From: Tepidiforma bonchosmolovskayae | Lineage (GTDB): Bacteria; Chloroflexota; Dehalococcoidia; Tepidiformales; Tepidiformaceae | Direction: 5' to 3' | Assembly: GCF_008838325.1 (NCBI RefSeq) | Contig: NZ_CP042829.1 | Coordinates: forward strand, 1,550,001 to 1,614,000 | Length of the DNA stretch: 64,000 nucleotides | Part shown: in pieces, positions 1-64,000 of the stretch | Position numbering within the stretch: position 1 is the stretch's first letter | Layout: each line of letters begins with the position of its first letter | Translations under genes and position numbers: made by a program | The notes under the pieces: model-generated | What the model saw: only the letters and a program-made list of their open reading frames with translations | Database searches by the model: none | Told to the model about the DNA's origin: nothing

Positions 1-1290
1 CGCCCGGTCCCCGAAGTCCTCCGCCTCGAATCCCCCATCGAGCCCGGCGTCACCCGCGTCCCCGCCGAACAGTACTACAGCAAGGCCATCCACGACCGCG
101 AGGTCGAGAAGGTCTGGAAGCGCGTCTGGCAGATGGCCTGCCGCGAGGAAGACATCCCCGAAGTCGGCGACTACATCGTCTACGACATCGCCCACCTCTC
201 CTTCCTCGTCGTCCGCAGCGCGCCCGACCGCATCCAGGCCTTCCATAACGCCTGCCTCCACCGCGGCCGCCAGCTCCGCGAATTCGACGGCCGCGGCGCC
301 CAGGAGTTCCGCTGCCCCTTCCACGGCTGGTGCTGGGAGATCGACGGCTCCCTCAAAGAAGTCGTCTGCCAGTGGGACTTTCCCGAAGTCAACGAGCGCG
401 ACTACCACCTTCCCGAGGTGAAGGTCGGCACCTGGGGTGGCTTCGTCTTCATCAACCCCGACCCCAACGCCGAGCCCCTTGAGCAGTTCCTCGGCGACCT
501 CCCCCGCCACTTCGAACGGTGGGACCTCGCCAACCGCTTCAAGCAGGCCCACGTCGCCAAGATCCTCCGCTGCAACTGGAAGGTCGCCCAGGAAGCCTTC
601 ATGGAGGCCTACCACGTCGTCGCCACCCACCCCCAGCTCCTCAACGGCATCGGCGACTCCAACTCCCAGTACGACGTCTTCGGCAACTTCTCCCGCGCCA
701 TCACCCCGAACGGCACCCCGAGCCCCCACCTGCGCGAGGTTCCCAGCCAGCAGGACATGCTCGACGCCATGTTCGACCGCAACCTCGATACCCCGCCGCT
801 CGCCGAGGTGCCGCCCGGCATGGGCGCCCGCCAGTTCGCCGCCATGCTCAGCCGCGAAGGCATGCGCGCCGTCATCGGCGACGAGGCCGATACCTACTGC
901 GACGCCGAATACCTCGACTCCTTCTACTTCACCGTCTTCCCCAACTTCCACCCCTGGGGCGCCTTCAACCGCATCACCTACCGCTTCCGCCCCCACGGCG
1001 ACAACCCCGACGAGTGCATCATGGAGTGCATGTTCCTGGCGCCCTGGCCGAAGGGCGAGCCGAAGCCCCCGGCCGCGCCCATCCACTGGCTCGGCCCCGA
1101 TGACGACTGGGCCGACGCCCCCGAACTCGGCATGCTTGCCCGCGTCTTCAACCAGGACACCTTCAACATCCCGAAGGTCCAGCTCGGCCTCAAGACCATG
1201 AAGCGGCCGGAAGTCGTCTTCGCCAGCTACAACGAAACGAAGATCCGCCACTTCCACCAGCTCTACGACCGCTGGATGGAGCTCGAATAG
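1..1290 (+). CDS. Rieske aromatic ring-hydroxylating oxygenase, alpha subunit (5' partial)
   Basis: Rieske non-heme iron oxygenase; such enzymes hydroxylate aromatic or quaternary-amine substrates with electrons from a reductase. The frame is open to base 1 and the residues before the first ATG (133) already match the family N-terminus, so the true start lies outside the window. Counting from that ATG, C41-x-H43 and C61-x2-H64 are the Rieske 2Fe-2S ligands. The segment around 585-640 (N-W-K ... E-A-Y-H-x4-H) is the mononuclear iron site, and a D in NQDTFN near 1150-1170 could be the third ligand. It is the first gene of a run continuing 5 bp downstream. The substrate cannot be read from sequence and no ferredoxin or reductase partner is visible. 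Confidence 0.9.
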   Translation, partial: RPVPEVLRLESPIEPGVTRVPAEQYYSKAIHDREVEKVWKRVWQMACREEDIPEVGDYIVYDIAHLSFLVVRSAPDRIQAFHNACLHRGRQLREFDGRGAQEFRCPFHGWCWEIDGSLKEVVCQWDFPEVNERDYHLPEVKVGTWGGFVFINPDPNAEPLEQFLGDLPRHFERWDLANRFKQAHVAKILRCNWKVAQEAFMEAYHVVATHPQLLNGIGDSNSQYDVFGNFSRAITPNGTPSPHLREVPSQQDMLDAMFDRNLDTPPLAEVPPGMGARQFAAMLSREGMRAVIGDEADTYCDAEYLDSFYFTVFPNFHPWGAFNRITYRFRPHGDNPDECIMECMFLAPWPKGEPKPPAAPIHWLGPDDDWADAPELGMLARVFNQDTFNIPKVQLGLKTMKRPEVVFASYNETKIRHFHQLYDRWMELE

Positions 1291-1295
1291 CTGCC

Positions 1296-1805
1296 ATGCC
1301 CGCGCCCTGCGCGCTCGCCTGGCTCGATGAACCGCCCGCCCCGGCCGACCTGGCCGGGGCGCTCGCCCTCGCCGGCGCCGCCACCCCCGCCGACGTCGAC
1401 GCCCTGCTCGACGCGCTGGAGGCCGCCCGCACCGCCCTCGAGGCGCTCGCCAGGGAGGCCTTCGCCCGCGCGCCCATTAGCCGCTCCACCGCGGCGTTCC
1501 ACAGCGCCCTGCCCGACCTCCGCCCCTTCGTCCTCTACCGCCTGCCCGGCCTCCTCCGCGAAGCCGGCCTCTACACCGCCGCGGAGCTCCGCGCCCTCGC
1601 CGCCGACGCACAGCCCGCCTGGCTCGCCCGCGAGGCCACCCGCCAGCTCGCCATCCTCGCCGCCGTCCGCGCCGCCGTCCGCCGGCTGGAATCCGGCGAC
1701 CTCGCCCCGGCCGACTTCCCCGCCGCCATCCGCCGCGCCGCCCGCGAGGCCGCGGCCGTCCAGCCGGCGCCGCAGCCAGCACACCTCCCGGAGGACCTCG
1801 AATGA
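1296..1805 (+). CDS. Hypothetical Ala-rich helical protein
   Basis: Unrecognised protein of 169 residues, rich in Ala, Leu and Arg, predicted mostly helical, with no signal peptide or membrane span. It starts 5 bp after the Rieske oxygenase stop and its stop overlaps the next start in ATGA, so it is almost certainly translated as part of this operon. Codon use (G/C third positions) matches its neighbours. A small accessory or scaffold subunit for the oxygenase or CoA-transferase is possible, but that is inference from position only. Confidence 0.65.
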   Translation: MPAPCALAWLDEPPAPADLAGALALAGAATPADVDALLDALEAARTALEALAREAFARAPISRSTAAFHSALPDLRPFVLYRLPGLLREAGLYTAAELRALAADAQPAWLAREATRQLAILAAVRAAVRRLESGDLAPADFPAAIRRAAREAAAVQPAPQPAHLPEDLE

Positions 1806-3292
1806 CCGCACCCGCAACCCGCCGCTACTCCGACTGGCGCGACGAGTTCGAGTCGCGCAAAAAGAGCCCCGCCGAAGCCCTCGAGGTTGTGCAGAACGGC
1901 CACCTCGTCGGCCTCGGCATCCTCTGCCCCGGCGTCCTCAGCCAGGCGCTCCTCGAACGCGCCCGCCAGCTCGAGCGCGTCGATATCCGCTGCCTCGCCC
2001 CCCGCGAAGTGCCGCTCTTCTCCCCCGATGGCCCCAAAGGCGAAAAGGAGATCGAGCTCTTCATCGGCGATGCCCTCCGCCCCGCCCACGACCAGCGCAT
2101 CGCCACCTACCTGCCGAACACGTTCATGCTCGGCTTCAAAGCCTTCGATGCCGGCCGGCCCGAGGCCCGCATCCCCGACGTTTTCCTCGTGGCCGTCTCC
2201 CCGCCCAACGAAAAGGGCTACGTCAACTTCGGCCCCCACATGTGGCACAAGAAGGCCTACGTCCGCCGCTGCCGCCACACCATCGCCGCCATCGACCCGA
2301 ACATCGTGCCCGTCTTCGGCGACACCTGGATCCACGTCTCCGAGATCGACACCTTCGTCGATGGCTACATCAAGCCCGTCGATATCCCCGCCGTCCGCCA
2401 GCGCGTCGAAACCCAGGCCCCGCCCGAGCACCGCGACGCCCTCCTGAAGATCCTCAACCAGGCCTCTCCCGACCAAATCGCCCTCGTTGAGGACATGTTC
2501 CACCTCATGCCGCCGGGCATCCTCGAGCAGGCGTTCGGCCTCTCCGAGGTCGACCCGGCCGCGCAGGCGATTGCCGACCACCTCAAGACGCTCATCCGCG
2601 ATGGCGACACCATCCAGGTCGGCGTCGGCCAGCCCAGCTCCCTCATGTTCAAGGCCGGCGCCTTCGACCACGCCCACGACCTCGGCCTCCACACCGAGCT
2701 CGGCTCCCCCGGCCTCGCCCGCCTCTGGGAGAAGGGCGTCCTCACCGGCGCACGCAAATCCATCCACAGAGGCCGCGCCGTCGCCACCGCCTGGACCGGC
2801 TGCGACGGAACGGACCTCCGCATCATCGCCGGGAACCCCGCCTTCGAACTCTACGACTCGAACTACCTCCTCAACCCGCTCCTCATGGCCCAGAACCGCC
2901 AGATGACCTCCATCAACAGCGCCGTCGCCGTCGACCTCCTCGGGCAGGTCGCCGCCGAGGACCGCTTCGGCGGCCACATGGTCAACGGCACCGGCGGCCA
3001 GCCCGATGCCCACCTCTCCGCCGCCCTCTGCCCCGACGGCCGGGCCATCACCGTCCTCCGCTCCACGGCCCTCGAAGGCACCGTCTCCAAGATCGTCGCC
3101 CAGCACCCCGAGGGCACCCTCGTCACCGTGCCGCGCTACCTCGCCGATACCGTCATCACCGAGTACGGCATCGCCCGCCTGCTCGATAAGAACCACCGCC
3201 AGCGCGCCGAGGAGCTCATCGCCATCGCCCACCCCGATTTCCGCGCCGAGCTCCGCGCCCAGGCGAAGCAGCTCTGGGGCAAGCTCGAATGA
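1802..3292 (+). CDS. Acetyl-CoA hydrolase/transferase family protein
   Basis: CoA-transferase of the acetyl-CoA hydrolase / 4-hydroxybutyrate CoA-transferase family, 496 residues and full length. The C-terminal half carries the family signature: HTELGSPG (its Glu is the likely catalytic residue that forms the glutamyl-CoA thioester), then a GTGGQPDAH stretch and the terminal ITEYGIARL ... AIAHPDFRAEL block. It moves CoA between acyl groups or hydrolyses acyl-CoA; the acyl group is unknown. It overlaps the upstream gene and the downstream SDR by 4 nt each (ATGA), indicating tight translational coupling in a catabolic operon with the Rieske oxygenase. Confidence 0.9.
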   Translation: MTAPATRRYSDWRDEFESRKKSPAEALEVVQNGHLVGLGILCPGVLSQALLERARQLERVDIRCLAPREVPLFSPDGPKGEKEIELFIGDALRPAHDQRIATYLPNTFMLGFKAFDAGRPEARIPDVFLVAVSPPNEKGYVNFGPHMWHKKAYVRRCRHTIAAIDPNIVPVFGDTWIHVSEIDTFVDGYIKPVDIPAVRQRVETQAPPEHRDALLKILNQASPDQIALVEDMFHLMPPGILEQAFGLSEVDPAAQAIADHLKTLIRDGDTIQVGVGQPSSLMFKAGAFDHAHDLGLHTELGSPGLARLWEKGVLTGARKSIHRGRAVATAWTGCDGTDLRIIAGNPAFELYDSNYLLNPLLMAQNRQMTSINSAVAVDLLGQVAAEDRFGGHMVNGTGGQPDAHLSAALCPDGRAITVLRSTALEGTVSKIVAQHPEGTLVTVPRYLADTVITEYGIARLLDKNHRQRAEELIAIAHPDFRAELRAQAKQLWGKLE

Positions 3293-4104
3293 CCGCCGAA
3301 CCGACCCCGCAGCCGGCACCCCCGGAGGCGCCCGCGGGCCGGCTCGCCGGCAAGGTCGCCGTCGTCCTCGGCGCCTCCTCCGGCATCGGCCGCGCCGCCG
3401 CCCTCCGCTTCGCCTGCGAAGGGGCGAAGGTCATCGCCGCAGCCCGGCGCGTGCCCGAACTCGAAGCCCTCGCCCGCGAGTGCGGGGCCATCCCCGTGCC
3501 CTGCGACATCACCCGCGACGACCAGGTCGAAGCCCTCGCCCGCGCCCCCCTCGACCGCTTCGGCGCGCTCGATGTCGCCCTCAACTGCGCCGGCTTCGAA
3601 CAGAGCACCCCCATCCGTGACCTCACCCCCGAGCGGCTCTACGCCATGGCGAGCGTCCAGTTCCTCGGCGCCGTCTCCTTCATCCGCCACATGGCGAACG
3701 CCATGGCCGCGACCGGCGGCGGCTCGCTCATCACCATCTCCTCCATCACCGCCCGGCTCGTCGGCGAAGGGCTCGCGGCCTACGGGGGCTCCAAGGCCGC
3801 CATCAACCACATCACCCGCATCGCGGCCCTTGAGTACGGCCCCCAGGGCGTCCGCGTCAACGTCGTCTCCCCCGGCCTCATCGAAACCCCAATGACGGCC
3901 CACATGTTCATCCCGCCCGTCGTCCGCGCCTTCACCCGCGAAACCCCGCTTCGTCGCATGGGCACCGTCGACGACGTCGTCGAAGCGATCCTCTGGCTCG
4001 CCTCCGATGCCTCCAGCTTCATCACCGGCCACGACCTCCCCGTTGACGGCGGCCAGCTCACCCGGCGCCTCCCCGGCCGCGACGACTTCCTCGCCCCGGC
4101 CTGA
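3289..4104 (+). CDS. SDR family NAD(P)-dependent oxidoreductase
   Basis: Classical short-chain dehydrogenase/reductase, 271 residues. The nucleotide-binding Gly motif GASSGIG is at residues 28-34, NCAG at 99-102, and the catalytic set is Ser151/152, Y165 and K169 (YGGSK). A Pro-rich N-terminal extension of about 17 residues precedes the Rossmann fold. It starts inside the CoA-transferase stop (ATGA) and ends the operon. It probably oxidises an alcohol intermediate of the same pathway, but the substrate is unknown. Confidence 0.92.
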   Translation: MTAEPTPQPAPPEAPAGRLAGKVAVVLGASSGIGRAAALRFACEGAKVIAAARRVPELEALARECGAIPVPCDITRDDQVEALARAPLDRFGALDVALNCAGFEQSTPIRDLTPERLYAMASVQFLGAVSFIRHMANAMAATGGGSLITISSITARLVGEGLAAYGGSKAAINHITRIAALEYGPQGVRVNVVSPGLIETPMTAHMFIPPVVRAFTRETPLRRMGTVDDVVEAILWLASDASSFITGHDLPVDGGQLTRRLPGRDDFLAPA

Positions 4105-4120
4105 TTGTTGACTCGATCAC

Positions 4121-4149
4121 TCGACTTAGTGCACTGCCTGCGTTACACT
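4121..4149 (+). promoter_or_regulatory. Candidate promoter of the sulfurtransferase gene
   Basis: A -35-like TCGACT at 4121-4126 is separated by 17 bp from a -10-like TACACT at 4144-4149, about 50 bp before the ATG at 4201. TACACT recurs just upstream of secA, pdxS and the ctaG-like gene in this window, which supports it as the local -10 form. Confidence 0.55.
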
Positions 4150-4200
4150 GCAGCCAGCGGCATCGCCGCAATCCTCCCCCATCACGAACGGAGCACCCCC

Positions 4201-5070
4201 ATGTCCGACCCCGAAATCGCTACCCGCGGGTACGCCCATCCCGAAGTCCTGGTCACCACCGAATGGGTCGCCCAGCACCTCAACGACCCCTCCGTCCGCA
4301 TCGTCGAATCGAACGAAGACCCCCTCCTCTACCCCTCCGGCCACATCCCCGGCGCCGTCCAGGTCGACTGGGCCGCTGACCTCAACGACCCCCTCCGCCG
4401 CGACTACCTCGACCGCGCCGGCTTCGAAAAGCTCATGAGCCGCATCGGCGTCACCCCCGAAACCACCGTCGTCTTCTACGGCGACAAGAACAACTGGTGG
4501 GCCTGCTACGCCTTCTGGGTCTTCCAGCTCTTCGGCCACACCAACGCAAAGGTGATGGACGGCGGCCGCCTCAAGTGGGAGAAGGAAGGACGGCCGCTGG
4601 TCAAGGAAGTCCCCACCTACCCGCCCACCGAGTACCGCGCCCGCGAGCGCGACGACTCCAAAATCCGCATCTTCCGCGACGAAGTGCTGAAAAAGCTCGG
4701 CACCGGCGTCAAACTCGTCGACGTGCGCAGCCCCCAGGAATACACCGGCGAGCGCACCCACATGCCCGAATACCCGCAGGAGGGCGTCCTCCGCGGCGGC
4801 CACATCCCCGGGGCGAAGAACGTCCCCTGGGCCCGCGCGGCCAACCCCGAAGACGGCACCTTCAAGTCCGCCGCCGAGCTCAAGGCGATCTACGAGCAGG
4901 AAGCCGGCCTCACCCCCAACGACGAAGTCATCGCCTACTGTCGCATCGGCGAACGCAGCTCCCACACCTGGTTCGTGCTGAAGTACCTCCTCGGCTACCC
5001 CAACGTCCGCAACTACGACGGCTCCTGGACGGAATGGGGCAACTCCGTCGGCGTCCCCATCGAACGCTGA
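4201..5070 (+). CDS. Sulfurtransferase (tandem rhodanese)
   Basis: Thiosulfate/3-mercaptopyruvate-type sulfurtransferase of two rhodanese domains, 289 residues. The N-terminal domain lacks an active-site Cys ([10 protein letters not shown] in its place). The C-terminal domain has C247 in the loop CRIGERSS, which would carry the persulfide. ATG 4201 is preferred over an upstream TTG at 4105 because similarity to the family begins only at 4201 and a promoter-like element lies between them. The next gene is SufE, so it may deliver sulfur to Fe-S assembly (inference). Confidence 0.9.
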
Positions 5071-5099
5071 ACTTCGCTACGCTGGATCCCGAATCCCCC

Positions 5100-5130
5100 G
5101 CGCGGCGGGCGGCGCAGCTGCCCGCCGCGC
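5100..5130 (+). terminator. GC-rich hairpin between sulfurtransferase and sufE
   Basis: Perfect 11-bp inverted repeat (5100-5110 with 5120-5130) around a 9-nt loop. No T-run follows, so it is a weak candidate for an intrinsic terminator. It could instead stabilise the upstream mRNA end or lie in the sufE leader. Confidence 0.35.
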
Positions 5131-5149
5131 GCCTTCCCGGAGCACGCCC

Positions 5150-5611
5150 ATGGCCCAGCCGCCAAAAGCCTTCCAGCAGGTCATCGAAGATTTCGCCTTC
5201 GCCGACCGCCAGGAGCGGATCGACATGCTCATCGAGTACGCCGACCGCTTCAAGGAGGTCCCGGAGCGGATCGCCACCCGCCCCTTCCCCGAAGAACACC
5301 ACGTCCAGAAGTGCGAATCCGATGCCTACGTCTGGGCCGAAGACCTGCCCGACGGAACCCTGAAGTTCCACTTCGCCGTCGAAAACCCCCAGGGCCTCTC
5401 CGCCAAAGCCTGGGCCGTCATCCTCGATGAGACCCTCTCCGGCCAGCCGCTCGAAGAGGTCGCCGCCGTCCCCTGCGACAGCGTCTTCACCGTCTTCGGC
5501 AAGGAGGTCTCCATGGGCAAAGGCATGGGCCTCATGGGCATCGCCGATATGGTGACCGCCTTCGCCCGCCAGCGCCTCGCCGCCCGGGCCGCACAGTCAG
5601 GCTCGGCGTGA
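5150..5611 (+). CDS. sufE: SufE family Fe-S cluster assembly protein
   Basis: SufE accepts persulfide sulfur from a cysteine desulfurase and passes it to the scaffold. The 153-residue length is typical. C55 in the segment VQKCESDAYVW corresponds to the acceptor Cys in its loop, and the fold pattern (helix, beta-hairpin, C-terminal helices with CDSVFTVFG) fits the family. No SufS or SufBCD is in this window, so the sulfur donor could be the upstream rhodanese or a distant desulfurase. A TACGCT box lies near 5080. Confidence 0.85.
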   Translation: MAQPPKAFQQVIEDFAFADRQERIDMLIEYADRFKEVPERIATRPFPEEHHVQKCESDAYVWAEDLPDGTLKFHFAVENPQGLSAKAWAVILDETLSGQPLEEVAAVPCDSVFTVFGKEVSMGKGMGLMGIADMVTAFARQRLAARAAQSGSA

Positions 5612-5628
5612 CGTAACACAAATGTTCG

Positions 5629-5657
5629 TTGACCGCGCCCACCCCGGGACGTAGCAT
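5629..5657 (+). promoter_or_regulatory. pyrG promoter
   Basis: TTGACC (5629-5634), 17 bp spacer, TAGCAT (5652-5657): one of the best sigma-70-like matches in the window. A short dyad AACA-N4-TGTT (5615-5626) abuts the -35 and could be an operator, though it is too short to be sure. Confidence 0.6.
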
Positions 5658-5686
5658 CGAACGAGCACCGCGGGACGCAGGAGGCC

Positions 5687-7312
5687 ATGCCGAAGTTCAT
5701 TTTCGTCACCGGCGGCGTCGTCAGCTCAGTCGGCAAAGGCATCACCACCGCCAGCCTCGGCCGCATCCTCAAATCCCGCGGCATCAAAGTCTCCATCCAG
5801 AAGCTCGACCCCTACCTCAACGTCGACCCCGGCACCATGTCCCCCTACCAGCACGGGGAGGTGTTCGTCACCGTCGACGGCGCCGAGACCGACCTTGACC
5901 TCGGCCACTACGAGCGGTTCATCGACCAGGACCTCACCGCCGCCTCCTCCGTCACGTCCGGCCAAATCTACCTCGCCGTCCTCGAACGCGAACGCCGCGG
6001 CGACTACCTCGGCGGCACCATCCAGCAGGTCCCCCACCTCACGAACGAAATCAAGGCCCGCATCTACGGCGTCGCCGAGCAGACCGGCTGCGACGTCCTC
6101 ATCTGCGAAGTCGGCGGCACCGTCGGCGACATCGAAGGCGAAACCTTCATCGAAGCCATCCGCCAGATCCGCCACGAACAGCCCCGCGATGCGACCCTCA
6201 GCGTCCACGTCTGCTTCCTCCCCTGGGTCGGCGCCACCGGTGAACTGAAGACCAAGCCCACCCAGCACTCCGTCCGCGAACTTCGCTCCAAGGGCATCCA
6301 GCCCGACGCCATCGTCCTCCGCAGCGACCACCCCGTCCCCCGCGACATCACCGACAAGGTCGCCCTCTTCTGCGACGTCGAACCCCGCGCCGTCATCCCC
6401 ATGGAAACGGCCGACACCATCTACGAAGTTCCAATCACCCTCGAAGAACGCGGCCTCGGCGACTTCGTCCTCGACCGCCTCGGCCTCGAAGGCCGCCGCG
6501 ACCTCGCCGAATGGCGCGACCTCGTGTACCGCCTGAAGCACCCGCGCCGCACCGCCGAAGTCGCCGTCGTCGGCAAGTACGTCGAACTCCGCGATGCCTA
6601 CATCTCCGTCAAGGAGGCCCTCGTCCACGCCGGCATCGCCCACGAGGCCGACGTGACCATCCGCTGGGTGCCTGCCGAGGCCCTCGAAACCCGCGACCCG
6701 GCCGACCTCCTCGCCGGTATCGACGGCATCGTCGTCCCCGGCGGCTTCGGCGAACGCGGCTGGGAAGGCAAAATCCGCGCCGCCGAATACGCCCGCACCA
6801 CCGGCACGCCCTACCTCGGCCTCTGCCTCGGCATGCAGGCCCTCGTCACCGAATTCGCCCGCCACGCCTGCGGGCTCGTCGGCGCCAACAGCACCGAATT
6901 CGACCCCGAAACACCCCACCCCGTCATCAGCCTCCTCGAAGAGCAGCACGCCGTCGTCAATCTCGGCGGCACCATGCGGCTCGGCGCCTACCCCTGCCGC
7001 CTCCTGCCCGGCACGCTCGCCCACCGCGCCTACGGCACCGACGTTGTCAGCGAACGCCACCGCCACCGCTGGGAGTTCAACAACGCCTACCGCGCCCGCC
7101 TCGAAGCCGCGGGCCTGCGTGTGAGCGGCACCTCGCCCGATGGCGCCCTCGTCGAAATCTCCGAAATCTCCGGCCACCCGTTCATGCTCGGCACCCAGTT
7201 CCACCCCGAACTCCAGAGCCGGCCGAACCGCCCCCATCCGCTCTTCCGGGAGTTCGTCGCTGCCGCCCTCGCCCGGCGCGCCGCCGGCGCAGCCGCGCCC
7301 GCCACCGCCTGA
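5687..7312 (+). CDS. pyrG: CTP synthase
   Basis: Makes CTP from UTP, ATP and glutamine. Full length (541 residues): an N-terminal amidoligase with the SSVGKGI P-loop and the [10 protein letters not shown] segment, then a class I glutamine amidotransferase with nucleophile C380 (GLCLGMQ) and the His/Glu pair in TQFHPE near the end. AGGAGG at 5679-5684 lies only 2 nt before the ATG, an unusually tight spacing, yet the [10 protein letters not shown] start is the family N-terminus. It is transcribed from its own promoter and is convergent with the NYN gene 9 bp downstream. Confidence 0.98.
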
Positions 7313-7321
7313 GCGCCCCGC

Positions 7322-8572
7322 CTACTCGAGGTGCAGCGCCCGCCGCACGTCCGGGTTCTGCAAATCCAGCTCGAACGTCTTGAAGTGGTACATCTGCCCC
7401 GTATCCGGCGCGTACCCCGTCCGCTCCTCGCCGACCCGCAGCACGCCCCACGAGAGCATGCTGTTCACCAGGTTCTTCACATCCGTATCCTCGCGCCGCA
7501 CCACCGGTTTCAGCGTGTCCACAATCCGATTGAACGTCAGCCAGCCGATCCCCGGCTTGTTCCGCTCGTCGTGGATCGCCACGATCACCGCCCGCCGCTG
7601 CTCCTCGGTCAGGTCGTTGTAGTTGAACCGCGCGTAGTCGTACTTCGCCAGCTCCTGCCCCACGTTGCGCGGCCGCTCGATCGCCTCCGTCCGCTCGTTC
7701 GGCAGGAACAGCCAGTCCGTGAAGTCCGCGTTTACCATCATGAGCAGCCCGCTCTCGTGCAGCGCCCGCGCGAAGTCGCCCGCCCGGCCGCGCGCCAGCC
7801 GCTGGAAGTCTGCCTGCGGCATCCGCTTCTGCAGCTCCTGCCCCACCAGCGAAAGCGGCAGGTCGCGCCCGTTCGTTCGGAAGTCCTGCACAATCGCGAG
7901 GATCTGCTTCAGCACCTCGGCGATCTCCCGCGGCTCCGCCGAGATCGGGCCCTTCGCCTGCGCCAGCTCCAGCGCCCGCGCCGCCGCCGCGGCCAGCCGC
8001 GGCTCGATCTTCTCGACCGCCGCCGGCTCTTTGGCGGGCGCCGCTGCCGCGCGATCCACCTCCGGCTCCACGTCCAGGTCGTAGTACAGCACCACATCCG
8101 CCTGCTGCACGAGCTGCGCCGACGTAGCCCACGATACCCCGATCACCACCACCCGCTTCCCCCGCGCCCGCAGCAGCATCACCACATGGAAAAAGCTGTG
8201 GTCGCCCGAGGCGATGACGAACGTCCCGATGTTCGGGTAGAGGTGGCTCGCCTCGATGCAGTCGACCGCCAGTTTCACATCGACCGAGTTCTGGATGCGC
8301 GCCTCGCCCTCCGCCGTCGTGTACCGCCGGGTGAGCACGTACACCGGCTCCAGCCCCGCCGTGTACAGCGACGCCGGGTCGCCCGCCTGCACCGGGTCCA
8401 TCCAGTCTGCGTATGCCCGCGCATAGGCCACCCGCCCGAACCGCTCCGCCGCCTCCCGCAGCGCCGTCACGTTCGGGCGCCGGTTCCGCTGCATCAGGCT
8501 GAACTTCAGGTTCTCCCAGTCGACGAGCAGCGCGACGTCATCGTGCCCGGGCCCGTTCCCGCCATCCCGCAT
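7322..8572 (-). CDS. NYN domain protein with LOTUS-like domain
   Basis: Residues about 12-160 form an NYN (PIN-like) nuclease fold, with the acidic motif D18-W-E-N and later NSVDVKLAVD and ASGDHSF, the usual metal-binding aspartates. Residues about 230-300 resemble an OST-HTH/LOTUS RNA-binding domain (GRDLPLSLVGQELQ onward). A third winged-helix-like segment fills 305-416. Bacterial NYN-LOTUS proteins are presumed to cut or bind RNA, but the target is unknown. It stands alone on the minus strand between pyrG and the iron importer. Confidence 0.8.
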   Translation of the reverse strand: MRDGGNGPGHDDVALLVDWENLKFSLMQRNRRPNVTALREAAERFGRVAYARAYADWMDPVQAGDPASLYTAGLEPVYVLTRRYTTAEGEARIQNSVDVKLAVDCIEASHLYPNIGTFVIASGDHSFFHVVMLLRARGKRVVVIGVSWATSAQLVQQADVVLYYDLDVEPEVDRAAAAPAKEPAAVEKIEPRLAAAAARALELAQAKGPISAEPREIAEVLKQILAIVQDFRTNGRDLPLSLVGQELQKRMPQADFQRLARGRAGDFARALHESGLLMMVNADFTDWLFLPNERTEAIERPRNVGQELAKYDYARFNYNDLTEEQRRAVIVAIHDERNKPGIGWLTFNRIVDTLKPVVRREDTDVKNLVNSMLSWGVLRVGEERTGYAPDTGQMYHFKTFELDLQNPDVRRALHLE

Positions 8573-8648
8573 GCCGTGATCCTAGCCGAACCCGCCCCTC
8601 CCCGCTGGTAGCCCTGCCGACCGCCTGATTATGGGTCAGAACTGTCAC

Positions 8649-8678
8649 TCGACATTAGCCGTACCTAATTTCTAACCT
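8649..8678 (+). promoter_or_regulatory. Probable IdeR/DtxR-type iron box over the FTR1 promoter
   Basis: ATTAG (8654-8658) and CTAAT (8665-8669) form a perfect dyad. Read on the minus strand, TTAGGTACGGCTAATGTCG (8668-8650) matches the IdeR/DtxR consensus TTAGGTTAGGCTAACCTAA at 13 of 19 positions by my count. It lies between a -35-like TCGACA (8649-8654) and a -10-like TAACCT (8673-8678), where bound repressor would block polymerase. The following gene is an iron permease, so iron repression is a sensible inference. Confidence 0.55.
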
Positions 8679-8728
8679 TCGATCAGGCAGCGCGAGGAGC
8701 AGAAGCCCTCCTCGCGCAGGAGATTCCG

Positions 8729-9571
8729 ATGCTCTACTCCCTGCTCATCACCTTCCGCGAAGGGCTCGAAGCCGCGCTCATCCTCGGCATCGTGCTCTCC
8801 TACCTCCGCCGCGCGCGGCCCGGCGCCTCCGCCCGGCCGGTCTGGCTCGGCGCCGGCGCCGCAGCCGGCCTCAGCCTCGGCGCCGCCATTCTCCTCGAAC
8901 TCCTCGCCGTCGAGCTCCCCGGCCGCTGGCAGGAGGCCATCGAAGGGTTCGCGATGCTCCTCGCGGTCACAGTTCTCACCTGGATGCTCGCCTGGATGCG
9001 CCGCCAGTCCGCCACCATCGGGCGTGAACTCCGCCAGCGCGTCGATGTCGCGCTCGATGCCGGCTCCGGATTTGCCCTTGGCCTGCTCGCCTTCACTGCC
9101 GTCGGCCGCGAGGGCCTCGAGACCGCCCTTTTCCTCTTCGGCGGCAGCGGCCGCGCCGATTCCGCCGCAGCGTACTGGTTCGGAGCCTTCGCCGGTCTGG
9201 CCATCGCCGCCGCCGCCGGTGCGGCCATCTACCGGGGCTCTGCGGCCATCCCCATCCGGGCCTTCTTCAACGTCAGTGCCGTCGCGCTCATCATCCTCGC
9301 CGCGGGCATGGTCCCCAACGCGCTCAAAGAACTCGCTGAGGCCCGCCTGCTCTTCGACCTCGGGCCGCGCCTCTGGGATACCTACACCCTCCTGCCCGAC
9401 AACCAGGGACCCGGCCGCCTCCTTGCAGCCATCCTCGGCTACGACGCCAGCCCCTTCGCCGGCCAGGTCATCGCCTACATCGCCTACCTCGCGGCTGCCG
9501 CGGCCATCTACACAGCTGCCGGCCGACCCGCTCCCAATCTCACGCCCGGTCCAGGAGCTGAACACGCATGA
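8729..9571 (+). CDS. FTR1 family iron permease (EfeU-like)
   Basis: Integral membrane iron importer of 280 residues with about seven hydrophobic segments. The two REGLE iron motifs are at R10-E14 (FREGLEAAL) and R127-E131 (GREGLETAL), the hallmark of FTR1/EfeU. The stop overlaps the start of a cupredoxin lipoprotein, giving an EfeU plus EfeO-cupredoxin-like pair; no DyP peroxidase (EfeB) follows. Transcription is probably controlled by the iron box upstream. Confidence 0.92.
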   Translation: MLYSLLITFREGLEAALILGIVLSYLRRARPGASARPVWLGAGAAAGLSLGAAILLELLAVELPGRWQEAIEGFAMLLAVTVLTWMLAWMRRQSATIGRELRQRVDVALDAGSGFALGLLAFTAVGREGLETALFLFGGSGRADSAAAYWFGAFAGLAIAAAAGAAIYRGSAAIPIRAFFNVSAVALIILAAGMVPNALKELAEARLLFDLGPRLWDTYTLLPDNQGPGRLLAAILGYDASPFAGQVIAYIAYLAAAAAIYTAAGRPAPNLTPGPGAEHA

Positions 9572-9945
9572 ACACCGCCCGTTTCCTCCCGCTTGCTGCC
9601 GCCGCCATCCTCATCGCCGCCGCATCCGCCTGCTCCGGCAGCGAAGGCCGACGCATCGACATCGTCGCTGGCGACGGGCCCAATGGCACCATGTACTTTG
9701 AACCGAAGACGCTGACCCTCGCACCCGGCGAAAAAGTCACCTTCTACATCAAGAATGAGGGCTCCGGCGACCACGAATTCGAGAGCGACGAGGCCGGCAT
9801 CGACGAGGTGGTCATCCCGAAGGGCAGGACCCGGAAGGTCACCTGGACCGCGCCCGCCTCCGGCACCTACCCCATCTATTGCGACATCACAGGCCACCGC
9901 CAGGCCGGCATGGAGCTCGAAGTCCGCATCGCGTCCGCTCCCTGA
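9568..9945 (+). CDS. Cupredoxin-domain lipoprotein, iron-uptake partner
   Basis: Signal peptide with lipobox ending at C22 (ASA-C), then a single cupredoxin fold. Type-1 copper ligands are visible: H69, C105, H110 and M115 (YCDITGHRQAGM). It overlaps the FTR1 stop by 4 nt. In Efe systems a cupredoxin (EfeO N-terminal domain) is thought to help iron oxidation or delivery to the permease; here it is a stand-alone lipid-anchored protein on the outer face of the membrane. Confidence 0.9.
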   Translation: MNTARFLPLAAAAILIAAASACSGSEGRRIDIVAGDGPNGTMYFEPKTLTLAPGEKVTFYIKNEGSGDHEFESDEAGIDEVVIPKGRTRKVTWTAPASGTYPIYCDITGHRQAGMELEVRIASAP

Positions 9946-10034
9946 ATGCCCTCGAGCCGGGAGTGCCGGGTAAACCCCAAAAACCTGCCAATTTCCGGCT
10001 GCTGCGTGCACGCCCCTTCCGCTCCGTGGTACGG

Positions 10035-10165
10035 TGGTTCGGCCGAATCCCGGCCCTGCCGGGAACGGGGGACCCACCACCTGGGGTGCATCCTTCCACA
10101 GCGAAGGACGGCGACTTCCGACGCCGAACCCGTCAGCTAACCCCGTAGGCGTTCGGAGGAGCCTC
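10035..10165 (+). ncRNA. ydaO/yuaA leader: cyclic-di-AMP riboswitch
   Basis: The region holds the hallmark conserved blocks of the ydaO class in order: CGGGGGACCCA (about 10071-10081), GGGGTGCAT with CCTTCC (10083-10098), AGCGAAGGA (10100-10108), then CCGAACCCGTCAGCTAACC (10124-10142) and CGTAGGCGTTCGGAGGAG (10144-10161). The last two match Bacillus ydaO nearly base for base. An extended -10-like TGGTACGGT sits at the 5' edge. Known members bind c-di-AMP and usually switch expression off. The edges are approximate because I did not fold the RNA. Confidence 0.92.
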
Positions 10166-10188
10166 TGCCTCCTCTGCGATCCGGTCCA

Positions 10189-10204
10189 GGCGGGCCCTCC
10201 CGCC
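10189..10204 (+). promoter_or_regulatory. Hairpin in the riboswitch expression platform
   Basis: GGCGGG (10189-10194) pairs perfectly with CCCGCC (10199-10204) around a CCCT loop, between the aptamer and the AGGAGG ribosome binding site (10219-10224). With no T-run after it, the switch may act on translation or through Rho rather than by a classical terminator. Confidence 0.45.
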
Positions 10205-10232
10205 CGCCGCCAGCACACAGGAGGTACGCGTC

Positions 10233-10715
10233 ATGCAGTACGCCATTTCCCCGTCCGCCATCCTTCCCCGCACGACCGTCTACCGCGAAACCGAACTCAG
10301 CCTTGTCCGCATCCGCGAGGCCGCAACCAGGCTCCGCTCTTGGGCGCTCGTCTCCGGCGAACGCATCGTCGGCCTCCCCTTCGTCCGCGTCCGGTCCGAC
10401 CTGCTCTGCGAGGTCCATCTCCCCGTCGGCGGACTCGTCCAGCCGCACCCCCAGACCGGCGTCTTCAGCGATGCGGCCGCCCACATGCCCGCCGTCTCGC
10501 TCCGCGTCGTCCGCTTCGACGAAATCCGGGCCGTCATCCGTGAGCTCAGCGGCGAGATCGCCGTCGATTGCGGCAGCGCCGGCCCCGTCGAATTCCATCC
10601 TTCCACCGCCGAGTTCACCCACGGGACCCTCCTCTGGCCCGTCCACCGGCTCTCGCCGGCGCTCACGCACGCCGTCGCCATCCCGGGCCGCCGCTCCCTC
10701 GAGGCCGCGTCATGA
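10233..10715 (+). CDS. Riboswitch-controlled protein, GyrI-like fold possible
   Basis: A 160-residue protein with no signal peptide or membrane span and no confident family. The first 75 residues (P-R-T-T-V-Y ... EIRE-like helix ... GLPFVRV ... EVHLPVGG) resemble the GyrI/effector-binding fold, which binds small molecules; this is a weak resemblance. AGGAGG lies 8 nt before the ATG. It is the first gene behind the c-di-AMP riboswitch and overlaps the lipoprotein gene by 4 nt. Riboswitches of this class usually control wall hydrolases or K+/osmolyte transporters, and this gene looks like neither. Confidence 0.75.
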   Translation: MQYAISPSAILPRTTVYRETELSLVRIREAATRLRSWALVSGERIVGLPFVRVRSDLLCEVHLPVGGLVQPHPQTGVFSDAAAHMPAVSLRVVRFDEIRAVIRELSGEIAVDCGSAGPVEFHPSTAEFTHGTLLWPVHRLSPALTHAVAIPGRRSLEAAS

Positions 10716-11245
10716 GGGGTCCGCGCGGCGCTTGCGCCGCCATGCTCAGCCTCGCCGCCGCAGCCGCCATGGCCCTCGCGGCCTGCGGCGGCGACGGTGA
10801 TGACCCCACACCCACGCCCGGCAGCGTCGAAACCCCGGCCGCTGCCACGCCCACTGCCGCAACCCCGGGCACGTCGCCCACACCCGCGGCAACCGCCCCG
10901 GCAGCCACACCGACACCGGTCGTCCTTACGCCCACCTTCACCTGCGCGAATCCCATCACGCCGCTCGAGGCGCGCCTCAACCGCGGCCAGCAGGTCGAAC
11001 TCCAGGGCCGCGTCTTCGGCGTCATGGACCGCAACGGCGATGCCGTCCTCGCCGTCGGCGCTCCGCTCGATGCCCTCCTCCGCGTTGAGGTTGTCGTCCC
11101 CTCCGGCAGCCGCCAGAACTTCCCGGCCGACCCGCTCCTCGGCTTCGCCGGCCGGGAGGTCTGCGTCCGCGGCACTGTGGAGGAAATCGGCGGCATTCTC
11201 ACCATCGCCGCCACTGGCCCCGGCGAACTCACCGTCGTCCAGTAA
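10712..11245 (+). CDS. Lipoprotein with Pro/Thr linker and OB-like domain
   Basis: 177 residues. The signal peptide ends in a lipobox (LAA-C) followed by a Thr/Pro/Ala-rich linker to about residue 75, then a beta-rich domain. Its pattern (QQVELQGRVFGVMD, then DALLRVEVV, then EVCVRGTVEEIGG) resembles an OB fold. Probably anchored on the outside of the membrane. ATG 10712 lies inside the stop region of the upstream gene (ATGA), so both are under the c-di-AMP riboswitch. Function unknown. Confidence 0.8.
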   Translation: MRGPRGACAAMLSLAAAAAMALAACGGDGDDPTPTPGSVETPAAATPTAATPGTSPTPAATAPAATPTPVVLTPTFTCANPITPLEARLNRGQQVELQGRVFGVMDRNGDAVLAVGAPLDALLRVEVVVPSGSRQNFPADPLLGFAGREVCVRGTVEEIGGILTIAATGPGELTVVQ

Positions 11246-11316
11246 CCGAAACGAGCGCCGCAGCCAGCGTCATCCTCTCCGCGCTGCAGCTCCGGCAGCC
11301 CGTCGCCGCCTGACCC

Positions 11317-11374
11317 TCGACCCAGTCACTGGCTGTGTCTAGTCTGGGGTGCGAAGCCCGCCGCTTCGCACCCC
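11317..11374 (+). promoter_or_regulatory. Promoter with long inverted repeat at its start site
   Basis: TCGACC (11317-11322), 17 bp, TAGTCT (11340-11345) form a promoter-like pair. Directly after it lies a perfect 12-bp inverted repeat (11346-11357 with 11363-11374, loop CCGCC). A transcript starting near 11352 would not contain the whole left arm, so if the promoter is real the repeat works as a DNA operator. If not, it is a hairpin ending the lipoprotein operon. Confidence 0.45.
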
Positions 11375-11396
11375 GGCTGCTCTTCGGAGGCCCCAT

Positions 11397-11864
11397 TTGG
11401 ACTGGTGGCGCATTGTCCACGTCCTTTCTCTCATCTGGCTCGGCGCCGGCCTGGGCGCCACCTACCCCCTCATCCTCCGCGCCTGGGCAACCAACGACCT
11501 CCGCTACCGCGCGACCCTCCTCATTGAAGCCGCCAACAACGAAACCCGTGTGCTCCTCCCCGGCGCCATGGCCAGCGGCATCACCGGCTTCTTCTGGGCC
11601 GTCGCCGCCGAATACAACTTCCTCAAGGATGCCTGGCTCGGCATCCTCACCCTGCTCTACATCTTCTTCTACTTCGTCTGTCTGCCCCTGCTCGGCTTCG
11701 GCCTCCGGCGGGCCAGGCTCGCCGCCCTCATCGCCCAGAAGAAGGGCGAAGAAACCGACGAACTCCGCCAGGTCCTCGAAGACCGCGTGCCCATCGTCTT
11801 CGGCACCATCCTCGTCCTGAGCGTCCCCCTCCTCGCCTGGCTCGCCGTCTTCAAGCCGTTCTAG
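11397..11864 (+). CDS. Four-helix membrane protein (DUF2269-like)
   Basis: Integral membrane protein of about 155 residues with four hydrophobic helices; it begins WWRIVHVLSLIWLGAGLG, a pattern like DUF2269 family proteins. TTG 11397 is chosen because GGAGG (11386-11390) lies 6 nt upstream; an earlier GTG at 11349 falls inside the inverted repeat. A charged loop (KKGEETDELRQVLEDR) sits between helices 3 and 4. Role unknown. Confidence 0.7.
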   Translation: MDWWRIVHVLSLIWLGAGLGATYPLILRAWATNDLRYRATLLIEAANNETRVLLPGAMASGITGFFWAVAAEYNFLKDAWLGILTLLYIFFYFVCLPLLGFGLRRARLAALIAQKKGEETDELRQVLEDRVPIVFGTILVLSVPLLAWLAVFKPF

Positions 11865-11881
11865 CCGCCTCCGGCTCCCCG

Positions 11882-12355
11882 TCAGAACACCAGCGGCTCC
11901 CCGCCCGCCCGGGCCGCACCCGGGTCGCAGGCCGGGCTCCGCTCCACCCACCGCAGCAGGTCGACCGGGTCGAACGGCCCGATCGCGTCTGCCTCGCCCG
12001 GTGCGAACAGCACCGGCCGCCGGTTCGCATCGCCCGGCGGCAGCGCCGTCAGCTCCGCCCGGTACACGAGCGCCAGCTCCCAGCCGTCGGCATCGAACGG
12101 AAAGCTGAGCACATCGGCAACTTCGAGCGCCGAAATCGCCCCGTCGCACCAGTCATCCGCCAGCGCCGCCGCCGTCTCGTACGGGTTCGCCCCATACTCC
12201 ATCACCGTCCACGGCAGCCATTTCCCCCGTACCCCCGGCGCCGTCACGTCGAATACCGTCAGCCGGCCCGCAAACACCGGCACGAGGTACACCGCCACGT
12301 GCGCGCCGCCCGGTGTAAAACCCGGCTGCGGCCGTCCGAAGTAGGCGTGGCTCAT
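11882..12355 (-). CDS. Hypothetical protein, degenerate Nudix-like
   Basis: 157 residues. The order of elements looks like a Nudix fold in which the catalytic box is lost: GANPYETAAALADDW stands where GX5EX7REUXEEXGU should be, and the C-terminal FDPVDLLRWVE resembles the end of Nudix enzymes. If so it is probably not a hydrolase. It lies 46 bp downstream of the M16 peptidase gene on the same strand and could be cotranscribed. Confidence 0.6.
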   Translation of the reverse strand: MSHAYFGRPQPGFTPGGAHVAVYLVPVFAGRLTVFDVTAPGVRGKWLPWTVMEYGANPYETAAALADDWCDGAISALEVADVLSFPFDADGWELALVYRAELTALPPGDANRRPVLFAPGEADAIGPFDPVDLLRWVERSPACDPGAARAGGEPLVF

Positions 12356-12401
12356 ACCGCGATTCTCCGCCCGGTCGGCCCGCCTGTCGAACCCGCGTCC
12401 C

Positions 12402-13658
12402 TCAGGCGAGGATCCCCGCGAACGTCCCCTCGTCGAGCGGCCCGACTGCGGCCAGCACCGCCTTCGCCGGGTCGAGCACGTCGCGCCCCACCTCCAGCAG
12501 CTCGTCCAGCGTCACCGCATCGAACCGCGCCACCACCTCGTCGACGGTCAGCACCTTCCCGCGCAGCAGCTCCTGCGACCCCAGCCAGCCCGCCACCGAA
12601 CGCGTGTCCTCCATCCGCAGCTGGATCCGCCCCTTCGCCATCTCCTTCGCCTTCTGCAGCTCCGCCGGCGGCACCCCCGCGAGCAGCTTCAGCGTCTCCT
12701 CCAGCGTCGCTTCCGCCGTCACCCGCGCGTTCTCCGGGTCGCACCCCGCGTAAATCGTCAGCGAACCGGCATCCCGGAACTCGCTCGTATAGCTGTGGAT
12801 GTCGTACACCAGCGCCCGCTCCTCCCGCAGCTCGAGGAAGAGCCGGCTCGACATCCCCTCGCCAAGGAGCATGTTCAACAGGCTCACCGCAAAGCGCCGG
12901 TCGCTGTCCAGCGGCACGCTCGGGAAGGCGAAGCACAGGTGCGCCTGCTCCGTCGCCTTCTCCCGCACCCGTACCCGCGGCGCCCCGTTCCGCGGCATGG
13001 CCGGGTACCACGGCCCCGGCTCCGCGGGTGCAACGCCCCCCAGCCACTGCTCGGCCGCCGCGACCACCTCCTCGTGGCGGACATTGCCGGCCACCGCGAG
13101 CACCATGTTGCCGGGCACGTACTGCTTCCGGAAGTACCGCACCACCGCCTCCAGCGGCAGCGCCTTCACGCTCTCCGGCGTCCCCCCGATCTCCCGCCCC
13201 AGCGGCTGCGCCGGCCAGAGCGTCTCATCGACAAGGATCGCGCTCAGCTCCGCCGGGCTGTCCTCCACCCCCGCCAGCTCCTCGAGGATCACCGCCCGCT
13301 CCTTCTCCAGCTCGGCCGGGTCCATCACCGGCTCCGTCACCATGTCCGCGAGGATGTCGATCACCGTCAGCGCAGCCGTATGGGGCACCTTCGCGTAGTA
13401 CAGCGTCGCCTCCCGGTCCGTCGCCGCATTGTGGACCCCGCCGACCGACTCGATCGCCTCCGAAATCTCCCGCGCCGTCGGCCGCCGCGATGCCCCCTTG
13501 AACAGCATGTGCTCGAGGAAATGGGAAAGCCCCGCCTCCTCGTCGCGCTCATACCGGCTGCCCGCGCCAACGTATACGCTCACCGTCGCCGAGCGCGTGT
13601 GCGGCAGCTCCGCCGTCACCACGCGCAGGCCGTTCTCGAGAACCGTTCGCTGATGCAT
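12402..13658 (-). CDS. M16 family zinc peptidase (PqqL/MPP-like)
   Basis: Insulinase-type metalloprotease of 418 residues. The inverted zinc motif H46-F-L-E49-H50 is intact in HFLEHMLFKG, with the downstream Glu of the ALTVIDILADM region. The second inactive-type half domain follows, with VYDIHSY and the RALVYD pattern. ATG 13658 follows GGGAG by 5 nt and yields the family N-terminus (ENGLRVV); a longer open frame upstream is spurious. Only one M16 gene is present, so it could homodimerise. It is divergent from glnA and shares its regulatory gap. Confidence 0.9.
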   Translation of the reverse strand: MHQRTVLENGLRVVTAELPHTRSATVSVYVGAGSRYERDEEAGLSHFLEHMLFKGASRRPTAREISEAIESVGGVHNAATDREATLYYAKVPHTAALTVIDILADMVTEPVMDPAELEKERAVILEELAGVEDSPAELSAILVDETLWPAQPLGREIGGTPESVKALPLEAVVRYFRKQYVPGNMVLAVAGNVRHEEVVAAAEQWLGGVAPAEPGPWYPAMPRNGAPRVRVREKATEQAHLCFAFPSVPLDSDRRFAVSLLNMLLGEGMSSRLFLELREERALVYDIHSYTSEFRDAGSLTIYAGCDPENARVTAEATLEETLKLLAGVPPAELQKAKEMAKGRIQLRMEDTRSVAGWLGSQELLRGKVLTVDEVVARFDAVTLDELLEVGRDVLDPAKAVLAAVGPLDEGTFAGILA

Positions 13659-13719
13659 CGACACTCCCGTGCCCGCCCGGGCACCAGCCCCGATCCTACG
13701 CGCCGCCTCCGCTTGCCGC

Positions 13720-13784
13720 GAACCGCCCGCGAAACCTGTTCGTAACACCGGCGCAATTCGCACGAAACCGCCGCGGCCTACCCT
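13720..13784 (+). promoter_or_regulatory. GlnR-like periodic operator array and glnA promoter
   Basis: Five G-N-A-A/C-C-type pentamers recur at exactly 11-bp spacing: GAACC 13720, GAAAC 13731, GTAAC 13742, GCAAT 13753 and GAAAC 13764. A -10-like TACCCT follows at 13779-13784. Actinobacterial GlnR boxes have the same layout (GTnAC-n6-GaAAC repeats). The placement next to glnA suggests nitrogen control by an OmpR-family regulator; the regulator itself is not in this window. Confidence 0.5.
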
Positions 13785-13926
13785 GCATCCGACACACAGG
13801 GCGCTCCCGGAGCCAGCCCGCCGCCGAAACACAAGCTTCATACGGCAGCCCCTGCGCTGCGCGTGGCCGTAATCGGCGCCCGGGCGACAATCGGGAGGCC
13901 CGCCCACCACCACCCAGAGGAGTGCG

Positions 13927-15372
13927 ATGACCCCCGAAGAGATCAAAGCCTACTGCGAGCAGAACGGCGTCCGCTTCGTCGACGTCAAATTCGTCGACCT
14001 GTTCGGCCAGTGGCAGCACATCACCCGCCCCATCCGCGAGCTGAACGACTGGACCGACTACAACCGCTCACCCTGGCGGAACGGCTACGGCTTCGACGGC
14101 TCCTCCATCCGCGGCTTCCAGAAGATCGAGGAGTCCGACATGCTCCTCATCCCCGATCCGGAAACCGCCTTCATCGACCCCTTCATCGAAACCCCCACCC
14201 TCTCGGTCATCGCCAACGTCGAAGACCCGGTCACCCGCCAGCCCTACAGCCGCGATGCCCGTTACATCGCCCGGAAGGCCGAGCAGTACCTCCGCGAAAC
14301 CGGCGTCGGCGACACGGTCTACATCGGCCCCGAACTCGAGTTCTTCATCTTCGATGAGGTCCGCTTCTCCAACCAGATGCACACCGCCTCCTACCTCGTC
14401 GACTCCGACGAAGGCATCTGGAACAGCAACGCCGAAGCCACCCTCCGCGGCGACCTCAACCAGGGCTACCGCCCCCGCGTCAAGGGCGGCTACTTCCCCG
14501 TCGCACCGCACGACAGCCAGACCGACATCCGCAACGAGATGGTCGAGGTCATGGAGGAGTGCGGCATCCAGGTGGAGCTCCACCACCACGAAGTCGCCAC
14601 CGCCGGCCAGGGCGAAATCGACATGCGGTTCGATACCCTCACCCGCATGGGCGATAAGGCCCTCCTCTACAAGTACATCGTGAAGAACGTCGCCCGCCGC
14701 AACGGCAAGGTCGCGACCTTCATGCCGAAGCCCCTGTACGGCGATAACGGCTCCGGCATGCACACCCACCTGTCCATCTGGAAGAACGGCGTCAACCTCT
14801 TCGCCGGGGAGGAGTACGCCGGCATCTCGAAGCTCTGCAAGCACTACATCGCCGGCCTCATCCGCCACGGCCGCGCCCTCATGGCCATCGCCGCCCCCAC
14901 CACCAACAGCTACAAGCGCCTCGTCCCCGGCTACGAAGCGCCCGTCAACCTCGTCTACTCCGCCCGAAACCGCTCCGCGGCCTGCCGTATCCCGCTCGTC
15001 AGCCCCGACCCGCGCCAGAAGCGCGTCGAGTTCCGCCCGCCGGACCCCTCCGGCAACCCCTACCTCACCTTCGCCGCCATCCTCATGGCCGGCCTCGACG
15101 GCATCATCAACGAGTGGGACCCCGGCGAGCCGCTCGACAAGATCAACCTCTTCGACCTCAGCCCCGAAGAGCTCGCCAACATCCCCACCGTCGCCCAGTC
15201 GCTCGATGGCTCCCTCCGCGCCCTCGAAGAAGACCACGAGTTCCTTCTCAAGGGCGGCGTTTTCACCGAGGACGTCCTCGAGACCTGGATCGCCTACAAG
15301 TACGAAAACGAGGTCGACCCCATCCGCATGCGCCCGCATCCCTACGAGTTCGAACTCTACTTCGACGCGTAG
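13927..15372 (+). CDS. glnA: Glutamine synthetase, type I
   Basis: Makes glutamine from glutamate, ammonia and ATP; forms a cytoplasmic dodecamer. 481 residues with the type I landmarks: GFDGSSIRGF near residue 57, the metal ligands in GPELEFF, MHTHLSIWKNG, and the RIPLVSPDPRQKRVEFRPPD block. At the site that is adenylylated in enterobacterial and actinobacterial enzymes (NLYDLPPEE) this protein reads NLFDLSPEE, with F409 in place of Tyr, so adenylylation is not possible there. GAGGAG precedes the ATG, and a strong terminator follows. Confidence 0.97.
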   Translation: MTPEEIKAYCEQNGVRFVDVKFVDLFGQWQHITRPIRELNDWTDYNRSPWRNGYGFDGSSIRGFQKIEESDMLLIPDPETAFIDPFIETPTLSVIANVEDPVTRQPYSRDARYIARKAEQYLRETGVGDTVYIGPELEFFIFDEVRFSNQMHTASYLVDSDEGIWNSNAEATLRGDLNQGYRPRVKGGYFPVAPHDSQTDIRNEMVEVMEECGIQVELHHHEVATAGQGEIDMRFDTLTRMGDKALLYKYIVKNVARRNGKVATFMPKPLYGDNGSGMHTHLSIWKNGVNLFAGEEYAGISKLCKHYIAGLIRHGRALMAIAAPTTNSYKRLVPGYEAPVNLVYSARNRSAACRIPLVSPDPRQKRVEFRPPDPSGNPYLTFAAILMAGLDGIINEWDPGEPLDKINLFDLSPEELANIPTVAQSLDGSLRALEEDHEFLLKGGVFTEDVLETWIAYKYENEVDPIRMRPHPYEFELYFDA

Positions 15373-15398
15373 GCTGCCCGCACCGCCCTCCAGCCGCA

Positions 15399-15430
15399 CG
15401 GCGGCGCCCCACCCGGGGCGCCGCCGTTTT
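15399..15430 (+). terminator. Intrinsic terminator of glnA
   Basis: Perfect 12-bp stem (15399-15410 with 15415-15426), ACCC loop, followed by TTTTCTT. Textbook factor-independent terminator 27 bp after the stop codon. Confidence 0.9.
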
Positions 15431-15484
15431 CTTCCGCCGCGCCGGCTGCTACCGTTCCCTGGTTCACAAGCTCGGGGACCGCGC

Positions 15485-16069
15485 GTGCCCCACACCATCG
15501 CTTTCCTGCTCTTCGACGACGCCGAAGAACTCGATTTCATCGGTCCATGGGAGATGTTCACGCTCGCCGGCGAACTGCGCCCCGGTGACGTCCGCTGTTA
15601 CACCGCCAGCGAAACCGGCGCCGTCGTCACCTGCGCCAAAGGGCTCCGCGTCCTCCCGGATTGTACCTTCGACGACGCTCCGGCCGCAGATGTCGTCATC
15701 ATCCCCGGCGGAATCGGCACCCGCCGCGAGCGGGACAACCCGGCCATGCTGGCAGCCATCGAACGGCTCCGCAGGGGCGCCGCCGTTACCGCCTCCGTTT
15801 GCACAGGAGCGCTCGTGCTCGAACGCGCCGGCCTCCTCGATGGCCGTCGTGCCGTCACGCACCGCGTCGGGCTTCCCATCCTCGCCAGGAACCCCCGGGT
15901 CACACTCGTCGAGGGCGCTCGCTACGTCGATGAAGGCGACATCGTCACCGCCGCCGGCGTCTCCGCCGGGATCGACATGGCCCTCCACCTCATCCGCCGC
16001 CTCTGGGGCGAAGAGCTCGCCCGCGCCGTCCGCGACGCCGCTGAGTACTACCCGGAGCCCTGGGGCTAA
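15485..16069 (+). CDS. DJ-1/PfpI family protein
   Basis: 194-residue class I glutamine-amidotransferase-like fold. The nucleophile C106 sits in the elbow SVCTGALVL, with E17-like acidic residues in the DDAEELDFIGPWEMF strand. The sequence resembles the isonitrile hydratase / ThiJ-like branch more than PfpI proteases (RAVTHR after the Cys). The GTG start is chosen because similarity begins there and a -10-like TACCGT lies at 15450. Substrate unknown. Its stop overlaps the convergent esterase stop by 4 nt (CTAA). Confidence 0.85.
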   Translation: MPHTIAFLLFDDAEELDFIGPWEMFTLAGELRPGDVRCYTASETGAVVTCAKGLRVLPDCTFDDAPAADVVIIPGGIGTRRERDNPAMLAAIERLRRGAAVTASVCTGALVLERAGLLDGRRAVTHRVGLPILARNPRVTLVEGARYVDEGDIVTAAGVSAGIDMALHLIRRLWGEELARAVRDAAEYYPEPWG

Positions 16070-17613
16070 CCGACCGCCGCCCCCAGCAGCGCCGCCGCCG
16101 CCAGCCGCTCCTCCGCATACGGGTCCCGCTCCAGCCGGCTCTCCAGGTCGAACACCATCGTCGGCCGCGTCTCCTCCTCGTACGGCTCCCACCGCCCGAT
16201 CCCCGGGTGCGAGGGGTCGCCCGTCCGCGCAAACGCAATCCACGCATCCATCATGTTCGCGGAGAGCCGCTCCACCTCCGGGCCCGTGCCCGCGAACCGG
16301 TCCTGCCCCGGAGCGCCCAGCGTCCCGAACACGAACGGCATCTCCAGCGCGTGGCACGCCCCAAGCGCGCCCCGCCGCGCCGGCGAGGCGTACGTGAACA
16401 GGTACACGTACGTCCTGGGCTCATGCGCCCGCTGCGCCAGCGCGAGCCGCTGCGCGTTCGCCCGGAACATCCCCTCCGACCAGAGCGCGTCGAGAATGTC
16501 CAGGTTCTCCGCCGGGAGGCCCCGCCGCGCCCGGCTCTCCCGCACCGCGCCGATGGCAGCACGCACAGCCTCCGTACCCGCCCCGGGGAACATCCCCGCA
16601 ACGGCCCGCTCGAGCCCGCCATCGTCCAGCGGCGCCCGCTGCTGCATCGCCGTGAACAGCTTCACCTCATCCCGGTTCGTCCCAATCAGCACCGGGATGC
16701 CTGCCGCGGCCCCCGCCCGCACCGCCTCGAACGGCTGGATCGGCAGCGTCTCCCCGTCGACCATCGGCGCGAACAGCAGCGTGCCGAACCCGCGGCTCGC
16801 CGCCACCTTCGCCTGGGCCTCCAGCAGCCGGTCGGCATCGACCGTGAGCAGCCGCTCCGCCGACGGCAGCCCTGCCGACTCGACGACCCGGTCGACCACC
16901 GCTCCCGCGCCGTCCCGGTCCATCGCCCGCCCGGCCCCGCTCTGCAGAATCGCCTTGTGGAACAGCCCCCTCGCAGCCGGCATCGCCAGCAGCGTGCCGA
17001 CCGATGCCGCCCCCGCCGATTCGCCGAAAATCGTGACGTTCCCCGGGTCGCCCCCGAACGCGGCGATGTGCTCGTGCACCCACCGCAGCGCCGCGATGGC
17101 GTCGAGCTGGCCGCAGTTGTTCGCCAGCCCGCGCCCGGGCAGCCGGGTCGAAGGATGCAAGTAGCCGAACGCCCCCAGCCGGTAGTTGATCGTCACCACC
17201 ACGACGTCGCCCCGCCGCGCCAGCGGCCCGCCGTCGTACAGCGCCTCCGAACCGCTGCCGTGGGTGAACCCGCCGCCGTGAATCCAGAACAGCACGGGGC
17301 GCCGCCCCCCGTCGCACGCCGGCGTGAACACGTTCAGGTACAGGCAGTCCTCGCTCTGCGGGCCGCTCGCGGCGAACCCCGGGATCGGGTGCGAGGTCTG
17401 GCGGGCCGCAGGCCCCGGCTTCACCGCCGGGCGGGTCCCCGGCCACGCGATGGGCGGTATCGGCGCCTTCCATCGCAGCGGTCCGATCGGCGCCGCCGCG
17501 TACGGCACACCCAGGAACGCAACATGGCCTTCCCGGGCTACGCCTTCCAGCCGCCCGAAACTGGTCTCCACGATCGGCATCTCCGTCGCTCCCTGCGCTG
17601 CGTTGCCCGGCAT
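16066..17613 (-). CDS. Type B carboxylesterase
   Basis: Alpha/beta-hydrolase of the carboxylesterase/para-nitrobenzyl esterase family, 515 residues. Features: SEDCLYLNVFTP, the oxyanion-hole HGGGF at 112-116, nucleophile S199 in GESAGAAS, an acidic residue in GTNRDEVKLF, and the His in GACHALEMPF. There is no signal peptide, so it is probably cytoplasmic. ATG 17613 has AAGGAGG 8 nt upstream; an internal ATG at 17580 would also give the family N-terminus (MPIVETSFG). Confidence 0.93.
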   Translation of the reverse strand: MPGNAAQGATEMPIVETSFGRLEGVAREGHVAFLGVPYAAAPIGPLRWKAPIPPIAWPGTRPAVKPGPAARQTSHPIPGFAASGPQSEDCLYLNVFTPACDGGRRPVLFWIHGGGFTHGSGSEALYDGGPLARRGDVVVVTINYRLGAFGYLHPSTRLPGRGLANNCGQLDAIAALRWVHEHIAAFGGDPGNVTIFGESAGAASVGTLLAMPAARGLFHKAILQSGAGRAMDRDGAGAVVDRVVESAGLPSAERLLTVDADRLLEAQAKVAASRGFGTLLFAPMVDGETLPIQPFEAVRAGAAAGIPVLIGTNRDEVKLFTAMQQRAPLDDGGLERAVAGMFPGAGTEAVRAAIGAVRESRARRGLPAENLDILDALWSEGMFRANAQRLALAQRAHEPRTYVYLFTYASPARRGALGACHALEMPFVFGTLGAPGQDRFAGTGPEVERLSANMMDAWIAFARTGDPSHPGIGRWEPYEEETRPTMVFDLESRLERDPYAEERLAAAALLGAAVG

Positions 17614-17728
17614 TCTAGCCGCCCTCCTTCGCCCTGCAGTTGCATCGTCAAGAATTCGACGAACTTTCGCAGAAATTCCGCTGCTCGCCCGCCGTGCGCG
17701 TGCAGCTCCTCGCCCCGCAGAAACGAAC

Positions 17729-17750
17729 GGGGGCGGCGATAGCCGCCCCC
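17729..17750 (-). terminator. Terminator after the small beta protein gene
   Basis: Perfect 9-bp stem (17729-17737 with 17742-17750) closing a GATA/TATC loop. On the minus strand it is followed by GTTCGTTT, giving a modest T-rich tail 20 bp after the stop at 17770. Confidence 0.7.
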
Positions 17751-17769
17751 GCCCGTCGTGGTGCCGTGG

Positions 17770-18069
17770 TTACGCCCGGGTGCCCTTCCACGTCCCGGAG
17801 CCGAAGGCCCCGAACTGCACGGTCCCGCCGATCGTGTCGCCGTCGACCGTGCCGGTGAACGTCAGCTCCATCGGCCCCATCGCGCCGCTGAACATCGTCT
17901 TCCAGGTCACGTTGTTCCCATCGACCGTCCCGCCCGAGAACTCCTGCGAGCCACGCTCGCTCCCAAAGGTCCCGCTCAGCGCGTTGCCGTCGGTCTTCAG
18001 CGTCAGCTGCGCCGGCCGGTCGCCCATCGGCGTCGAAAGGGTGATATTCCAGGTGCCGTCTACGGCCAT
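17770..18069 (-). CDS. Small beta-sandwich/lipocalin-like protein
   Basis: 99 residues made almost entirely of alternating beta-strand stretches: GTWNITLSTPMG, AQLTLKTDGNALSGTF, GNNVTWKTMF, MELTFTGTVDGDTIGGTV, GSGTWKGTRA. This looks like a small up-and-down barrel with an internal repeat (TxDGxxxxGT appears twice). ATG 18069 has AAGGAG 9 nt upstream; a longer frame to 18144 lacks such a site. It has its own promoter and terminator. Family not recognised with certainty; no signal peptide. Confidence 0.75.
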   Translation of the reverse strand: MAVDGTWNITLSTPMGDRPAQLTLKTDGNALSGTFGSERGSQEFSGGTVDGNNVTWKTMFSGAMGPMELTFTGTVDGDTIGGTVQFGAFGSGTWKGTRA

Positions 18070-18142
18070 CGTGCTTGCTCCTTGGTGCGCACGCAAGAAT
18101 TCCGAGCGGCATTCGGAAGCGAAAGCCGCTGCGGTTAGCCGC

Positions 18143-18172
18143 ACCCTAGCCGGTCCGCCGTCAACGCGTCAA
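18143..18172 (-). promoter_or_regulatory. Promoter of the small beta protein
   Basis: On the minus strand TTGACG (18172-18167), 18 bp, TAGGGT (18148-18143). A second TTGACG copy (18164-18159) makes a direct repeat across the spacer. Confidence 0.5.
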
Positions 18173-18177
18173 CTCCG

Positions 18178-19164
18178 TCACTCCGCAACCAGCACGATCT
18201 TCCCGAAGTTCGCGTTCGTCGCCATGTACGCGTGCGCCTCCGCCGCATCCCGCAGCGCGTACACCCGGTCGATCACCACCTTCACCCGCCCGCTTGCGAT
18301 GTGCGGGAGCACGCTCTTCTCGAACGCCCGGGTGGCCGCCGCCTTCTCCTCCATCGGCCGGGCGCGCAGCGTCGTCCCCCGCACCTGCAGCCGCTTCTGC
18401 AGGAGCACCCCGAGGTTCGTGCTCGCCCCCGTGCCGCCCATCAGCCCCACGACCACCATGCGCCCCTTCACGGCCAGCGCCCGCAGGTTCCGCTCCCAGT
18501 ACTCCGCGCCGATCACATCGAGGATCACATCCACCCCCTTCCCTTCCGTCGCCCGCAGCACCTCCTCGGCGAAGTCCTGCTCCCGGTAGTTGATCCCGAG
18601 GTCGAGCCCCAGCTCCGCCGCGCGCGCCAGCTTCTCCGCGCTGCCCGCCGTGCCGGCCACCAGCGAGGCCCCCATCACCTTCGCAATCTGGGTCGCCGCC
18701 ACGCCCACCCCGCTCCCCGCGGCATGGATGAGCACCCGCTCCCCGGCCGCGAGCCCGCACTGCAGCAGCGCGTCGTGCGCCGTGATGAACACCTCCGGCG
18801 TCGCGCCTGCCTCCTCCCACGAGAGGACGTCGGGCACTTTCACCGCCAGCCGGTAGTGGGTCGCCACCAGCTCGGCGTAGCCCCCGCCCGCCAGCAGCCC
18901 CATCACCCGGTCGCCAACGGCGAAGCCCTCCACCCGCTCACCGACCGCGATCACCTCGCCCGCATACTCCAGCCCGGGAATCTCGAACGCCGGCTTCGGG
19001 CCCGGCTGCGGGTAGCCGCCCATCCGCTGCAGCAGGTCGGCCCGGTTCAGCGCGGTCGCCCGCACCCGGATGAGCAGGTCCTCCGGCCCCGCGACCGGGT
19101 CCGGCACCTCGCGGTACTCCAGCACCTCCGGCCCGCCCGGCCGCGTGATCACGACTGCCTTCAT
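18178..19164 (-). CDS. NAD(P)H quinone oxidoreductase, zinc-independent MDR (PIG3-like)
   Basis: Medium-chain dehydrogenase/reductase of 328 residues. It begins MKAVVITRPGGPEVLEYREV, has the RADLLQRMGGYPQPG segment typical of the PIG3/QOR branch, and a Rossmann motif AAGSGVGVAATQIAK near 145-160. The zinc-binding Cys residues of alcohol dehydrogenases are absent. It probably reduces quinones or enoyl-type substrates with NADPH. No operon partner is certain; the FAD oxidoreductase lies upstream on the same strand. Confidence 0.9.
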   Translation of the reverse strand: MKAVVITRPGGPEVLEYREVPDPVAGPEDLLIRVRATALNRADLLQRMGGYPQPGPKPAFEIPGLEYAGEVIAVGERVEGFAVGDRVMGLLAGGGYAELVATHYRLAVKVPDVLSWEEAGATPEVFITAHDALLQCGLAAGERVLIHAAGSGVGVAATQIAKVMGASLVAGTAGSAEKLARAAELGLDLGINYREQDFAEEVLRATEGKGVDVILDVIGAEYWERNLRALAVKGRMVVVGLMGGTGASTNLGVLLQKRLQVRGTTLRARPMEEKAAATRAFEKSVLPHIASGRVKVVIDRVYALRDAAEAHAYMATNANFGKIVLVAE

Positions 19165-19217
19165 GGCTCTTCGCCCCCGCGCGAAACTTCGCCGCCGATC
19201 CTACGCCACCGCCCCCG

Positions 19218-20501
19218 CTACGGGCCCGGCAGCCACGCCCCTGCAGCCCGCAGCCGCGCCTGCAGCGTCGACACCTCCACCTCCGCCAGCCCGCACCCCC
19301 GCTCCAGCGCGAGCGCCGCGCCCACCCCCGCCGCTTCGCCGGTCGCGAAGCACGCCGGGATCTCCTTCGTCGCGTGGTGGACCCGGTGGTCCACCGAAAT
19401 GCACCGCCCGGCGGCCGCGAGGTTCGCCGTCCCCGCCGCCGTCAGCGACCGCCAGGGGATTTCGTACACCGCGCCGTACTTCGTCCAGTGGCCCGTGACA
19501 GCCACCACGTCCTCGAGGTGGCAGTCCATCTCCTCCCGGCTGAGCTGGTGCCGCCCGACCAGCCGCCGCGACTCGGTAATCCCCAGCGTCGCCGCGAACC
19601 CTGCCAGCCACGCCCGCTCGAAGCCCGCAGCCTGCCCGCGCAGCCGGTCCAGCTCCGCCCGGGCCAGCCTGCGGCACTCCACCTCGGCGTACGTCAGGTC
19701 ATCCGGGTTCGTCGCGTCGATCGCCCGGCCGATCCGCTCGGCCGCGCCCCACGGGTGGAGGTAGCCGCCCGGGTGCACCGTCCGGTAGTACGTCGGCCGC
19801 AGCGGCGATGCCTCCGCCGCCGCCTCGTCCACGTTCGCCGTCCGGAACCAGAGCCACGGGTGCACCAGCTCCCGCTCCACCGGCTCGCCCGCCAGCACGG
19901 CGATATCCGCATCGCCTGTCGCATCGACCACCGCGCCGCACGCCACCGCCTCGCGCCCCGCCTTCGATTCGAAGATGACGTGCGTAATCCTGCCGCCCTC
20001 CTTCCGCACGCCCACCGCCCACCGGTGGAAGCGGAGGTCGACCCCGGCCTCGAGCACCAGCCGGTCCGCCTCGACCCGGAACTCCTCCGGGTCGTACGCG
20101 GCCGAGTAGCGCACCACGTGCGGCCCGCTCCCCCACACCAGCCCCAGCCGCCGGTACTTCTCGATGAGCGCCGGGTCCGGCGAGCCCCACTCCTCCCGCG
20201 GCGGCGCGATGCACGCCCCCCGCGCCGTCAGCCGGTCGACCATCTCCTGGCACAGCCCCGCCACCACCTGGCGGCCCCGCCCGTCGTCCAGCGTCAGCAG
20301 CAGGATGATCAGCCCGTTCGTCGCCAGCCCGCCGAGCGAACCGTACCGCTCCACGAGCATCGCCCGGGCGCCCTGCCGTGCCGCCGCCACCGCCGCGGCG
20401 ATGCCCGCCGCTCCGCCGCCCACGACGAGCACATCGGTCTCGGCGATGACCGGCACCCGCCGCTCCGGCTCGACGATGAAGGCTGTGCTCACGCCCCGCA
20501 T
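19218..20501 (-). CDS. FAD-dependent oxidoreductase
   Basis: 427 residues with a dinucleotide-binding fold at the N-terminus: VVGGGAAGIAAAVAAARQG followed by the acidic strand end MLVERYGSLGG. A second block VDATGDADIAVLAG is the GD motif of FAD_oxidored-type proteins, and the C-terminal ...GRCISVDHRVHHATKEIPACFATGEAAGVGAAL closes the FAD site. Substrate unknown. It is divergent from the cyclase gene 78 bp away, so the two could share control. Confidence 0.88.
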   Translation of the reverse strand: MRGVSTAFIVEPERRVPVIAETDVLVVGGGAAGIAAAVAAARQGARAMLVERYGSLGGLATNGLIILLLTLDDGRGRQVVAGLCQEMVDRLTARGACIAPPREEWGSPDPALIEKYRRLGLVWGSGPHVVRYSAAYDPEEFRVEADRLVLEAGVDLRFHRWAVGVRKEGGRITHVIFESKAGREAVACGAVVDATGDADIAVLAGEPVERELVHPWLWFRTANVDEAAAEASPLRPTYYRTVHPGGYLHPWGAAERIGRAIDATNPDDLTYAEVECRRLARAELDRLRGQAAGFERAWLAGFAATLGITESRRLVGRHQLSREEMDCHLEDVVAVTGHWTKYGAVYEIPWRSLTAAGTANLAAAGRCISVDHRVHHATKEIPACFATGEAAGVGAALALERGCGLAEVEVSTLQARLRAAGAWLPGP

Positions 20502-20578
20502 TCTGCCCTCCCGGGGCGCCGCCTGTCGCGCGCCCGCGGTGCTAGACTCCCGCGCACCACCACGCCGCGAGGTGCGCC

Positions 20579-21502
20579 ATGCCGGACCATCCCCTGCCCA
20601 CGCCAGACGAGGTCGCCCGCTACTTCGACCTCTGTTCGAACTGGGGCCGCTGGGGCCCCGGCGACTCCGCCGGCACCATCAACCTCATTACCGCTGAAAA
20701 GCGCCGCCGGGCCGCCGCCCTCGTCCGCACCGGCCGGGCCGTCTCCATCGCCCACCCGCTCAACACCGTCGGCGGCCCCGGCAACTGGAACCCGGCCCAG
20801 CACTGGGTCCGCACCGGCGCCGACTTCTCCGTCGACTACATCGGCCTTCTCTTCCACGGCTACGCCACCACCCACATCGATGCCCTCTGCCACATCTTCT
20901 GGCAGGGCCAGATGTACAACGGCCGCCCGGCCAGCGAGGTCACCTCACTCGGCGCCCGCGCCGGCGCCGTCGATGCGTGGAAGGACGGCATCGTCACCCG
21001 CGGCGTCCTCCTCGATATCCCCCGCCTCCGCGGGACGGAGTACGTCACCCTCGATGCCCCCGTCCGCGGCTGGGAGCTCGAAGCCGCCGCCGAGGCCCAG
21101 GGCACCCCCCTCGAACCCGGCGACGCCGTCCTCGTCTACAGCGGCCGCACCGCCTTCTACGCCGCCAACCCCGGCAGCACGCCCGGCGTCCAGCCGTCGC
21201 CCGGCCTCCACGCCGACACGGCCCCCGTCCTGAAGCGGCACGACGTCGCCCTCCTCGGCTGGGACATGATGGACGCCCGCCCCAGCGGCTACGCCATCTT
21301 CGACGACCCGCCCCGCGCCGGCGGGCCCGTCCACGTCCTCGCCATCGTCTTCATGGGCCTCCCCCTGCTCGATAACGCCAACCTCGACCCCCTCGCCCGC
21401 GCCTGCCGCGAAGAGGGCCGCTGGGAGTTCATGCTCACCGTTGCCCCGCTCAACGTCCGCGGCGGCACCGGCTCACCCGTCAACCCCATCGCCCTGTTCT
21501 GA
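20579..21502 (+). CDS. Cyclase/kynurenine formamidase family hydrolase
   Basis: Metal-dependent hydrolase of the cyclase (KynB-like) superfamily, 307 residues. The metal motif is present as ATTHIDALCH (usual form HxGTHxDxPxH) near residues 99-108, and the RGVLLDIPRLRG segment and ...PGDAVLVYSGRT block fit the family. A -10-like TAGACT is at 20543-20548. Members hydrolyse amides, esters or lactones; the substrate here is unknown. Possibly cotranscribed with the downstream alpha/beta-hydrolase, though that gene has its own TANNNT box. Confidence 0.88.
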   Translation: MPDHPLPTPDEVARYFDLCSNWGRWGPGDSAGTINLITAEKRRRAAALVRTGRAVSIAHPLNTVGGPGNWNPAQHWVRTGADFSVDYIGLLFHGYATTHIDALCHIFWQGQMYNGRPASEVTSLGARAGAVDAWKDGIVTRGVLLDIPRLRGTEYVTLDAPVRGWELEAAAEAQGTPLEPGDAVLVYSGRTAFYAANPGSTPGVQPSPGLHADTAPVLKRHDVALLGWDMMDARPSGYAIFDDPPRAGGPVHVLAIVFMGLPLLDNANLDPLARACREEGRWEFMLTVAPLNVRGGTGSPVNPIALF

Positions 21503-21531
21503 GCAGCCTCCGCCTCCGCTACCATCCTCGT

Positions 21532-22662
21532 ATGCGCACCCGCACCCTCGCGGCCGCCGCCGCAGCCGCCAGCGCCGCCGCCTTCCTCGCACCCGGCGTC
21601 CTCCTCTCCCGCATGCTCCACCGTGCCGGCTTCGACCCAGCGTCCGACCGGCTCCCCGCTCCGTTCAGCGTCCGCATCACCGCCATCGCCCCCGGCCGCA
21701 TCACCCTCCGCCGGGGGCCGGCCGGCGCACCCGGAGCCCATCTCGAACCCGGCCGCTACCTCCTCGAAGCCGCCCGCGGCCGCGCCTTCCTCGGCCCCGT
21801 GCTCGAATCCAACGGCGTCGTCGCCATCCGCGAATTCACCCCCCTCGATGGCGACCTCCGCGTCGGCGATTTCGCCCGCCTCGACCCCTTCGCCTTCCCC
21901 GGCGACCCCCGCGAAGCCCACGGCATCGACTTCGACGAGGTCGACGTGCCCGCCCCCCTCGGCCGCTTCCCCGCGTGGTACACCCCCGGCCGGCGCGAAA
22001 CCTGGGCCGTCATGGTCCACGGCAAGGGCGCCAACCGTCGCGAGACCCTCCGCCTGCTCCCCCTCCTCGCCGAGGCCGGCTACCCCTCCCTCGCCATCAC
22101 CTACCGCAACGACGAAGGCTGCCCGCCCGCGCCGCACGGCCGTTACACCTACGGCCGCGACGAATACGAAGAGCTCGAAGCCGCCGTCCGCTTCGCCATC
22201 GAACTCGGCGCCCGCCGCATCCTCCTCGTCGGCTACTCCATGGGCGGCGCCATCTGCCTCTCCTTCATGGAGCGCTCCAACCTCGCCTCCCGCACCGCCG
22301 GCTTCATCCTCGATGCCCCCATGCTCGACCTCCGCAGCACCGTCGCCCACGGCGCCCGCCAGCGCCGCATCCCCCTCTGGTACCTCGCCGTCTCCAACCG
22401 CATCGCCGCCCGCCGCTACCGGTTCAGCTGGGACGACTTCGACTACCGCCGCACCGCCATGGACCTCCAGGTCCCGGTCCTCCTCTTCCACGGCGACGCC
22501 GACCCGACCGTCCCCGTCGCAACGAGCGACGCCCTCGCCGCCGCCCGCCCGGATATCGTCCGGTACGTCCGCGTCCCCGGCGCCGGCCACGTCCGCGCCT
22601 GGAACGTCGACCCCGAGGGCTACGCCGATGCCGTCCGCGCCTTCCTCGCCGCCCTCGAATAG
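21532..22662 (+). CDS. Alpha/beta hydrolase, N-terminally anchored
   Basis: 376 residues. An N-terminal hydrophobic segment (residues about 5-27) serves as signal or anchor, then a beta-rich region to residue 150, then an alpha/beta-hydrolase domain with HGKGANR (oxyanion loop), nucleophile S236 (GYSMGG), an acid in HGDADPTVP and the His in GAGHVRAW. It resembles membrane-associated serine hydrolases. No ribosome binding site precedes the ATG, and TACCAT (21520-21525) ends 6 nt before it, so the mRNA may be leaderless. Confidence 0.88.
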   Translation: MRTRTLAAAAAAASAAAFLAPGVLLSRMLHRAGFDPASDRLPAPFSVRITAIAPGRITLRRGPAGAPGAHLEPGRYLLEAARGRAFLGPVLESNGVVAIREFTPLDGDLRVGDFARLDPFAFPGDPREAHGIDFDEVDVPAPLGRFPAWYTPGRRETWAVMVHGKGANRRETLRLLPLLAEAGYPSLAITYRNDEGCPPAPHGRYTYGRDEYEELEAAVRFAIELGARRILLVGYSMGGAICLSFMERSNLASRTAGFILDAPMLDLRSTVAHGARQRRIPLWYLAVSNRIAARRYRFSWDDFDYRRTAMDLQVPVLLFHGDADPTVPVATSDALAAARPDIVRYVRVPGAGHVRAWNVDPEGYADAVRAFLAALE

Positions 22663-22668
22663 CCGCGC

Positions 22669-23682
22669 CTAGTGCGCAATCTCCTCGCCCCGGAGCGTAT
22701 CCCGCGAGAACGTCCAGTAGAGCAGCCAGAGCGACGGCACCAGGATGAGCGACCCGATCGGCAGCGCCACCAGGAACGACACCACCGTGATCCGCTCCGC
22801 TGCGGCCTCCCGGTAGGTCAGCGCGTTCGCCAGCAGGTAGGGGTGCTGCGCCAGCCCCCAGGCGCCCACCACCCCCGCCACCGTCGCCGCGGCCAGCGGC
22901 GGCGCCAGCCGGGCCCGCCGCGTCCAGAGCGCCCAGAGCGCAGCCAGCCCGAGCAGCGCCGTCGCCGCCATCGCAGCAACCACCCGCGCATCGTCCAGGT
23001 GACTTGCGAAGGCGTCGGCATCGGCAGCCGCCACGGGAATCGCCACCGTCGTGGCAACGCCGAGCGCCAGCGACGCCGCAATCGCCCGCCGTCGGAAGTC
23101 CTCCTGCAGGGCCCCCTCCGTCCGCGGCACCATGTACGCCGCCGCAAGGAACGCGCAGGTCAGCAGCCCGATCAGCCCGCACATCAACGCGAACGGCCCC
23201 AGCCACCCCGCAAACGGCCCGGAGAGCACCCGTGAGCCATCCACCTTGATGTGCCCGCCCGTTACCGCACCGATCACCAGCCCGAAGGTGAACGGCGTCG
23301 CCACGCTCGCCCATGAGAACCACTGGAGCGACTGCCGCGCCAGCCGGCTCTCCCGCTGCCCGTAGTGCCGGAAGGCGAAGGCCGCGCCCCGCGCCACAAT
23401 GCCCAGCAGCGCGATGAACAGCGGCACGTACAGCGCCTCGAAAATCACCGCATAGGCCGTCGGGAACACCACGAACAGCGTCACCACCAGCAGGATCAGC
23501 CACACGTGGTTCGTCTCCCACACTGGCCCGATCGCCTTCTCCAGCGCCAGCCGCTGCTCCTGCTTCCGCGGCCCCCACGCCAGCAGCGACCAGATCCCGC
23601 CGCCGAAATCGGCCCCGCCGAACATCGCGTACAGCATCACCGCCGCGAGCGCCACGCCCGCCGCTGCCAGTTCAGGCGACAC
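22669..23682 (-). CDS. cydB: Cytochrome bd oxidase subunit II
   Basis: Membrane subunit II of a bd-type quinol oxidase, 337 residues with eight or nine hydrophobic helices; the start MLYAMFGGADFGGGIW is the family signature. GTG 23682 has GGAGG 6 nt upstream and lies inside the end of cydA (11-nt overlap). No CydX or CydDC is nearby. It supports growth at low oxygen; bd oxidases generate charge separation but do not pump protons. Confidence 0.95.
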   Translation of the reverse strand: MSPELAAAGVALAAVMLYAMFGGADFGGGIWSLLAWGPRKQEQRLALEKAIGPVWETNHVWLILLVVTLFVVFPTAYAVIFEALYVPLFIALLGIVARGAAFAFRHYGQRESRLARQSLQWFSWASVATPFTFGLVIGAVTGGHIKVDGSRVLSGPFAGWLGPFALMCGLIGLLTCAFLAAAYMVPRTEGALQEDFRRRAIAASLALGVATTVAIPVAAADADAFASHLDDARVVAAMAATALLGLAALWALWTRRARLAPPLAAATVAGVVGAWGLAQHPYLLANALTYREAAAERITVVSFLVALPIGSLILVPSLWLLYWTFSRDTLRGEEIAH

Positions 23683-25027
23683 CTTCGGCCTCCTTCCCGG
23701 CCGCACCCGGCAGCCGCGCCGGCTGCTTCGGCCCGTGCGGCCACTTCAGCAGGGCCACGATCAGCGCAGCCGAAATCACGACATAGAGCAGCGTAAACAG
23801 CACGAAGAAGACGAGGATGCCATCCCGCTCGGTCACCCCCTCCGAGGTGCGCAGATACCCGTACACCACCCACGGCTGCCGCCCGAACTCGGTCACGAAC
23901 CACCCGGCCTGGAGCGCCGCGAACGAGAGGAACCCGCTCGCCGCCAGCGCCCACGAAAGCCACCGTCCCGGCAGCCAGCCCGGCTCCGCCCTCCGCCGCC
24001 GCCACCACGCCCACCAGTACCACCCGCCGATGAACAGCAGCGCAAACCCCGCACCCACCATCACCTGGAACGACAGGTGCGTCAGCAGCTCGTTAGGCCG
24101 GTCCTCCTTCGGCACAGCATTCAGGCCCACCACCTCAGCGTTGAAGTCCCGATAGCCCAGGTAGCTCAGCAGCTTCGGGATTTCGATGGCGAACCTGGTC
24201 TCCCCGTCTACCGGGATGCCGCCGATGCGCAGCGGCGCGCCCCGCTCCGTTTCGTACTGCCCCTCCATCGCCGCGAACTTCACCGGCTGGAGCTCCGCCA
24301 CCCGCCGCGCGGCGAAATCCCCCGCCACAATCTGCAGCGGGATCGACACCGCTGCCACGGCCATCGCCAGCTGCAGCCCGAGCCGCGCGTTCACCGCCGG
24401 CTTCTTCCGCCAGAGCAGCCACGCGTACACCGCCGCCACCGAGAAGCCCGTCACCACGTACGAGGCCAGCGTCCCGTGGATCGCCTCGTGCAGCCACGCC
24501 GCGTTGAACATCGCATCCCACGGGTTCACGTCCACGACCTGCCCGTCGACCACCCGGAACCCCTCCGGCGTGTTCATCCACGCGTTCGCCGAGATCACGA
24601 ACACCGCCGAAATCGCCGAGCTGATGACAATCGGAATCGTCACCAGCCAGTGCGCGAACGCCGACATCCGGTTCCAGCCGTAGATGTAGATCGCGAGGAA
24701 AATCGCCTCCGTGAAGAACGCGAACCCCTCGAGCGAGAATGGCATCCCGATGATCCCGCCCGCGTACTCCATGAACCGCGGCCAGAGCAGCCCCAGTTCG
24801 AACGACAGCACCGTCCCCGAAACTGCGCCGACCGCGAACAGCAGCCCCACCACCGGCGTCCATGCCCGCGCCAGCTGCCGGTACCGCTGGTCGCCGGTCT
24901 TCAGTGCCAGCCCCTCCGCGATGAACAGCAGCAGCGGCAGGCCGATCCCGAGCGGGGTGAAGAAGGTGTGGAAGACGAGCGACAGCCCCATCAGGGCCCG
25001 CGCAGAAAGCAGCGTGTCGAACTCCAC
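23672..25027 (-). CDS. cydA: Cytochrome bd oxidase subunit I
   Basis: Quinol-oxidising heme subunit, 451 residues. Family landmarks: His in SLVFHTFFTPLG (heme ligand), GAVSGTVLSFELGLLWP, the His in LHEAIHGTLASY, and GRQPWVVYG near the end. The Q-loop is short, as in non-proteobacterial enzymes. GTG 25027 is preferred because GGAGG lies 8 nt before it and it begins VEFDTLLSARALMG; an upstream ATG at 25084 adds a segment without similarity. Confidence 0.95.
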   Translation of the reverse strand: MEFDTLLSARALMGLSLVFHTFFTPLGIGLPLLLFIAEGLALKTGDQRYRQLARAWTPVVGLLFAVGAVSGTVLSFELGLLWPRFMEYAGGIIGMPFSLEGFAFFTEAIFLAIYIYGWNRMSAFAHWLVTIPIVISSAISAVFVISANAWMNTPEGFRVVDGQVVDVNPWDAMFNAAWLHEAIHGTLASYVVTGFSVAAVYAWLLWRKKPAVNARLGLQLAMAVAAVSIPLQIVAGDFAARRVAELQPVKFAAMEGQYETERGAPLRIGGIPVDGETRFAIEIPKLLSYLGYRDFNAEVVGLNAVPKEDRPNELLTHLSFQVMVGAGFALLFIGGWYWWAWWRRRRAEPGWLPGRWLSWALAASGFLSFAALQAGWFVTEFGRQPWVVYGYLRTSEGVTERDGILVFFVLFTLLYVVISAALIVALLKWPHGPKQPARLPGAAGKEAEGVA

Positions 25028-25124
25028 GCGCGTCCCCTCCGCGCCGAACCGGGCGCGTCCCCAGTATCGCGGATTCGCATCCACGTCGCGTCAAAACCGG
25101 TCGATGCCCCGATAGGTTCTCCGA

Positions 25125-26405
<1,281 letters not shown>

Positions 26406-26476
26406 GCCGCCGCTGCACGCCGGGGTCCGGGGCGCTACGCTATCCGCCGACCCCTGCAACACCCTGGAGTGCACCC

Positions 26477-27520
26477 ATGAAACTCGGCCTCTACCTCGGT
26501 TACTCCGGCGCAAAACTCGAACTGCCCGTCGATACCGTCCTCGAAGCCGAACGCCTCGGCTGGGATTCCGTCTGGACCGCCGAAGCCTACGGCTCCGATG
26601 CCGTCACCCCGCTCGCCTACCTCGCCGCCCTGACGAAGCGCATCAAGCTCGGCACCGCCATCATGCAGATCCCGGCCCGCACCCCGGCGATGACGGCGAT
26701 GACGGCCATGACCCTCGATGCCCTCAGCGGCGGCCGCATGCTCGTCGGCCTCGGCCTCAGCGGCCCCCAGGTCGTCGAAGGCTGGCACGGGCAGCCCTAC
26801 GGCCACCCGGCGGCGCGCCTCCGCGAATACGTCGCCATCCTCCGCAAGATCTGGGCCCGCGAAGAGCCGGTCGAGTTCCACGGCAAGGAGTACAACCTCC
26901 CCTACACCGGCCCCGGCGCCACCGGCCTCGGCAAGCCCCTCAAGAGCATCCTCCACGGGCGGAACATGCCCATCTACCTCGCCACCCTCGGCCCCAACAA
27001 CATCCGCCTCACCGCCGAAATCGCCGACGGCTGGATCCCTGCCTTCTTCTCCCCCTACCGCATGGACGTCTTCCGGCCCGACCTCGAGGCCGGCTTCGCC
27101 CGCGCCGGGGGCGGCAAGTCCATGAAGGACTTCGACATCGTCGCCACCTGCAACGTCGTCATCACCGACGACGTCAAGGCCGGCCTCGCCGCCACCAAGC
27201 CCGGCATCGCCCTCTACGTCGGCGGCATGGGCGCCCGCCAGAAAAACTTCTACAACGAGCTGATGCAGCGCTACGGCTACACCGAGGCCGCCGCCCGCGT
27301 GCAGGAGCTCTACCTCGCCGGCCGCAAGGCCGAAGCCGAGGCAGCCGTGCCCGACGAGCTCGCCGATGAGATGTCCCTCGTTGGCCCCGTCGAGCGCATC
27401 CGCGAGCGCTACAAAGCGTGGGAGGATTCCGGCGTCGGCACCATGCTCATCGCCACCCGCGACAGCCGCGTCCTCCAGCTCATGGCCGAGCTGATCGGCG
27501 CGCTCGCGAACACCCGCTAG
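26477..27520 (+). CDS. LLM class F420-dependent oxidoreductase
   Basis: Luciferase-like TIM-barrel enzyme, 347 residues: [50 protein letters not shown], and [23 protein letters not shown] are typical of the F420-using branch (Rv/MSMEG-type). Such enzymes use reduced F420 for hydride transfer to varied substrates; the substrate is unknown. A -10-like TACGCT is at 26436-26441. It leads a two-gene run with the downstream hypothetical gene. Confidence 0.9.
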
Positions 27521-27537
27521 CCTCGAGGAGGTCCGCC

Positions 27538-28002
27538 GTGGCCGAGGAGTTCGTCATCATCCTGCCGCCCCACCTTTCCATGGACGCGCGCCGCCGCCTC
27601 GCCGAAGCGCGCGTCTTCGAACAGGAGGTGCTCGCGCTGCTCGGCGAACTCCTCGGCCGCGAGCTGCCCGCGCCCCACGCTTGCATCGAAGAGCACCGCG
27701 CCGTCGGCACCTGGGACTTCCACATCCTCCGCTCCTGGCAGGCCGGCGACCTCGCCCTCCGCGCCACCGCCCGCCCCATCGAGGGCGCCGGCGGCCCCTT
27801 CGGCGAAGACATCGAATTCGAGGTCATCGAGGTGCCCCCGCTCCGCTTCGCCGCCATCGCCAGCCTCGACGTCCGCGTCGGCGGCTCCCTCCGCGTCACC
27901 GTCGCCGGCTGCCCGCCCGCCGACCTCGAGCGCATCCGCGCGTCCTTCGGCCGGCACATCCGCGCCCTGCTCGAAGCTCTCGAGTCCGGCCTCGTCGCCT
28001 AG
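27538..28002 (+). CDS. Hypothetical protein
   Basis: 154 residues, soluble, not recognised. The C-terminal half alternates strands and helices. GTG 27538 follows GAGGAGG by 6 nt, a good site, which decides the start. It lies 17 bp after the F420 oxidoreductase and probably shares its transcript. The stop overlaps the stop of the convergent zinc-ribbon gene within CTAG. Confidence 0.7.
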   Translation: MAEEFVIILPPHLSMDARRRLAEARVFEQEVLALLGELLGRELPAPHACIEEHRAVGTWDFHILRSWQAGDLALRATARPIEGAGGPFGEDIEFEVIEVPPLRFAAIASLDVRVGGSLRVTVAGCPPADLERIRASFGRHIRALLEALESGLVA

Positions 28003-28562
28003 CCCGCCCCGCTCCGCTCCCCGCCGGGCCCGGCGCTGCCTTCACGCTGCGCGAGGAAGGCTGCCCAGGCTTCGTCCCGGCGCCGGGCCCCCCTCCGGTA
28101 ACCGATCTGGGCCCCGATGAATGTCCCGAAGAGCTGCGCCAGCACGTACCCTCCGAGCAGCAGCACCCCGAACGCCAGCGCCGGGTGTCCGAGGATGCCC
28201 GGCCCCCAGATCACCATCCAGAGGAAGAGCGCCGAGGCCAGGATCAGCCCGAAAAACGCGCCCCCGTGCACCCAGCGCGCCTCGGTCTTCTGCTTCTGAA
28301 GGTAGAGGCGCAGCACCTCCTGCGGGATCTCGTCCACCGGCGGCCGCGCGGCCGTCGCCGTCCCGCAGAACGGACAGACCGCATCCTCCGCCCGCAGCCG
28401 CGCATAGCAGAACCCGCAGAACCGGCCCGTCGCCGGCACCCGCCGCGCCAGCCGCTCCTCCATCTTCGGCTGCAGGCGGTCGAGGTACGGGTAGGGCGAC
28501 TCGTACCCCGCAACCCCGCGCACCTCCGGCGCAGCGCGCTCCCCCGGACCGGCTTCAGCCAT
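27999..28562 (-). CDS. Zinc-ribbon membrane protein
   Basis: About 187 residues. A zinc ribbon of two C-x2-C knuckles (CGFC ... CPFC) near residues 50-70 is followed by two transmembrane helices (FFGLILASALFLWMVIWG and ALAFGVLLLGGYVLAQLFG) and a basic tail. No catalytic motif is seen. The start is uncertain: ATG 28562 is used, though a GTG at 28610 extends the frame by 16 residues. It is divergent from the alpha/beta-hydrolase at 28644. Confidence 0.68.
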   Translation of the reverse strand: MAEAGPGERAAPEVRGVAGYESPYPYLDRLQPKMEERLARRVPATGRFCGFCYARLRAEDAVCPFCGTATAARPPVDEIPQEVLRLYLQKQKTEARWVHGGAFFGLILASALFLWMVIWGPGILGHPALAFGVLLLGGYVLAQLFGTFIGAQIGYRRGARRRDEAWAAFLAQREGSAGPGGERSGAG

Positions 28563-28643
28563 GCCCTTAGCGAACCACCGCGCGCCCTCGCCCGCAACCC
28601 GGACGCTCACCCCAAAAGCCGCCCCTCCGTATACTCAGCTACC

Positions 28644-29498
28644 GTGACCACCCAACCGGCCCTCCACGGCGAAGACGGCTACCTCACCATCCACGGCCTC
28701 CGGCACCACTACCTCCGCTGGGGCAGCGTCGACAACGAACCCCTCGTCCTTCTCCACGGGCTCATGAACAACGCCCGTTACTGGGAGCACATCGCCGAGC
28801 GGTTCGTCGACCGCTGGTGCGTCTACGCCCCCGACCTCCGTGGTCACGGCGAAAGCGAGCACGCCCCCGGCGGCTACCTTGTCTGGGCCTTCGCCATGGA
28901 CCTCCGCGGCTTCGTCGAAGAGATGGACCTCGAAGCCTTCGACCTCGTCGCCCACAGCATCGGCAGCCGCATCGCCATGGCCTACGCCCGCGACCACTCC
29001 CACCGCCTCAAGCACCTCGTCCTCGCCGATATGGGCCCCCAGATGGCCGACCAGGGCGCCCGCGGCATCCGCCGCAGCACCGGCGAGGCCCAGAAAGCCC
29101 CCGGCTTCGCCACCGAAGCCGAGGCAATCGAACATTTCGCCCGCCTCTACCCCGGCCGCGACCGCGACTTCCTCCTCCGCCAGGTCTACGCCTCCCTTCA
29201 GCTCGACGAGGCCACCGGCAACCTCGTCTTCCGCTTCGACCCCGCCATCCACCAGGCCACCGGCCGCGGCGCCATCGTCGAAATCCCCTACCTCTGGGAA
29301 AGCCTCGAACACATTACCTGCCCCACGCTCGTTATCCGCGCCGAAAAGAGCAAAGTCCTCTCGCCCGAGATCGCCGAGGAGATGGTCCGCCGCCTGCCGA
29401 ACGGCCGCCTCATCGAAATCGCCGACGCCGGCCACCAGGTGCCGCTCCACCAGCCCGAGGCCTTCAGCCGCGCCGTCCGCGAATTCCTCGAGTCCTGA
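28644..29498 (+). CDS. Alpha/beta fold hydrolase
   Basis: 284-residue esterase/lyase-type hydrolase: oxyanion loop LLHGLMNN, nucleophile S105 in AHSIGS (Ala replaces the first Gly of GxSxG), and catalytic His in DAGHQVPLH. It resembles the dehalogenase/C-C hydrolase group. It starts at GTG without a ribosome binding site; TATACT (28630-28635) ends 8 nt upstream, so a leaderless or very short-leader mRNA is likely. It has no secretion signal. Confidence 0.88.
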   Translation: MTTQPALHGEDGYLTIHGLRHHYLRWGSVDNEPLVLLHGLMNNARYWEHIAERFVDRWCVYAPDLRGHGESEHAPGGYLVWAFAMDLRGFVEEMDLEAFDLVAHSIGSRIAMAYARDHSHRLKHLVLADMGPQMADQGARGIRRSTGEAQKAPGFATEAEAIEHFARLYPGRDRDFLLRQVYASLQLDEATGNLVFRFDPAIHQATGRGAIVEIPYLWESLEHITCPTLVIRAEKSKVLSPEIAEEMVRRLPNGRLIEIADAGHQVPLHQPEAFSRAVREFLES

Positions 29499-29507
29499 GC
29501 TGACGCC

Positions 29508-30488
29508 CTAGAACCCGTTCGTCCCGTCGGTGAACCGGAGCGCATCGAGCAGGATGCCGTGGGCCGCCATCTCCCAGTGCAGGTGTGCGCCCGTCGAAAG
29601 CCCGGTATTCCCGACCGCGCCGATGAGCTGCCCCGCCTCCACCCGGTCCCCTTCCGCCACCGCGATGCTGCTCAGGTGCGCATACCCTGAGTACAGCCCG
29701 CCGCCGTGGTCGATGATGACCATGTTGCCGCGCACCCGCAGCTCCCGCGCCAGCACCACCACGCCCGAGTTCGTCGCCACCACCGGCGCGCCCTCCGCCG
29801 CGCCGATGTCCGTCCCGCCGTGGTGGCCGCTCGGCGCCCCCCCGTTGACCGACCGCTGCTCGCCGAACCGCGCCGTGATCGCCCCCTGCGTCGGCAGCAG
29901 CCACGGCCCCGACCACAGTTTTTGCGGCGTTACCTTGACATAGATGCTCTTCAGCAGGGCCAGCTCGTCCGCAACGACCTGCGGGTCCAGAAGCGCCGCC
30001 GTCTGCTCCGGCGTGAAGGCGAGGTAATCCACGGTCCACTGCGTCGGCAGCACCGTGACCGTCGCCTGGAGCGTACCCCGCGTGCCGTTGGGCAGGCGGA
30101 CATCCGCCACCAGCTCATGCTGGCCCGGCAGTTCGTCCGTATCGACCGGCACAAAGGTGTACTGGCTCTGGCTCCCCTTCGTCAGCGGGTACTTCCGCCC
30201 GAGGAACTGCACCTGCCCGCCGATCACGTCGCCCGTCACCGATACCAGCAGCGCCCCTGCCTGGTACACCTCCAGCGTCGAGACCACCAGCTCCGGCGGC
30301 ACCAGCGGCGTCGGCGAAACGCCCGGCGGCAGCGTCGGCGTCGGCGAAGGCCCCGCCGGCGTCACCATCCGCACCGTCACATCCGCTGTCCCGTCGGCAC
30401 CCGCCGAGCACGCCGTCCCCGCCGCGCACGCTGCCGCCGCGAACACCGCCAGCACCCATCGGCGGACCACCGAAACCCGGCCGGCCAT
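29508..30488 (-). CDS. M23 family peptidoglycan endopeptidase lipoprotein
   Basis: LytM/M23 zinc peptidase cleaving peptide cross-links in the wall. Signal peptide with lipobox (AGTA-C), a Pro/Thr linker, a beta domain (about residues 60-190) and a C-terminal M23 domain: H-x3-D in HHGGTDIG and H-x-H in HLHWEM. ATG 30488 puts the signal peptide at the start. Both zinc motifs are intact, so it is probably active rather than an EnvC-type activator. It is divergent from the surface protein gene. Confidence 0.9.
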   Translation of the reverse strand: MAGRVSVVRRWVLAVFAAAACAAGTACSAGADGTADVTVRMVTPAGPSPTPTLPPGVSPTPLVPPELVVSTLEVYQAGALLVSVTGDVIGGQVQFLGRKYPLTKGSQSQYTFVPVDTDELPGQHELVADVRLPNGTRGTLQATVTVLPTQWTVDYLAFTPEQTAALLDPQVVADELALLKSIYVKVTPQKLWSGPWLLPTQGAITARFGEQRSVNGGAPSGHHGGTDIGAAEGAPVVATNSGVVVLARELRVRGNMVIIDHGGGLYSGYAHLSSIAVAEGDRVEAGQLIGAVGNTGLSTGAHLHWEMAAHGILLDALRFTDGTNGF

Positions 30489-30564
30489 ACCCCGCAGGTT
30501 CCCCCATCCCCGGCGGCCGGGCAACCCGCCGACACACCGTTTCGCTGAAGCTGACAGTCCGTCA

Positions 30565-30598
30565 TAACGGGCGGCCGGCGCAGCCGGTCGCCCTGTTA
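30565..30598 (+). promoter_or_regulatory. Long hairpin in the leader of the surface protein gene
   Basis: The arms 30565-30578 and 30584-30598 pair over 14 bp with one bulged base and two G-U pairs, closing a 5-nt loop. It lies 126 bp before the GTG start in a gap with no other gene, so it could be a 5' stabiliser or regulatory element. Confidence 0.45.
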
Positions 30599-30723
30599 GG
30601 CCCTGCCCCCGCCTCCGAATTTCCTCTCGGGTGTTACCGGCCTGTCCATCAAGCCGGCGCAGCTCCTGCGCGCCGCCGCGGCCTGCCGGCAGCCCCTCCA
30701 GCCCCTACCCGGAGGTTCCTCCC

Positions 30724-33015
30724 GTGTCCGCCGGTCCCATCCGTCCCAAGCGCTGGCCCATCATGGCCGCGGCCGTTGCGCTTGTCGCAGCCGCCCTCCT
30801 GCTCCCCGCCGTCCACCGGGGTCTCGCCCAGGAACCCGATGGAACCCTCGTCATCGCCAAGGTCATCCCCGGCGACCCCGGCGATACGACGACCTTCTTC
30901 GCAACCCTCGCGCCCTGCGCCGAACCGAAGGACGGCAAGACGTTCGGCTTCAGCCAGCTGGAACCCGCGAGCGTTTCTGTCGCGCCTGACTGCTGGCTCG
31001 TAAGCGAACAGCCTCCGCGCGGCTACCTGAATCTCGGCTGGTCACTCGGCCAGCTCGACAAGAACGGCTCGCCCGTCTGCCCTGAAGCCATCGACAGTCG
31101 CTCAACGCAGGCTGAGGTGAAGGTCGGCGCCGCCGATCCCGTGGTTGTCTGTTTCTACAACCAGTTCAACTCCGGCCCCAATGACCAGCCCCGCGACGAC
31201 GCAAACCTGTTCATCGCGAAGGTCGTGCCCGGGTCCCCGGGTGATACGACGGTCTTCCAGGCGTCCTATGCCCCCTGCGACGACCCCAAAGCGGCAAATT
31301 CCGTGACCTTCAGCCAGGGCGCCCCCGCCGGCGTCGCGGTCAAGGATGGCTGCTGGCAGGCCGAAGAGGTCAGCCTCCCGGCGGGCTACGTCAACCTCGG
31401 CTGGGCCCCTGGCCGCATCACCCTGGGCAAAGATGGCACGCCCCAGATCTCCTGCCCGGACAGCCCCACGGAGTTCTCCTCGGTCGCGAAAGTCGATATC
31501 AGCGCCAAAACCGGCGCCCAGGCCGTCTGCTTCTACAACCGCGCAAACGAGCGCCCGACAGACCCGTGGGATCCCCCGCCCGCCGGCAGCGCTACCCTCA
31601 CCGTCGCCAAGGTCATCCCCGGCCACCCGGACGATGACCGGAACTTCCAGGCCTGGGTGTCGCAGTGCGGGGACAACACCGACCCCATCGCACCGCCACC
31701 GTTCGGGGTCGGGTTCAGTCAGCCGTCCCCGGGTACCCTTCCGCTCGAACCCGGCTGCTGGTCGGTGAGCGAGGAGATCCTGCCCCGTTCGCCCTACGGT
31801 TTCGCCGGCTGGGCCCTGGGAGCCGAAAAGGGCGGCGAACTCTACTGCCCCGACGGGCCCGAAAGCGCTGAGCAGCCGGTCCAGCTCAAGCTCGGCGCGG
31901 GCGATCGCCGGGTCATCTGCTTCTACAACACCCGGCTCGATGGCGACCCGCCCGTCGAGAAACCGACCCTCACCGTCGCCAAGGTCATCCCCGGCTCCCC
32001 GGGCGATGCAGCGCCGTTCACTGCCGCGGTCGCCGGCGTCGGCACCGACTTCACCGCGAATGTCACCTTCGCGCAGGGCGACCCCGGGCAGCTCGTGCTC
32101 GCCCCCGGCGGCTACACCGTCCGCGAGCTGCCCCGGACCGGCTACCGCACCCTCGGCTGGAGCTACGGCCGCTTCGAAACCGGGCCCGGCGGCCCTCCGT
32201 GCCGCACCGGCTGCGACATTCAGACCGGCCGGCTGGTCTGCCCCGCAGCCCCCGACCAGTCCGGCGACACCGCGCCCGTGACCATCGAACCCGTCGGCGC
32301 GACGCCCGAGGCCAACCCCGGCGCCGGCGAGCACGTCCTCGTCTGCTTCTACAACGAGCCGCTGACCGTCAGCCAGGACCCCGCCGAAGCCGGTGTCACC
32401 ATCCGCGTCGCGAAGACCGAGAACATCGTCGGCTTCGAGCGCCCCGGCGCCGGCTGGGAGTTCACCCTCTCAGGCTGCGGCATCGAGCCGCGCACCGCCG
32501 TCACCGGTCCTGATGGTGTCGCCCTCTTCGAGAACCTGCCCCCGGCCGTCGGCTGCTCCTACACCGTCGCCGAAACCCTCCGCCCCGGCTGGACCGCCCA
32601 GTTCGCGGTCCGCGACGCCTCGCCCCGCCAGCCCGGCGAAATCGTCACGCTCGCCTTCCTCAACATCCGCGACTGGAACCCGCCCTGCATGGTCGGCTGC
32701 TACGAACTGCCGCCCTCCGACCCGCCCCCTCCTCCCCCGGCTCCCCCCGCTCCGCCCCAGCCCGCCGTCCCGGCCCCGCCCGCGGCGCCGACCCCGCCCG
32801 CGCAGTCGAGCAGCACCGAAACGCCCCCGGCCGACTCCTCCGCGACCGGCGCGCCGCCGCCTGCCGCCCTCGCCACGCCGCTGCCCCCGCGCGCCGGCAA
32901 CGCCCCAGCGGCCGGCCGCGCAGCGCTCCCCGGCCCCGCGGCCCTGGCGGTCCTGGTCCTGCTGAGCAGCTCTGCCGGCCTGGCGGCGGTTGCCCTTGCG
33001 CGCCGCAGCACCTAA
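30724..33015 (+). CDS. Large repetitive surface protein with C-terminal membrane anchor
   Basis: 763 residues. A signal peptide (to the LAQE region near residue 37) is followed by four tandem copies of a 120-130-residue unit that begins with AKVIPG (residues about 41, 161, 291 and 415) and ends with CFYN. Each unit holds several Cys, probably paired outside the cell. Residues about 557-650 look like a SpaA/Cna-B beta-sandwich (VTIRVAKTENIVG ... GPDGVALFENLP). A Pro/Ala-rich stretch and a hydrophobic helix with a basic end (ALARRST) close the protein, like a sorting signal but without a clean LPXTG. GTG 30724 has GGAGG 8 nt upstream. Confidence 0.85.
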   Translation: MSAGPIRPKRWPIMAAAVALVAAALLLPAVHRGLAQEPDGTLVIAKVIPGDPGDTTTFFATLAPCAEPKDGKTFGFSQLEPASVSVAPDCWLVSEQPPRGYLNLGWSLGQLDKNGSPVCPEAIDSRSTQAEVKVGAADPVVVCFYNQFNSGPNDQPRDDANLFIAKVVPGSPGDTTVFQASYAPCDDPKAANSVTFSQGAPAGVAVKDGCWQAEEVSLPAGYVNLGWAPGRITLGKDGTPQISCPDSPTEFSSVAKVDISAKTGAQAVCFYNRANERPTDPWDPPPAGSATLTVAKVIPGHPDDDRNFQAWVSQCGDNTDPIAPPPFGVGFSQPSPGTLPLEPGCWSVSEEILPRSPYGFAGWALGAEKGGELYCPDGPESAEQPVQLKLGAGDRRVICFYNTRLDGDPPVEKPTLTVAKVIPGSPGDAAPFTAAVAGVGTDFTANVTFAQGDPGQLVLAPGGYTVRELPRTGYRTLGWSYGRFETGPGGPPCRTGCDIQTGRLVCPAAPDQSGDTAPVTIEPVGATPEANPGAGEHVLVCFYNEPLTVSQDPAEAGVTIRVAKTENIVGFERPGAGWEFTLSGCGIEPRTAVTGPDGVALFENLPPAVGCSYTVAETLRPGWTAQFAVRDASPRQPGEIVTLAFLNIRDWNPPCMVGCYELPPSDPPPPPPAPPAPPQPAVPAPPAAPTPPAQSSSTETPPADSSATGAPPPAALATPLPPRAGNAPAAGRAALPGPAALAVLVLLSSSAGLAAVALARRST

Positions 33016-33044
33016 ACCGTCCGCCGGCGGGCCCCGGCGTCGCG

Positions 33045-34319
33045 TCAGCCCGCCAGGGCCCGCTCGGCGTAGGGACGCAGCATCTGCATCGGCGAGAGCG
33101 GGGTCCCCAGGCTCGCGCAGACGCCCCGCAGGAGCCCAATGACCCGCCCAAGCAGCACCAGGTCGCCCGGGATCTGCTCCACCGGGTTCGACCGCAGCGC
33201 CCGGTTCCGCTCCCGCAGCTCGGCCCTCGGCGCATCGATCGGCCGCGGCTCGAACAGGATCGCCAGCGTGCCCAGCAGCGCCTCCGGCTCCTCGTTGCGC
33301 ACCCGCACCCCAAGCTCCCGGAAGGCAGCCACGATCATCGCCGGGTCCCGGTTCGCCGTCCCGAGCACCAGCCGCGCGAACCCGCGCCGCGCCGTCTCCG
33401 GCAGCTCCTTCGTCAGCCCGAAATCGAGCAGCGCGACCCTCCCGCCCGGCAGCACCAGGATGTTCCCCGGGTGCGGGTCCGCCTGGAACAGCCCGTCGAC
33501 CATAATCTGGTGGCCGTACGCATTCGTGATCGCCTCGGCCAGCGCGGCCCGGTCTGGCGCATGCGCATCCCGCCGCTCCGCATCGAGGAGCCGCACCCCG
33601 TCCACGTACTCCGTGACGAGCACCTTCGGACGTACATAACCGTCGACCACCGCCGGGACGACAACGCCCGGTAGGTGTGCCAGGTTCTCCCGCACCCGCC
33701 GCGTCATCTCCGCCTCGCGCTCGAAGTCCAGCTCGAGCGGCACCTGGCTCGCAATCTCGTTCACCACCGTCCGGTAGTCGAAGTTCGGTTCGAGCCTGGC
33801 GACGATGCCGACCAGCGTCTTCAGGTTCCGCACATCCAGCCGCACCAGCCCGGCGACCTCCGGGTACTGCACCTTCACCACCACGTCGCGGCCGTCCGGC
33901 AGCCGGGCGCGGTGCACCTGCGCCAGCGACGCCGAGGCGAGCGGCTCCGGGTCGAACGCCGCAAACAGCTCCTCGAGCGCCTCTCCGAACTGCTCCTCAA
34001 TCGTGCGTCGAACCACCGGAAACGGGTGCGGCGGCACTGCATCCTGCAGCCGCGAGAGCGACCGGGTGTACGGCTCGGGCAGCAGGTCCGTCCGCGTGCC
34101 GATGAACTGCCCCGACTTGATGTACAGGCCGCGCAGGTCCGTCGCCAGCCGGTAGAGCAGCTCGGCAAACTGCTCGTGCCGCGCCGTCCATGCCGCCTCG
34201 GCCTCCGCCGGCGGCAGCTTCCGCGCACGCCGCTGGGTCCGCTTGTAGCCGAGATAGATGCGGGCCCCGGTCCGCGCCACCCGCGCCGACCGCCGCAGCC
34301 GCTGGACGGTTTCGAACAT
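33045..34319 (-). CDS. ABC1/AarF (UbiB-like) atypical kinase
   Basis: 424 residues. UbiB-family motifs: K68-S-G-Q71 (the KxGQ motif that covers the active site), SASLAQVHRA (A-rich nucleotide loop), VVVKVQYP, ADPHPGNIL and LLDFGLTK. Such proteins act as ATPases linked to quinone or lipid metabolism. There is no C-terminal transmembrane pair. ATG 34319 is the start: on the minus strand TATACT (34334-34329) ends 9 nt before it and no ribosome binding site is present. Confidence 0.92.
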   Translation of the reverse strand: MFETVQRLRRSARVARTGARIYLGYKRTQRRARKLPPAEAEAAWTARHEQFAELLYRLATDLRGLYIKSGQFIGTRTDLLPEPYTRSLSRLQDAVPPHPFPVVRRTIEEQFGEALEELFAAFDPEPLASASLAQVHRARLPDGRDVVVKVQYPEVAGLVRLDVRNLKTLVGIVARLEPNFDYRTVVNEIASQVPLELDFEREAEMTRRVRENLAHLPGVVVPAVVDGYVRPKVLVTEYVDGVRLLDAERRDAHAPDRAALAEAITNAYGHQIMVDGLFQADPHPGNILVLPGGRVALLDFGLTKELPETARRGFARLVLGTANRDPAMIVAAFRELGVRVRNEEPEALLGTLAILFEPRPIDAPRAELRERNRALRSNPVEQIPGDLVLLGRVIGLLRGVCASLGTPLSPMQMLRPYAERALAG

Positions 34320-34369
34320 CGTTCGAGCAGTATACCGGGCCGGGGCGGTCCCCCGGCCCGGCCGCGCAG

Positions 34370-35215
34370 TCAGATCTGGCTGTAGCCCGACCCCTTCCGC
34401 TCCACCCCGAGCCCCTTCCCTTCGCTGATCCAGCCGAACTCGAGCAGGATCTCCTGGCTGTAGGTCACCCGGCCCGCCACCTTCTCCTTCGGTTCGGTCG
34501 CCAGCAGCAGCGCCGCCTTCGCCATCAGGATCGGCGGCTCGCCCCGCGGGTCGTCCATCCCTGTCACGAGGTGGTGGAACACGGTCCCCGGCGTCGGCAC
34601 CACCTGCGACGGCGAAACGCACGTCACGCTCACCCCGTCGTGGTACACCTCGCTCGCCAGCCCCTGCGTGAACCGCTCCAGCGCCGCCTTTTCCGCCCCG
34701 TACAGCGTCCCGCCCCGGCCGATGTTCTCGGGGTACGGCCCGCGGCCCGGCCCGATCGCCGCCCCGCTCGAAATGTTGACGATCGCGCCCGACTTCCGAG
34801 GCAGCATGTCCTGCAGCACCAGCTGGCTCAGGTAGAACGGCGCATGGAAGTTCACCGCAATCGACCGGTGCCACTTGTTGATCGGATAGTCCTTGATCGG
34901 GATGAAGTACGTGAGGGCCGCGTTGTTCACCAGCACATCGATCGGCCCGAACGCCTTCCGCGCCTCCTCCACCGCCCGCACGCACTGCTCGTACTCCGAA
35001 ATGTCGGCGGCGATCGGGATCGCCTCGCCGCCCGCCTTCCGGATCGTCTCGACCGTGTGCTCCAGCGAGCCCTCGAGCGGGTGATCGCCCTCCCGCAGCG
35101 TGCGCGCCACACAGGCCACGCGCCCGCCCTCTTCAGCGAACAGGCGCGCAATCTCCGCGCCGATGCCCCGGCTCGCACCGGTCACAATCACCGTCTTGCC
35201 ATCCAGCCTGCCCAA
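34370..35215 (-). CDS. SDR family oxidoreductase
   Basis: 281-residue classical SDR: cofactor motif TGASRGIG at 12-19, NNAA at 97-100, Ser149/150, Y172 and K176 (YGAEK). An insert of about 20 residues between them (GPGRGPYPENIGRGG) sets it apart from the other SDR in this window. R16 after the Gly motif suggests NADPH. GGGAGGGA precedes the ATG. Substrate unknown. Confidence 0.9.
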   Translation of the reverse strand: MGRLDGKTVIVTGASRGIGAEIARLFAEEGGRVACVARTLREGDHPLEGSLEHTVETIRKAGGEAIPIAADISEYEQCVRAVEEARKAFGPIDVLVNNAALTYFIPIKDYPINKWHRSIAVNFHAPFYLSQLVLQDMLPRKSGAIVNISSGAAIGPGRGPYPENIGRGGTLYGAEKAALERFTQGLASEVYHDGVSVTCVSPSQVVPTPGTVFHHLVTGMDDPRGEPPILMAKAALLLATEPKEKVAGRVTYSQEILLEFGWISEGKGLGVERKGSGYSQI

Positions 35216-35250
35216 TGGGGTCCCTCCCTGACGTCAACGTAAGCGTCGGG

Positions 35251-35256
35251 ATTGTA
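35251..35256 (-). promoter_or_regulatory. -10 box of the SDR gene
   Basis: TACAAT on the minus strand, about 36 bp before the ATG at 35215. No good -35 lies at 16-18 bp. Confidence 0.45.
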
Positions 35257-35288
35257 GCCGAACCGACCTCGTTCCGCGCGCAACGAAA

Positions 35289-35310
35289 ACGCCCGCCGGG
35301 CGGCGGGCGT
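35289..35310 (-). terminator. Intrinsic terminator of rpsT
   Basis: Perfect 9-bp stem (35289-35297 with 35302-35310), 4-nt loop; on the minus strand it is followed by TTTCGTT, 33 bp after the rpsT stop. Confidence 0.85.
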
Positions 35311-35342
35311 CGCGGTCTCCTGGTGCCCCGGGAAGGCGGTGC

Positions 35343-35624
35343 TCAGGCCGCGTTCTGCTTCGACTGGGCCTTCTGGACGAGGTGCGCCATGCGGCGCTTC
35401 AGGCGGTCGGCCTTGCCCACGTGGATGGCGCCCTTCTTCGCGGCGCGGTCCACTGCCGAATACGCCCGGCTGAGGGCTTCCTTGATCGCGTCGCCGTCGC
35501 CGGCCGCGACCGCCTCGCGGAGCTTGCGGATAGCATTGCGGGCGCGGGTGCGCCGCGAGCGGTTGCGCTCCCGTTCGCGGAGCGACTGGTGCCAGCGCTT
35601 GATAGCGGACTTATGGTGAGCCAT
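35343..35624 (-). CDS. rpsT: 30S ribosomal protein S20
   Basis: 93 residues, strongly basic and helical. The start MAHHKSAIKRWHQS and the C-terminal KGAIHVGKADRLKRRMAHLVQKA are the S20 family signature, and the length is normal. It binds 16S rRNA during small-subunit assembly. Monocistronic, between a good promoter and a strong terminator. Confidence 0.96.
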   Translation of the reverse strand: MAHHKSAIKRWHQSLRERERNRSRRTRARNAIRKLREAVAAGDGDAIKEALSRAYSAVDRAAKKGAIHVGKADRLKRRMAHLVQKAQSKQNAA

Positions 35625-35666
35625 CTGGTACGAACCCGGGGCAGATCTGGTGTGTGCCGAACCTTG

Positions 35667-35695
35667 AGGGTAGCAACCGCCCCCGCATCGAGCAA
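35667..35695 (-). promoter_or_regulatory. rpsT promoter
   Basis: Minus strand TTGCTC (35695-35690), 17 bp, TACCCT (35672-35667), about 43 bp before the ATG. The heptamer repeat begins 13 bp upstream of the -35. Confidence 0.6.
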
Positions 35696-35708
35696 TCCGG
35701 TCGCCCCG

Positions 35709-35811
35709 CTCCCTCCTCCCCGCTCCCTGCTCCCTGCTCCCTGCTCCCTCCTCCCTCCTCCCTCCTCCCTCGGGGCGGCGGCGGCAGGGCTGCGGGGCTC
35801 CCTCCTCCCTC
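35709..35811. repeat. CTCCCTS heptamer array, G-quadruplex-prone on minus strand
   Basis: Nine contiguous 7-bp units occupy 35709-35771: CTCCCTC, CTCCCCG, three CTCCCTG, then four CTCCCTC. Two more units lie at 35798-35811 after a G-rich interval. The minus strand therefore carries runs of GGG every 7 nt with 4-nt loops. It sits between the divergent rpsT and nuo promoters, within a 393-bp gap that otherwise holds only those promoters and a leader hairpin. Confidence 0.85.
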
Positions 35812-35823
35812 CTTTCCCTCCCC

Positions 35824-35853
35824 TTGCCCTCCCCTGCCCGCCGAAGGTAGAGT
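35824..35853 (+). promoter_or_regulatory. Candidate nuo operon promoter
   Basis: TTGCCC (35824-35829), 18 bp, TAGAGT (35848-35853). It would give a leader of about 155 nt before nuoA. Confidence 0.45.
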
Positions 35854-35873
35854 TTGTGTGCTTCTTCACGACC

Positions 35874-35904
35874 GCACGGGCCCGGGCCCCTCGCGAGCCC
35901 GTGC
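35874..35904 (+). promoter_or_regulatory. Leader hairpin upstream of nuoA
   Basis: GCACGGGC (35874-35881) and GCCCGTGC (35897-35904) form a perfect 8-bp stem with a 15-nt loop inside the predicted nuo leader. Possible mRNA stability or attenuation element. Confidence 0.35.
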
Positions 35905-36017
35905 CCGTCGCACAAGCCCTGGGAGCCCGCGCCGCCGATGAGTGCAGCAGCCACCTCGCCTTGCCCTGCCCCGGCACGCCGCATCGTGGCCTTGCTCCCC
36001 CGCATCCGGTGCGCCCT

Positions 36018-36380
36018 ATGAGCTTCTACGACCAGTGGTCCGCCATCCTTATCGCCGCCATCGCCGGCTTCATCCTCGTCTTCACGGCCCTCATCGGCAC
36101 CCGCCTCCTCGCACCCTTCGCCCGTGAGCGCGCCAAGGGCCTCTCCTACGAGTGCGGCATGCTCCCCATTGGCCGCAACTGGGCCCAGGTCCACGTCCGC
36201 TACTACCTCGTCGCCATCGTCTTCCTCCTCTTCGACGTCGAAACCGTCTTTATCTTCCCGTGGGCGATCACCTACCTCTCGCTCGCAGAATTCATCTTCT
36301 GGCAGATGATCCTCTTCATCGCCATCCTCAGCCTTGGCCTCGTCTACGCCTGGAAGCGAGGCGTCCTGGAGTGGAAATGA
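36018..36380 (+). CDS. nuoA: NADH-quinone oxidoreductase subunit A
   Basis: Membrane subunit of complex I, 120 residues with three helices. The conserved loop YECGMLPIG and [12 protein letters not shown] are present. ATG 36018 gives the normal length, although no clear ribosome binding site precedes it; a much longer frame upstream covers the repeat array and is not coding. Overlaps nuoB by 4 nt. Confidence 0.95.
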
Positions 36381-36937
36381 GCGAAGCGACCGTCCCGCCC
36401 TACGTCCCCGATTACGGCGCCGAGCCCGAACGCCTCCGCCCGGTCGAGCTGCCCCAAACCCGCGCCGCCTACCGTATCGTCCTTCCCGGCGTCATCCAGA
36501 CCGGCGCCGACCTCGTCCTCGCCATGAGCCGGAAGAGCTCCCTCTGGCCCATGACCTTCGGCCTCGCCTGCTGCGCCATCGAAATGATCGGCACCTTCAT
36601 GGCCAACCACGACCTCGACCGCTTCGGCATCGTCCCCTGGCCCAGCCCCCGCCAGAGCGACGTCATGATCGTCTCCGGCACCGTCACGAAGAAGATGGCC
36701 CCGGCCATCAAGCTCCTCTACGAGCAGATGCCGAACCCGAAGTACGTCATCTCGATGGGCGCCTGCGCCACCAACGGCGGCCCCTACACCGAATACGACC
36801 GCGTCCTCCAGGGCGTCGACAAGATTATCCCGGTCGATGTCTACGTCCCCGGCTGCCCGCCGCGCCCTGAATCGCTCCTCGATGGCTTCCTCCGACTCCA
36901 GGAGAAAATCATGGAAGACAGGCGGATGGTCGGATGA
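36377..36937 (+). CDS. nuoB: NADH-quinone oxidoreductase subunit B
   Basis: Carries the N2 4Fe-4S cluster next to the quinone site. 186 residues with all ligands: the CC pair in GLACCAIEM, the Cys in GACATNGG, and VPGCPPRPE. The N-terminal 45 residues are a variable extension. Overlaps both neighbours (ATGA). Confidence 0.96.
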
Positions 36938-37452
36938 GCAAGCCCCTCGCCCCGAAGCCCATCGACCAGGTCGTCAAACTCCTCGAACAGCGGTTCGGCA
37001 AGCTCCCCGTCACCATCTCCCAGACGGCCACCGACGCCAACATCGATGTCCCGCCCGAGCACTTCCGCGCCGTCGTCGAAGAGCTGAAGAACCACCGCGA
37101 CCTCGCCTTCGACTTCCTCCGCAACATCGTCGGCATCGACATGCTCGAAGAGGGACTCGCCTGCAAGTACCAGTTCTTCTCCTATAAGAACCGGCAGTCG
37201 GTCCAGGTCACCGTTCTCACGCCGCCGGGGAACCCCCACATCCCGAGCATCACCGACCTCTACCCCGCAGCCAACTGGCACGAGCGCGAAGCCGCCGAGA
37301 TGGTGGGCCTCGTCTTCGATGGGCACCCAAACCTCAAGAACCTCCTGCTCGACGAAGACGTCCGCATTCACCCCCTCCTCAAGGCCCACCCGCTCCAGAA
37401 GGCCGAGATCCTGCAGGGCATCGAAGACACTACCCCGGGGTTCCCGTTCTGA
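36934..37452 (+). CDS. nuoC: NADH-quinone oxidoreductase subunit C
   Basis: Peripheral-arm subunit of 172 residues. The 30-kDa subunit signature is present as [20 protein letters not shown], followed by [15 protein letters not shown]. It is not fused to NuoD, unlike in E. coli. A 40-bp gap separates it from nuoD. Confidence 0.94.
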
Positions 37453-37492
37453 TGCCCGCCGCCATCCGCCGAGCCAGCCCGAGGTACGCCGC

Positions 37493-38650
37493 ATGAGCAT
37501 CTGGCCCGAAGAGCGTCTCCGCGCCCTCGCCGACGACGGCTTCGAAACCGTCGATATGACCATCAACGTCGGGCCCCAGCACCCGGCCACCCACGGCGTC
37601 TTCCGCATGGTCCTCACCGTCGACGGCGAAAAAGTCGTCGATTGCGAGCCCTACATCGGCTACCTCCACCGCGGCCTCGAAAAGCTCACCGAGAACCACG
37701 ACTACCGCCAGTCCATGGGCTGGTGGGACCGCACCGACTACCTCGCCGGCATGGCCTGCGAAATGGCCTACTGCATGGCCGTCGAAAAGCTCGGCAACAT
37801 CGCCGTCCCCCGCCGCGCGGAGTACATCCGCGTCATGATGGTCGAGCTCTCCCGCATCCTCTCCCACTTCATGTTCCTCGGCGCCTTCGGCGCCGACGTC
37901 GGCTCCTTCGGCACCTCCTTCATCTACGCCTGGCGCGAACGCGAGCGCATCTACGACTTCTTCGAAGAAGTCGCCGGCGACCGCATGTTCCCCACCTACT
38001 TCCGGCCCGGCGGCGTCCAGATGGACCTCCCCGACAACTACCAGGACCGGGTCCGCTGGCTCCTCGGCTCCATCCGCCAGGGCCTCGAAGACTTCGACGG
38101 CCTCCTCGTCGGCAACGAAATCTTCGTCGAACGCTGCCGCGGCCTCTCCCCCGTCACCCCCGAACAGGCGATCGCCTGGGGCCTCACCGGCCCCTGCCTC
38201 CGCGCCACCGGCTACAGGTTCGACCTCCGCAAAGACGAGCCCTACAGCGTCTACCCCGAGCTCAAGTTCGATATCCCCACCGGCACCACCGGCGACGTCT
38301 TCGACCGCTTCATGGTCCGCATGGCCGAAGTCTGGCAGAGCACCCTCATCGTCGAGCAGTGCCTCGATGCCCTCTCCCAGATGGAAGGCGAACTCGTCCT
38401 CAACCCCGACCTGCCCAAGACGCTCCGCATCGACAGCGGCGAATGCTACGTCCGCACCGAGGGCACCAAGGGCGAATACGGCGTCTACGCCCTCGCCAGG
38501 GGCGGCAACAAGCCCTACCGCATGAAGCTCCGCTCGCCCTCCTTCTGCAACCTCTCCGCCCTCCGCGAAATGGTCATCGGCACCTACGTCGCCGACGCCA
38601 TCATCATCCTCGGCTCCCTCGATATCGTGCTCGGCGAGGTCGATAAATGA
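37493..38650 (+). CDS. nuoD: NADH-quinone oxidoreductase subunit D
   Basis: 49-kDa subunit lining the quinone pocket, 385 residues. It begins at ATG 37493 after GAGG; INVGPQHPATHGVFR holds the quinone-binding His, and IGYLHRGLEKL and MGWWDRTDY follow. The end IILGSLDIVLGEVDK is the normal C-terminus (D in the last motif). Overlaps nuoH by 4 nt. Confidence 0.96.
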   Translation: MSIWPEERLRALADDGFETVDMTINVGPQHPATHGVFRMVLTVDGEKVVDCEPYIGYLHRGLEKLTENHDYRQSMGWWDRTDYLAGMACEMAYCMAVEKLGNIAVPRRAEYIRVMMVELSRILSHFMFLGAFGADVGSFGTSFIYAWRERERIYDFFEEVAGDRMFPTYFRPGGVQMDLPDNYQDRVRWLLGSIRQGLEDFDGLLVGNEIFVERCRGLSPVTPEQAIAWGLTGPCLRATGYRFDLRKDEPYSVYPELKFDIPTGTTGDVFDRFMVRMAEVWQSTLIVEQCLDALSQMEGELVLNPDLPKTLRIDSGECYVRTEGTKGEYGVYALARGGNKPYRMKLRSPSFCNLSALREMVIGTYVADAIIILGSLDIVLGEVDK

Positions 38651-39804
38651 TGCTCTTTGCCGACCCCCTCTTCGGGCTCCCCGCCTGGCTCGATGCCGTT
38701 ATCCGCATCGTCATCGTCGTCCTCGCCATGACGGTCATCGTCGTCTACAGCACCTACGGCGAACGGAAGCTCGTCGCCCGCTTCCAGCAGCGCCTCGGCC
38801 CCATGCGCACCGGCCCCTGGGGCCTCTGGCAGGGCTTCGCCGATGCCCTCAAGCTCGTCGGCAAGGAGGACATCCGCCCGAAGAACGCCGACCGCTGGGT
38901 CTTCGAGCTCGCGCCCTACGCGACCTTCATCCCCGTCCTCCTCACCCTCATGGTCCTCCCCTTCGCCGAGAACTGGGGCGTCCGCAACCTCGCCCTCGGC
39001 GTCTTCTTCGTCTTCGCCGTCCTCGGCCTCAACATCGTCGGCATCCTCATGGCCGGCCTCGGCTCCGGCAACAAGTACGCCCTCCTCGGCGGCATCCGCG
39101 CCGCCGCCCAGATGATCAGCTACGAAATCCCGCTCGTCGTCTCGCTCCTCTGCGTCGTCATGATCACCGGCGCCGATACCGGCAACGGCGTCGGCACCCT
39201 GAACCTCAACACCATCGCCGCCCTCCAGGAGGACCGGCCCTACATCGTCCTCCAGCCGCTCGCCTTCCTCATCTTCTTCACGGCGATGCTCTCCGAGCTC
39301 CACCGCGCACCCTTCGATATCCCCGTCGCCGAATCCGAAATCGTCGGCGGCTACTTCGTCGAGTACTCCGGCATCCGCTGGAGCATGTTCCAGCTCACGG
39401 AATACGCCTCGATGTGGGGCTTCGCCGTCTTCGGCTCGGTCGTCTTCCTCGGCGGCTGGGCCTGGCCGTTCGGCGTCGACAGCCACTGGGCCGTCCAGCT
39501 CGCAACCACCTTCACCAAGGCCCTCGCCATCGTCGTCGTCATCATCTGGATCCGGACCACCGTCCCCCGCCTCCGCATCGACCAGCTCATGAACTTCAGC
39601 TGGAAGGTTCTCCTCGAACTCTCCTTCCTCCAGCTCGTCGTCAACGGCATCATCCTCTACTACGAGTGGCCCCAGGAGCTGCTCGCCCTCACCAGCGCGC
39701 TCGGCGCCGCCTTCCTCATCTTCCTCATCATCCGCCACGCCTCTGCCCGCTCGACCAAAGGGCTCCTCGGCACCTACCGCACCCTCGGAGCGTCGTCGTC
39801 ATGA
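38647..39804 (+). CDS. nuoH: NADH-quinone oxidoreductase subunit H
   Basis: Membrane subunit joining the quinone site to the pump, 385 residues and eight or nine helices. Family landmarks: ERKLVARFQQRLGPMRTGPWGLWQGFADALKL (split here by its length; E in YGERK) and HRAPFDIPVAESEIVGGY. Overlaps nuoI by 4 nt. Confidence 0.95.
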   Translation: MMLFADPLFGLPAWLDAVIRIVIVVLAMTVIVVYSTYGERKLVARFQQRLGPMRTGPWGLWQGFADALKLVGKEDIRPKNADRWVFELAPYATFIPVLLTLMVLPFAENWGVRNLALGVFFVFAVLGLNIVGILMAGLGSGNKYALLGGIRAAAQMISYEIPLVVSLLCVVMITGADTGNGVGTLNLNTIAALQEDRPYIVLQPLAFLIFFTAMLSELHRAPFDIPVAESEIVGGYFVEYSGIRWSMFQLTEYASMWGFAVFGSVVFLGGWAWPFGVDSHWAVQLATTFTKALAIVVVIIWIRTTVPRLRIDQLMNFSWKVLLELSFLQLVVNGIILYYEWPQELLALTSALGAAFLIFLIIRHASARSTKGLLGTYRTLGASSS

Positions 39805-41165
39805 AAGGCATCCTCAAAGGCCTCGGCGTCACCTTCTCCACCTTCCTCCGGAAGCCCGTCACCATCGAATACCCCGACGAGCGGAAGGTCCTCCCCATCC
39901 GCCAGCGCTCCTTCCCGGTCCTCACCTGGGACTTCGACCACGACGAGCCCTTCTGCACCGGCTGCAACGTCTGCGTCCGCAACTGCCCGGTCGACTGCAT
40001 GACCGCGGTGATGAAGGACAATCCGAAGTACGCCGAGGGCACCAGCAACCGGCGCAAAATCGTCGACAAGTTCTGGATCGACTACGCGCGCTGCATGCGC
40101 TGCAACATCTGCGTCGAGGTCTGCCCCTTCGAAGCCATCGTCATGGACAACACCTGGGCGGGCCACGAGCACTCCGTCTACGACCGGCGCGACCTCCACA
40201 TGGATATCGACGAGCTCACGAAGGTCGCCCGCAGCGGCCAGCTCGTCCACCCCTTCCGCCCGCAGGACAACATCGAAGCGCTCGAACGGAAGGCCAAAGG
40301 TGAGGAGCCGCCGCCCCCCTCCTTCGTCGGCGGCCGCCCGGAGGACCGCCAGCGCCAGCTCGAACGGATCGCCCGCGGCGAGCCCGCCGCCATCCAGGAG
40401 CGCGAACCGGAGAAGCCGAAGACCGCCGCGTCCGCTGCCGCAGCCGGGGCAGCCGCAGCCGCTGGCGGCGAGGCCGAGGTCCTCTCCGAATCGAAAATCC
40501 GCGCGAAGCGGATGCGCGCCGAGCGCGAAGCCAAGGCCTACCTCGACCGCGGCGAGCCTGTCCCGCAGGAGATTCTCGACCGCATCGAGTACTACAAGAA
40601 CCTGAAGCCGGGGCAGCCCGCCGCGGCCCCGGGCGCAGCCGCAGGGACCGGCGCCCCCGCCGGCGAGGTGCTCTCCGGCACCAACCCCGACGGCACCATG
40701 CGGTTCCCGCCCGGCATCGGCATCGGTCCGAAGGGCGACCCGAACAGCTACGAGAAAGTCCGCGCGCGCCGGATGCGGGCCGAGCGCCAGTTCAAGGAAC
40801 TGACCGAGAAGGGCGAGCCGATCCCGGAGGAGCTGGCGAAGACGCTCTACGAGCTGGGGAGTGACCTCGCCCCCGGCGGCAGCATCTGGCAGACCCTCGC
40901 CGCACAGGGCGGCGGCGGAGCCGCGGCGGCAGCGCCGGCCGCGGGCGGCGCCGCCGGGGCAGCGAAGAGCGGCGCCTGGACCCCGCCGCCGGGCGTCGGC
41001 ACCGGCCCAAAGGGCGACCCGAACAGCTTCGAAAAGGTCCGCGCCCGCCGCATGCGCGCCGAGCGCCGCGCCCGCGAAGCCCTCGCGAAGGGCGAACCCA
41101 TCCCCGAGGATGTCATCCAGACGATCAAAGAGCTGGGCGGCACCCTGCCGGAGGGCGTTGAGTAA
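39801..41165 (+). CDS. nuoI: NADH-quinone oxidoreductase subunit I with long C-terminal repeat tail
   Basis: The first 180 residues are a normal NuoI: C52-x2-C55-x2-C58-x3-C62 and C98-x2-C101-x2-C104-x3-C108 hold the two 4Fe-4S clusters (N6a/N6b). The usual protein ends near there, but this one runs to 454 residues. The tail has Ala/Gly/Pro-rich linkers and three copies of a charged unit of about 35-45 residues starting at K232, K319 and K412, each reading K-[IV]-R-A-[KR]-R-M-R-A-E-R ... G-E-P-[IV]-P-[QE]-[ED]. Copies 2 and 3 are preceded by GPKGDPNS. The frame is intact, the codon use is unchanged, and nuoJ starts at its stop. Confidence 0.93.
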   Translation: MKGILKGLGVTFSTFLRKPVTIEYPDERKVLPIRQRSFPVLTWDFDHDEPFCTGCNVCVRNCPVDCMTAVMKDNPKYAEGTSNRRKIVDKFWIDYARCMRCNICVEVCPFEAIVMDNTWAGHEHSVYDRRDLHMDIDELTKVARSGQLVHPFRPQDNIEALERKAKGEEPPPPSFVGGRPEDRQRQLERIARGEPAAIQEREPEKPKTAASAAAAGAAAAAGGEAEVLSESKIRAKRMRAEREAKAYLDRGEPVPQEILDRIEYYKNLKPGQPAAAPGAAAGTGAPAGEVLSGTNPDGTMRFPPGIGIGPKGDPNSYEKVRARRMRAERQFKELTEKGEPIPEELAKTLYELGSDLAPGGSIWQTLAAQGGGGAAAAAPAAGGAAGAAKSGAWTPPPGVGTGPKGDPNSFEKVRARRMRAERRAREALAKGEPIPEDVIQTIKELGGTLPEGVE

Positions 41166-41665
41166 TGGCAACCGAAGTCATCTGGTGGGTCTTTGCCATC
41201 CTCATCACTATCCTCTCGGCCGGCGTCGTCTTCTCCCGCTCGGTCATCCACTCCGCCATCTTCCTCATCGGCAGCCTCGCCGGTGTCGGCGTCATGTTCG
41301 TCCTCATGACCGTCGAATTCCTCGCGCTGACCCAGTTCCTCATCTACGGCGGCGCCGTCACCGTGCTGGTCCTGCTCGCGCTCATGCTCACCCGCGCCGA
41401 CCCCAGCGGCCGCGCCGAAAAGGTCAACGGGCCCCAGGCGCCCTTCGCGCTCCTCGCCGGGGCCGCCATCGCCGCCGTCCTGCTGGTTGCGGGGCTGAGC
41501 ACCGAATGGGTCGGCAACACCGAAGCGCCGACCAACATCGCCATCGAAACCATCAGCCAGCGGCTGTTCGAGGACTACGGCCTCCCCTTCATCCTCGCCT
41601 CCGTCCTCTTGCTGGTAGCCCTCATTGGGGCCATCATCGTCGCTCGGCAAGAGGAGGGCGAGTAG
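41165..41665 (+). CDS. nuoJ: NADH-quinone oxidoreductase subunit J
   Basis: Membrane subunit of 166 residues with five helices; the VIHSAIFLIGSLAGVGVMFVLM and EFLALTQFLIYGGAVTVLVLL segments are typical, including the pi-bulge helix region. Its ATG shares one base with the nuoI stop (TAATG). Confidence 0.94.
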   Translation: MATEVIWWVFAILITILSAGVVFSRSVIHSAIFLIGSLAGVGVMFVLMTVEFLALTQFLIYGGAVTVLVLLALMLTRADPSGRAEKVNGPQAPFALLAGAAIAAVLLVAGLSTEWVGNTEAPTNIAIETISQRLFEDYGLPFILASVLLLVALIGAIIVARQEEGE

Positions 41666-41669
41666 ACCG

Positions 41670-41978
41670 ATGGTACCGCTGGAAAACTACCTCGCCCTCA
41701 GCGCCGTCATGTTCTCCCTCGGCGTCTACGGCGTCCTCGCACGCCGCAACGCCGTGCTCATCCTCATGAGCGTCGAACTGATGCTCAACGCGGTGAACCT
41801 CAACTTCGTTGCGTTCGCCGCCTACCTCGACCCGGGTCGAATCGTCGGCGCCATCTTCGCCGTGTTCATCATCACCGTCGCAGCTGCCGAAGTCGGCCTC
41901 GCGCTCGCCATCGTCATCCGGCTCTTCCGGAACCGCGCGACCGCGAACGTCGACGAAGCAGCAACCATGAAGTGGTAA
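41670..41978 (+). CDS. nuoK: NADH-quinone oxidoreductase subunit K
   Basis: Antiporter-like small subunit, 102 residues with three helices. MSVELMLNAVNLNFVAFA holds the conserved membrane Glu, and a second Glu is in VAAAEVGLALAIVI. ATG 41670 is chosen for normal length. Confidence 0.95.
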   Translation: MVPLENYLALSAVMFSLGVYGVLARRNAVLILMSVELMLNAVNLNFVAFAAYLDPGRIVGAIFAVFIITVAAAEVGLALAIVIRLFRNRATANVDEAATMKW

Positions 41979-41996
41979 AAGGGGCCAGGACTACGC

Positions 41997-43901
41997 ATGG
42001 GAGCTGAACAGGCCTGGGTGCTCGCCGCTATCCCGGCGGGCGTGTTTCTGGTGCTCGCGCTCTTCGGGCGCGCCCTGCCGCGCGGGGGCGACTACCTCGG
42101 CATCGCCGCCATCGCCTCGTCCTTTGTCCTCTTCTTCGTCGTCCTCGCCGATTTCCTCGATACCCCCGGCAAAATCGGACCCGTCGTCAACGATATCGAA
42201 TGGTCCTCCATCGGGGAGACCTTCACCCTCCGGATGGGCATCTTCATCGACCCCATCACCATCGTCATGTTCGGGGTCATCACCACCGTCGCCCTCATGG
42301 TCAACATCTTCTCCCTCGGCTACATGAAGGGAGAGCCCCGCTACTTCTGGTTCTACGCCGTCCTCCAGCTCTTCGCGGCCTCCATGCTCCTCCTGGTCAT
42401 GGCCGATAACCTCCTCCTCCTCTACATCTCCTGGGAGCTCGTCGGCGTCTGCTCCTTCCTCCTCATCGGCTTCTACTGGGAGAAGCGCTCCGCCACCGAG
42501 GCCGCCAAAAAGGCGTTCGTCACCACCCGCATCGGCGATGTCGGCCTCCTCATCGGCATCATCCTCCTCTGGAAAGAGGGCGGCACCTTCAACATCCAGG
42601 AGCTCATCCACCTCGCCGAAGAGGGCCACTTCAGCCAGCCGTACCTCTTCACCGCCCTCGCCTTCATTTTCCTCGGCTGCATGGGCAAGAGCGCCCAGGT
42701 CCCCTTCCACGTCTGGCTCCCCGACGCCATGGAAGGCCCCACTCCCGTCTCCGCCCTCATCCACGCCGCCACGATGGTCGTCGCCGGCGTCTACCTCACC
42801 GCCCGGCTCCTCCCCATGTTCGAAGTCGCCGACGGCATGCTCCTCGTCGTCACCATCGTCGGCCTCGTCACCGCCCTCCTCACCGGCTTCATCGCCCTCG
42901 CCCAGACCGATATCAAGAAGGTCCTCGCCTACTCCACGGTCGGCCAGCTCGGCTTCATGTTCGTCGCCCTCGGCGCCGGCGAACCGGCCGTCGCCATGTT
43001 CCACCTCATGACCCACGCCTTCTTCAAGGCGCTCCTCTTCCTCGGCGCCGGCTCGGTCATCATCGGCACCCACCACAACCAGGAGATGGACCGCCTCGGC
43101 GGCCTCTGGAAGAAGATGCCGATCACCGGCACCACCTTCCTCATCGGCTCGCTCGCCCTCGCCGGGCTCCCGCCGCTCGCCGGCTTCTGGTCGAAGGACG
43201 AGATCTTTGTCGCCCTCGAACACAAGTGGGGCGCTTGGGCGGTCATCCTCCTCGGCATCAGCGCCGTCACCACTGCCTTCTACACCACCCGCCTCTTCAT
43301 CCGCACCTTCATGGGCCGGCCCGCCGACCCGCACGTGTACGAAAACACCCGCGAGACCCCGCCCGTCATGACCGGGCCCCTCGTCTTCCTTGCCGTCCTC
43401 GCCGCGACCAGCGGGTTCGTCGTCTTCCACGACGTCGGCAAAGCGCTCGGCTTCCCGGGCGGCATCACCGAGTTCATCTTCCTGCCGCACCATGGCCCGC
43501 ACGAGTACGAGCTCAAGTGGGGCTTCGCCGCCGCGTCCGTGGCCATGGCCGTCACCGGTATTTTCACTGCCGGCTGGATGTACTGGGGCAACGACCTCCG
43601 CCGCTCCACCGCCCTCGCGAACTGGCAGCCCCGCCTCTACGACATGCTCCGCCGCAAGTTCTACTTCGATGAGCTCTACCAGGGCATGATCGACCGCGGC
43701 GTCCTCGGCGTCAGCTACATCGTCTCCTGGTTCGACCGCTACGTCGTCAACGACACCGGCGTCGATGGCTCGGCGCAGGTCACCGGGTTCACCGGCGGTG
43801 TTCTCAAATATCTCCAGACCGGACGCGTCCCGAACTACGCCATGGCCGTTGCCGTCGGTGTCATCGGGCTTGCGCTCGCCGGCCTGGCGGTGAGGGGCTA
43901 A
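41997..43901 (+). CDS. nuoL: NADH-quinone oxidoreductase subunit L
   Basis: Proton-pumping antiporter-like subunit, 634 residues. Key parts: WELVGVCSFLLIGFYW (pump Glu), GKSAQVPFHVWLPDAMEGPTPVSALIHAATMVVAG (split by length; Lys and His of the channel) and the long lateral C-terminal helix region. AAGGGG precedes the start after an 18-bp gap. Confidence 0.95.
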   Translation: MGAEQAWVLAAIPAGVFLVLALFGRALPRGGDYLGIAAIASSFVLFFVVLADFLDTPGKIGPVVNDIEWSSIGETFTLRMGIFIDPITIVMFGVITTVALMVNIFSLGYMKGEPRYFWFYAVLQLFAASMLLLVMADNLLLLYISWELVGVCSFLLIGFYWEKRSATEAAKKAFVTTRIGDVGLLIGIILLWKEGGTFNIQELIHLAEEGHFSQPYLFTALAFIFLGCMGKSAQVPFHVWLPDAMEGPTPVSALIHAATMVVAGVYLTARLLPMFEVADGMLLVVTIVGLVTALLTGFIALAQTDIKKVLAYSTVGQLGFMFVALGAGEPAVAMFHLMTHAFFKALLFLGAGSVIIGTHHNQEMDRLGGLWKKMPITGTTFLIGSLALAGLPPLAGFWSKDEIFVALEHKWGAWAVILLGISAVTTAFYTTRLFIRTFMGRPADPHVYENTRETPPVMTGPLVFLAVLAATSGFVVFHDVGKALGFPGGITEFIFLPHHGPHEYELKWGFAAASVAMAVTGIFTAGWMYWGNDLRRSTALANWQPRLYDMLRRKFYFDELYQGMIDRGVLGVSYIVSWFDRYVVNDTGVDGSAQVTGFTGGVLKYLQTGRVPNYAMAVAVGVIGLALAGLAVRG

Positions 43902-43905
43902 TCGC

Positions 43906-45411
43906 ATGACCTTCGACGAAGGCCAGGGCTACGTCGTCCTTGCCACCATCGCCGTGCCGCTGCTCGCGGCACTCATCCTCGTCTTCACCCCCGGCTCGCA
44001 GAAGATGGCCGTCCGCTACATCTCCGCGGTCACAGGCGCCATCCTCGCGGCGCTCTCCATCTACATCTTCGCCGCCTACCAGGTCGGCGGCGACCAGGCC
44101 CAGATGAACCTCCGGTGGACCTGGGTCGAAAACACCGCCTTCCTCGGCGAAAACGGCATCGCCCTCCGCCTTGCCGTCGATGGCATCTCCGCCCTCCTCG
44201 CCCTCCTCACCGGCGTCGTCGCGTTCGCCGGCGCCCTGGCCAGCTGGAAAATCGAGTACCGCAACAAAGACTTCTACATCCTCTACTGGATCCTCCTCGC
44301 GGGCGTCTACGGCACCTTTTTCGCCTACGACCTCTTCTTTTTCTTCTTCTTCTACGAACTCGCCGTCATGCCGCTCTACCTGCTCATCGGCGTCTGGGGC
44401 TCGACCCGGAAGGAGTACGGCGCAGCCAAGCTCACGCTGATGCTTGTCGGCGGCTCGGTGCTCATCTGGATCGGCATCTTCGCCGTCTTCCACCAGGCCA
44501 ACATCGGCACCTTCGACCTGCCCTCGCTCTGGGCTGCCGGCCAAAACGGTACCATCAGCCCGACCGCCCAGAAGGTCATCTTCCCGCTCATGGCCGTCGG
44601 TTGCGGCGTCCTCGCCGCCCTCTGGCCGTTCCACACATGGTCCCCCGACGGCCATATGTCGGCCCCGACCGCCGTCTCCATGGTCCACGCCGGCGTCCTC
44701 ATGAAGCTCGGCGCCTTCGGCATCATCCGCCTCGGCATCCAGCTCCTCCCCGAAGGGGCGCAGTTCTGGATGCCCGCCCTGATGGTCCTCGGCACCGTCG
44801 GCGCCGTCTACGGCGCAACCGCTGCCCTCACCCAGCGCGACTTCAAACTCATCTCCGGCTACAGCTCCGTCAGCCACATGGGCTACGTCCTCATGGGCCT
44901 CGCCACCATGAACACCATCGGGATTACCGGCGCCGTCCTCCAGATGTTCTCCCACGGAGTGATGACCGCCCTCGTCTTCCTCATGATCGGCGCCCTCTAC
45001 GACCAGGCGCATACGCGCGACATGAAGGAGTTCGGCGGGCTTGCCAAAGTGATGCCCCTCTGGGTCATCTTCTACGCCATCGCCGGCCTCGCCAACGTCG
45101 GCCTCCCCGGGTTCTCCGGGTTCACCGCCGAATTCCACATCTTCGTCGGCACCTTCCGCACCTACCCGGTCTTCGGCGCCCTCGCCATCTTCGCCGCAGC
45201 GCTCGCCGCTGCCTACATGCTCCGCATGTTCGCGACCGTCTTCTTCGGCCCCACCAATCCGCACTGGAAGGATTTGAAGGACCTCACCCCGCTCGAACGC
45301 CTCTCCGGCGCCATGCTCATCGCCTCCATCGTCATCATGGGCGTCTGGTGGGCGCCGTTCATCGACCGGGTGGGCCACACTGTCACCCTCCTCCCGGGGG
45401 TCACCGGCTGA
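43906..45411 (+). CDS. nuoM: NADH-quinone oxidoreductase subunit M
   Basis: Proton-pumping subunit of 501 residues with about 14 helices. The pump Glu is in FFYELAVMPLYLLIGVWG, the channel segment is WPFHTWSPDGHMSAPTAVSM, and SGYSSVSHMGYVLMG follows. It lies 4 bp after nuoL and 1 bp before nuoN. Confidence 0.95.
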   Translation: MTFDEGQGYVVLATIAVPLLAALILVFTPGSQKMAVRYISAVTGAILAALSIYIFAAYQVGGDQAQMNLRWTWVENTAFLGENGIALRLAVDGISALLALLTGVVAFAGALASWKIEYRNKDFYILYWILLAGVYGTFFAYDLFFFFFFYELAVMPLYLLIGVWGSTRKEYGAAKLTLMLVGGSVLIWIGIFAVFHQANIGTFDLPSLWAAGQNGTISPTAQKVIFPLMAVGCGVLAALWPFHTWSPDGHMSAPTAVSMVHAGVLMKLGAFGIIRLGIQLLPEGAQFWMPALMVLGTVGAVYGATAALTQRDFKLISGYSSVSHMGYVLMGLATMNTIGITGAVLQMFSHGVMTALVFLMIGALYDQAHTRDMKEFGGLAKVMPLWVIFYAIAGLANVGLPGFSGFTAEFHIFVGTFRTYPVFGALAIFAAALAAAYMLRMFATVFFGPTNPHWKDLKDLTPLERLSGAMLIASIVIMGVWWAPFIDRVGHTVTLLPGVTG

Positions 45412-45412
45412 C

Positions 45413-46912
45413 ATGCGCGACTACGCCCTCTTCGTCCCCGAGTACATCGCCTGCGGCGTCGCCCTCCTGGTCATCGCCATCGAACTCTTCGCGCCGAAGT
45501 TCCGGAAGGACGTCCTCGCCTACCTGACAGCCCTCGGCGCGCTCGCCTGGTTCGGCGCCGGACTCGCCTTCCTCGACCGCGACCCCAAGTCCTACCAGGG
45601 GCTCTTCCTCAGCGACGATTTCACCAGCTTCTTCCGCCTCCTCGCCGCCGGCATCGTCTTCGTCGTCGCCCTCATGTCCGCCGAATTCCTGAAGCGCCAG
45701 AGGGGCGTCGACCACGGCGAGTTCTACGGCCTCCTCCTCGTCGCCGGCTCCGCCATGACCATCATGGCCGGCGCCACCGAGCTGCTCACCGCCTACCTCG
45801 CCCTCGAAGTCCTCTCCTTCTCCCTCTACATCCTCGTCGGCATCCTCAAGCGCGACCTCCGCTCCAACGAAGCCAGCCTCAAGTACATCCTCCTCGGCGC
45901 CTTCTCCAGCGCGCTCTTCCTCTACGGCCTTTCCCTCGTCTACGGCTCGGCCGGCACCAGCAGCTACGCCGGCATCGCTGAAGCCTATGCCCGCCGCGAT
46001 TCCGGCCTCGACCCGGCCGTTGTCGTGGGCCTGATGCTCATCCTCGCTGGCGTCGGCTTCAAGGTCTCCGCTGCTCCGTTCCACATGTGGGCCCCCGATG
46101 CCTACGAAGGCGCTCCGCTCCCCATCACCGCCTTCCTCTCGACGCTCTCCAAGGCCGCAGGCTTCGCCCTCATCCTCCGCCTCTTCTCCAGCGCGTTCGT
46201 CACCGACGCCGAAACCTGGCGCTGGGCATTCCTCGCCCTCGCCGCCCTGACGATGACCGTCGGCAACCTCATCGCCATCCAGCAGAAGAACCTGAAGCGG
46301 CTCGTGGCCTACTCCTCCATCGGCCAGGTCGGCTACATGCTCATCACCATCGCCGCCCTCGGCTACGGCGACGCCCAGGTCGGCCTCAACGCCACCAGCG
46401 GCCTCCTCGTCCACCTCATCGGCTACATCGTCACCACCCTCGCCCTCTTCTCCGCCCTCACCGCGGCCGTCAACCGCACCGGCAGCGAAGAGATTGCCGG
46501 CCTCCGCGGCCTCGCCGAAACCCAGCCCTTCCTTGCGCTGGTCGTTACCGCGTCGCTCTTCTCCTTCGCCGGCCTGCCGTTCTTCGCAGGCTTCGCGACC
46601 AAGCTCTTCCTCCTCCAGGGCGCCACCACCGACGAGACCATCTGGGTCGTCGCCCTCGCCGTCCTGAACAGCTTCATCAGCCTCTACTACTACCTCATGG
46701 TCATCCGCCAGATGTACCTCTTCGACCCCGTCGGCGATGCCAGCCGCTACCGCGTCCAGCCCGTGCTCTGGGGGCTGGCCGCCGTGCTCCTGGTCGGCAT
46801 CCTCTTCATCGGCATGTACCCCGGCCCGGCCTTCGAACTCTCCGAGCGGGCCGCCCGCCCGCTCTTCGATGCGGCCTCCGCGGCGGCAGCCGCCCGCGTC
46901 CAGGCGCACTGA
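45413..46912 (+). CDS. nuoN: NADH-quinone oxidoreductase subunit N
   Basis: Proton-pumping subunit of 499 residues with about 14 helices; AYLALEVLSFSLYILVG and SAAPFHMWAPDAYEGAP are the channel signatures. Last gene of the nuo operon, followed by a strong bidirectional terminator. Confidence 0.95.
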   Translation: MRDYALFVPEYIACGVALLVIAIELFAPKFRKDVLAYLTALGALAWFGAGLAFLDRDPKSYQGLFLSDDFTSFFRLLAAGIVFVVALMSAEFLKRQRGVDHGEFYGLLLVAGSAMTIMAGATELLTAYLALEVLSFSLYILVGILKRDLRSNEASLKYILLGAFSSALFLYGLSLVYGSAGTSSYAGIAEAYARRDSGLDPAVVVGLMLILAGVGFKVSAAPFHMWAPDAYEGAPLPITAFLSTLSKAAGFALILRLFSSAFVTDAETWRWAFLALAALTMTVGNLIAIQQKNLKRLVAYSSIGQVGYMLITIAALGYGDAQVGLNATSGLLVHLIGYIVTTLALFSALTAAVNRTGSEEIAGLRGLAETQPFLALVVTASLFSFAGLPFFAGFATKLFLLQGATTDETIWVVALAVLNSFISLYYYLMVIRQMYLFDPVGDASRYRVQPVLWGLAAVLLVGILFIGMYPGPAFELSERAARPLFDAASAAAAARVQAH

Positions 46913-46959
46913 GCGGGGCGCCGCTTCCCGTCCCTTAAGCACCTCGCACGTCACACGAA

Positions 46960-46985
46960 GAAGGCGCCGCAGCTGCGGCGCCTTC
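46960..46985. terminator. Bidirectional terminator between nuoN and cupredoxin gene
   Basis: Perfect palindrome: an 11-bp stem (46960-46970 with 46975-46985) around AGCT, with C/T-rich flanks but no long T-run. It is placed between two convergent stops, so it can end both transcripts. Confidence 0.75.
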
Positions 46986-47013
46986 CTGCCTGGTTGAACG
47001 CGACCGGGCGCGC

Positions 47014-47454
47014 CTACTGCACCTGCAGCACGGTGTGCATCCCGAGGCCGTAGTGGGTCGCGACGTTGCAGATCACCACATACCGGCCCGCGGGCAGAGT
47101 GAGCGTCGCCGACTCCGACTTCCCCGCCGGGAACTTCTCAATCTCTCCGACCACCTCCACCTGCTCTTCGTCGACCTTGTTGTCCTTGACCGGCAGCTTG
47201 TCTTCGGGCAGGTCCGTGCGCACGAAGACCAGCTCGTGCTCTGTCGAGCCGGTGTTCTTCGCCTTCACCCGGACGTCCCCAGCCGGTACCGAAGTCCGGT
47301 CGAGCTTAACCCCCCAGTCGACCAGTTCAGCGTTGAGCTGCGTCGTCGAATCGTCGTCATCCCCGCCGCAGCCGGCTCCCAGCCCTGCGGCGATCCCTGC
47401 AACGAGAAGCGCGGCCGCCATGGCGGACCGAGCACCGGACGGAACCCTGAGCAT
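47014..47454 (-). CDS. Cupredoxin lipoprotein
   Basis: 146 residues. Lipobox GAG-C29, a short Asp-rich linker, then a plastocyanin-like fold with H73 (TEHELVF), C129, H134 and M139 (CNVATHYGLGM) as type-1 copper ligands. A lipid-anchored copper protein beside the complex I operon is a natural candidate for an electron carrier to the CuA oxidase encoded at 55864 (inference). GGGGGAGGG precedes the ATG. Confidence 0.9.
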   Translation of the reverse strand: MLRVPSGARSAMAAALLVAGIAAGLGAGCGGDDDDSTTQLNAELVDWGVKLDRTSVPAGDVRVKAKNTGSTEHELVFVRTDLPEDKLPVKDNKVDEEQVEVVGEIEKFPAGKSESATLTLPAGRYVVICNVATHYGLGMHTVLQVQ

Positions 47455-47488
47455 CGTGCCCTCCCCCTGTTTGGTTGTCCCGCCGCGG

Positions 47489-47518
47489 AACGTAAACGAG
47501 GCTTTACCCGCCAGTCAA
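47489..47518 (-). promoter_or_regulatory. Cupredoxin promoter with dyad in the spacer
   Basis: Minus strand TTGACT (47518-47513), 18 bp, TACGTT (47494-47489). A dyad GTAAA-N6-TTTAC (47492-47507) overlaps the spacer and -10, a typical repressor position. Confidence 0.5.
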
Positions 47519-47585
47519 CACATACGAAAACCCGGCATTCGGATACGGGAAAGCCGCGGCACCCGTTCAGCCCGTTTCCCCGGCC

Positions 47586-47616
47586 TTGCCGCGCCTTGCC
47601 TGTTCCGCGCTACACT
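47586..47616 (+). promoter_or_regulatory. secA promoter
   Basis: TTGCCG (47586-47591), 19 bp, TACACT (47611-47616), ending 9 nt before the secA ATG. Implies a leader of only a few nucleotides. Confidence 0.5.
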
Positions 47617-47625
47617 GGGCGTAGC

Positions 47626-50225
<2,600 letters not shown>

Positions 50226-50226
<1 letters not shown>

Positions 50227-50609
50227 TGGGCGCCCTCGCCGACCTCGGCCTCAGCACCGGCGATGGCCCCATCATGCTCGTCTCTGCGCCTGATTCGGTC
50301 CTCGCCGAAGCCTCACGCATGAAGCCCCGGCCAGCGTTCGCCAGCTCCATCCTCACCGCCGAGCCCACGCCCCGCATCCTCTGGTGGCCCGAGCGCGCCC
50401 AGCTCGAACCCGGCCTCCTCAGCCGCCTCGCATGGATGACGTCCGTCGCCCGTGGCGAGGCCTGGCTCATCCTCGACCCCGCCGAACCGGAGTCGCCCGC
50501 CCCCGAGGAGCTCGAACCCCTCCTCCCCGCCGCCTCCCTCGCGCTCGTGGAGCGGCGCCCCATCGGCCGCGGCGAACTCGCCCTCCGCGTCCGCCCGCGC
50601 GGCGCCTAG
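50226..50609 (+). CDS. Hypothetical protein, DUF3052-like
   Basis: 127 residues, translationally coupled to secA (TGATG). The pattern ILWWPERAQL ... RGEAWLILDPAEP ... AASLALVERRPIGRGELALRVRPR resembles DUF3052-type proteins (WW motif, hydrophobic strand, then a final strand ending in Arg). The resemblance is by eye only. Function unknown; cytoplasmic. Confidence 0.6.
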
Positions 50610-50686
50610 GCCTGCCCGTGCCGCCCGGCTCCCGCCCGCCTCTGGTACAGTTGCCCCACACCCTCGCAGACGCCCTCCGCAGGTCC

Positions 50687-51535
50687 ATGAGCAAAGGCAA
50701 AGAGAAACGGCAGAAAAAGAAGCGCCAGCAGCCCGAGGCCAGCGTGGCCCCCCAGCCCCAGCCCGACGCCCTCCCGCCCATCCAGGGCCCCGCACGCGCC
50801 ATGGTCATCATGGCCCATCCCGATGACGCCGACTTCCTCTGCGCCGGCACCGTCGCGAAGTGGTGCGCCGAGGGCTGGGAGGTCATCTACGTCGTCGTCA
50901 CCAGCGGCGACAAGGGCACCCACGACCCGGCCATGCACCCAGAAAAGCTCGCCGCCATCCGCGAAGAAGAGCAGCGCGAAGCCTGCCGCGTCCTCGGCGT
51001 CAAGGAGTGCATCTTCCTCGGCTACCCCGACGGCTTCACCTCCGAAAGCGCCGAGCTGCGCGGCCAGATCGTCCGCCTCCTCCGCCTCTACCGGCCCGAT
51101 GTCGTCATCACCTGGGACGCCTTCCGCGGCACCTTCAACCACCGCGACCACCGCAACGTCGGCCAGGCCACCATGGACGCCATCTACCCCATCGTCCGCG
51201 ACCGCCTCTTCTACCAGCACCACGAGCACGAAGGCCTCGAAAGCCACCAGGTCAACGAAGTCCTCCTCGCCGGCGCCGATAAGCCCGACTACAGCGTCGA
51301 TATCACCGACTACTGGGAGAAGAAGATCGAAGCGATCCTCTGCCACACCAGCCAGCTCGGCGGCCGCACGAAGGAGGACTTCCTTCGCGAGCGGGCCGAG
51401 CGCGAGAAGCGTGAACCCGGGAAGCCGATCGAGGAGCGCTTCCGCCGGTGGAGCATTCGCCGGCCCATGCGCCAGCCGCAGGCCGCAGCCCCGGCCGAGC
51501 CCCGTCCGAAGCCCCAGCGCGCCGCCGCCGGCTAA
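50687..51535 (+). CDS. PIG-L family deacetylase
   Basis: LmbE/PIG-L zinc deacetylase, 282 residues. H44-P-D-D47 (AHPDDADF) and the later H-x-D-H in NHRDHRNVG give the zinc site. An unusual Lys/Arg-rich N-terminus (KGKEKRQKKKRQQ) and Pro-rich tail flank the domain. Members remove N-acetyl groups from sugars, for example in GPI, mycothiol or bacillithiol pathways; the substrate here is unknown. An extended -10 TGGTACAGT ends at 50651. The stop overlaps the convergent CaiB stop. Confidence 0.9.
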   Translation: MSKGKEKRQKKKRQQPEASVAPQPQPDALPPIQGPARAMVIMAHPDDADFLCAGTVAKWCAEGWEVIYVVVTSGDKGTHDPAMHPEKLAAIREEEQREACRVLGVKECIFLGYPDGFTSESAELRGQIVRLLRLYRPDVVITWDAFRGTFNHRDHRNVGQATMDAIYPIVRDRLFYQHHEHEGLESHQVNEVLLAGADKPDYSVDITDYWEKKIEAILCHTSQLGGRTKEDFLRERAEREKREPGKPIEERFRRWSIRRPMRQPQAAAPAEPRPKPQRAAAG

Positions 51536-53835
51536 CCCTGCGCCTGCAGGACGACCCCGGCCGCCAGCAGCGCCGCAACCCGCTCCTCGCCGATGCCGCA
51601 CTCCCGCAGCACCTCCACCGTGTGCTCGCCCACCAGCGGCGACCGCCGCGGATAGCCGTTCGGCATCTCCGGGAACCACCCCAGCAGCCGCGGCCCGCGG
51701 ACCGTTCCCAGCTGTGGGTGCTCAAAATCCTCGAAGTACCCCGAGGCGTGCAGCCACGGGTCCTCGAATAGCTCGTCCGTCGAGACCGCTGACGCCGCCG
51801 GCACCCCCCGCGTCAGCAGCCGGTCCAGCACCTCCAGCCGCGGCATTCCCGCCAGGACCCCGGCGATCCGCTCGGCCAGCCTCCCCTCCACCGGCTCCCG
51901 GAGCGCCTGCTCCGCCAGCCAGCCCCCGGCCCACTCCGGGTGCCCGAGTCCCGCGCACACGCCGTGGAAGTGCTCCGGCTTCGTGGCCGCGATGAGCACC
52001 CAGCCGTCCGCGCACTGGTAGTACCGGTTCAGCGCCGAGAGACCCAGCAGGTCGAGCCCGCCCTTCGGGTTCGGCGGGCGCCCTTCGTACCACGTCACCT
52101 CGCCCGAAAGGGTCAGCACGCTCTGGTTCGCGAGGCAGGTCGTCACCTCCTGCCCCTCGCCCGTGACCTCCCGCGCCGCCAGCGCTGCCACCACCCCGAA
52201 GGCCGCCATCATGGCGCTCGCCGTGTCGTTCACCGGGATCTGGTAGAACACCGGCTCGTCGTCGCCGCCCTGCAGCGCCATCAGGCCGCTCCGCGCCTGC
52301 ACCAGCGGGTCGAACCCCGGGTCCTGCGCCAGCGGCCCGCTCGGCCCGTACCCCGTCACCGAACAGCTGATGATCCGGGGGTTCACCGCCCGCAGCGCCG
52401 CATAGTCGATCCCCAGCCGCTCCCGCACCCCCAGCCGGAAGTTGTCGAGCACCACATCGCTCACCCGCACCAGGTCGAGGAACACCTCCCGCCCCTCTGG
52501 CCGCTTCAGGTCGATGGCCAGGCTCCGCTTGCCCCGGTTGTAGCCCACGAAGCCCAGCCCGTACGTCCGGAACGGGTCGCCCTCGAGCGGCTCCACCTTG
52601 ATCACGTCGGCGCCCCAGTTCGCGAGGATGGTCGGCGCGTACGTCCCCGCGATGAACGCGCCGAGGTCGAGCACCCGCACCCCCGCCAGCGGCCCGCCCG
52701 GCAGCACCGGCCCGTCGCCGCCCCGTACCCGCTCGTGCGCCGGGATGTCCGCCAGGGCCGCCGGCTGCGGGAGATGCCGCACGGCGCCCGGGGTCGCGCT
52801 GAGCTTCACCGGCACCCCGGGGATGACCACCCTGCCCAGCCGCTCGTGCGCCAGCTCCACCCGCATCCCATTCGCGCGCACCGTCTCGCTGTTGAACCAC
52901 TCCTCGAGCGTCCCAACCGGCCCGCGGGGCACGCCCGCCTCCTGGAGAATATCCAGCCACTCCTGCCGCGGCTTTTCTTTAAATCTCGCCTCCAGCGCCT
53001 CGATCACCTGCTGGTTCACCCCGGGCTTCAGCAGGTTCGTGAACTCGCCCTCGACGCCCTCCAGCGCCATCAGGTGGAGCATGTCCGTCGCTTCCAGCGC
53101 CTTCAGGAAGAACTGCGGCGTCAGTGTGCCGAGGAAGAACCACTTGCCATCGGCGCACTCGTACAGCCGGTAGTTCGGCACACCGCCCCTGCTCCCCCGG
53201 CCCCCGAGGCGGAACATCTCCCCCGCCTTGATCGTCCCGCCACTCTCCACCGCTGCCACCCCGTGCAGGCCGCTCACCTCGAGCGTCTGGCCCCTGCCCG
53301 TGCGCAGCTTCGCATACAGCGCCGCGGCAAGTGCCCCCGCGCCCAGCATCGCCTGGCCGTACTGCACCTGCGGCGTCACCAGGTAGGTCGGCCGGTCTTC
53401 GTAGCTCATCTGCAGCCACGCCACGCCCGAGACCGCCTCGAGCAGCCCTTCGTCCGGCGGCAGCTGGCTCCATCGTCCAAGGGGGGAGTAGGGCGGAAAC
53501 CATGCGTGCACCAGGGCGGGGTCGGCGCCTCGCACGGAAACGGAGTCGAGGCCGCTCCGCTCTAACTCCCCCGGGGTCCAGTCGAACACGGCGGCATCCG
53601 CACTGGCAAGGAGCTGCCGGGCGGCAGCCAGGCCGTCGAACTGGTGGAGATCAAGGGTCACCACCCGCTTGTTCCGGTTCCAGCACCAGTACCCCGGGTG
53701 CTCCCGCATCCGGTCGCCCCCCGGCGGCTCCACCTTGATCACCTCGGCGCCGAAGTCGGCAAGCAGCATCGTCGCCATCGGCCCGGCGATGCCCTGGCAG
53801 AAATCGATGACCCGGAATCCGCTGAACGCACTCAT
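51532..53835 (-). CDS. Fused double CaiB/BaiF CoA-transferase
   Basis: 767 residues: two complete class III CoA-transferase domains in one chain (residues 1-375 and about 390-767), each starting VIDF/VLDLG ... GADVIKVEP and holding the N-R-N/G-K-R motif. The catalytic Asp that forms the aspartyl-CoA anhydride is present in domain 2 (D509 in FDPLVQARSG), but the aligned position of domain 1 is E129 (DEGLLEAVSG). Class III enzymes normally work as interlocked homodimers; here the fusion may replace the dimer with one active and one altered site. Acyl groups are unknown. Confidence 0.88.
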   Translation of the reverse strand: MSAFSGFRVIDFCQGIAGPMATMLLADFGAEVIKVEPPGGDRMREHPGYWCWNRNKRVVTLDLHQFDGLAAARQLLASADAAVFDWTPGELERSGLDSVSVRGADPALVHAWFPPYSPLGRWSQLPPDEGLLEAVSGVAWLQMSYEDRPTYLVTPQVQYGQAMLGAGALAAALYAKLRTGRGQTLEVSGLHGVAAVESGGTIKAGEMFRLGGRGSRGGVPNYRLYECADGKWFFLGTLTPQFFLKALEATDMLHLMALEGVEGEFTNLLKPGVNQQVIEALEARFKEKPRQEWLDILQEAGVPRGPVGTLEEWFNSETVRANGMRVELAHERLGRVVIPGVPVKLSATPGAVRHLPQPAALADIPAHERVRGGDGPVLPGGPLAGVRVLDLGAFIAGTYAPTILANWGADVIKVEPLEGDPFRTYGLGFVGYNRGKRSLAIDLKRPEGREVFLDLVRVSDVVLDNFRLGVRERLGIDYAALRAVNPRIISCSVTGYGPSGPLAQDPGFDPLVQARSGLMALQGGDDEPVFYQIPVNDTASAMMAAFGVVAALAAREVTGEGQEVTTCLANQSVLTLSGEVTWYEGRPPNPKGGLDLLGLSALNRYYQCADGWVLIAATKPEHFHGVCAGLGHPEWAGGWLAEQALREPVEGRLAERIAGVLAGMPRLEVLDRLLTRGVPAASAVSTDELFEDPWLHASGYFEDFEHPQLGTVRGPRLLGWFPEMPNGYPRRSPLVGEHTVEVLRECGIGEERVAALLAAGVVLQAQG

Positions 53836-53975
53836 GGCCCGGAACTATAGCCCGGCGCCGCCGCATCGGCATTGCCCTGCCCCAGGTCGACGGCCGGAGA
53901 CAGCCGTGGGACGGTTGGGTGCCCGCCGCTCCGCCGGCAGCGCCGGCAGCCGACCATCACGGCAAAGGCACTGCG

Positions 53976-54593
53976 ATGCGCATCATCGACCATGCCGACC
54001 TTCCCCCGGCCCTTTACCAGCGCGCGGCTGACGCCCGCGCCGCCGAAACGCGCCAGGCGCTCGCACGGCTCGCCGTCGCCCCGCCCGGGGCCACACCCCC
54101 GGCAGCGCCCGGCGCCGACGTGGTCCAGCTCTCCCCCGAGGCCCGCGCCGCCTGGCAGCACCTCCGCCAGCCTCCCGACCTCGCCGCGCTCGCCGCCCTC
54201 CTCCGCGACGCCCTCCCCGGCCCCGGCTCCCCGCCCGGCCCCGCCTTCGCCGCCCTCCGTGCGGCGCTCGCTGCGCTGGGCGTCGAGCCCGCAGCCATCC
54301 CCGCAACTCCCGCCGCCCTGGGCGCCCTGGTGAGCGCCCTCCGTGCTGCCTTCCCCGCGCTCGCCGGCGACGATGCTGCCGCAGCATCCCTCGCCGCCTG
54401 GCTCCTCGCCGGCCGCGCCGGCCCCGGGTTCGAACTGCCGCCCGCCCTGCTTTCGCTCCTCGTCCCGCCCGAACAGCGCCGCCGTTCGCGCCCGGCTGCG
54501 CGCCGCGAACCCGCCGCCCGGGTCGACAGCGCTAGTCAAAAATTTGTACAGTCCGCGCGGACATCCCCCACCGGAGGCCGCGCATGGACGTGA
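53976..54593 (+). CDS. Hypothetical Ala/Leu-rich protein
   Basis: About 205 residues, rich in Ala, Leu and Pro with helical stretches, including a VVQLSPEARAAWQHL segment. Codon third positions are G/C-rich as in real genes here. No family recognised, no signal peptide. The start is uncertain (weak AAAGG before the ATG; a GTG at 53919 is also possible). The last 12 codons overlap the promoter-like AATTTGTACAGT and the start of the next gene. Confidence 0.5.
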   Translation: MRIIDHADLPPALYQRAADARAAETRQALARLAVAPPGATPPAAPGADVVQLSPEARAAWQHLRQPPDLAALAALLRDALPGPGSPPGPAFAALRAALAALGVEPAAIPATPAALGALVSALRAAFPALAGDDAAAASLAAWLLAGRAGPGFELPPALLSLLVPPEQRRRSRPAARREPAARVDSASQKFVQSARTSPTGGRAWT

Positions 54594-55057
54594 CCTGGGC
54601 TCAGCTGCAGCCCGAATTCGACACCATTACCCGCCGCATCGTCTGGGCGGTCGTCACCACCGTCGACACGCGCGGGCGGCCGCGCTCCCGCATCCTCCAC
54701 CCCATCTGGGATGGGCACGTGGGCTGGATCGCCACTTCGCCCCTCTCCCTCAAAGCGAAGCACATCGCCGCCAACCCGTGGGTCGCCGTCGCCTACTGGG
54801 ACCAGCAGCACGAGCAGGTGTACGCCGAGTGCCGCGCCTCCTGGGATACCTCCCTCGAGCGCCGCCAGTGGCTCTGGGAGCTCTTCAAAACGACCCCGCC
54901 CCCGCTCGGCTACGACCCCGGCACCCTCTGGCGGAACGGCCCCTCCGACCCCACGTTCGGCGCGCTCCGGCTCGACCCCATCCGCATCGAAGTCTCCCGC
55001 CTCAGCGAAATGATGACCGGGAAGCCGCCCCGCATCTGGCGCCCGGCAAACGGCTAG
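54584..55057 (+). CDS. Pyridoxamine 5'-phosphate oxidase-like split-barrel protein
   Basis: 157 residues of the PNPOx-like flavin/F420-binding split barrel: VWAVVTTVDTRGRPRSRILHPIW, GWIATSPLSLKAKHIAANPWVAVAYW and the C-terminal LDPIRIEVSRL. A GGAGG lies 8 nt before the ATG, and a TACAGT box at about 54548-54553. Cofactor (FMN or F420) and substrate cannot be told. The stop overlaps the next convergent stop (CTAG). Confidence 0.85.
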   Translation: MDVTWAQLQPEFDTITRRIVWAVVTTVDTRGRPRSRILHPIWDGHVGWIATSPLSLKAKHIAANPWVAVAYWDQQHEQVYAECRASWDTSLERRQWLWELFKTTPPPLGYDPGTLWRNGPSDPTFGALRLDPIRIEVSRLSEMMTGKPPRIWRPANG

Positions 55058-55629
55058 GCCCCCGGCCGCTCACGGCCCTGCTGGGCTTCGAACGCCGCCA
55101 GCATCTGCGCGCCCATCCGCGGCAGGTCGGGCGGCTGCTCGCCCCGGTACACGCCCGCCGCCACCTGGCTCCACAGGTCGAGTACGGCCGTGAGCTGCTC
55201 CCGGAAGTAGATGCCGTACGCCGCAGCGAGCTGTTCCACCCGCTCGCCGAGCTGCGCCGCCTCCACCGTCCCCGCCCGCGTCGCCTGCCACGCCACGCTC
55301 GTCCCGATATGCTCCCACGGCCACGCCAGCACTGTGTTCTCCCGGTCGGCCAGGGCTGCCCGGAACCCGTCCGCCGTCCGCCGCGAGACGACGGCCGCCT
55401 CCTCCCGCATCGCCGGCCGCAGCACCTCCGGCCGCTCGAACGGCTCCGGCCGGGCGAACGCCGCCCCGCACACCAGCGACGCCGCATTGCTGCATACCCG
55501 CTCCAGCCGCGCGAACGGCATCCCCGCCAGCGGCTCCTCCCCGGCGAACTGCAGCACGAGCCACGCCCCGAACCCCGGCTTCGGCTCCGGCGCGGCTGCC
55601 GCCTTCTCTTTCCGACGCAGCCACCTCAC
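55054..55629 (-). CDS. Hypothetical protein
   Basis: About 191 residues, soluble, helix-rich, not recognised. Starts near VRWLRRKEKAAAAPEPKPGFGAW; the GTG at 55629 is a guess, since the frame is open to 55737 and no good ribosome binding site separates the options. Codon use matches neighbours and the length of the open frame is not mirrored by a real gene on the other strand. Confidence 0.55.
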   Translation of the reverse strand: MRWLRRKEKAAAAPEPKPGFGAWLVLQFAGEEPLAGMPFARLERVCSNAASLVCGAAFARPEPFERPEVLRPAMREEAAVVSRRTADGFRAALADRENTVLAWPWEHIGTSVAWQATRAGTVEAAQLGERVEQLAAAYGIYFREQLTAVLDLWSQVAAGVYRGEQPPDLPRMGAQMLAAFEAQQGRERPGA

Positions 55630-55863
55630 GCTCCCATTGTCGGCCGTTCGCCGGCCCGCCAGCATCCCGGGAGCCCGGCTATGCACGCCCGCGATATCGC
55701 CGATGTTTTCTGGTCCGGGGGAGGGCCAACCGGTCACCAGATGGGTACCCGGCCGGCCGTACCGCCTCCCCGCCGCCCCTTCCTAGCATGAACCTGCCGC
55801 GGCGAACGGAATGGGGGAGTCCGCCGCCCTCCGTCGCCTTCATCCTCGCATGGAGCGCTGCCC

Positions 55864-56634
55864 TTGCACGGGAAACACCTCATCAGCGTCGCCCTCCTCT
55901 GGGCCGGCCTCACCGCCATCGGCGAGCTCCTCGTCTTCGCCGACCTCTTCCCGGCGGTCGGCTCCCACGAAGCCGAGGACTTCGACAGCATCTTCCGCTT
56001 CCTCCTCATCCTCGGCATTCCCGTCTTCACCTTTGTCATCGCCGTCGTCGCCTACGCCGCGCTGACCTGGCGCGTCCGGGGCGAACGGCCCGCGGAGGAC
56101 GGCCCGCCCATCCGTGGCTCCGGCTGGATCCCGCGTATCTGGCTCGCAGTCACCGGATCCCTGGCTGTCTTCGTCATGATCTATCCCGGCCTCACCGGCC
56201 TCGCCAAGCTCCAGTCCAGCTATACCACCTACGGCTGGGGCAAGGAGGAGGCCGACCTCGAGATCAACGCCACCGCCTTCATGTGGCAGTGGACCTTCGA
56301 CTACCCGGATGGCACCCAGGTCTCCCTCACGAAGGGCAAAGAGGTCGTCATCCCGGTCAACAAGCATGTTCGCTTCAACGTCAACTCGATCGACGTGGTC
56401 CATTCGCTCTGGATCCCCGCCTTCCGCATGAAGATCGACGCCATCCCCGGGCGGACCACGTACATGACCGTCTTCCCCACGGAGCTCGGCGCCTACGACG
56501 AGGACCAGTCCTACCGCGTCCAGTGCGCCGAACTCTGCGGGCTCGACCACTCGAAGATGTGGCTGCCGATCCGCGTCGTCTCCGAATCCGAATTCGAGGC
56601 CTGGCTCGCCAGCCTCAAGAGCGAGGGGAAATAG
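55864..56634 (+). CDS. coxB: Cytochrome c oxidase subunit II
   Basis: Two N-terminal transmembrane helices followed by an outer CuA cupredoxin domain, 256 residues. All CuA ligands are present: the His in VVHSLWIP and C-A-E-L-C-x3-H-x2-M in CAELCGLDHSKMW. There is no fused cytochrome c domain. The TTG start has GGAG 8 nt upstream; a TAGCAT box lies at 55784-55789. First gene of the cox operon. Confidence 0.95.
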   Translation: MHGKHLISVALLWAGLTAIGELLVFADLFPAVGSHEAEDFDSIFRFLLILGIPVFTFVIAVVAYAALTWRVRGERPAEDGPPIRGSGWIPRIWLAVTGSLAVFVMIYPGLTGLAKLQSSYTTYGWGKEEADLEINATAFMWQWTFDYPDGTQVSLTKGKEVVIPVNKHVRFNVNSIDVVHSLWIPAFRMKIDAIPGRTTYMTVFPTELGAYDEDQSYRVQCAELCGLDHSKMWLPIRVVSESEFEAWLASLKSEGK

Positions 56635-56637
56635 CCC

Positions 56638-58497
<1,860 letters not shown>

Positions 58498-58512
58498 CGA
58501 GGAGTCACCACC

Positions 58513-58716
58513 ATGCGCAAACCGATGCAAACCGGCCTCATCGTCGCGGCAATCCTCGCCGTCCTCACCGTCACCGAATACCTCTTCGCCACCCACATCG
58601 ACGACGACCTCGTCCGCTTCCTCGGCATCACCGCCTCGGCCGTCGGCAAGGCCGGGCTCATCGTCTACTACTTCATGCACATCTACCGCCTCTGGCGGCC
58701 CCAGGAGGCCCACTAA
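58513..58716 (+). CDS. Small cytochrome c oxidase subunit IV-like protein
   Basis: 67 residues with two hydrophobic helices (GLIVAAILAVLTVTEYLFA and GKAGLIVYYFMHIYRLW). The T-E-Y-x-F ... A-K-A-x-L-V-x-x-Y-F-M-H pattern is that of bacterial subunit IV. The stop TAA directly abuts the coxC ATG. GAGGAG precedes the start. Confidence 0.85.
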   Translation: MRKPMQTGLIVAAILAVLTVTEYLFATHIDDDLVRFLGITASAVGKAGLIVYYFMHIYRLWRPQEAH

Positions 58717-59286
58717 ATGGCGCTCGCAACCGCACACCAGCCCGCCGCGCACGCCCCGGCCCATAACCACCTCGCCATCAACCGCGCCGGGCTCTGGCTC
58801 TTCTTCTTCTCCGAGACCATCCTCTTCGGCCTCCTCCTCAGCGCCCGCTTCTACCTCGAAGGCATCCACCGCGAAGAGCTCGACCAGCTCCTCGGCCTCG
58901 GCATCACCATCGTCCTCCTCCTCTCCTCCGTCACGGCCTACACCGCCGAAACGGCCATCGAGCACGACAACAAGAAGGTCGGGAGCTGGTACCTCTTCTT
59001 CACCATCCTGCTCGGCCTCATCTTCGCCGGCGGCGTCGCCTTCGAATGGTCGACCGCCCACTTCCACCGCTACGAGTCCTTCGGCTCCGTCTTCTTCACC
59101 ATGACCGGCATCCACGCCACCCACGTCATCACCGGCGTGGTCATGCTCATCCTCGTCTGGATCCAGGCCCTCCGCGGGCGCTACAGCTCCAAAAATCCCT
59201 GGGCCGTCAGCGCCGTCGTCATGTACTGGCACTTCGTCGACGTCGTCTGGGTCTTCTACTACCCGGCCCTCTACCTCACCAAGTAG
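58717..59286 (+). CDS. coxC: Cytochrome c oxidase subunit III
   Basis: 189 residues with five helices (the short form). The [20 protein letters not shown] and [16 protein letters not shown] blocks and the final [18 protein letters not shown] are the family signature. It stabilises the catalytic core. Confidence 0.94.
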
Positions 59287-59298
59287 GCGGATACCGCC

Positions 59299-59805
59299 AT
59301 GCGACTGCTCACCGGCTCGGCTGCGCGGCAGCTCCTCCTCTGGACCCTCGGCGGGTTTGTCGTCGGCTGGCTGGTGAGCGTCTTCTGGTGGGCCCTGCTC
59401 GAACCCACGACCGCCGAGGCGCCCGACGAAATCGTCATCCCGCCGGGCGCCTCCGAACTCATCGCCCAGGGCCGCCGCGTCCCCGGCGTCCCGTCCGTCA
59501 TCCGCGGCGGCCGCACCGGCACCGTCCGCATCACCAACAACGACTCCGTCGAGCACTACCTCGCCGGCGCCCTCATTCGCCCCGGCGCCACCGCCGAAGT
59601 TCACCCCGCCGACAAAGACGGCCAAATCGCCTGCACCTTCCACGTCGGCGGCGTCATCGGCTACCAGCTCGACCGTCGCCCGCCGATAACCGTCACCTTC
59701 ATCCCTGCGGCCCTGCTCGGCGTGCCGTTCGGCATCGCCTTCGGCGTCGCCGCCATCGTGGCTCGCCGCCTCGGCGACGAACCTGCCGAACCCTCCCCCG
59801 CCTGA
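59299..59805 (+). CDS. Membrane-anchored cupredoxin-like protein in the cox operon
   Basis: 168 residues. One N-terminal helix (residues about 11-33), a beta-rich outer domain (about 55-130) and a second helix (about 134-155). The domain has H86 (VEHY), C112 and H115 (CTFH), a spacing like a cupredoxin copper site but lacking the Met ligand. It lies 12 bp after coxC, so it may serve copper delivery or electron transfer to the oxidase. That role is inference. Confidence 0.7.
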
Positions 59806-59844
59806 CCCCGCACGCCCCGGGCGCGGCCGCCGAAGGAGCTTCCT

Positions 59845-60363
59845 GTGCCATTCCCGCCTGCGCCGTCAGCTCCTCCCCGGCTCGAGGGCCGGCACGTTCT
59901 TTTCGAACCGGTCGTCCCGGGCGCCCTCGAACCCGCCGCGCGCGGCCTCTTCGTGGCCGCCAGCGAGCGCATCGCCCGCGGCGCCGACCCCGAAGCTGCC
60001 CTGGCGGCGTCCCTCGCCGCCCTCGGCGCCGGCGCCTGCACGGCCTGGACTGTGGCCCCGCGCGGCGGGCCGCCGGCCGGACTCGCCTGGCTGACCGCCC
60101 CAGTCCGCGCTGCCGGCGACGCCAGTCGGGGTTTGCCGGTCGCGGTCGCCGGCCTTTCTTGGCCCTCCCGCCCTGCAGCACACGAGGCCGCGCTCAGCGA
60201 AGCCCTCCTGCTCCTCCTCGGCTACGCCTTCGAAACGCGCGCCTGCCACGCCGTCACGGTCCGTGCCGCACCGTGGACCCGGCGCAGCTCCCGGCCCGTG
60301 CCCATCCTCGCAAGCGAGTGGCCCTTCCTCCGGGCCTCCCTCTCCGCCCGCGCCGCCCGCTGA
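59845..60363 (+). CDS. Degenerate GNAT-like protein
   Basis: 172 residues. The start [13 protein letters not shown] and the [34 protein letters not shown] block resemble RimJ/RimL-type acetyltransferases, but the acetyl-CoA loop (Q/R-x-x-G-x-G/A) is not recognisable. It may be inactive or diverged. The GTG start has AAGGAG 7 nt upstream. It ends the cox operon. Confidence 0.55.
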
Positions 60364-60455
60364 GCCCCGGCCGACCTGTCACCCGGCTCACATGGCCGGC
60401 CGGCCGCGCCGCGGCATGCACAAGACCGGCCCTACTGCCAGCCGCCTCGACGTCC

Positions 60456-60461
60456 TACACT
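60456..60461 (+). promoter_or_regulatory. -10 box of pdxS
   Basis: TACACT, 30 bp before the pdxS ATG; identical to the box before secA, the ctaG-like gene and the rhodanese gene. No clear -35. Confidence 0.45.
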
Positions 60462-60491
60462 CAGAACCACATCCCGTCCCGGAGGATCACC

Positions 60492-61382
60492 ATGTCCCAG
60501 GCACAGACCGGCACGTGGGCAGTCAAAGTCGGCCTCGCCCAGATGCTCAAGGGCGGCGTCATCATGGATGTCGTCACCCCCGAACAGGCCAAAATCGCCG
60601 AAGAAGCCGGCGCCTGCGCCGTCATGGCCCTCGAACGCGTCCCCGCCGACATCCGCCGCGACGGCGGCGTCGCCCGCATGAGCGACCCCGAGATCATCTA
60701 CCGCATCATGGAGGCCGTCACCATCCCCGTCATGGCGAAGGCCCGCATCGGCCACTTCGTCGAAGCCGAAGTCCTCCAGGCCATCGGCGTCGACTACATC
60801 GACGAGTCCGAGGTCCTCACCCCCGCCGACGAAGCCCACCACATCGATAAGCACCAGTTCAAGGTCCCCTTCGTCTGCGGCGCCCGCAACCTCGGCGAAG
60901 CCCTCCGCCGCATCGGCGAAGGCGCCGCCATGATCCGCACCAAGGGCGAAGCCGGCACCGGCGACATCGTCGAGGCCGTCCGCCACATGCGCGCCGTCCA
61001 GGACGAAATCCGCCGGCTCACCACCCTCTCCGACGACGAGATCTACACGGCTGCGAAGGAACTCGGCGCCCCGCTCGAACTCGTCCAGCAGGTCAAGCGC
61101 GAAGGCCGCCTCCCGGTCGTCAACTTCGCCGCCGGCGGCGTGGCCACCCCCGCCGACGCCGCGCTCATGATGCGCCTCGGCGCCGACGGCGTCTTCGTCG
61201 GCTCCGGCATCTTCAAGTCCGAAAACCCGCCGGCCGTCGCCCGCGCCATCGTCGAGGCCACCACCCACTACCAGGACCCCGAGGTCATCGCCCGGGTCAG
61301 CCGCGGCCTCGGCAAGGCGATGCCCGGCATCTCCGTCGCCTCCCTCGGCGAAAAAGAGCTGCTCGCCACCCGCGGCTGGTAG
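60492..61382 (+). CDS. pdxS: Pyridoxal 5'-phosphate synthase lyase subunit
   Basis: Builds PLP from ribose 5-phosphate, glyceraldehyde 3-phosphate and ammonia. 296 residues, a TIM barrel with the two catalytic Lys in [10 protein letters not shown] and [43 protein letters not shown] (split by length) is near invariant. GGAGG lies 6 nt before the ATG. The glutaminase partner PdxT is not adjacent and must be elsewhere. Confidence 0.97.
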
Positions 61383-61419
61383 CCCCCGGCCCGTCCGAAT
61401 TTCCCGGCCCGCCCGTCCG

Positions 61420-61447
61420 CGATGCCCGCCCCGCCCGGCGGGCATCG
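61420..61447 (+). terminator. pdxS terminator
   Basis: Perfect 11-bp stem (61420-61430 with 61437-61447), 6-nt loop, followed by TCCGTTTCC. 37 bp after the pdxS stop. Confidence 0.75.
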
Positions 61448-61509
61448 TCCGTTTCCGCGCCCTGCCGCGCTTGCCGGCATCTCCGCCGCCCCTCGCGTAC
61501 ACTGGCATC

Positions 61510-62529
61510 ATGCCAGCGCGCCTCGCCGCCGTGACGCCGCGCCGGTTCGCCCTTGCCTGGCTCGCCGGCCTCGCCGCCGCCCTCCTCCTTACCTGGTGGC
61601 TCCGCGCGGGCAACTCCGCCAGCGTCGCCTTCGTCTTCGTCTGCTCCGTCGATAACGTCCCCCCGCCCGACTTCCCCGACGTCCTCTTCACCTTCGCCCT
61701 CGAGCCGCTGCCTGTCTTCCTCATCCTCTCTGCCGCGGCCGCCTACCTCGTCATGTGGGCGCACGTCCGCGCCGCCGGCCGCGGCCGCCTCTTCCCCGCC
61801 TGGCGGCTCGCCGCCTTCCTCGTCGGCATCGGGCTCGTCATCCTCACCGTGTTCGGGCCCCTCGCCGGCTACGACCGCGTCTTCCTCTTCGTCCACATGA
61901 TCCAGCACTTCATCCTCATCACCATCGCGCCGCCGCTCATCCTCCTCGGCTCGCCGATGACCCTCCTCCTCGTCGCTGCCGGCCCCCGCCGCCGCGAGCG
62001 CTGGATCTACCCCATCACCCACGCCCGCTGGTTCGAACTCTTCACCAACCCGGTCGTCGGCCTCGTCCTCTTCGCCGCCGTGCCCGTCATCTGGTACATC
62101 ACCCCGCTCTTCGAGCGCTCGTTCACGAACGACTGGCTCCACTTCGGCGGCTACGCCCTCTTCCTCTTCGCCGGCATCCACTACTGGTGGCCCATCGTCG
62201 GCGGCAATCCCACCCACTGGAACCTCCCCCACCCCGTCCGCCTCTTCTACCTCTTCGCCCTCGTCCCCATCCACGCCTTCCTCGGCTCCCTTTTCTACGA
62301 ACCCTCCCGCGTCCTTTACGAAGAGCTCGCCGCGCAGCCGCGCCTCTGGGGCCCGAGTCCGCTCCTCGACCAGCAGATCGGTGGCGCCATCATGTTCCTC
62401 GCCGGCGAGGCCCTCGGCCTCATCGCGACCATCGCTGCCGCTGCCGCCTGGGCCCGCGCCGACGAACGGGAAGCGAAGCGCGCCGATGCCCGCCTCGCGC
62501 GCGAAAAGGCCCGCGCCTCCGCTCCCTAG
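61510..62529 (+). CDS. ctaG: CtaG-type cytochrome c oxidase assembly protein
   Basis: Integral membrane protein of the caa3_CtaG family, 339 residues with seven or more helices. Signatures: HMIQHFILITIAPPLILLGSP, NPVVGLVLFAAVPVIWYITPLFE and HLGG-like IHYWWPIVGG. It helps copper loading of caa3-type oxidases. The ATG has no ribosome binding site, and TACACT (61498-61503) ends 6 nt before it, the clearest leaderless candidate here. The stop overlaps the queE stop (CTAG). Confidence 0.9.
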   Translation: MPARLAAVTPRRFALAWLAGLAAALLLTWWLRAGNSASVAFVFVCSVDNVPPPDFPDVLFTFALEPLPVFLILSAAAAYLVMWAHVRAAGRGRLFPAWRLAAFLVGIGLVILTVFGPLAGYDRVFLFVHMIQHFILITIAPPLILLGSPMTLLLVAAGPRRRERWIYPITHARWFELFTNPVVGLVLFAAVPVIWYITPLFERSFTNDWLHFGGYALFLFAGIHYWWPIVGGNPTHWNLPHPVRLFYLFALVPIHAFLGSLFYEPSRVLYEELAAQPRLWGPSPLLDQQIGGAIMFLAGEALGLIATIAAAAAWARADEREAKRADARLAREKARASAP

Positions 62530-63236
62530 ACGCCCCGCCGGTCGCCCCAGAGCAGGATGTGCAGCCGCGTGCTGAAGCGGTACCCCTCCCGCGCGCACGC
62601 TTCGGCCAGCCATTGCCCGCGCTCGTTCAGCACCGCCGCCGAAGTGCCCTCCGGCATGAGCACTACCCGCTCCGGCGGGATGCCGCCCGCCGCACAAACC
62701 GCCCGCACCTCCTCGAAGTCCCCCGGCTCTGCCACGACGAACTTGAACCACGCCCGGCCGGTCGCCCCGAACTCCCGCAGCACCCCCGGCACAATCCGCC
62801 GCAGCCCCGCGTTCCCCGAATGCGCCAGCTTCGGCGAAACGTTGAACTGGTCGATCAGCTCCGCCAGCGGCCCCGGGCCCACGGTCCCGTTAGTCTCGAC
62901 CTCAAACCGGTACCCCTCGTCCCGCAGCGCCTCGACCAGCGGCACCAGCTGGCGCCGCTGCAGGAGCGGCTCCCCGCCGGTGATGACCACGTTCCGCGGC
63001 GGCAGCGCCTGCACCGCCGCCGCAGCCTCCTCCGCCGTCATCGCCATCGTCGAAGCGGCCCGGTCGAACCGCTCCCAGTCCCACGTGTAGGCCGTATCGC
63101 ACCAGCGGCAGCGGAGGTTGCACATCGCCAGCCGCACGAACGTGCTCGGCACGCCCATCGAAACCCCTTCGCCCTGGACGGAAGCGAAGATTTCGGGCCG
63201 CCCGTCCGCCATCCGCGCAACAATCAGCTGCTCCAT
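62526..63236 (-). CDS. queE: 7-carboxy-7-deazaguanine synthase
   Basis: Radical SAM enzyme converting 6-carboxytetrahydropterin to CDG in preQ0 and queuosine synthesis. 236 residues with the cluster motif C-x3-C-x2-C (CNLRCRWCD), EIFASVQGEG at the start and VVITGGEPLLQ. ATG 63236 shares a base with the queC stop (TGATG). Confidence 0.95.
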   Translation of the reverse strand: MEQLIVARMADGRPEIFASVQGEGVSMGVPSTFVRLAMCNLRCRWCDTAYTWDWERFDRAASTMAMTAEEAAAAVQALPPRNVVITGGEPLLQRRQLVPLVEALRDEGYRFEVETNGTVGPGPLAELIDQFNVSPKLAHSGNAGLRRIVPGVLREFGATGRAWFKFVVAEPGDFEEVRAVCAAGGIPPERVVLMPEGTSAAVLNERGQWLAEACAREGYRFSTRLHILLWGDRRGV

Positions 63237-63979
63237 CAGCCCGCCTCGAGCGCAGGGTCCCGGGCGTCGGCGGCCGCGAACCCCGCAGCCCGCAGCCGGC
63301 AGGCATCGCAGCTCCCGCACGGCCGCTCGCCGCCCGCGTAGCAGCTCCACGTCAGGCCGAGCGGCGCGCCCAGCTCCAGCCCGTACCGCACAATCTCCGC
63401 CTTCGACATCCGGATGATCGGCGCCTCGATCCGCACCGGCACGCCGTAGGCCGACCCCACCTTGCTCCCCAGCCGGATCACCTCCTCCATCGCCCGGTAG
63501 AACTCCGGCCGGCAATCCGGGTAGCCCGAGTAGTCGATCGCGTTCGCCCCGACGTAGATCACGCCCTCGAGGGCCGCCGGGTCGGCGCCGCCGCCTTCGA
63601 TTCGGTCGAGCAGCCAGCTCTCCAGCGCAGCCGCCGCCAGTGTCACGAAGAACGTGTTCCGCAGCGGCACGTACGTGATCGGCACCTCGGCCGCCATCAC
63701 CTCCTCCGGGCGGTCCGCCGGGACCGCGAAGGCGCTGCTGGTAAGGGCCGAATGGGCCGCCAGCCGCGCATAGAATGCGGCGTCCGCCTCCACGAGCGGG
63801 ATGCCGAGAGCGGCCGCCACCGCCCGCGCCGCCGCCAGCTCCCGCACATGCCGCTGCCCGTAGGCGATGCTCAACGCCCGCACCTCGCCCCCCGCCCGGA
63901 CCGCATGCGCCGCCACGGTCGTCGAGTCCAGCCCGCCCGAGAGCAGCACCACCCCGAGCCGCGCCCGTTCGTTCGCCAT
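63236..63979 (-). CDS. queC: 7-cyano-7-deazaguanine synthase
   Basis: Makes preQ0 from CDG with ATP and ammonia. 247 residues: P-loop SGGLDST near residue 14, AYGQRH, VPLRNTFF, GANAIDYSGYPDCRPEF and the zinc site C-x7-C-x2-C-x2-C (CYAGGERPCGSCDAC). ATG 63979 has no ribosome binding site; on the minus strand TAGGCT (63993-63988) ends 8 nt upstream. It heads the queC-queE pair; queD is not in the window. Confidence 0.95.
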   Translation of the reverse strand: MANERARLGVVLLSGGLDSTTVAAHAVRAGGEVRALSIAYGQRHVRELAAARAVAAALGIPLVEADAAFYARLAAHSALTSSAFAVPADRPEEVMAAEVPITYVPLRNTFFVTLAAAALESWLLDRIEGGGADPAALEGVIYVGANAIDYSGYPDCRPEFYRAMEEVIRLGSKVGSAYGVPVRIEAPIIRMSKAEIVRYGLELGAPLGLTWSCYAGGERPCGSCDACRLRAAGFAAADARDPALEAG

Positions 63980-64000
63980 ATATCCCGAGCCTACCACCGT

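Follow-up and report, generated by a model that had tools for sequence, protein, structure and literature searches.

How are electrons fed into a respiratory complex I that has no NADH module, and what does a C-terminal tail of about 300 residues do on the NuoI subunit of such an enzyme? Nuo complexes of 11 subunits that lack NuoE, NuoF and NuoG (EFG-less complexes) are known from Desulfitobacterium hafniense (PMC11238625) and from the marine Chloroflexi DscP3/Dsc4 (PMC5736913), and the direct electron donor of the 11-subunit enzyme has been stated to be an open question (PMC11238625). A NuoI gene of Tepidiforma bonchosmolovskayae raises both questions at once. The organism belongs to the Tepidiformaceae, hot-spring and environmental bacteria of the Dehalococcoidia. 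The window, that is, the whole stretch of DNA that was analysed, comprises 64,000 nucleotides of contig NZ_CP042829.1, and positions below refer to it unless given as G000:C1. A sequence-only reading of the window had proposed that the tail could dock an electron donor next to the N6 clusters.

An 11-gene operon encoding a 454-residue NuoI

Eleven genes are arranged in one direction in the order nuoABCDHIJKLMN:

36018..36380, + strand, nuoA (open reading frame and operon position)
36377..36937, + strand, nuoB, the N2 cluster subunit (open reading frame and operon; PF01058 match at G000:C1:1586569-1586895)
36934..37452, + strand, nuoC (open reading frame and operon)
37493..38650, + strand, nuoD (PF00346 match and operon)
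38647..39804, + strand, nuoH (open reading frame and operon)
39801..41165, + strand, nuoI with tail, 454 aa (stop-free open reading frame; Fer4, NuoI/TYKY and NCBIfam NuoI matches)
41165..41665, + strand, nuoJ (open reading frame and operon)
41670..41978, + strand, nuoK (open reading frame and operon)
41997..43901, + strand, nuoL (open reading frame and operon)
43906..45411, + strand, nuoM (open reading frame and operon)
45413..46912, + strand, nuoN, end of the 11-gene set (open reading frame and operon)

Among the open reading frames of the window, nuoE, nuoF and nuoG are absent from this operon. Judged by gene content, from the window and from tblastn of the family loci, the operon encodes an 11-subunit complex I and corresponds to the 11-subunit complex I-like enzymes already described (nuoABCDHIJKLMN, no NADH module). 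Elsewhere in the window, the repeat (L)TVAKVIPG-PGD--F-A occurs at least four times in a 794-aa open reading frame (30631-33015, + strand), which ends in a Pro/Ala-rich region with a hydrophobic segment; the product is probably a cell-surface protein.

The 454-aa protein is NuoI, subunit I of complex I. Fer4 models matched both cluster motifs of its core above cut-off, comparison of the core with the PDB retrieved solved NuoI/TYKY chains at E 1e-13 to 1e-14, and residues 1-148 were conserved in 40/40 aligned relatives. The best NCBIfam models for the whole protein were all NuoI models, with scores below the curated cut-offs (TIGR01971, 89.8 bits vs 113) because the family is divergent.

Structure of the tail

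The core and the tail beyond it are divided as follows:

39801..40244, + strand, nuoI core (aa 1-148) with two 4Fe-4S clusters, N6a and N6b (Fer4 matches at aa 48-113)
40245..40415, + strand, conserved pre-tail (aa 149-205), two predicted helices at 154-166 and 180-191 (family alignment)
40416..40478, + strand, linker 1 (aa 206-226), 76% Ala/Gly/Pro
40479..40616, + strand, unit 1 (aa 227-272), helix 230-249, RGEPVP turn, helix 256-267; pLDDT 91-95 in the helices
40617..40727, + strand, linker 2 (aa 273-309), first half disordered, pLDDT 37 at aa 281-290; 62% Ala/Gly/Pro
40728..40898, + strand, unit 2 (aa 310-366), helix 317-337, KGEPIP turn, helix 343-352; pLDDT 86-91 in the helices
40899..41006, + strand, linker 3 (aa 367-402), disordered, pLDDT 30 at aa 371-390; 81% Ala/Gly/Pro
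41007..41153, + strand, unit 3 (aa 403-451), helix 410-430, KGEPIP turn, helix 436-445; pLDDT 87-94 in the helices

The tail had been put at 270 residues; a long tail does exist, but its length is nearer 305 residues (149-454) when the 57-aa pre-tail (149-205) is included. The three related units had been placed at K232, K319 and K412, and these positions were exact, each lysine being invariant in a 23-sequence alignment. The core motif given for them, K-V-R-A-R-R-M-R-A-E-R followed by G-E-P-I-P, is exact in units 2 and 3 but reads K-I-R-A-K-R-M-R-A-E-R and G-E-P-V-P in unit 1.

A full-length AlphaFold2 model was built from the window NuoI and 39 relatives. In each unit the model placed a first helix (20-21 residues) and a shorter second one (10-12 residues) on either side of a G-E-P-[IV]-P turn, mostly at pLDDT 86-95; the stretches joining the units fell to pLDDT 30-45. 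Unit 1 modelled alone (50 aa, 64 alignment rows) gave the same hairpin, H6-26 and H32-43, at a mean pLDDT of 90. The pre-tail reached pLDDT values mostly of 66-88 per 10-residue block; linker 1 was partly below 50, although a helix was drawn at 207-220. The core of the full-length model was poor (pLDDT 46-85) and was left out of the mechanism considered below. Alignment and model thus agree with the description in the sequence-only reading of a two-cluster NuoI core continued by Ala/Gly/Pro linkers and small helical modules, and the structure prediction it called for returned confident helix-turn-helix hairpins on disordered linkers. Within each unit, the first helix is basic and about 21 residues long, and the second is amphipathic and about 11 residues long. 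The net charge of whole units is 0 to +3; that of the first helices is clearly basic, +3 to +5.

Conservation and selection

A total of 97 units was counted in 28 complete family genes, each from a different genome. In the motif S-x-x-K-x-R-A-[RK]-R-M-[RK]-A-E-R, the K, the first A and the second R were present in 97/97 units, the S and E in 96/97 and the M in 92/97; the units were located with a pattern already requiring part of the motif, and these counts describe conservation and are not independent evidence. Every one of the 28 genes encodes 3-4 units, with the first starting at aa 224-238 and successive units spaced 63-98 residues apart. Three units are found in the window and in G026, and four in G022, G024 and G025 of the same genus; the NuoI of Tepidiforma flava has four compared with three in the window. 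The array therefore changes by whole units between congeners.

Compared with four congeners, the units gave dN/dS values of 0, 0.016, 0.009 and 0.023 (dN 0-0.012 while dS was 0.26-0.52). Values in the same congener comparisons were 0.14-0.19 for the linkers, 0-0.067 for the pre-tail and 0.03-0.23 for the core, and in every comparison the units lay below the catalytic core of the same gene. Independently of the motif counts, these low ratios indicate that the units are translated and that strong purifying selection acts on them, stricter than on the catalytic core; the linkers are far less constrained. A frame artefact or annotation error as the source of the tail was ruled out by the open frame, the in-frame purifying selection and the conservation in the family.

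Distribution of the tail

All 33 family loci scanned combine the EFG-less operon with tail units; seven of them are truncated at a contig end or contain the operon only in part. The 47 named loci scanned outside the family also contain EFG-less gene sets, and in 47/47 of these NuoI is 154-201 aa long and carries no unit; where the best segment is short, their NuoI cores show 59-66% identity. Compared with these relatives, which have no repeats, the Tepidiformaceae NuoI adds 3-4 tethered hairpin units. No nuoE, nuoF or nuoG was found near any of the 80 loci in flanks of up to 9 kb.

Of 400 Chloroflexota genomes sampled across 225 genera, only the three belonging to the family gave a match to the unit, and in a class-wide search of 294 genomes the long match was again confined to Tepidiformaceae. 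A search of the genome with the unit alignment returned three copies, all in the tailed nuoI, with the next match at E 0.49; no other protein of the genome carries the unit by this search, and no partner was named that way. To judge from these gene sets, an 11-gene complex can work without NuoEFG and without the tail, since sister lineages run one in which NuoI is short.

In the open-access literature searched, no relevant report of a C-terminal extension of Chloroflexota NuoI was found, and the main text of the paper on the Tepidiforma isolates does not mention complex I, Nuo, NADH or ferredoxin. The tail is absent from the domain libraries searched and from the open-access papers found; the enzyme itself is of the known 11-subunit type.

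A second tail type

NuoI proteins of about 300 aa with 2-3 units of a different kind were found in family f7 (G043, G101, G129 and G163) and family f61 (G143). Their unit, D-x-R-V-A-x-A-R-x-[KR]-A-A-E-L-R-A-[QK]-[RK]-A-A-E-R-G-E, is a basic helix and is carried on Ala/Pro/Thr/Ser/Glu linkers; the operon is likewise EFG-less. The loci with this tail are L064, L065, L074, L186 and L187, and those f7 loci that have full context show nuoM upstream of nuoA and not between nuoL and nuoN.

Profile comparison of the two tail types gave a probability of 48%. In a maximum-likelihood tree of NuoI cores, the f7/f61 type formed a supported clade (99/97) whose sister has a short NuoI (joint clade 100/99). 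This clade stood apart from the Tepidiformaceae type with tail-less relatives between them, in a tree midpoint-rooted on a very long branch, the root of which is unreliable. Two independent gains of a tail would be the simplest reading of these sequences, and a deep common tail with losses in between is a possible alternative. Tails of both types were found only on EFG-less NuoI. This association is no more than suggestive, since it comes from two lineages, in a class where most operons of the sampled close relatives are EFG-less.

Second complex I and candidate donors in the genome

The absence of NuoEFG noted in the sequence-only reading is true of the operon but not of the genome, which contains nuoE, nuoF and nuoG elsewhere. 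A second, apparently complete complex I gene set that includes nuoEFG is spread over four loci (labelled, in the order below, L002, L039, L035 and L204):

2517.5-2519.7 kb (G000:C1), nuoE and nuoF
2530.4-2539.6 kb (G000:C1), paralogues of nuoA/C/D/H and J-N
2113.4-2116.3 kb (G000:C1), nuoG and a 157-aa NuoI
1937.6 kb (G000:C1), second NuoB

The 157-aa NuoI of this set has neither tail nor unit. One 14-subunit and one 11-subunit enzyme per cell would be the natural reading of the two gene sets, and NADH input to the tailed complex via a shared NuoEFG module is possible on the same gene content. NuoE-like genes occur elsewhere in 36/38 family genomes.

The proposed tie between the tail and the missing NuoEFG is weakened by these results. 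The finding named beforehand as refuting it, a tail together with NuoEFG in one complex, was not seen, no family locus having nuoEFG in the flank examined; but 47/47 EFG-less loci outside the family are tail-less and NuoE is encoded elsewhere in nearly all family genomes. The coexistence, in one genome, of the tailed NuoI with a second set containing nuoEFG and a short NuoI weakened the proposal further.

The genome encodes a 2-oxoacid:ferredoxin oxidoreductase of the KorA/KorB type and two small ferredoxins with a predicted pI of 4.1. A ferredoxin with several 4Fe-4S motifs at G000:C1:1950016-1950393 (L191), in a frame of at most 206 aa, may be a further candidate carrier. At about 2719-2724 kb of G000:C1 (L036:4555-8772), a molybdopterin oxidoreductase resembling formate dehydrogenase lies beside a 481-aa NuoE-like/NuoF-like fusion and a NuoG-like ferredoxin protein. 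This set looks like an NAD-dependent formate dehydrogenase and would be a possible other home for NuoEF-like subunits.

Comparison of the unit with known domains

E2 subunits of 2-oxoacid dehydrogenases carry lipoyl and E1/E3-binding domains on Ala/Pro linkers, and the tail had been likened to these swinging arms and subunit-binding domains. The two are alike in layout only, as small helical domains on flexible Ala/Pro-rich linkers by which redox partners could be held; the tail differs in having no sequence match, a first helix of about 21 residues, no lipoyl domain and a single module type that is repeated. Pfam E3_binding gave no match up to E 10 with the full protein or up to E 1 with 17 units searched singly, and no lipoyl domain was matched by Pfam in the tailed NuoI, beyond the Fer4 models and a sub-threshold QLQ match. 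Homology to 2-oxoacid dehydrogenase domains is not supported by these Pfam results. The E3_binding fold was not among the matches of the unit model in the PDB either, in a comparison where weak or missing matches exclude nothing.

The unit shares a helix-G-x-P-V-P-helix hairpin with the QLQ domain of SNF2/BRG1, which does bind proteins (PMC9117659); the match is confined to the second half of the motif, however, and the context of QLQ is eukaryotic chromatin. Pfam QLQ matched the tailed NuoI at E 0.0047 and 17.0 bits against a cut-off of 23.8, over profile positions 19-34 of 35, and 0/17 units matched singly. Superposition of the unit on the QLQ structure 7vrc gave 2.3 A over 38 columns with Foldseek E values of 3.3-5.6. 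Homology to QLQ was rejected, all matches being sub-threshold (Pfam, Foldseek and VIA-align), and convergence is most likely; QLQ can do no more than illustrate a way in which a hairpin of this kind might bind.

Profile matches in the PDB to adenylate kinases and to a tRNA methyltransferase, and NCBIfam matches to fumarate hydratase beta, were rejected as well, since they rest on a helix-[RK]-G-E-x-[VI]-P turn and a charged helix, a common local motif. A fumarate hydratase beta-like protein of the genome, at L002:14133-15221 (- strand), holds AHKRMIELMKRGEPLPIDLRGQVIYY, which is close to AKAYLDRGEPVPQEILDRIEYY of tail unit 1, and adenylate kinases hold a similar stretch. Both likenesses probably reflect a common helix-turn motif.

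Discussion

The reading that we prefer, while holding it short of probable, takes the tail for a multivalent docking array that is flexibly tethered at the cytoplasmic apex of the EFG-less complex I and most likely receives an electron-donating protein. Such an array is consistent with a first unit that starts at a nearly constant position, with variable linkers and with 3-4 copies in 28/28 genes. Equally consistent are the dN/dS of 0-0.023 in units against 0.14-0.19 in linkers and the confident hairpins on low-confidence linkers. The unit is restricted to the NuoI of the EFG-less operon and missing from the 157-aa NuoI, and a different array of 2-3 basic helices is carried by NuoI in another EFG-less lineage (f7 and f61).

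In the E. coli enzyme, the C-terminus of NuoI (139-180) contacts NuoG, NuoB, NuoF and NuoE (PMC8357420), so a longer one in an EFG-less enzyme would begin where that module is missing. By this analogy the tail would indeed sit next to the N6 clusters, as had been proposed. The E. coli and Tepidiformaceae extensions share their place on the arm; that of E. coli is 42 aa, extended and bound to NuoEFG/NuoB, whereas that of Tepidiformaceae is about 300 aa, built of repeated hairpins and found in an EFG-less complex. The pre-tail would thus lie on the arm near the position that NuoG takes in the 14-subunit enzyme, and the units may reach out to bind several copies of a single partner and keep it close to N6a. 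The likeliest partner would be the reductant of the complex, e.g. an acidic ferredoxin fed by the encoded 2-oxoacid:ferredoxin oxidoreductase, or that oxidoreductase itself; the KorAB-type enzyme and acidic ferredoxins encoded in the genome suit such a role. The array would raise the local concentration of donor; it would have been added to an EFG-less complex that works in any case, and would not be a precondition for that complex. A precedent for the entry site exists in cyanobacterial and chloroplast NDH-1, which works without NuoEFG and takes up electrons at NdhI (N6a); ferredoxin binds a positive pocket at its apex, with the transient subunit NdhV proposed as a guide (PMC7021789). NDH-1 differs in using separate small subunits, NdhS, NdhO and NdhV, with no repeat tail on NdhI.

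Several results temper the docking array. Nothing computed singles out ferredoxin as the partner, the helical hairpin is a common arrangement that gives no clue to the ligand, and the argument for an acidic donor is weak because the net charge of a unit is only 0 to +3. All 47 sister-lineage EFG-less complexes manage with a short NuoI, and NuoE encoded elsewhere in 36/38 family genomes leaves room for a shared NuoEFG.

A possible though doubtful alternative is a scaffold or clustering device, in which the units bind another membrane complex, a neighbouring complex I or an assembly factor and form arrays or supercomplexes with no role in electron input. It fits the multivalency almost as well as donor capture does, since 3-4 near-identical units on long linkers are as typical of scaffolds. 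The unit sequence does not point to a redox partner, and the tail-less EFG-less sister complexes imply that electron input does not need a tail. A scaffold is harder to square with the location of the tail on NuoI, at the electron-entry end, and not on a membrane-arm subunit, or with a second array, apparently of separate origin, that is also on an EFG-less NuoI.

The tail might instead be a structural cover, wrapped onto the apex of the peripheral arm that lies exposed without NuoEFG and stabilising it there. In E. coli, the C-termini of NuoI, NuoB and NuoF carry ordered extensions that enlarge inter-subunit contacts and staple the arm together (PMC8357420), and with pre-tail 149-205 highly conserved and partly helical, this role is likely for that segment at least. 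For the tail as a whole it is unlikely: the units lie 63-98 residues apart on disordered, variable linkers, copy number varies among close relatives when a surface staple should have a fixed geometry, and tail-less sister complexes exist.

Tethering to a polyanion or membrane, with the basic helices binding RNA, DNA or anionic lipid, is improbable. The first helices are K/R-rich, the best PDB profile match (9xzq, E 4e-6), partly a composition effect, falls on a basic helix in a tRNA methyltransferase, and the weak fold matches include ribosomal and tRNA-synthetase hairpins; the motif Glu is, however, as invariant as the Arg (96/97), and a net charge of 0 to +3 is unlike a plain polycation. Least credible of all is a passenger repeat, a low-complexity C-terminal expansion with no specific function: the high-GC, Ala/Gly/Pro-rich linkers and copy-number shifts by tandem duplication between species would suit it, but unit dN/dS values of 0-0.023, below those of the catalytic core, already disfavour it, and the tail is kept in every complete family gene examined.

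A wider proposition than the docking array itself, and one we hold with considerable doubt, is that tandem tethered helical modules on EFG-less NuoI have grown at least twice in Dehalococcoidia and load a soluble donor in several copies at the apex, as a modular replacement of the fixed arm that oxidises NADH. A conserved, repeated module on the electron-entry subunit is in any case ready-made bait for the partner of this headless pump. If the tail holds the donor, the donor question would be answered for one lineage, together with an unusual way of feeding a respiratory complex; if it holds something else, it would reveal an unrecognised organisation of the respiratory membrane.
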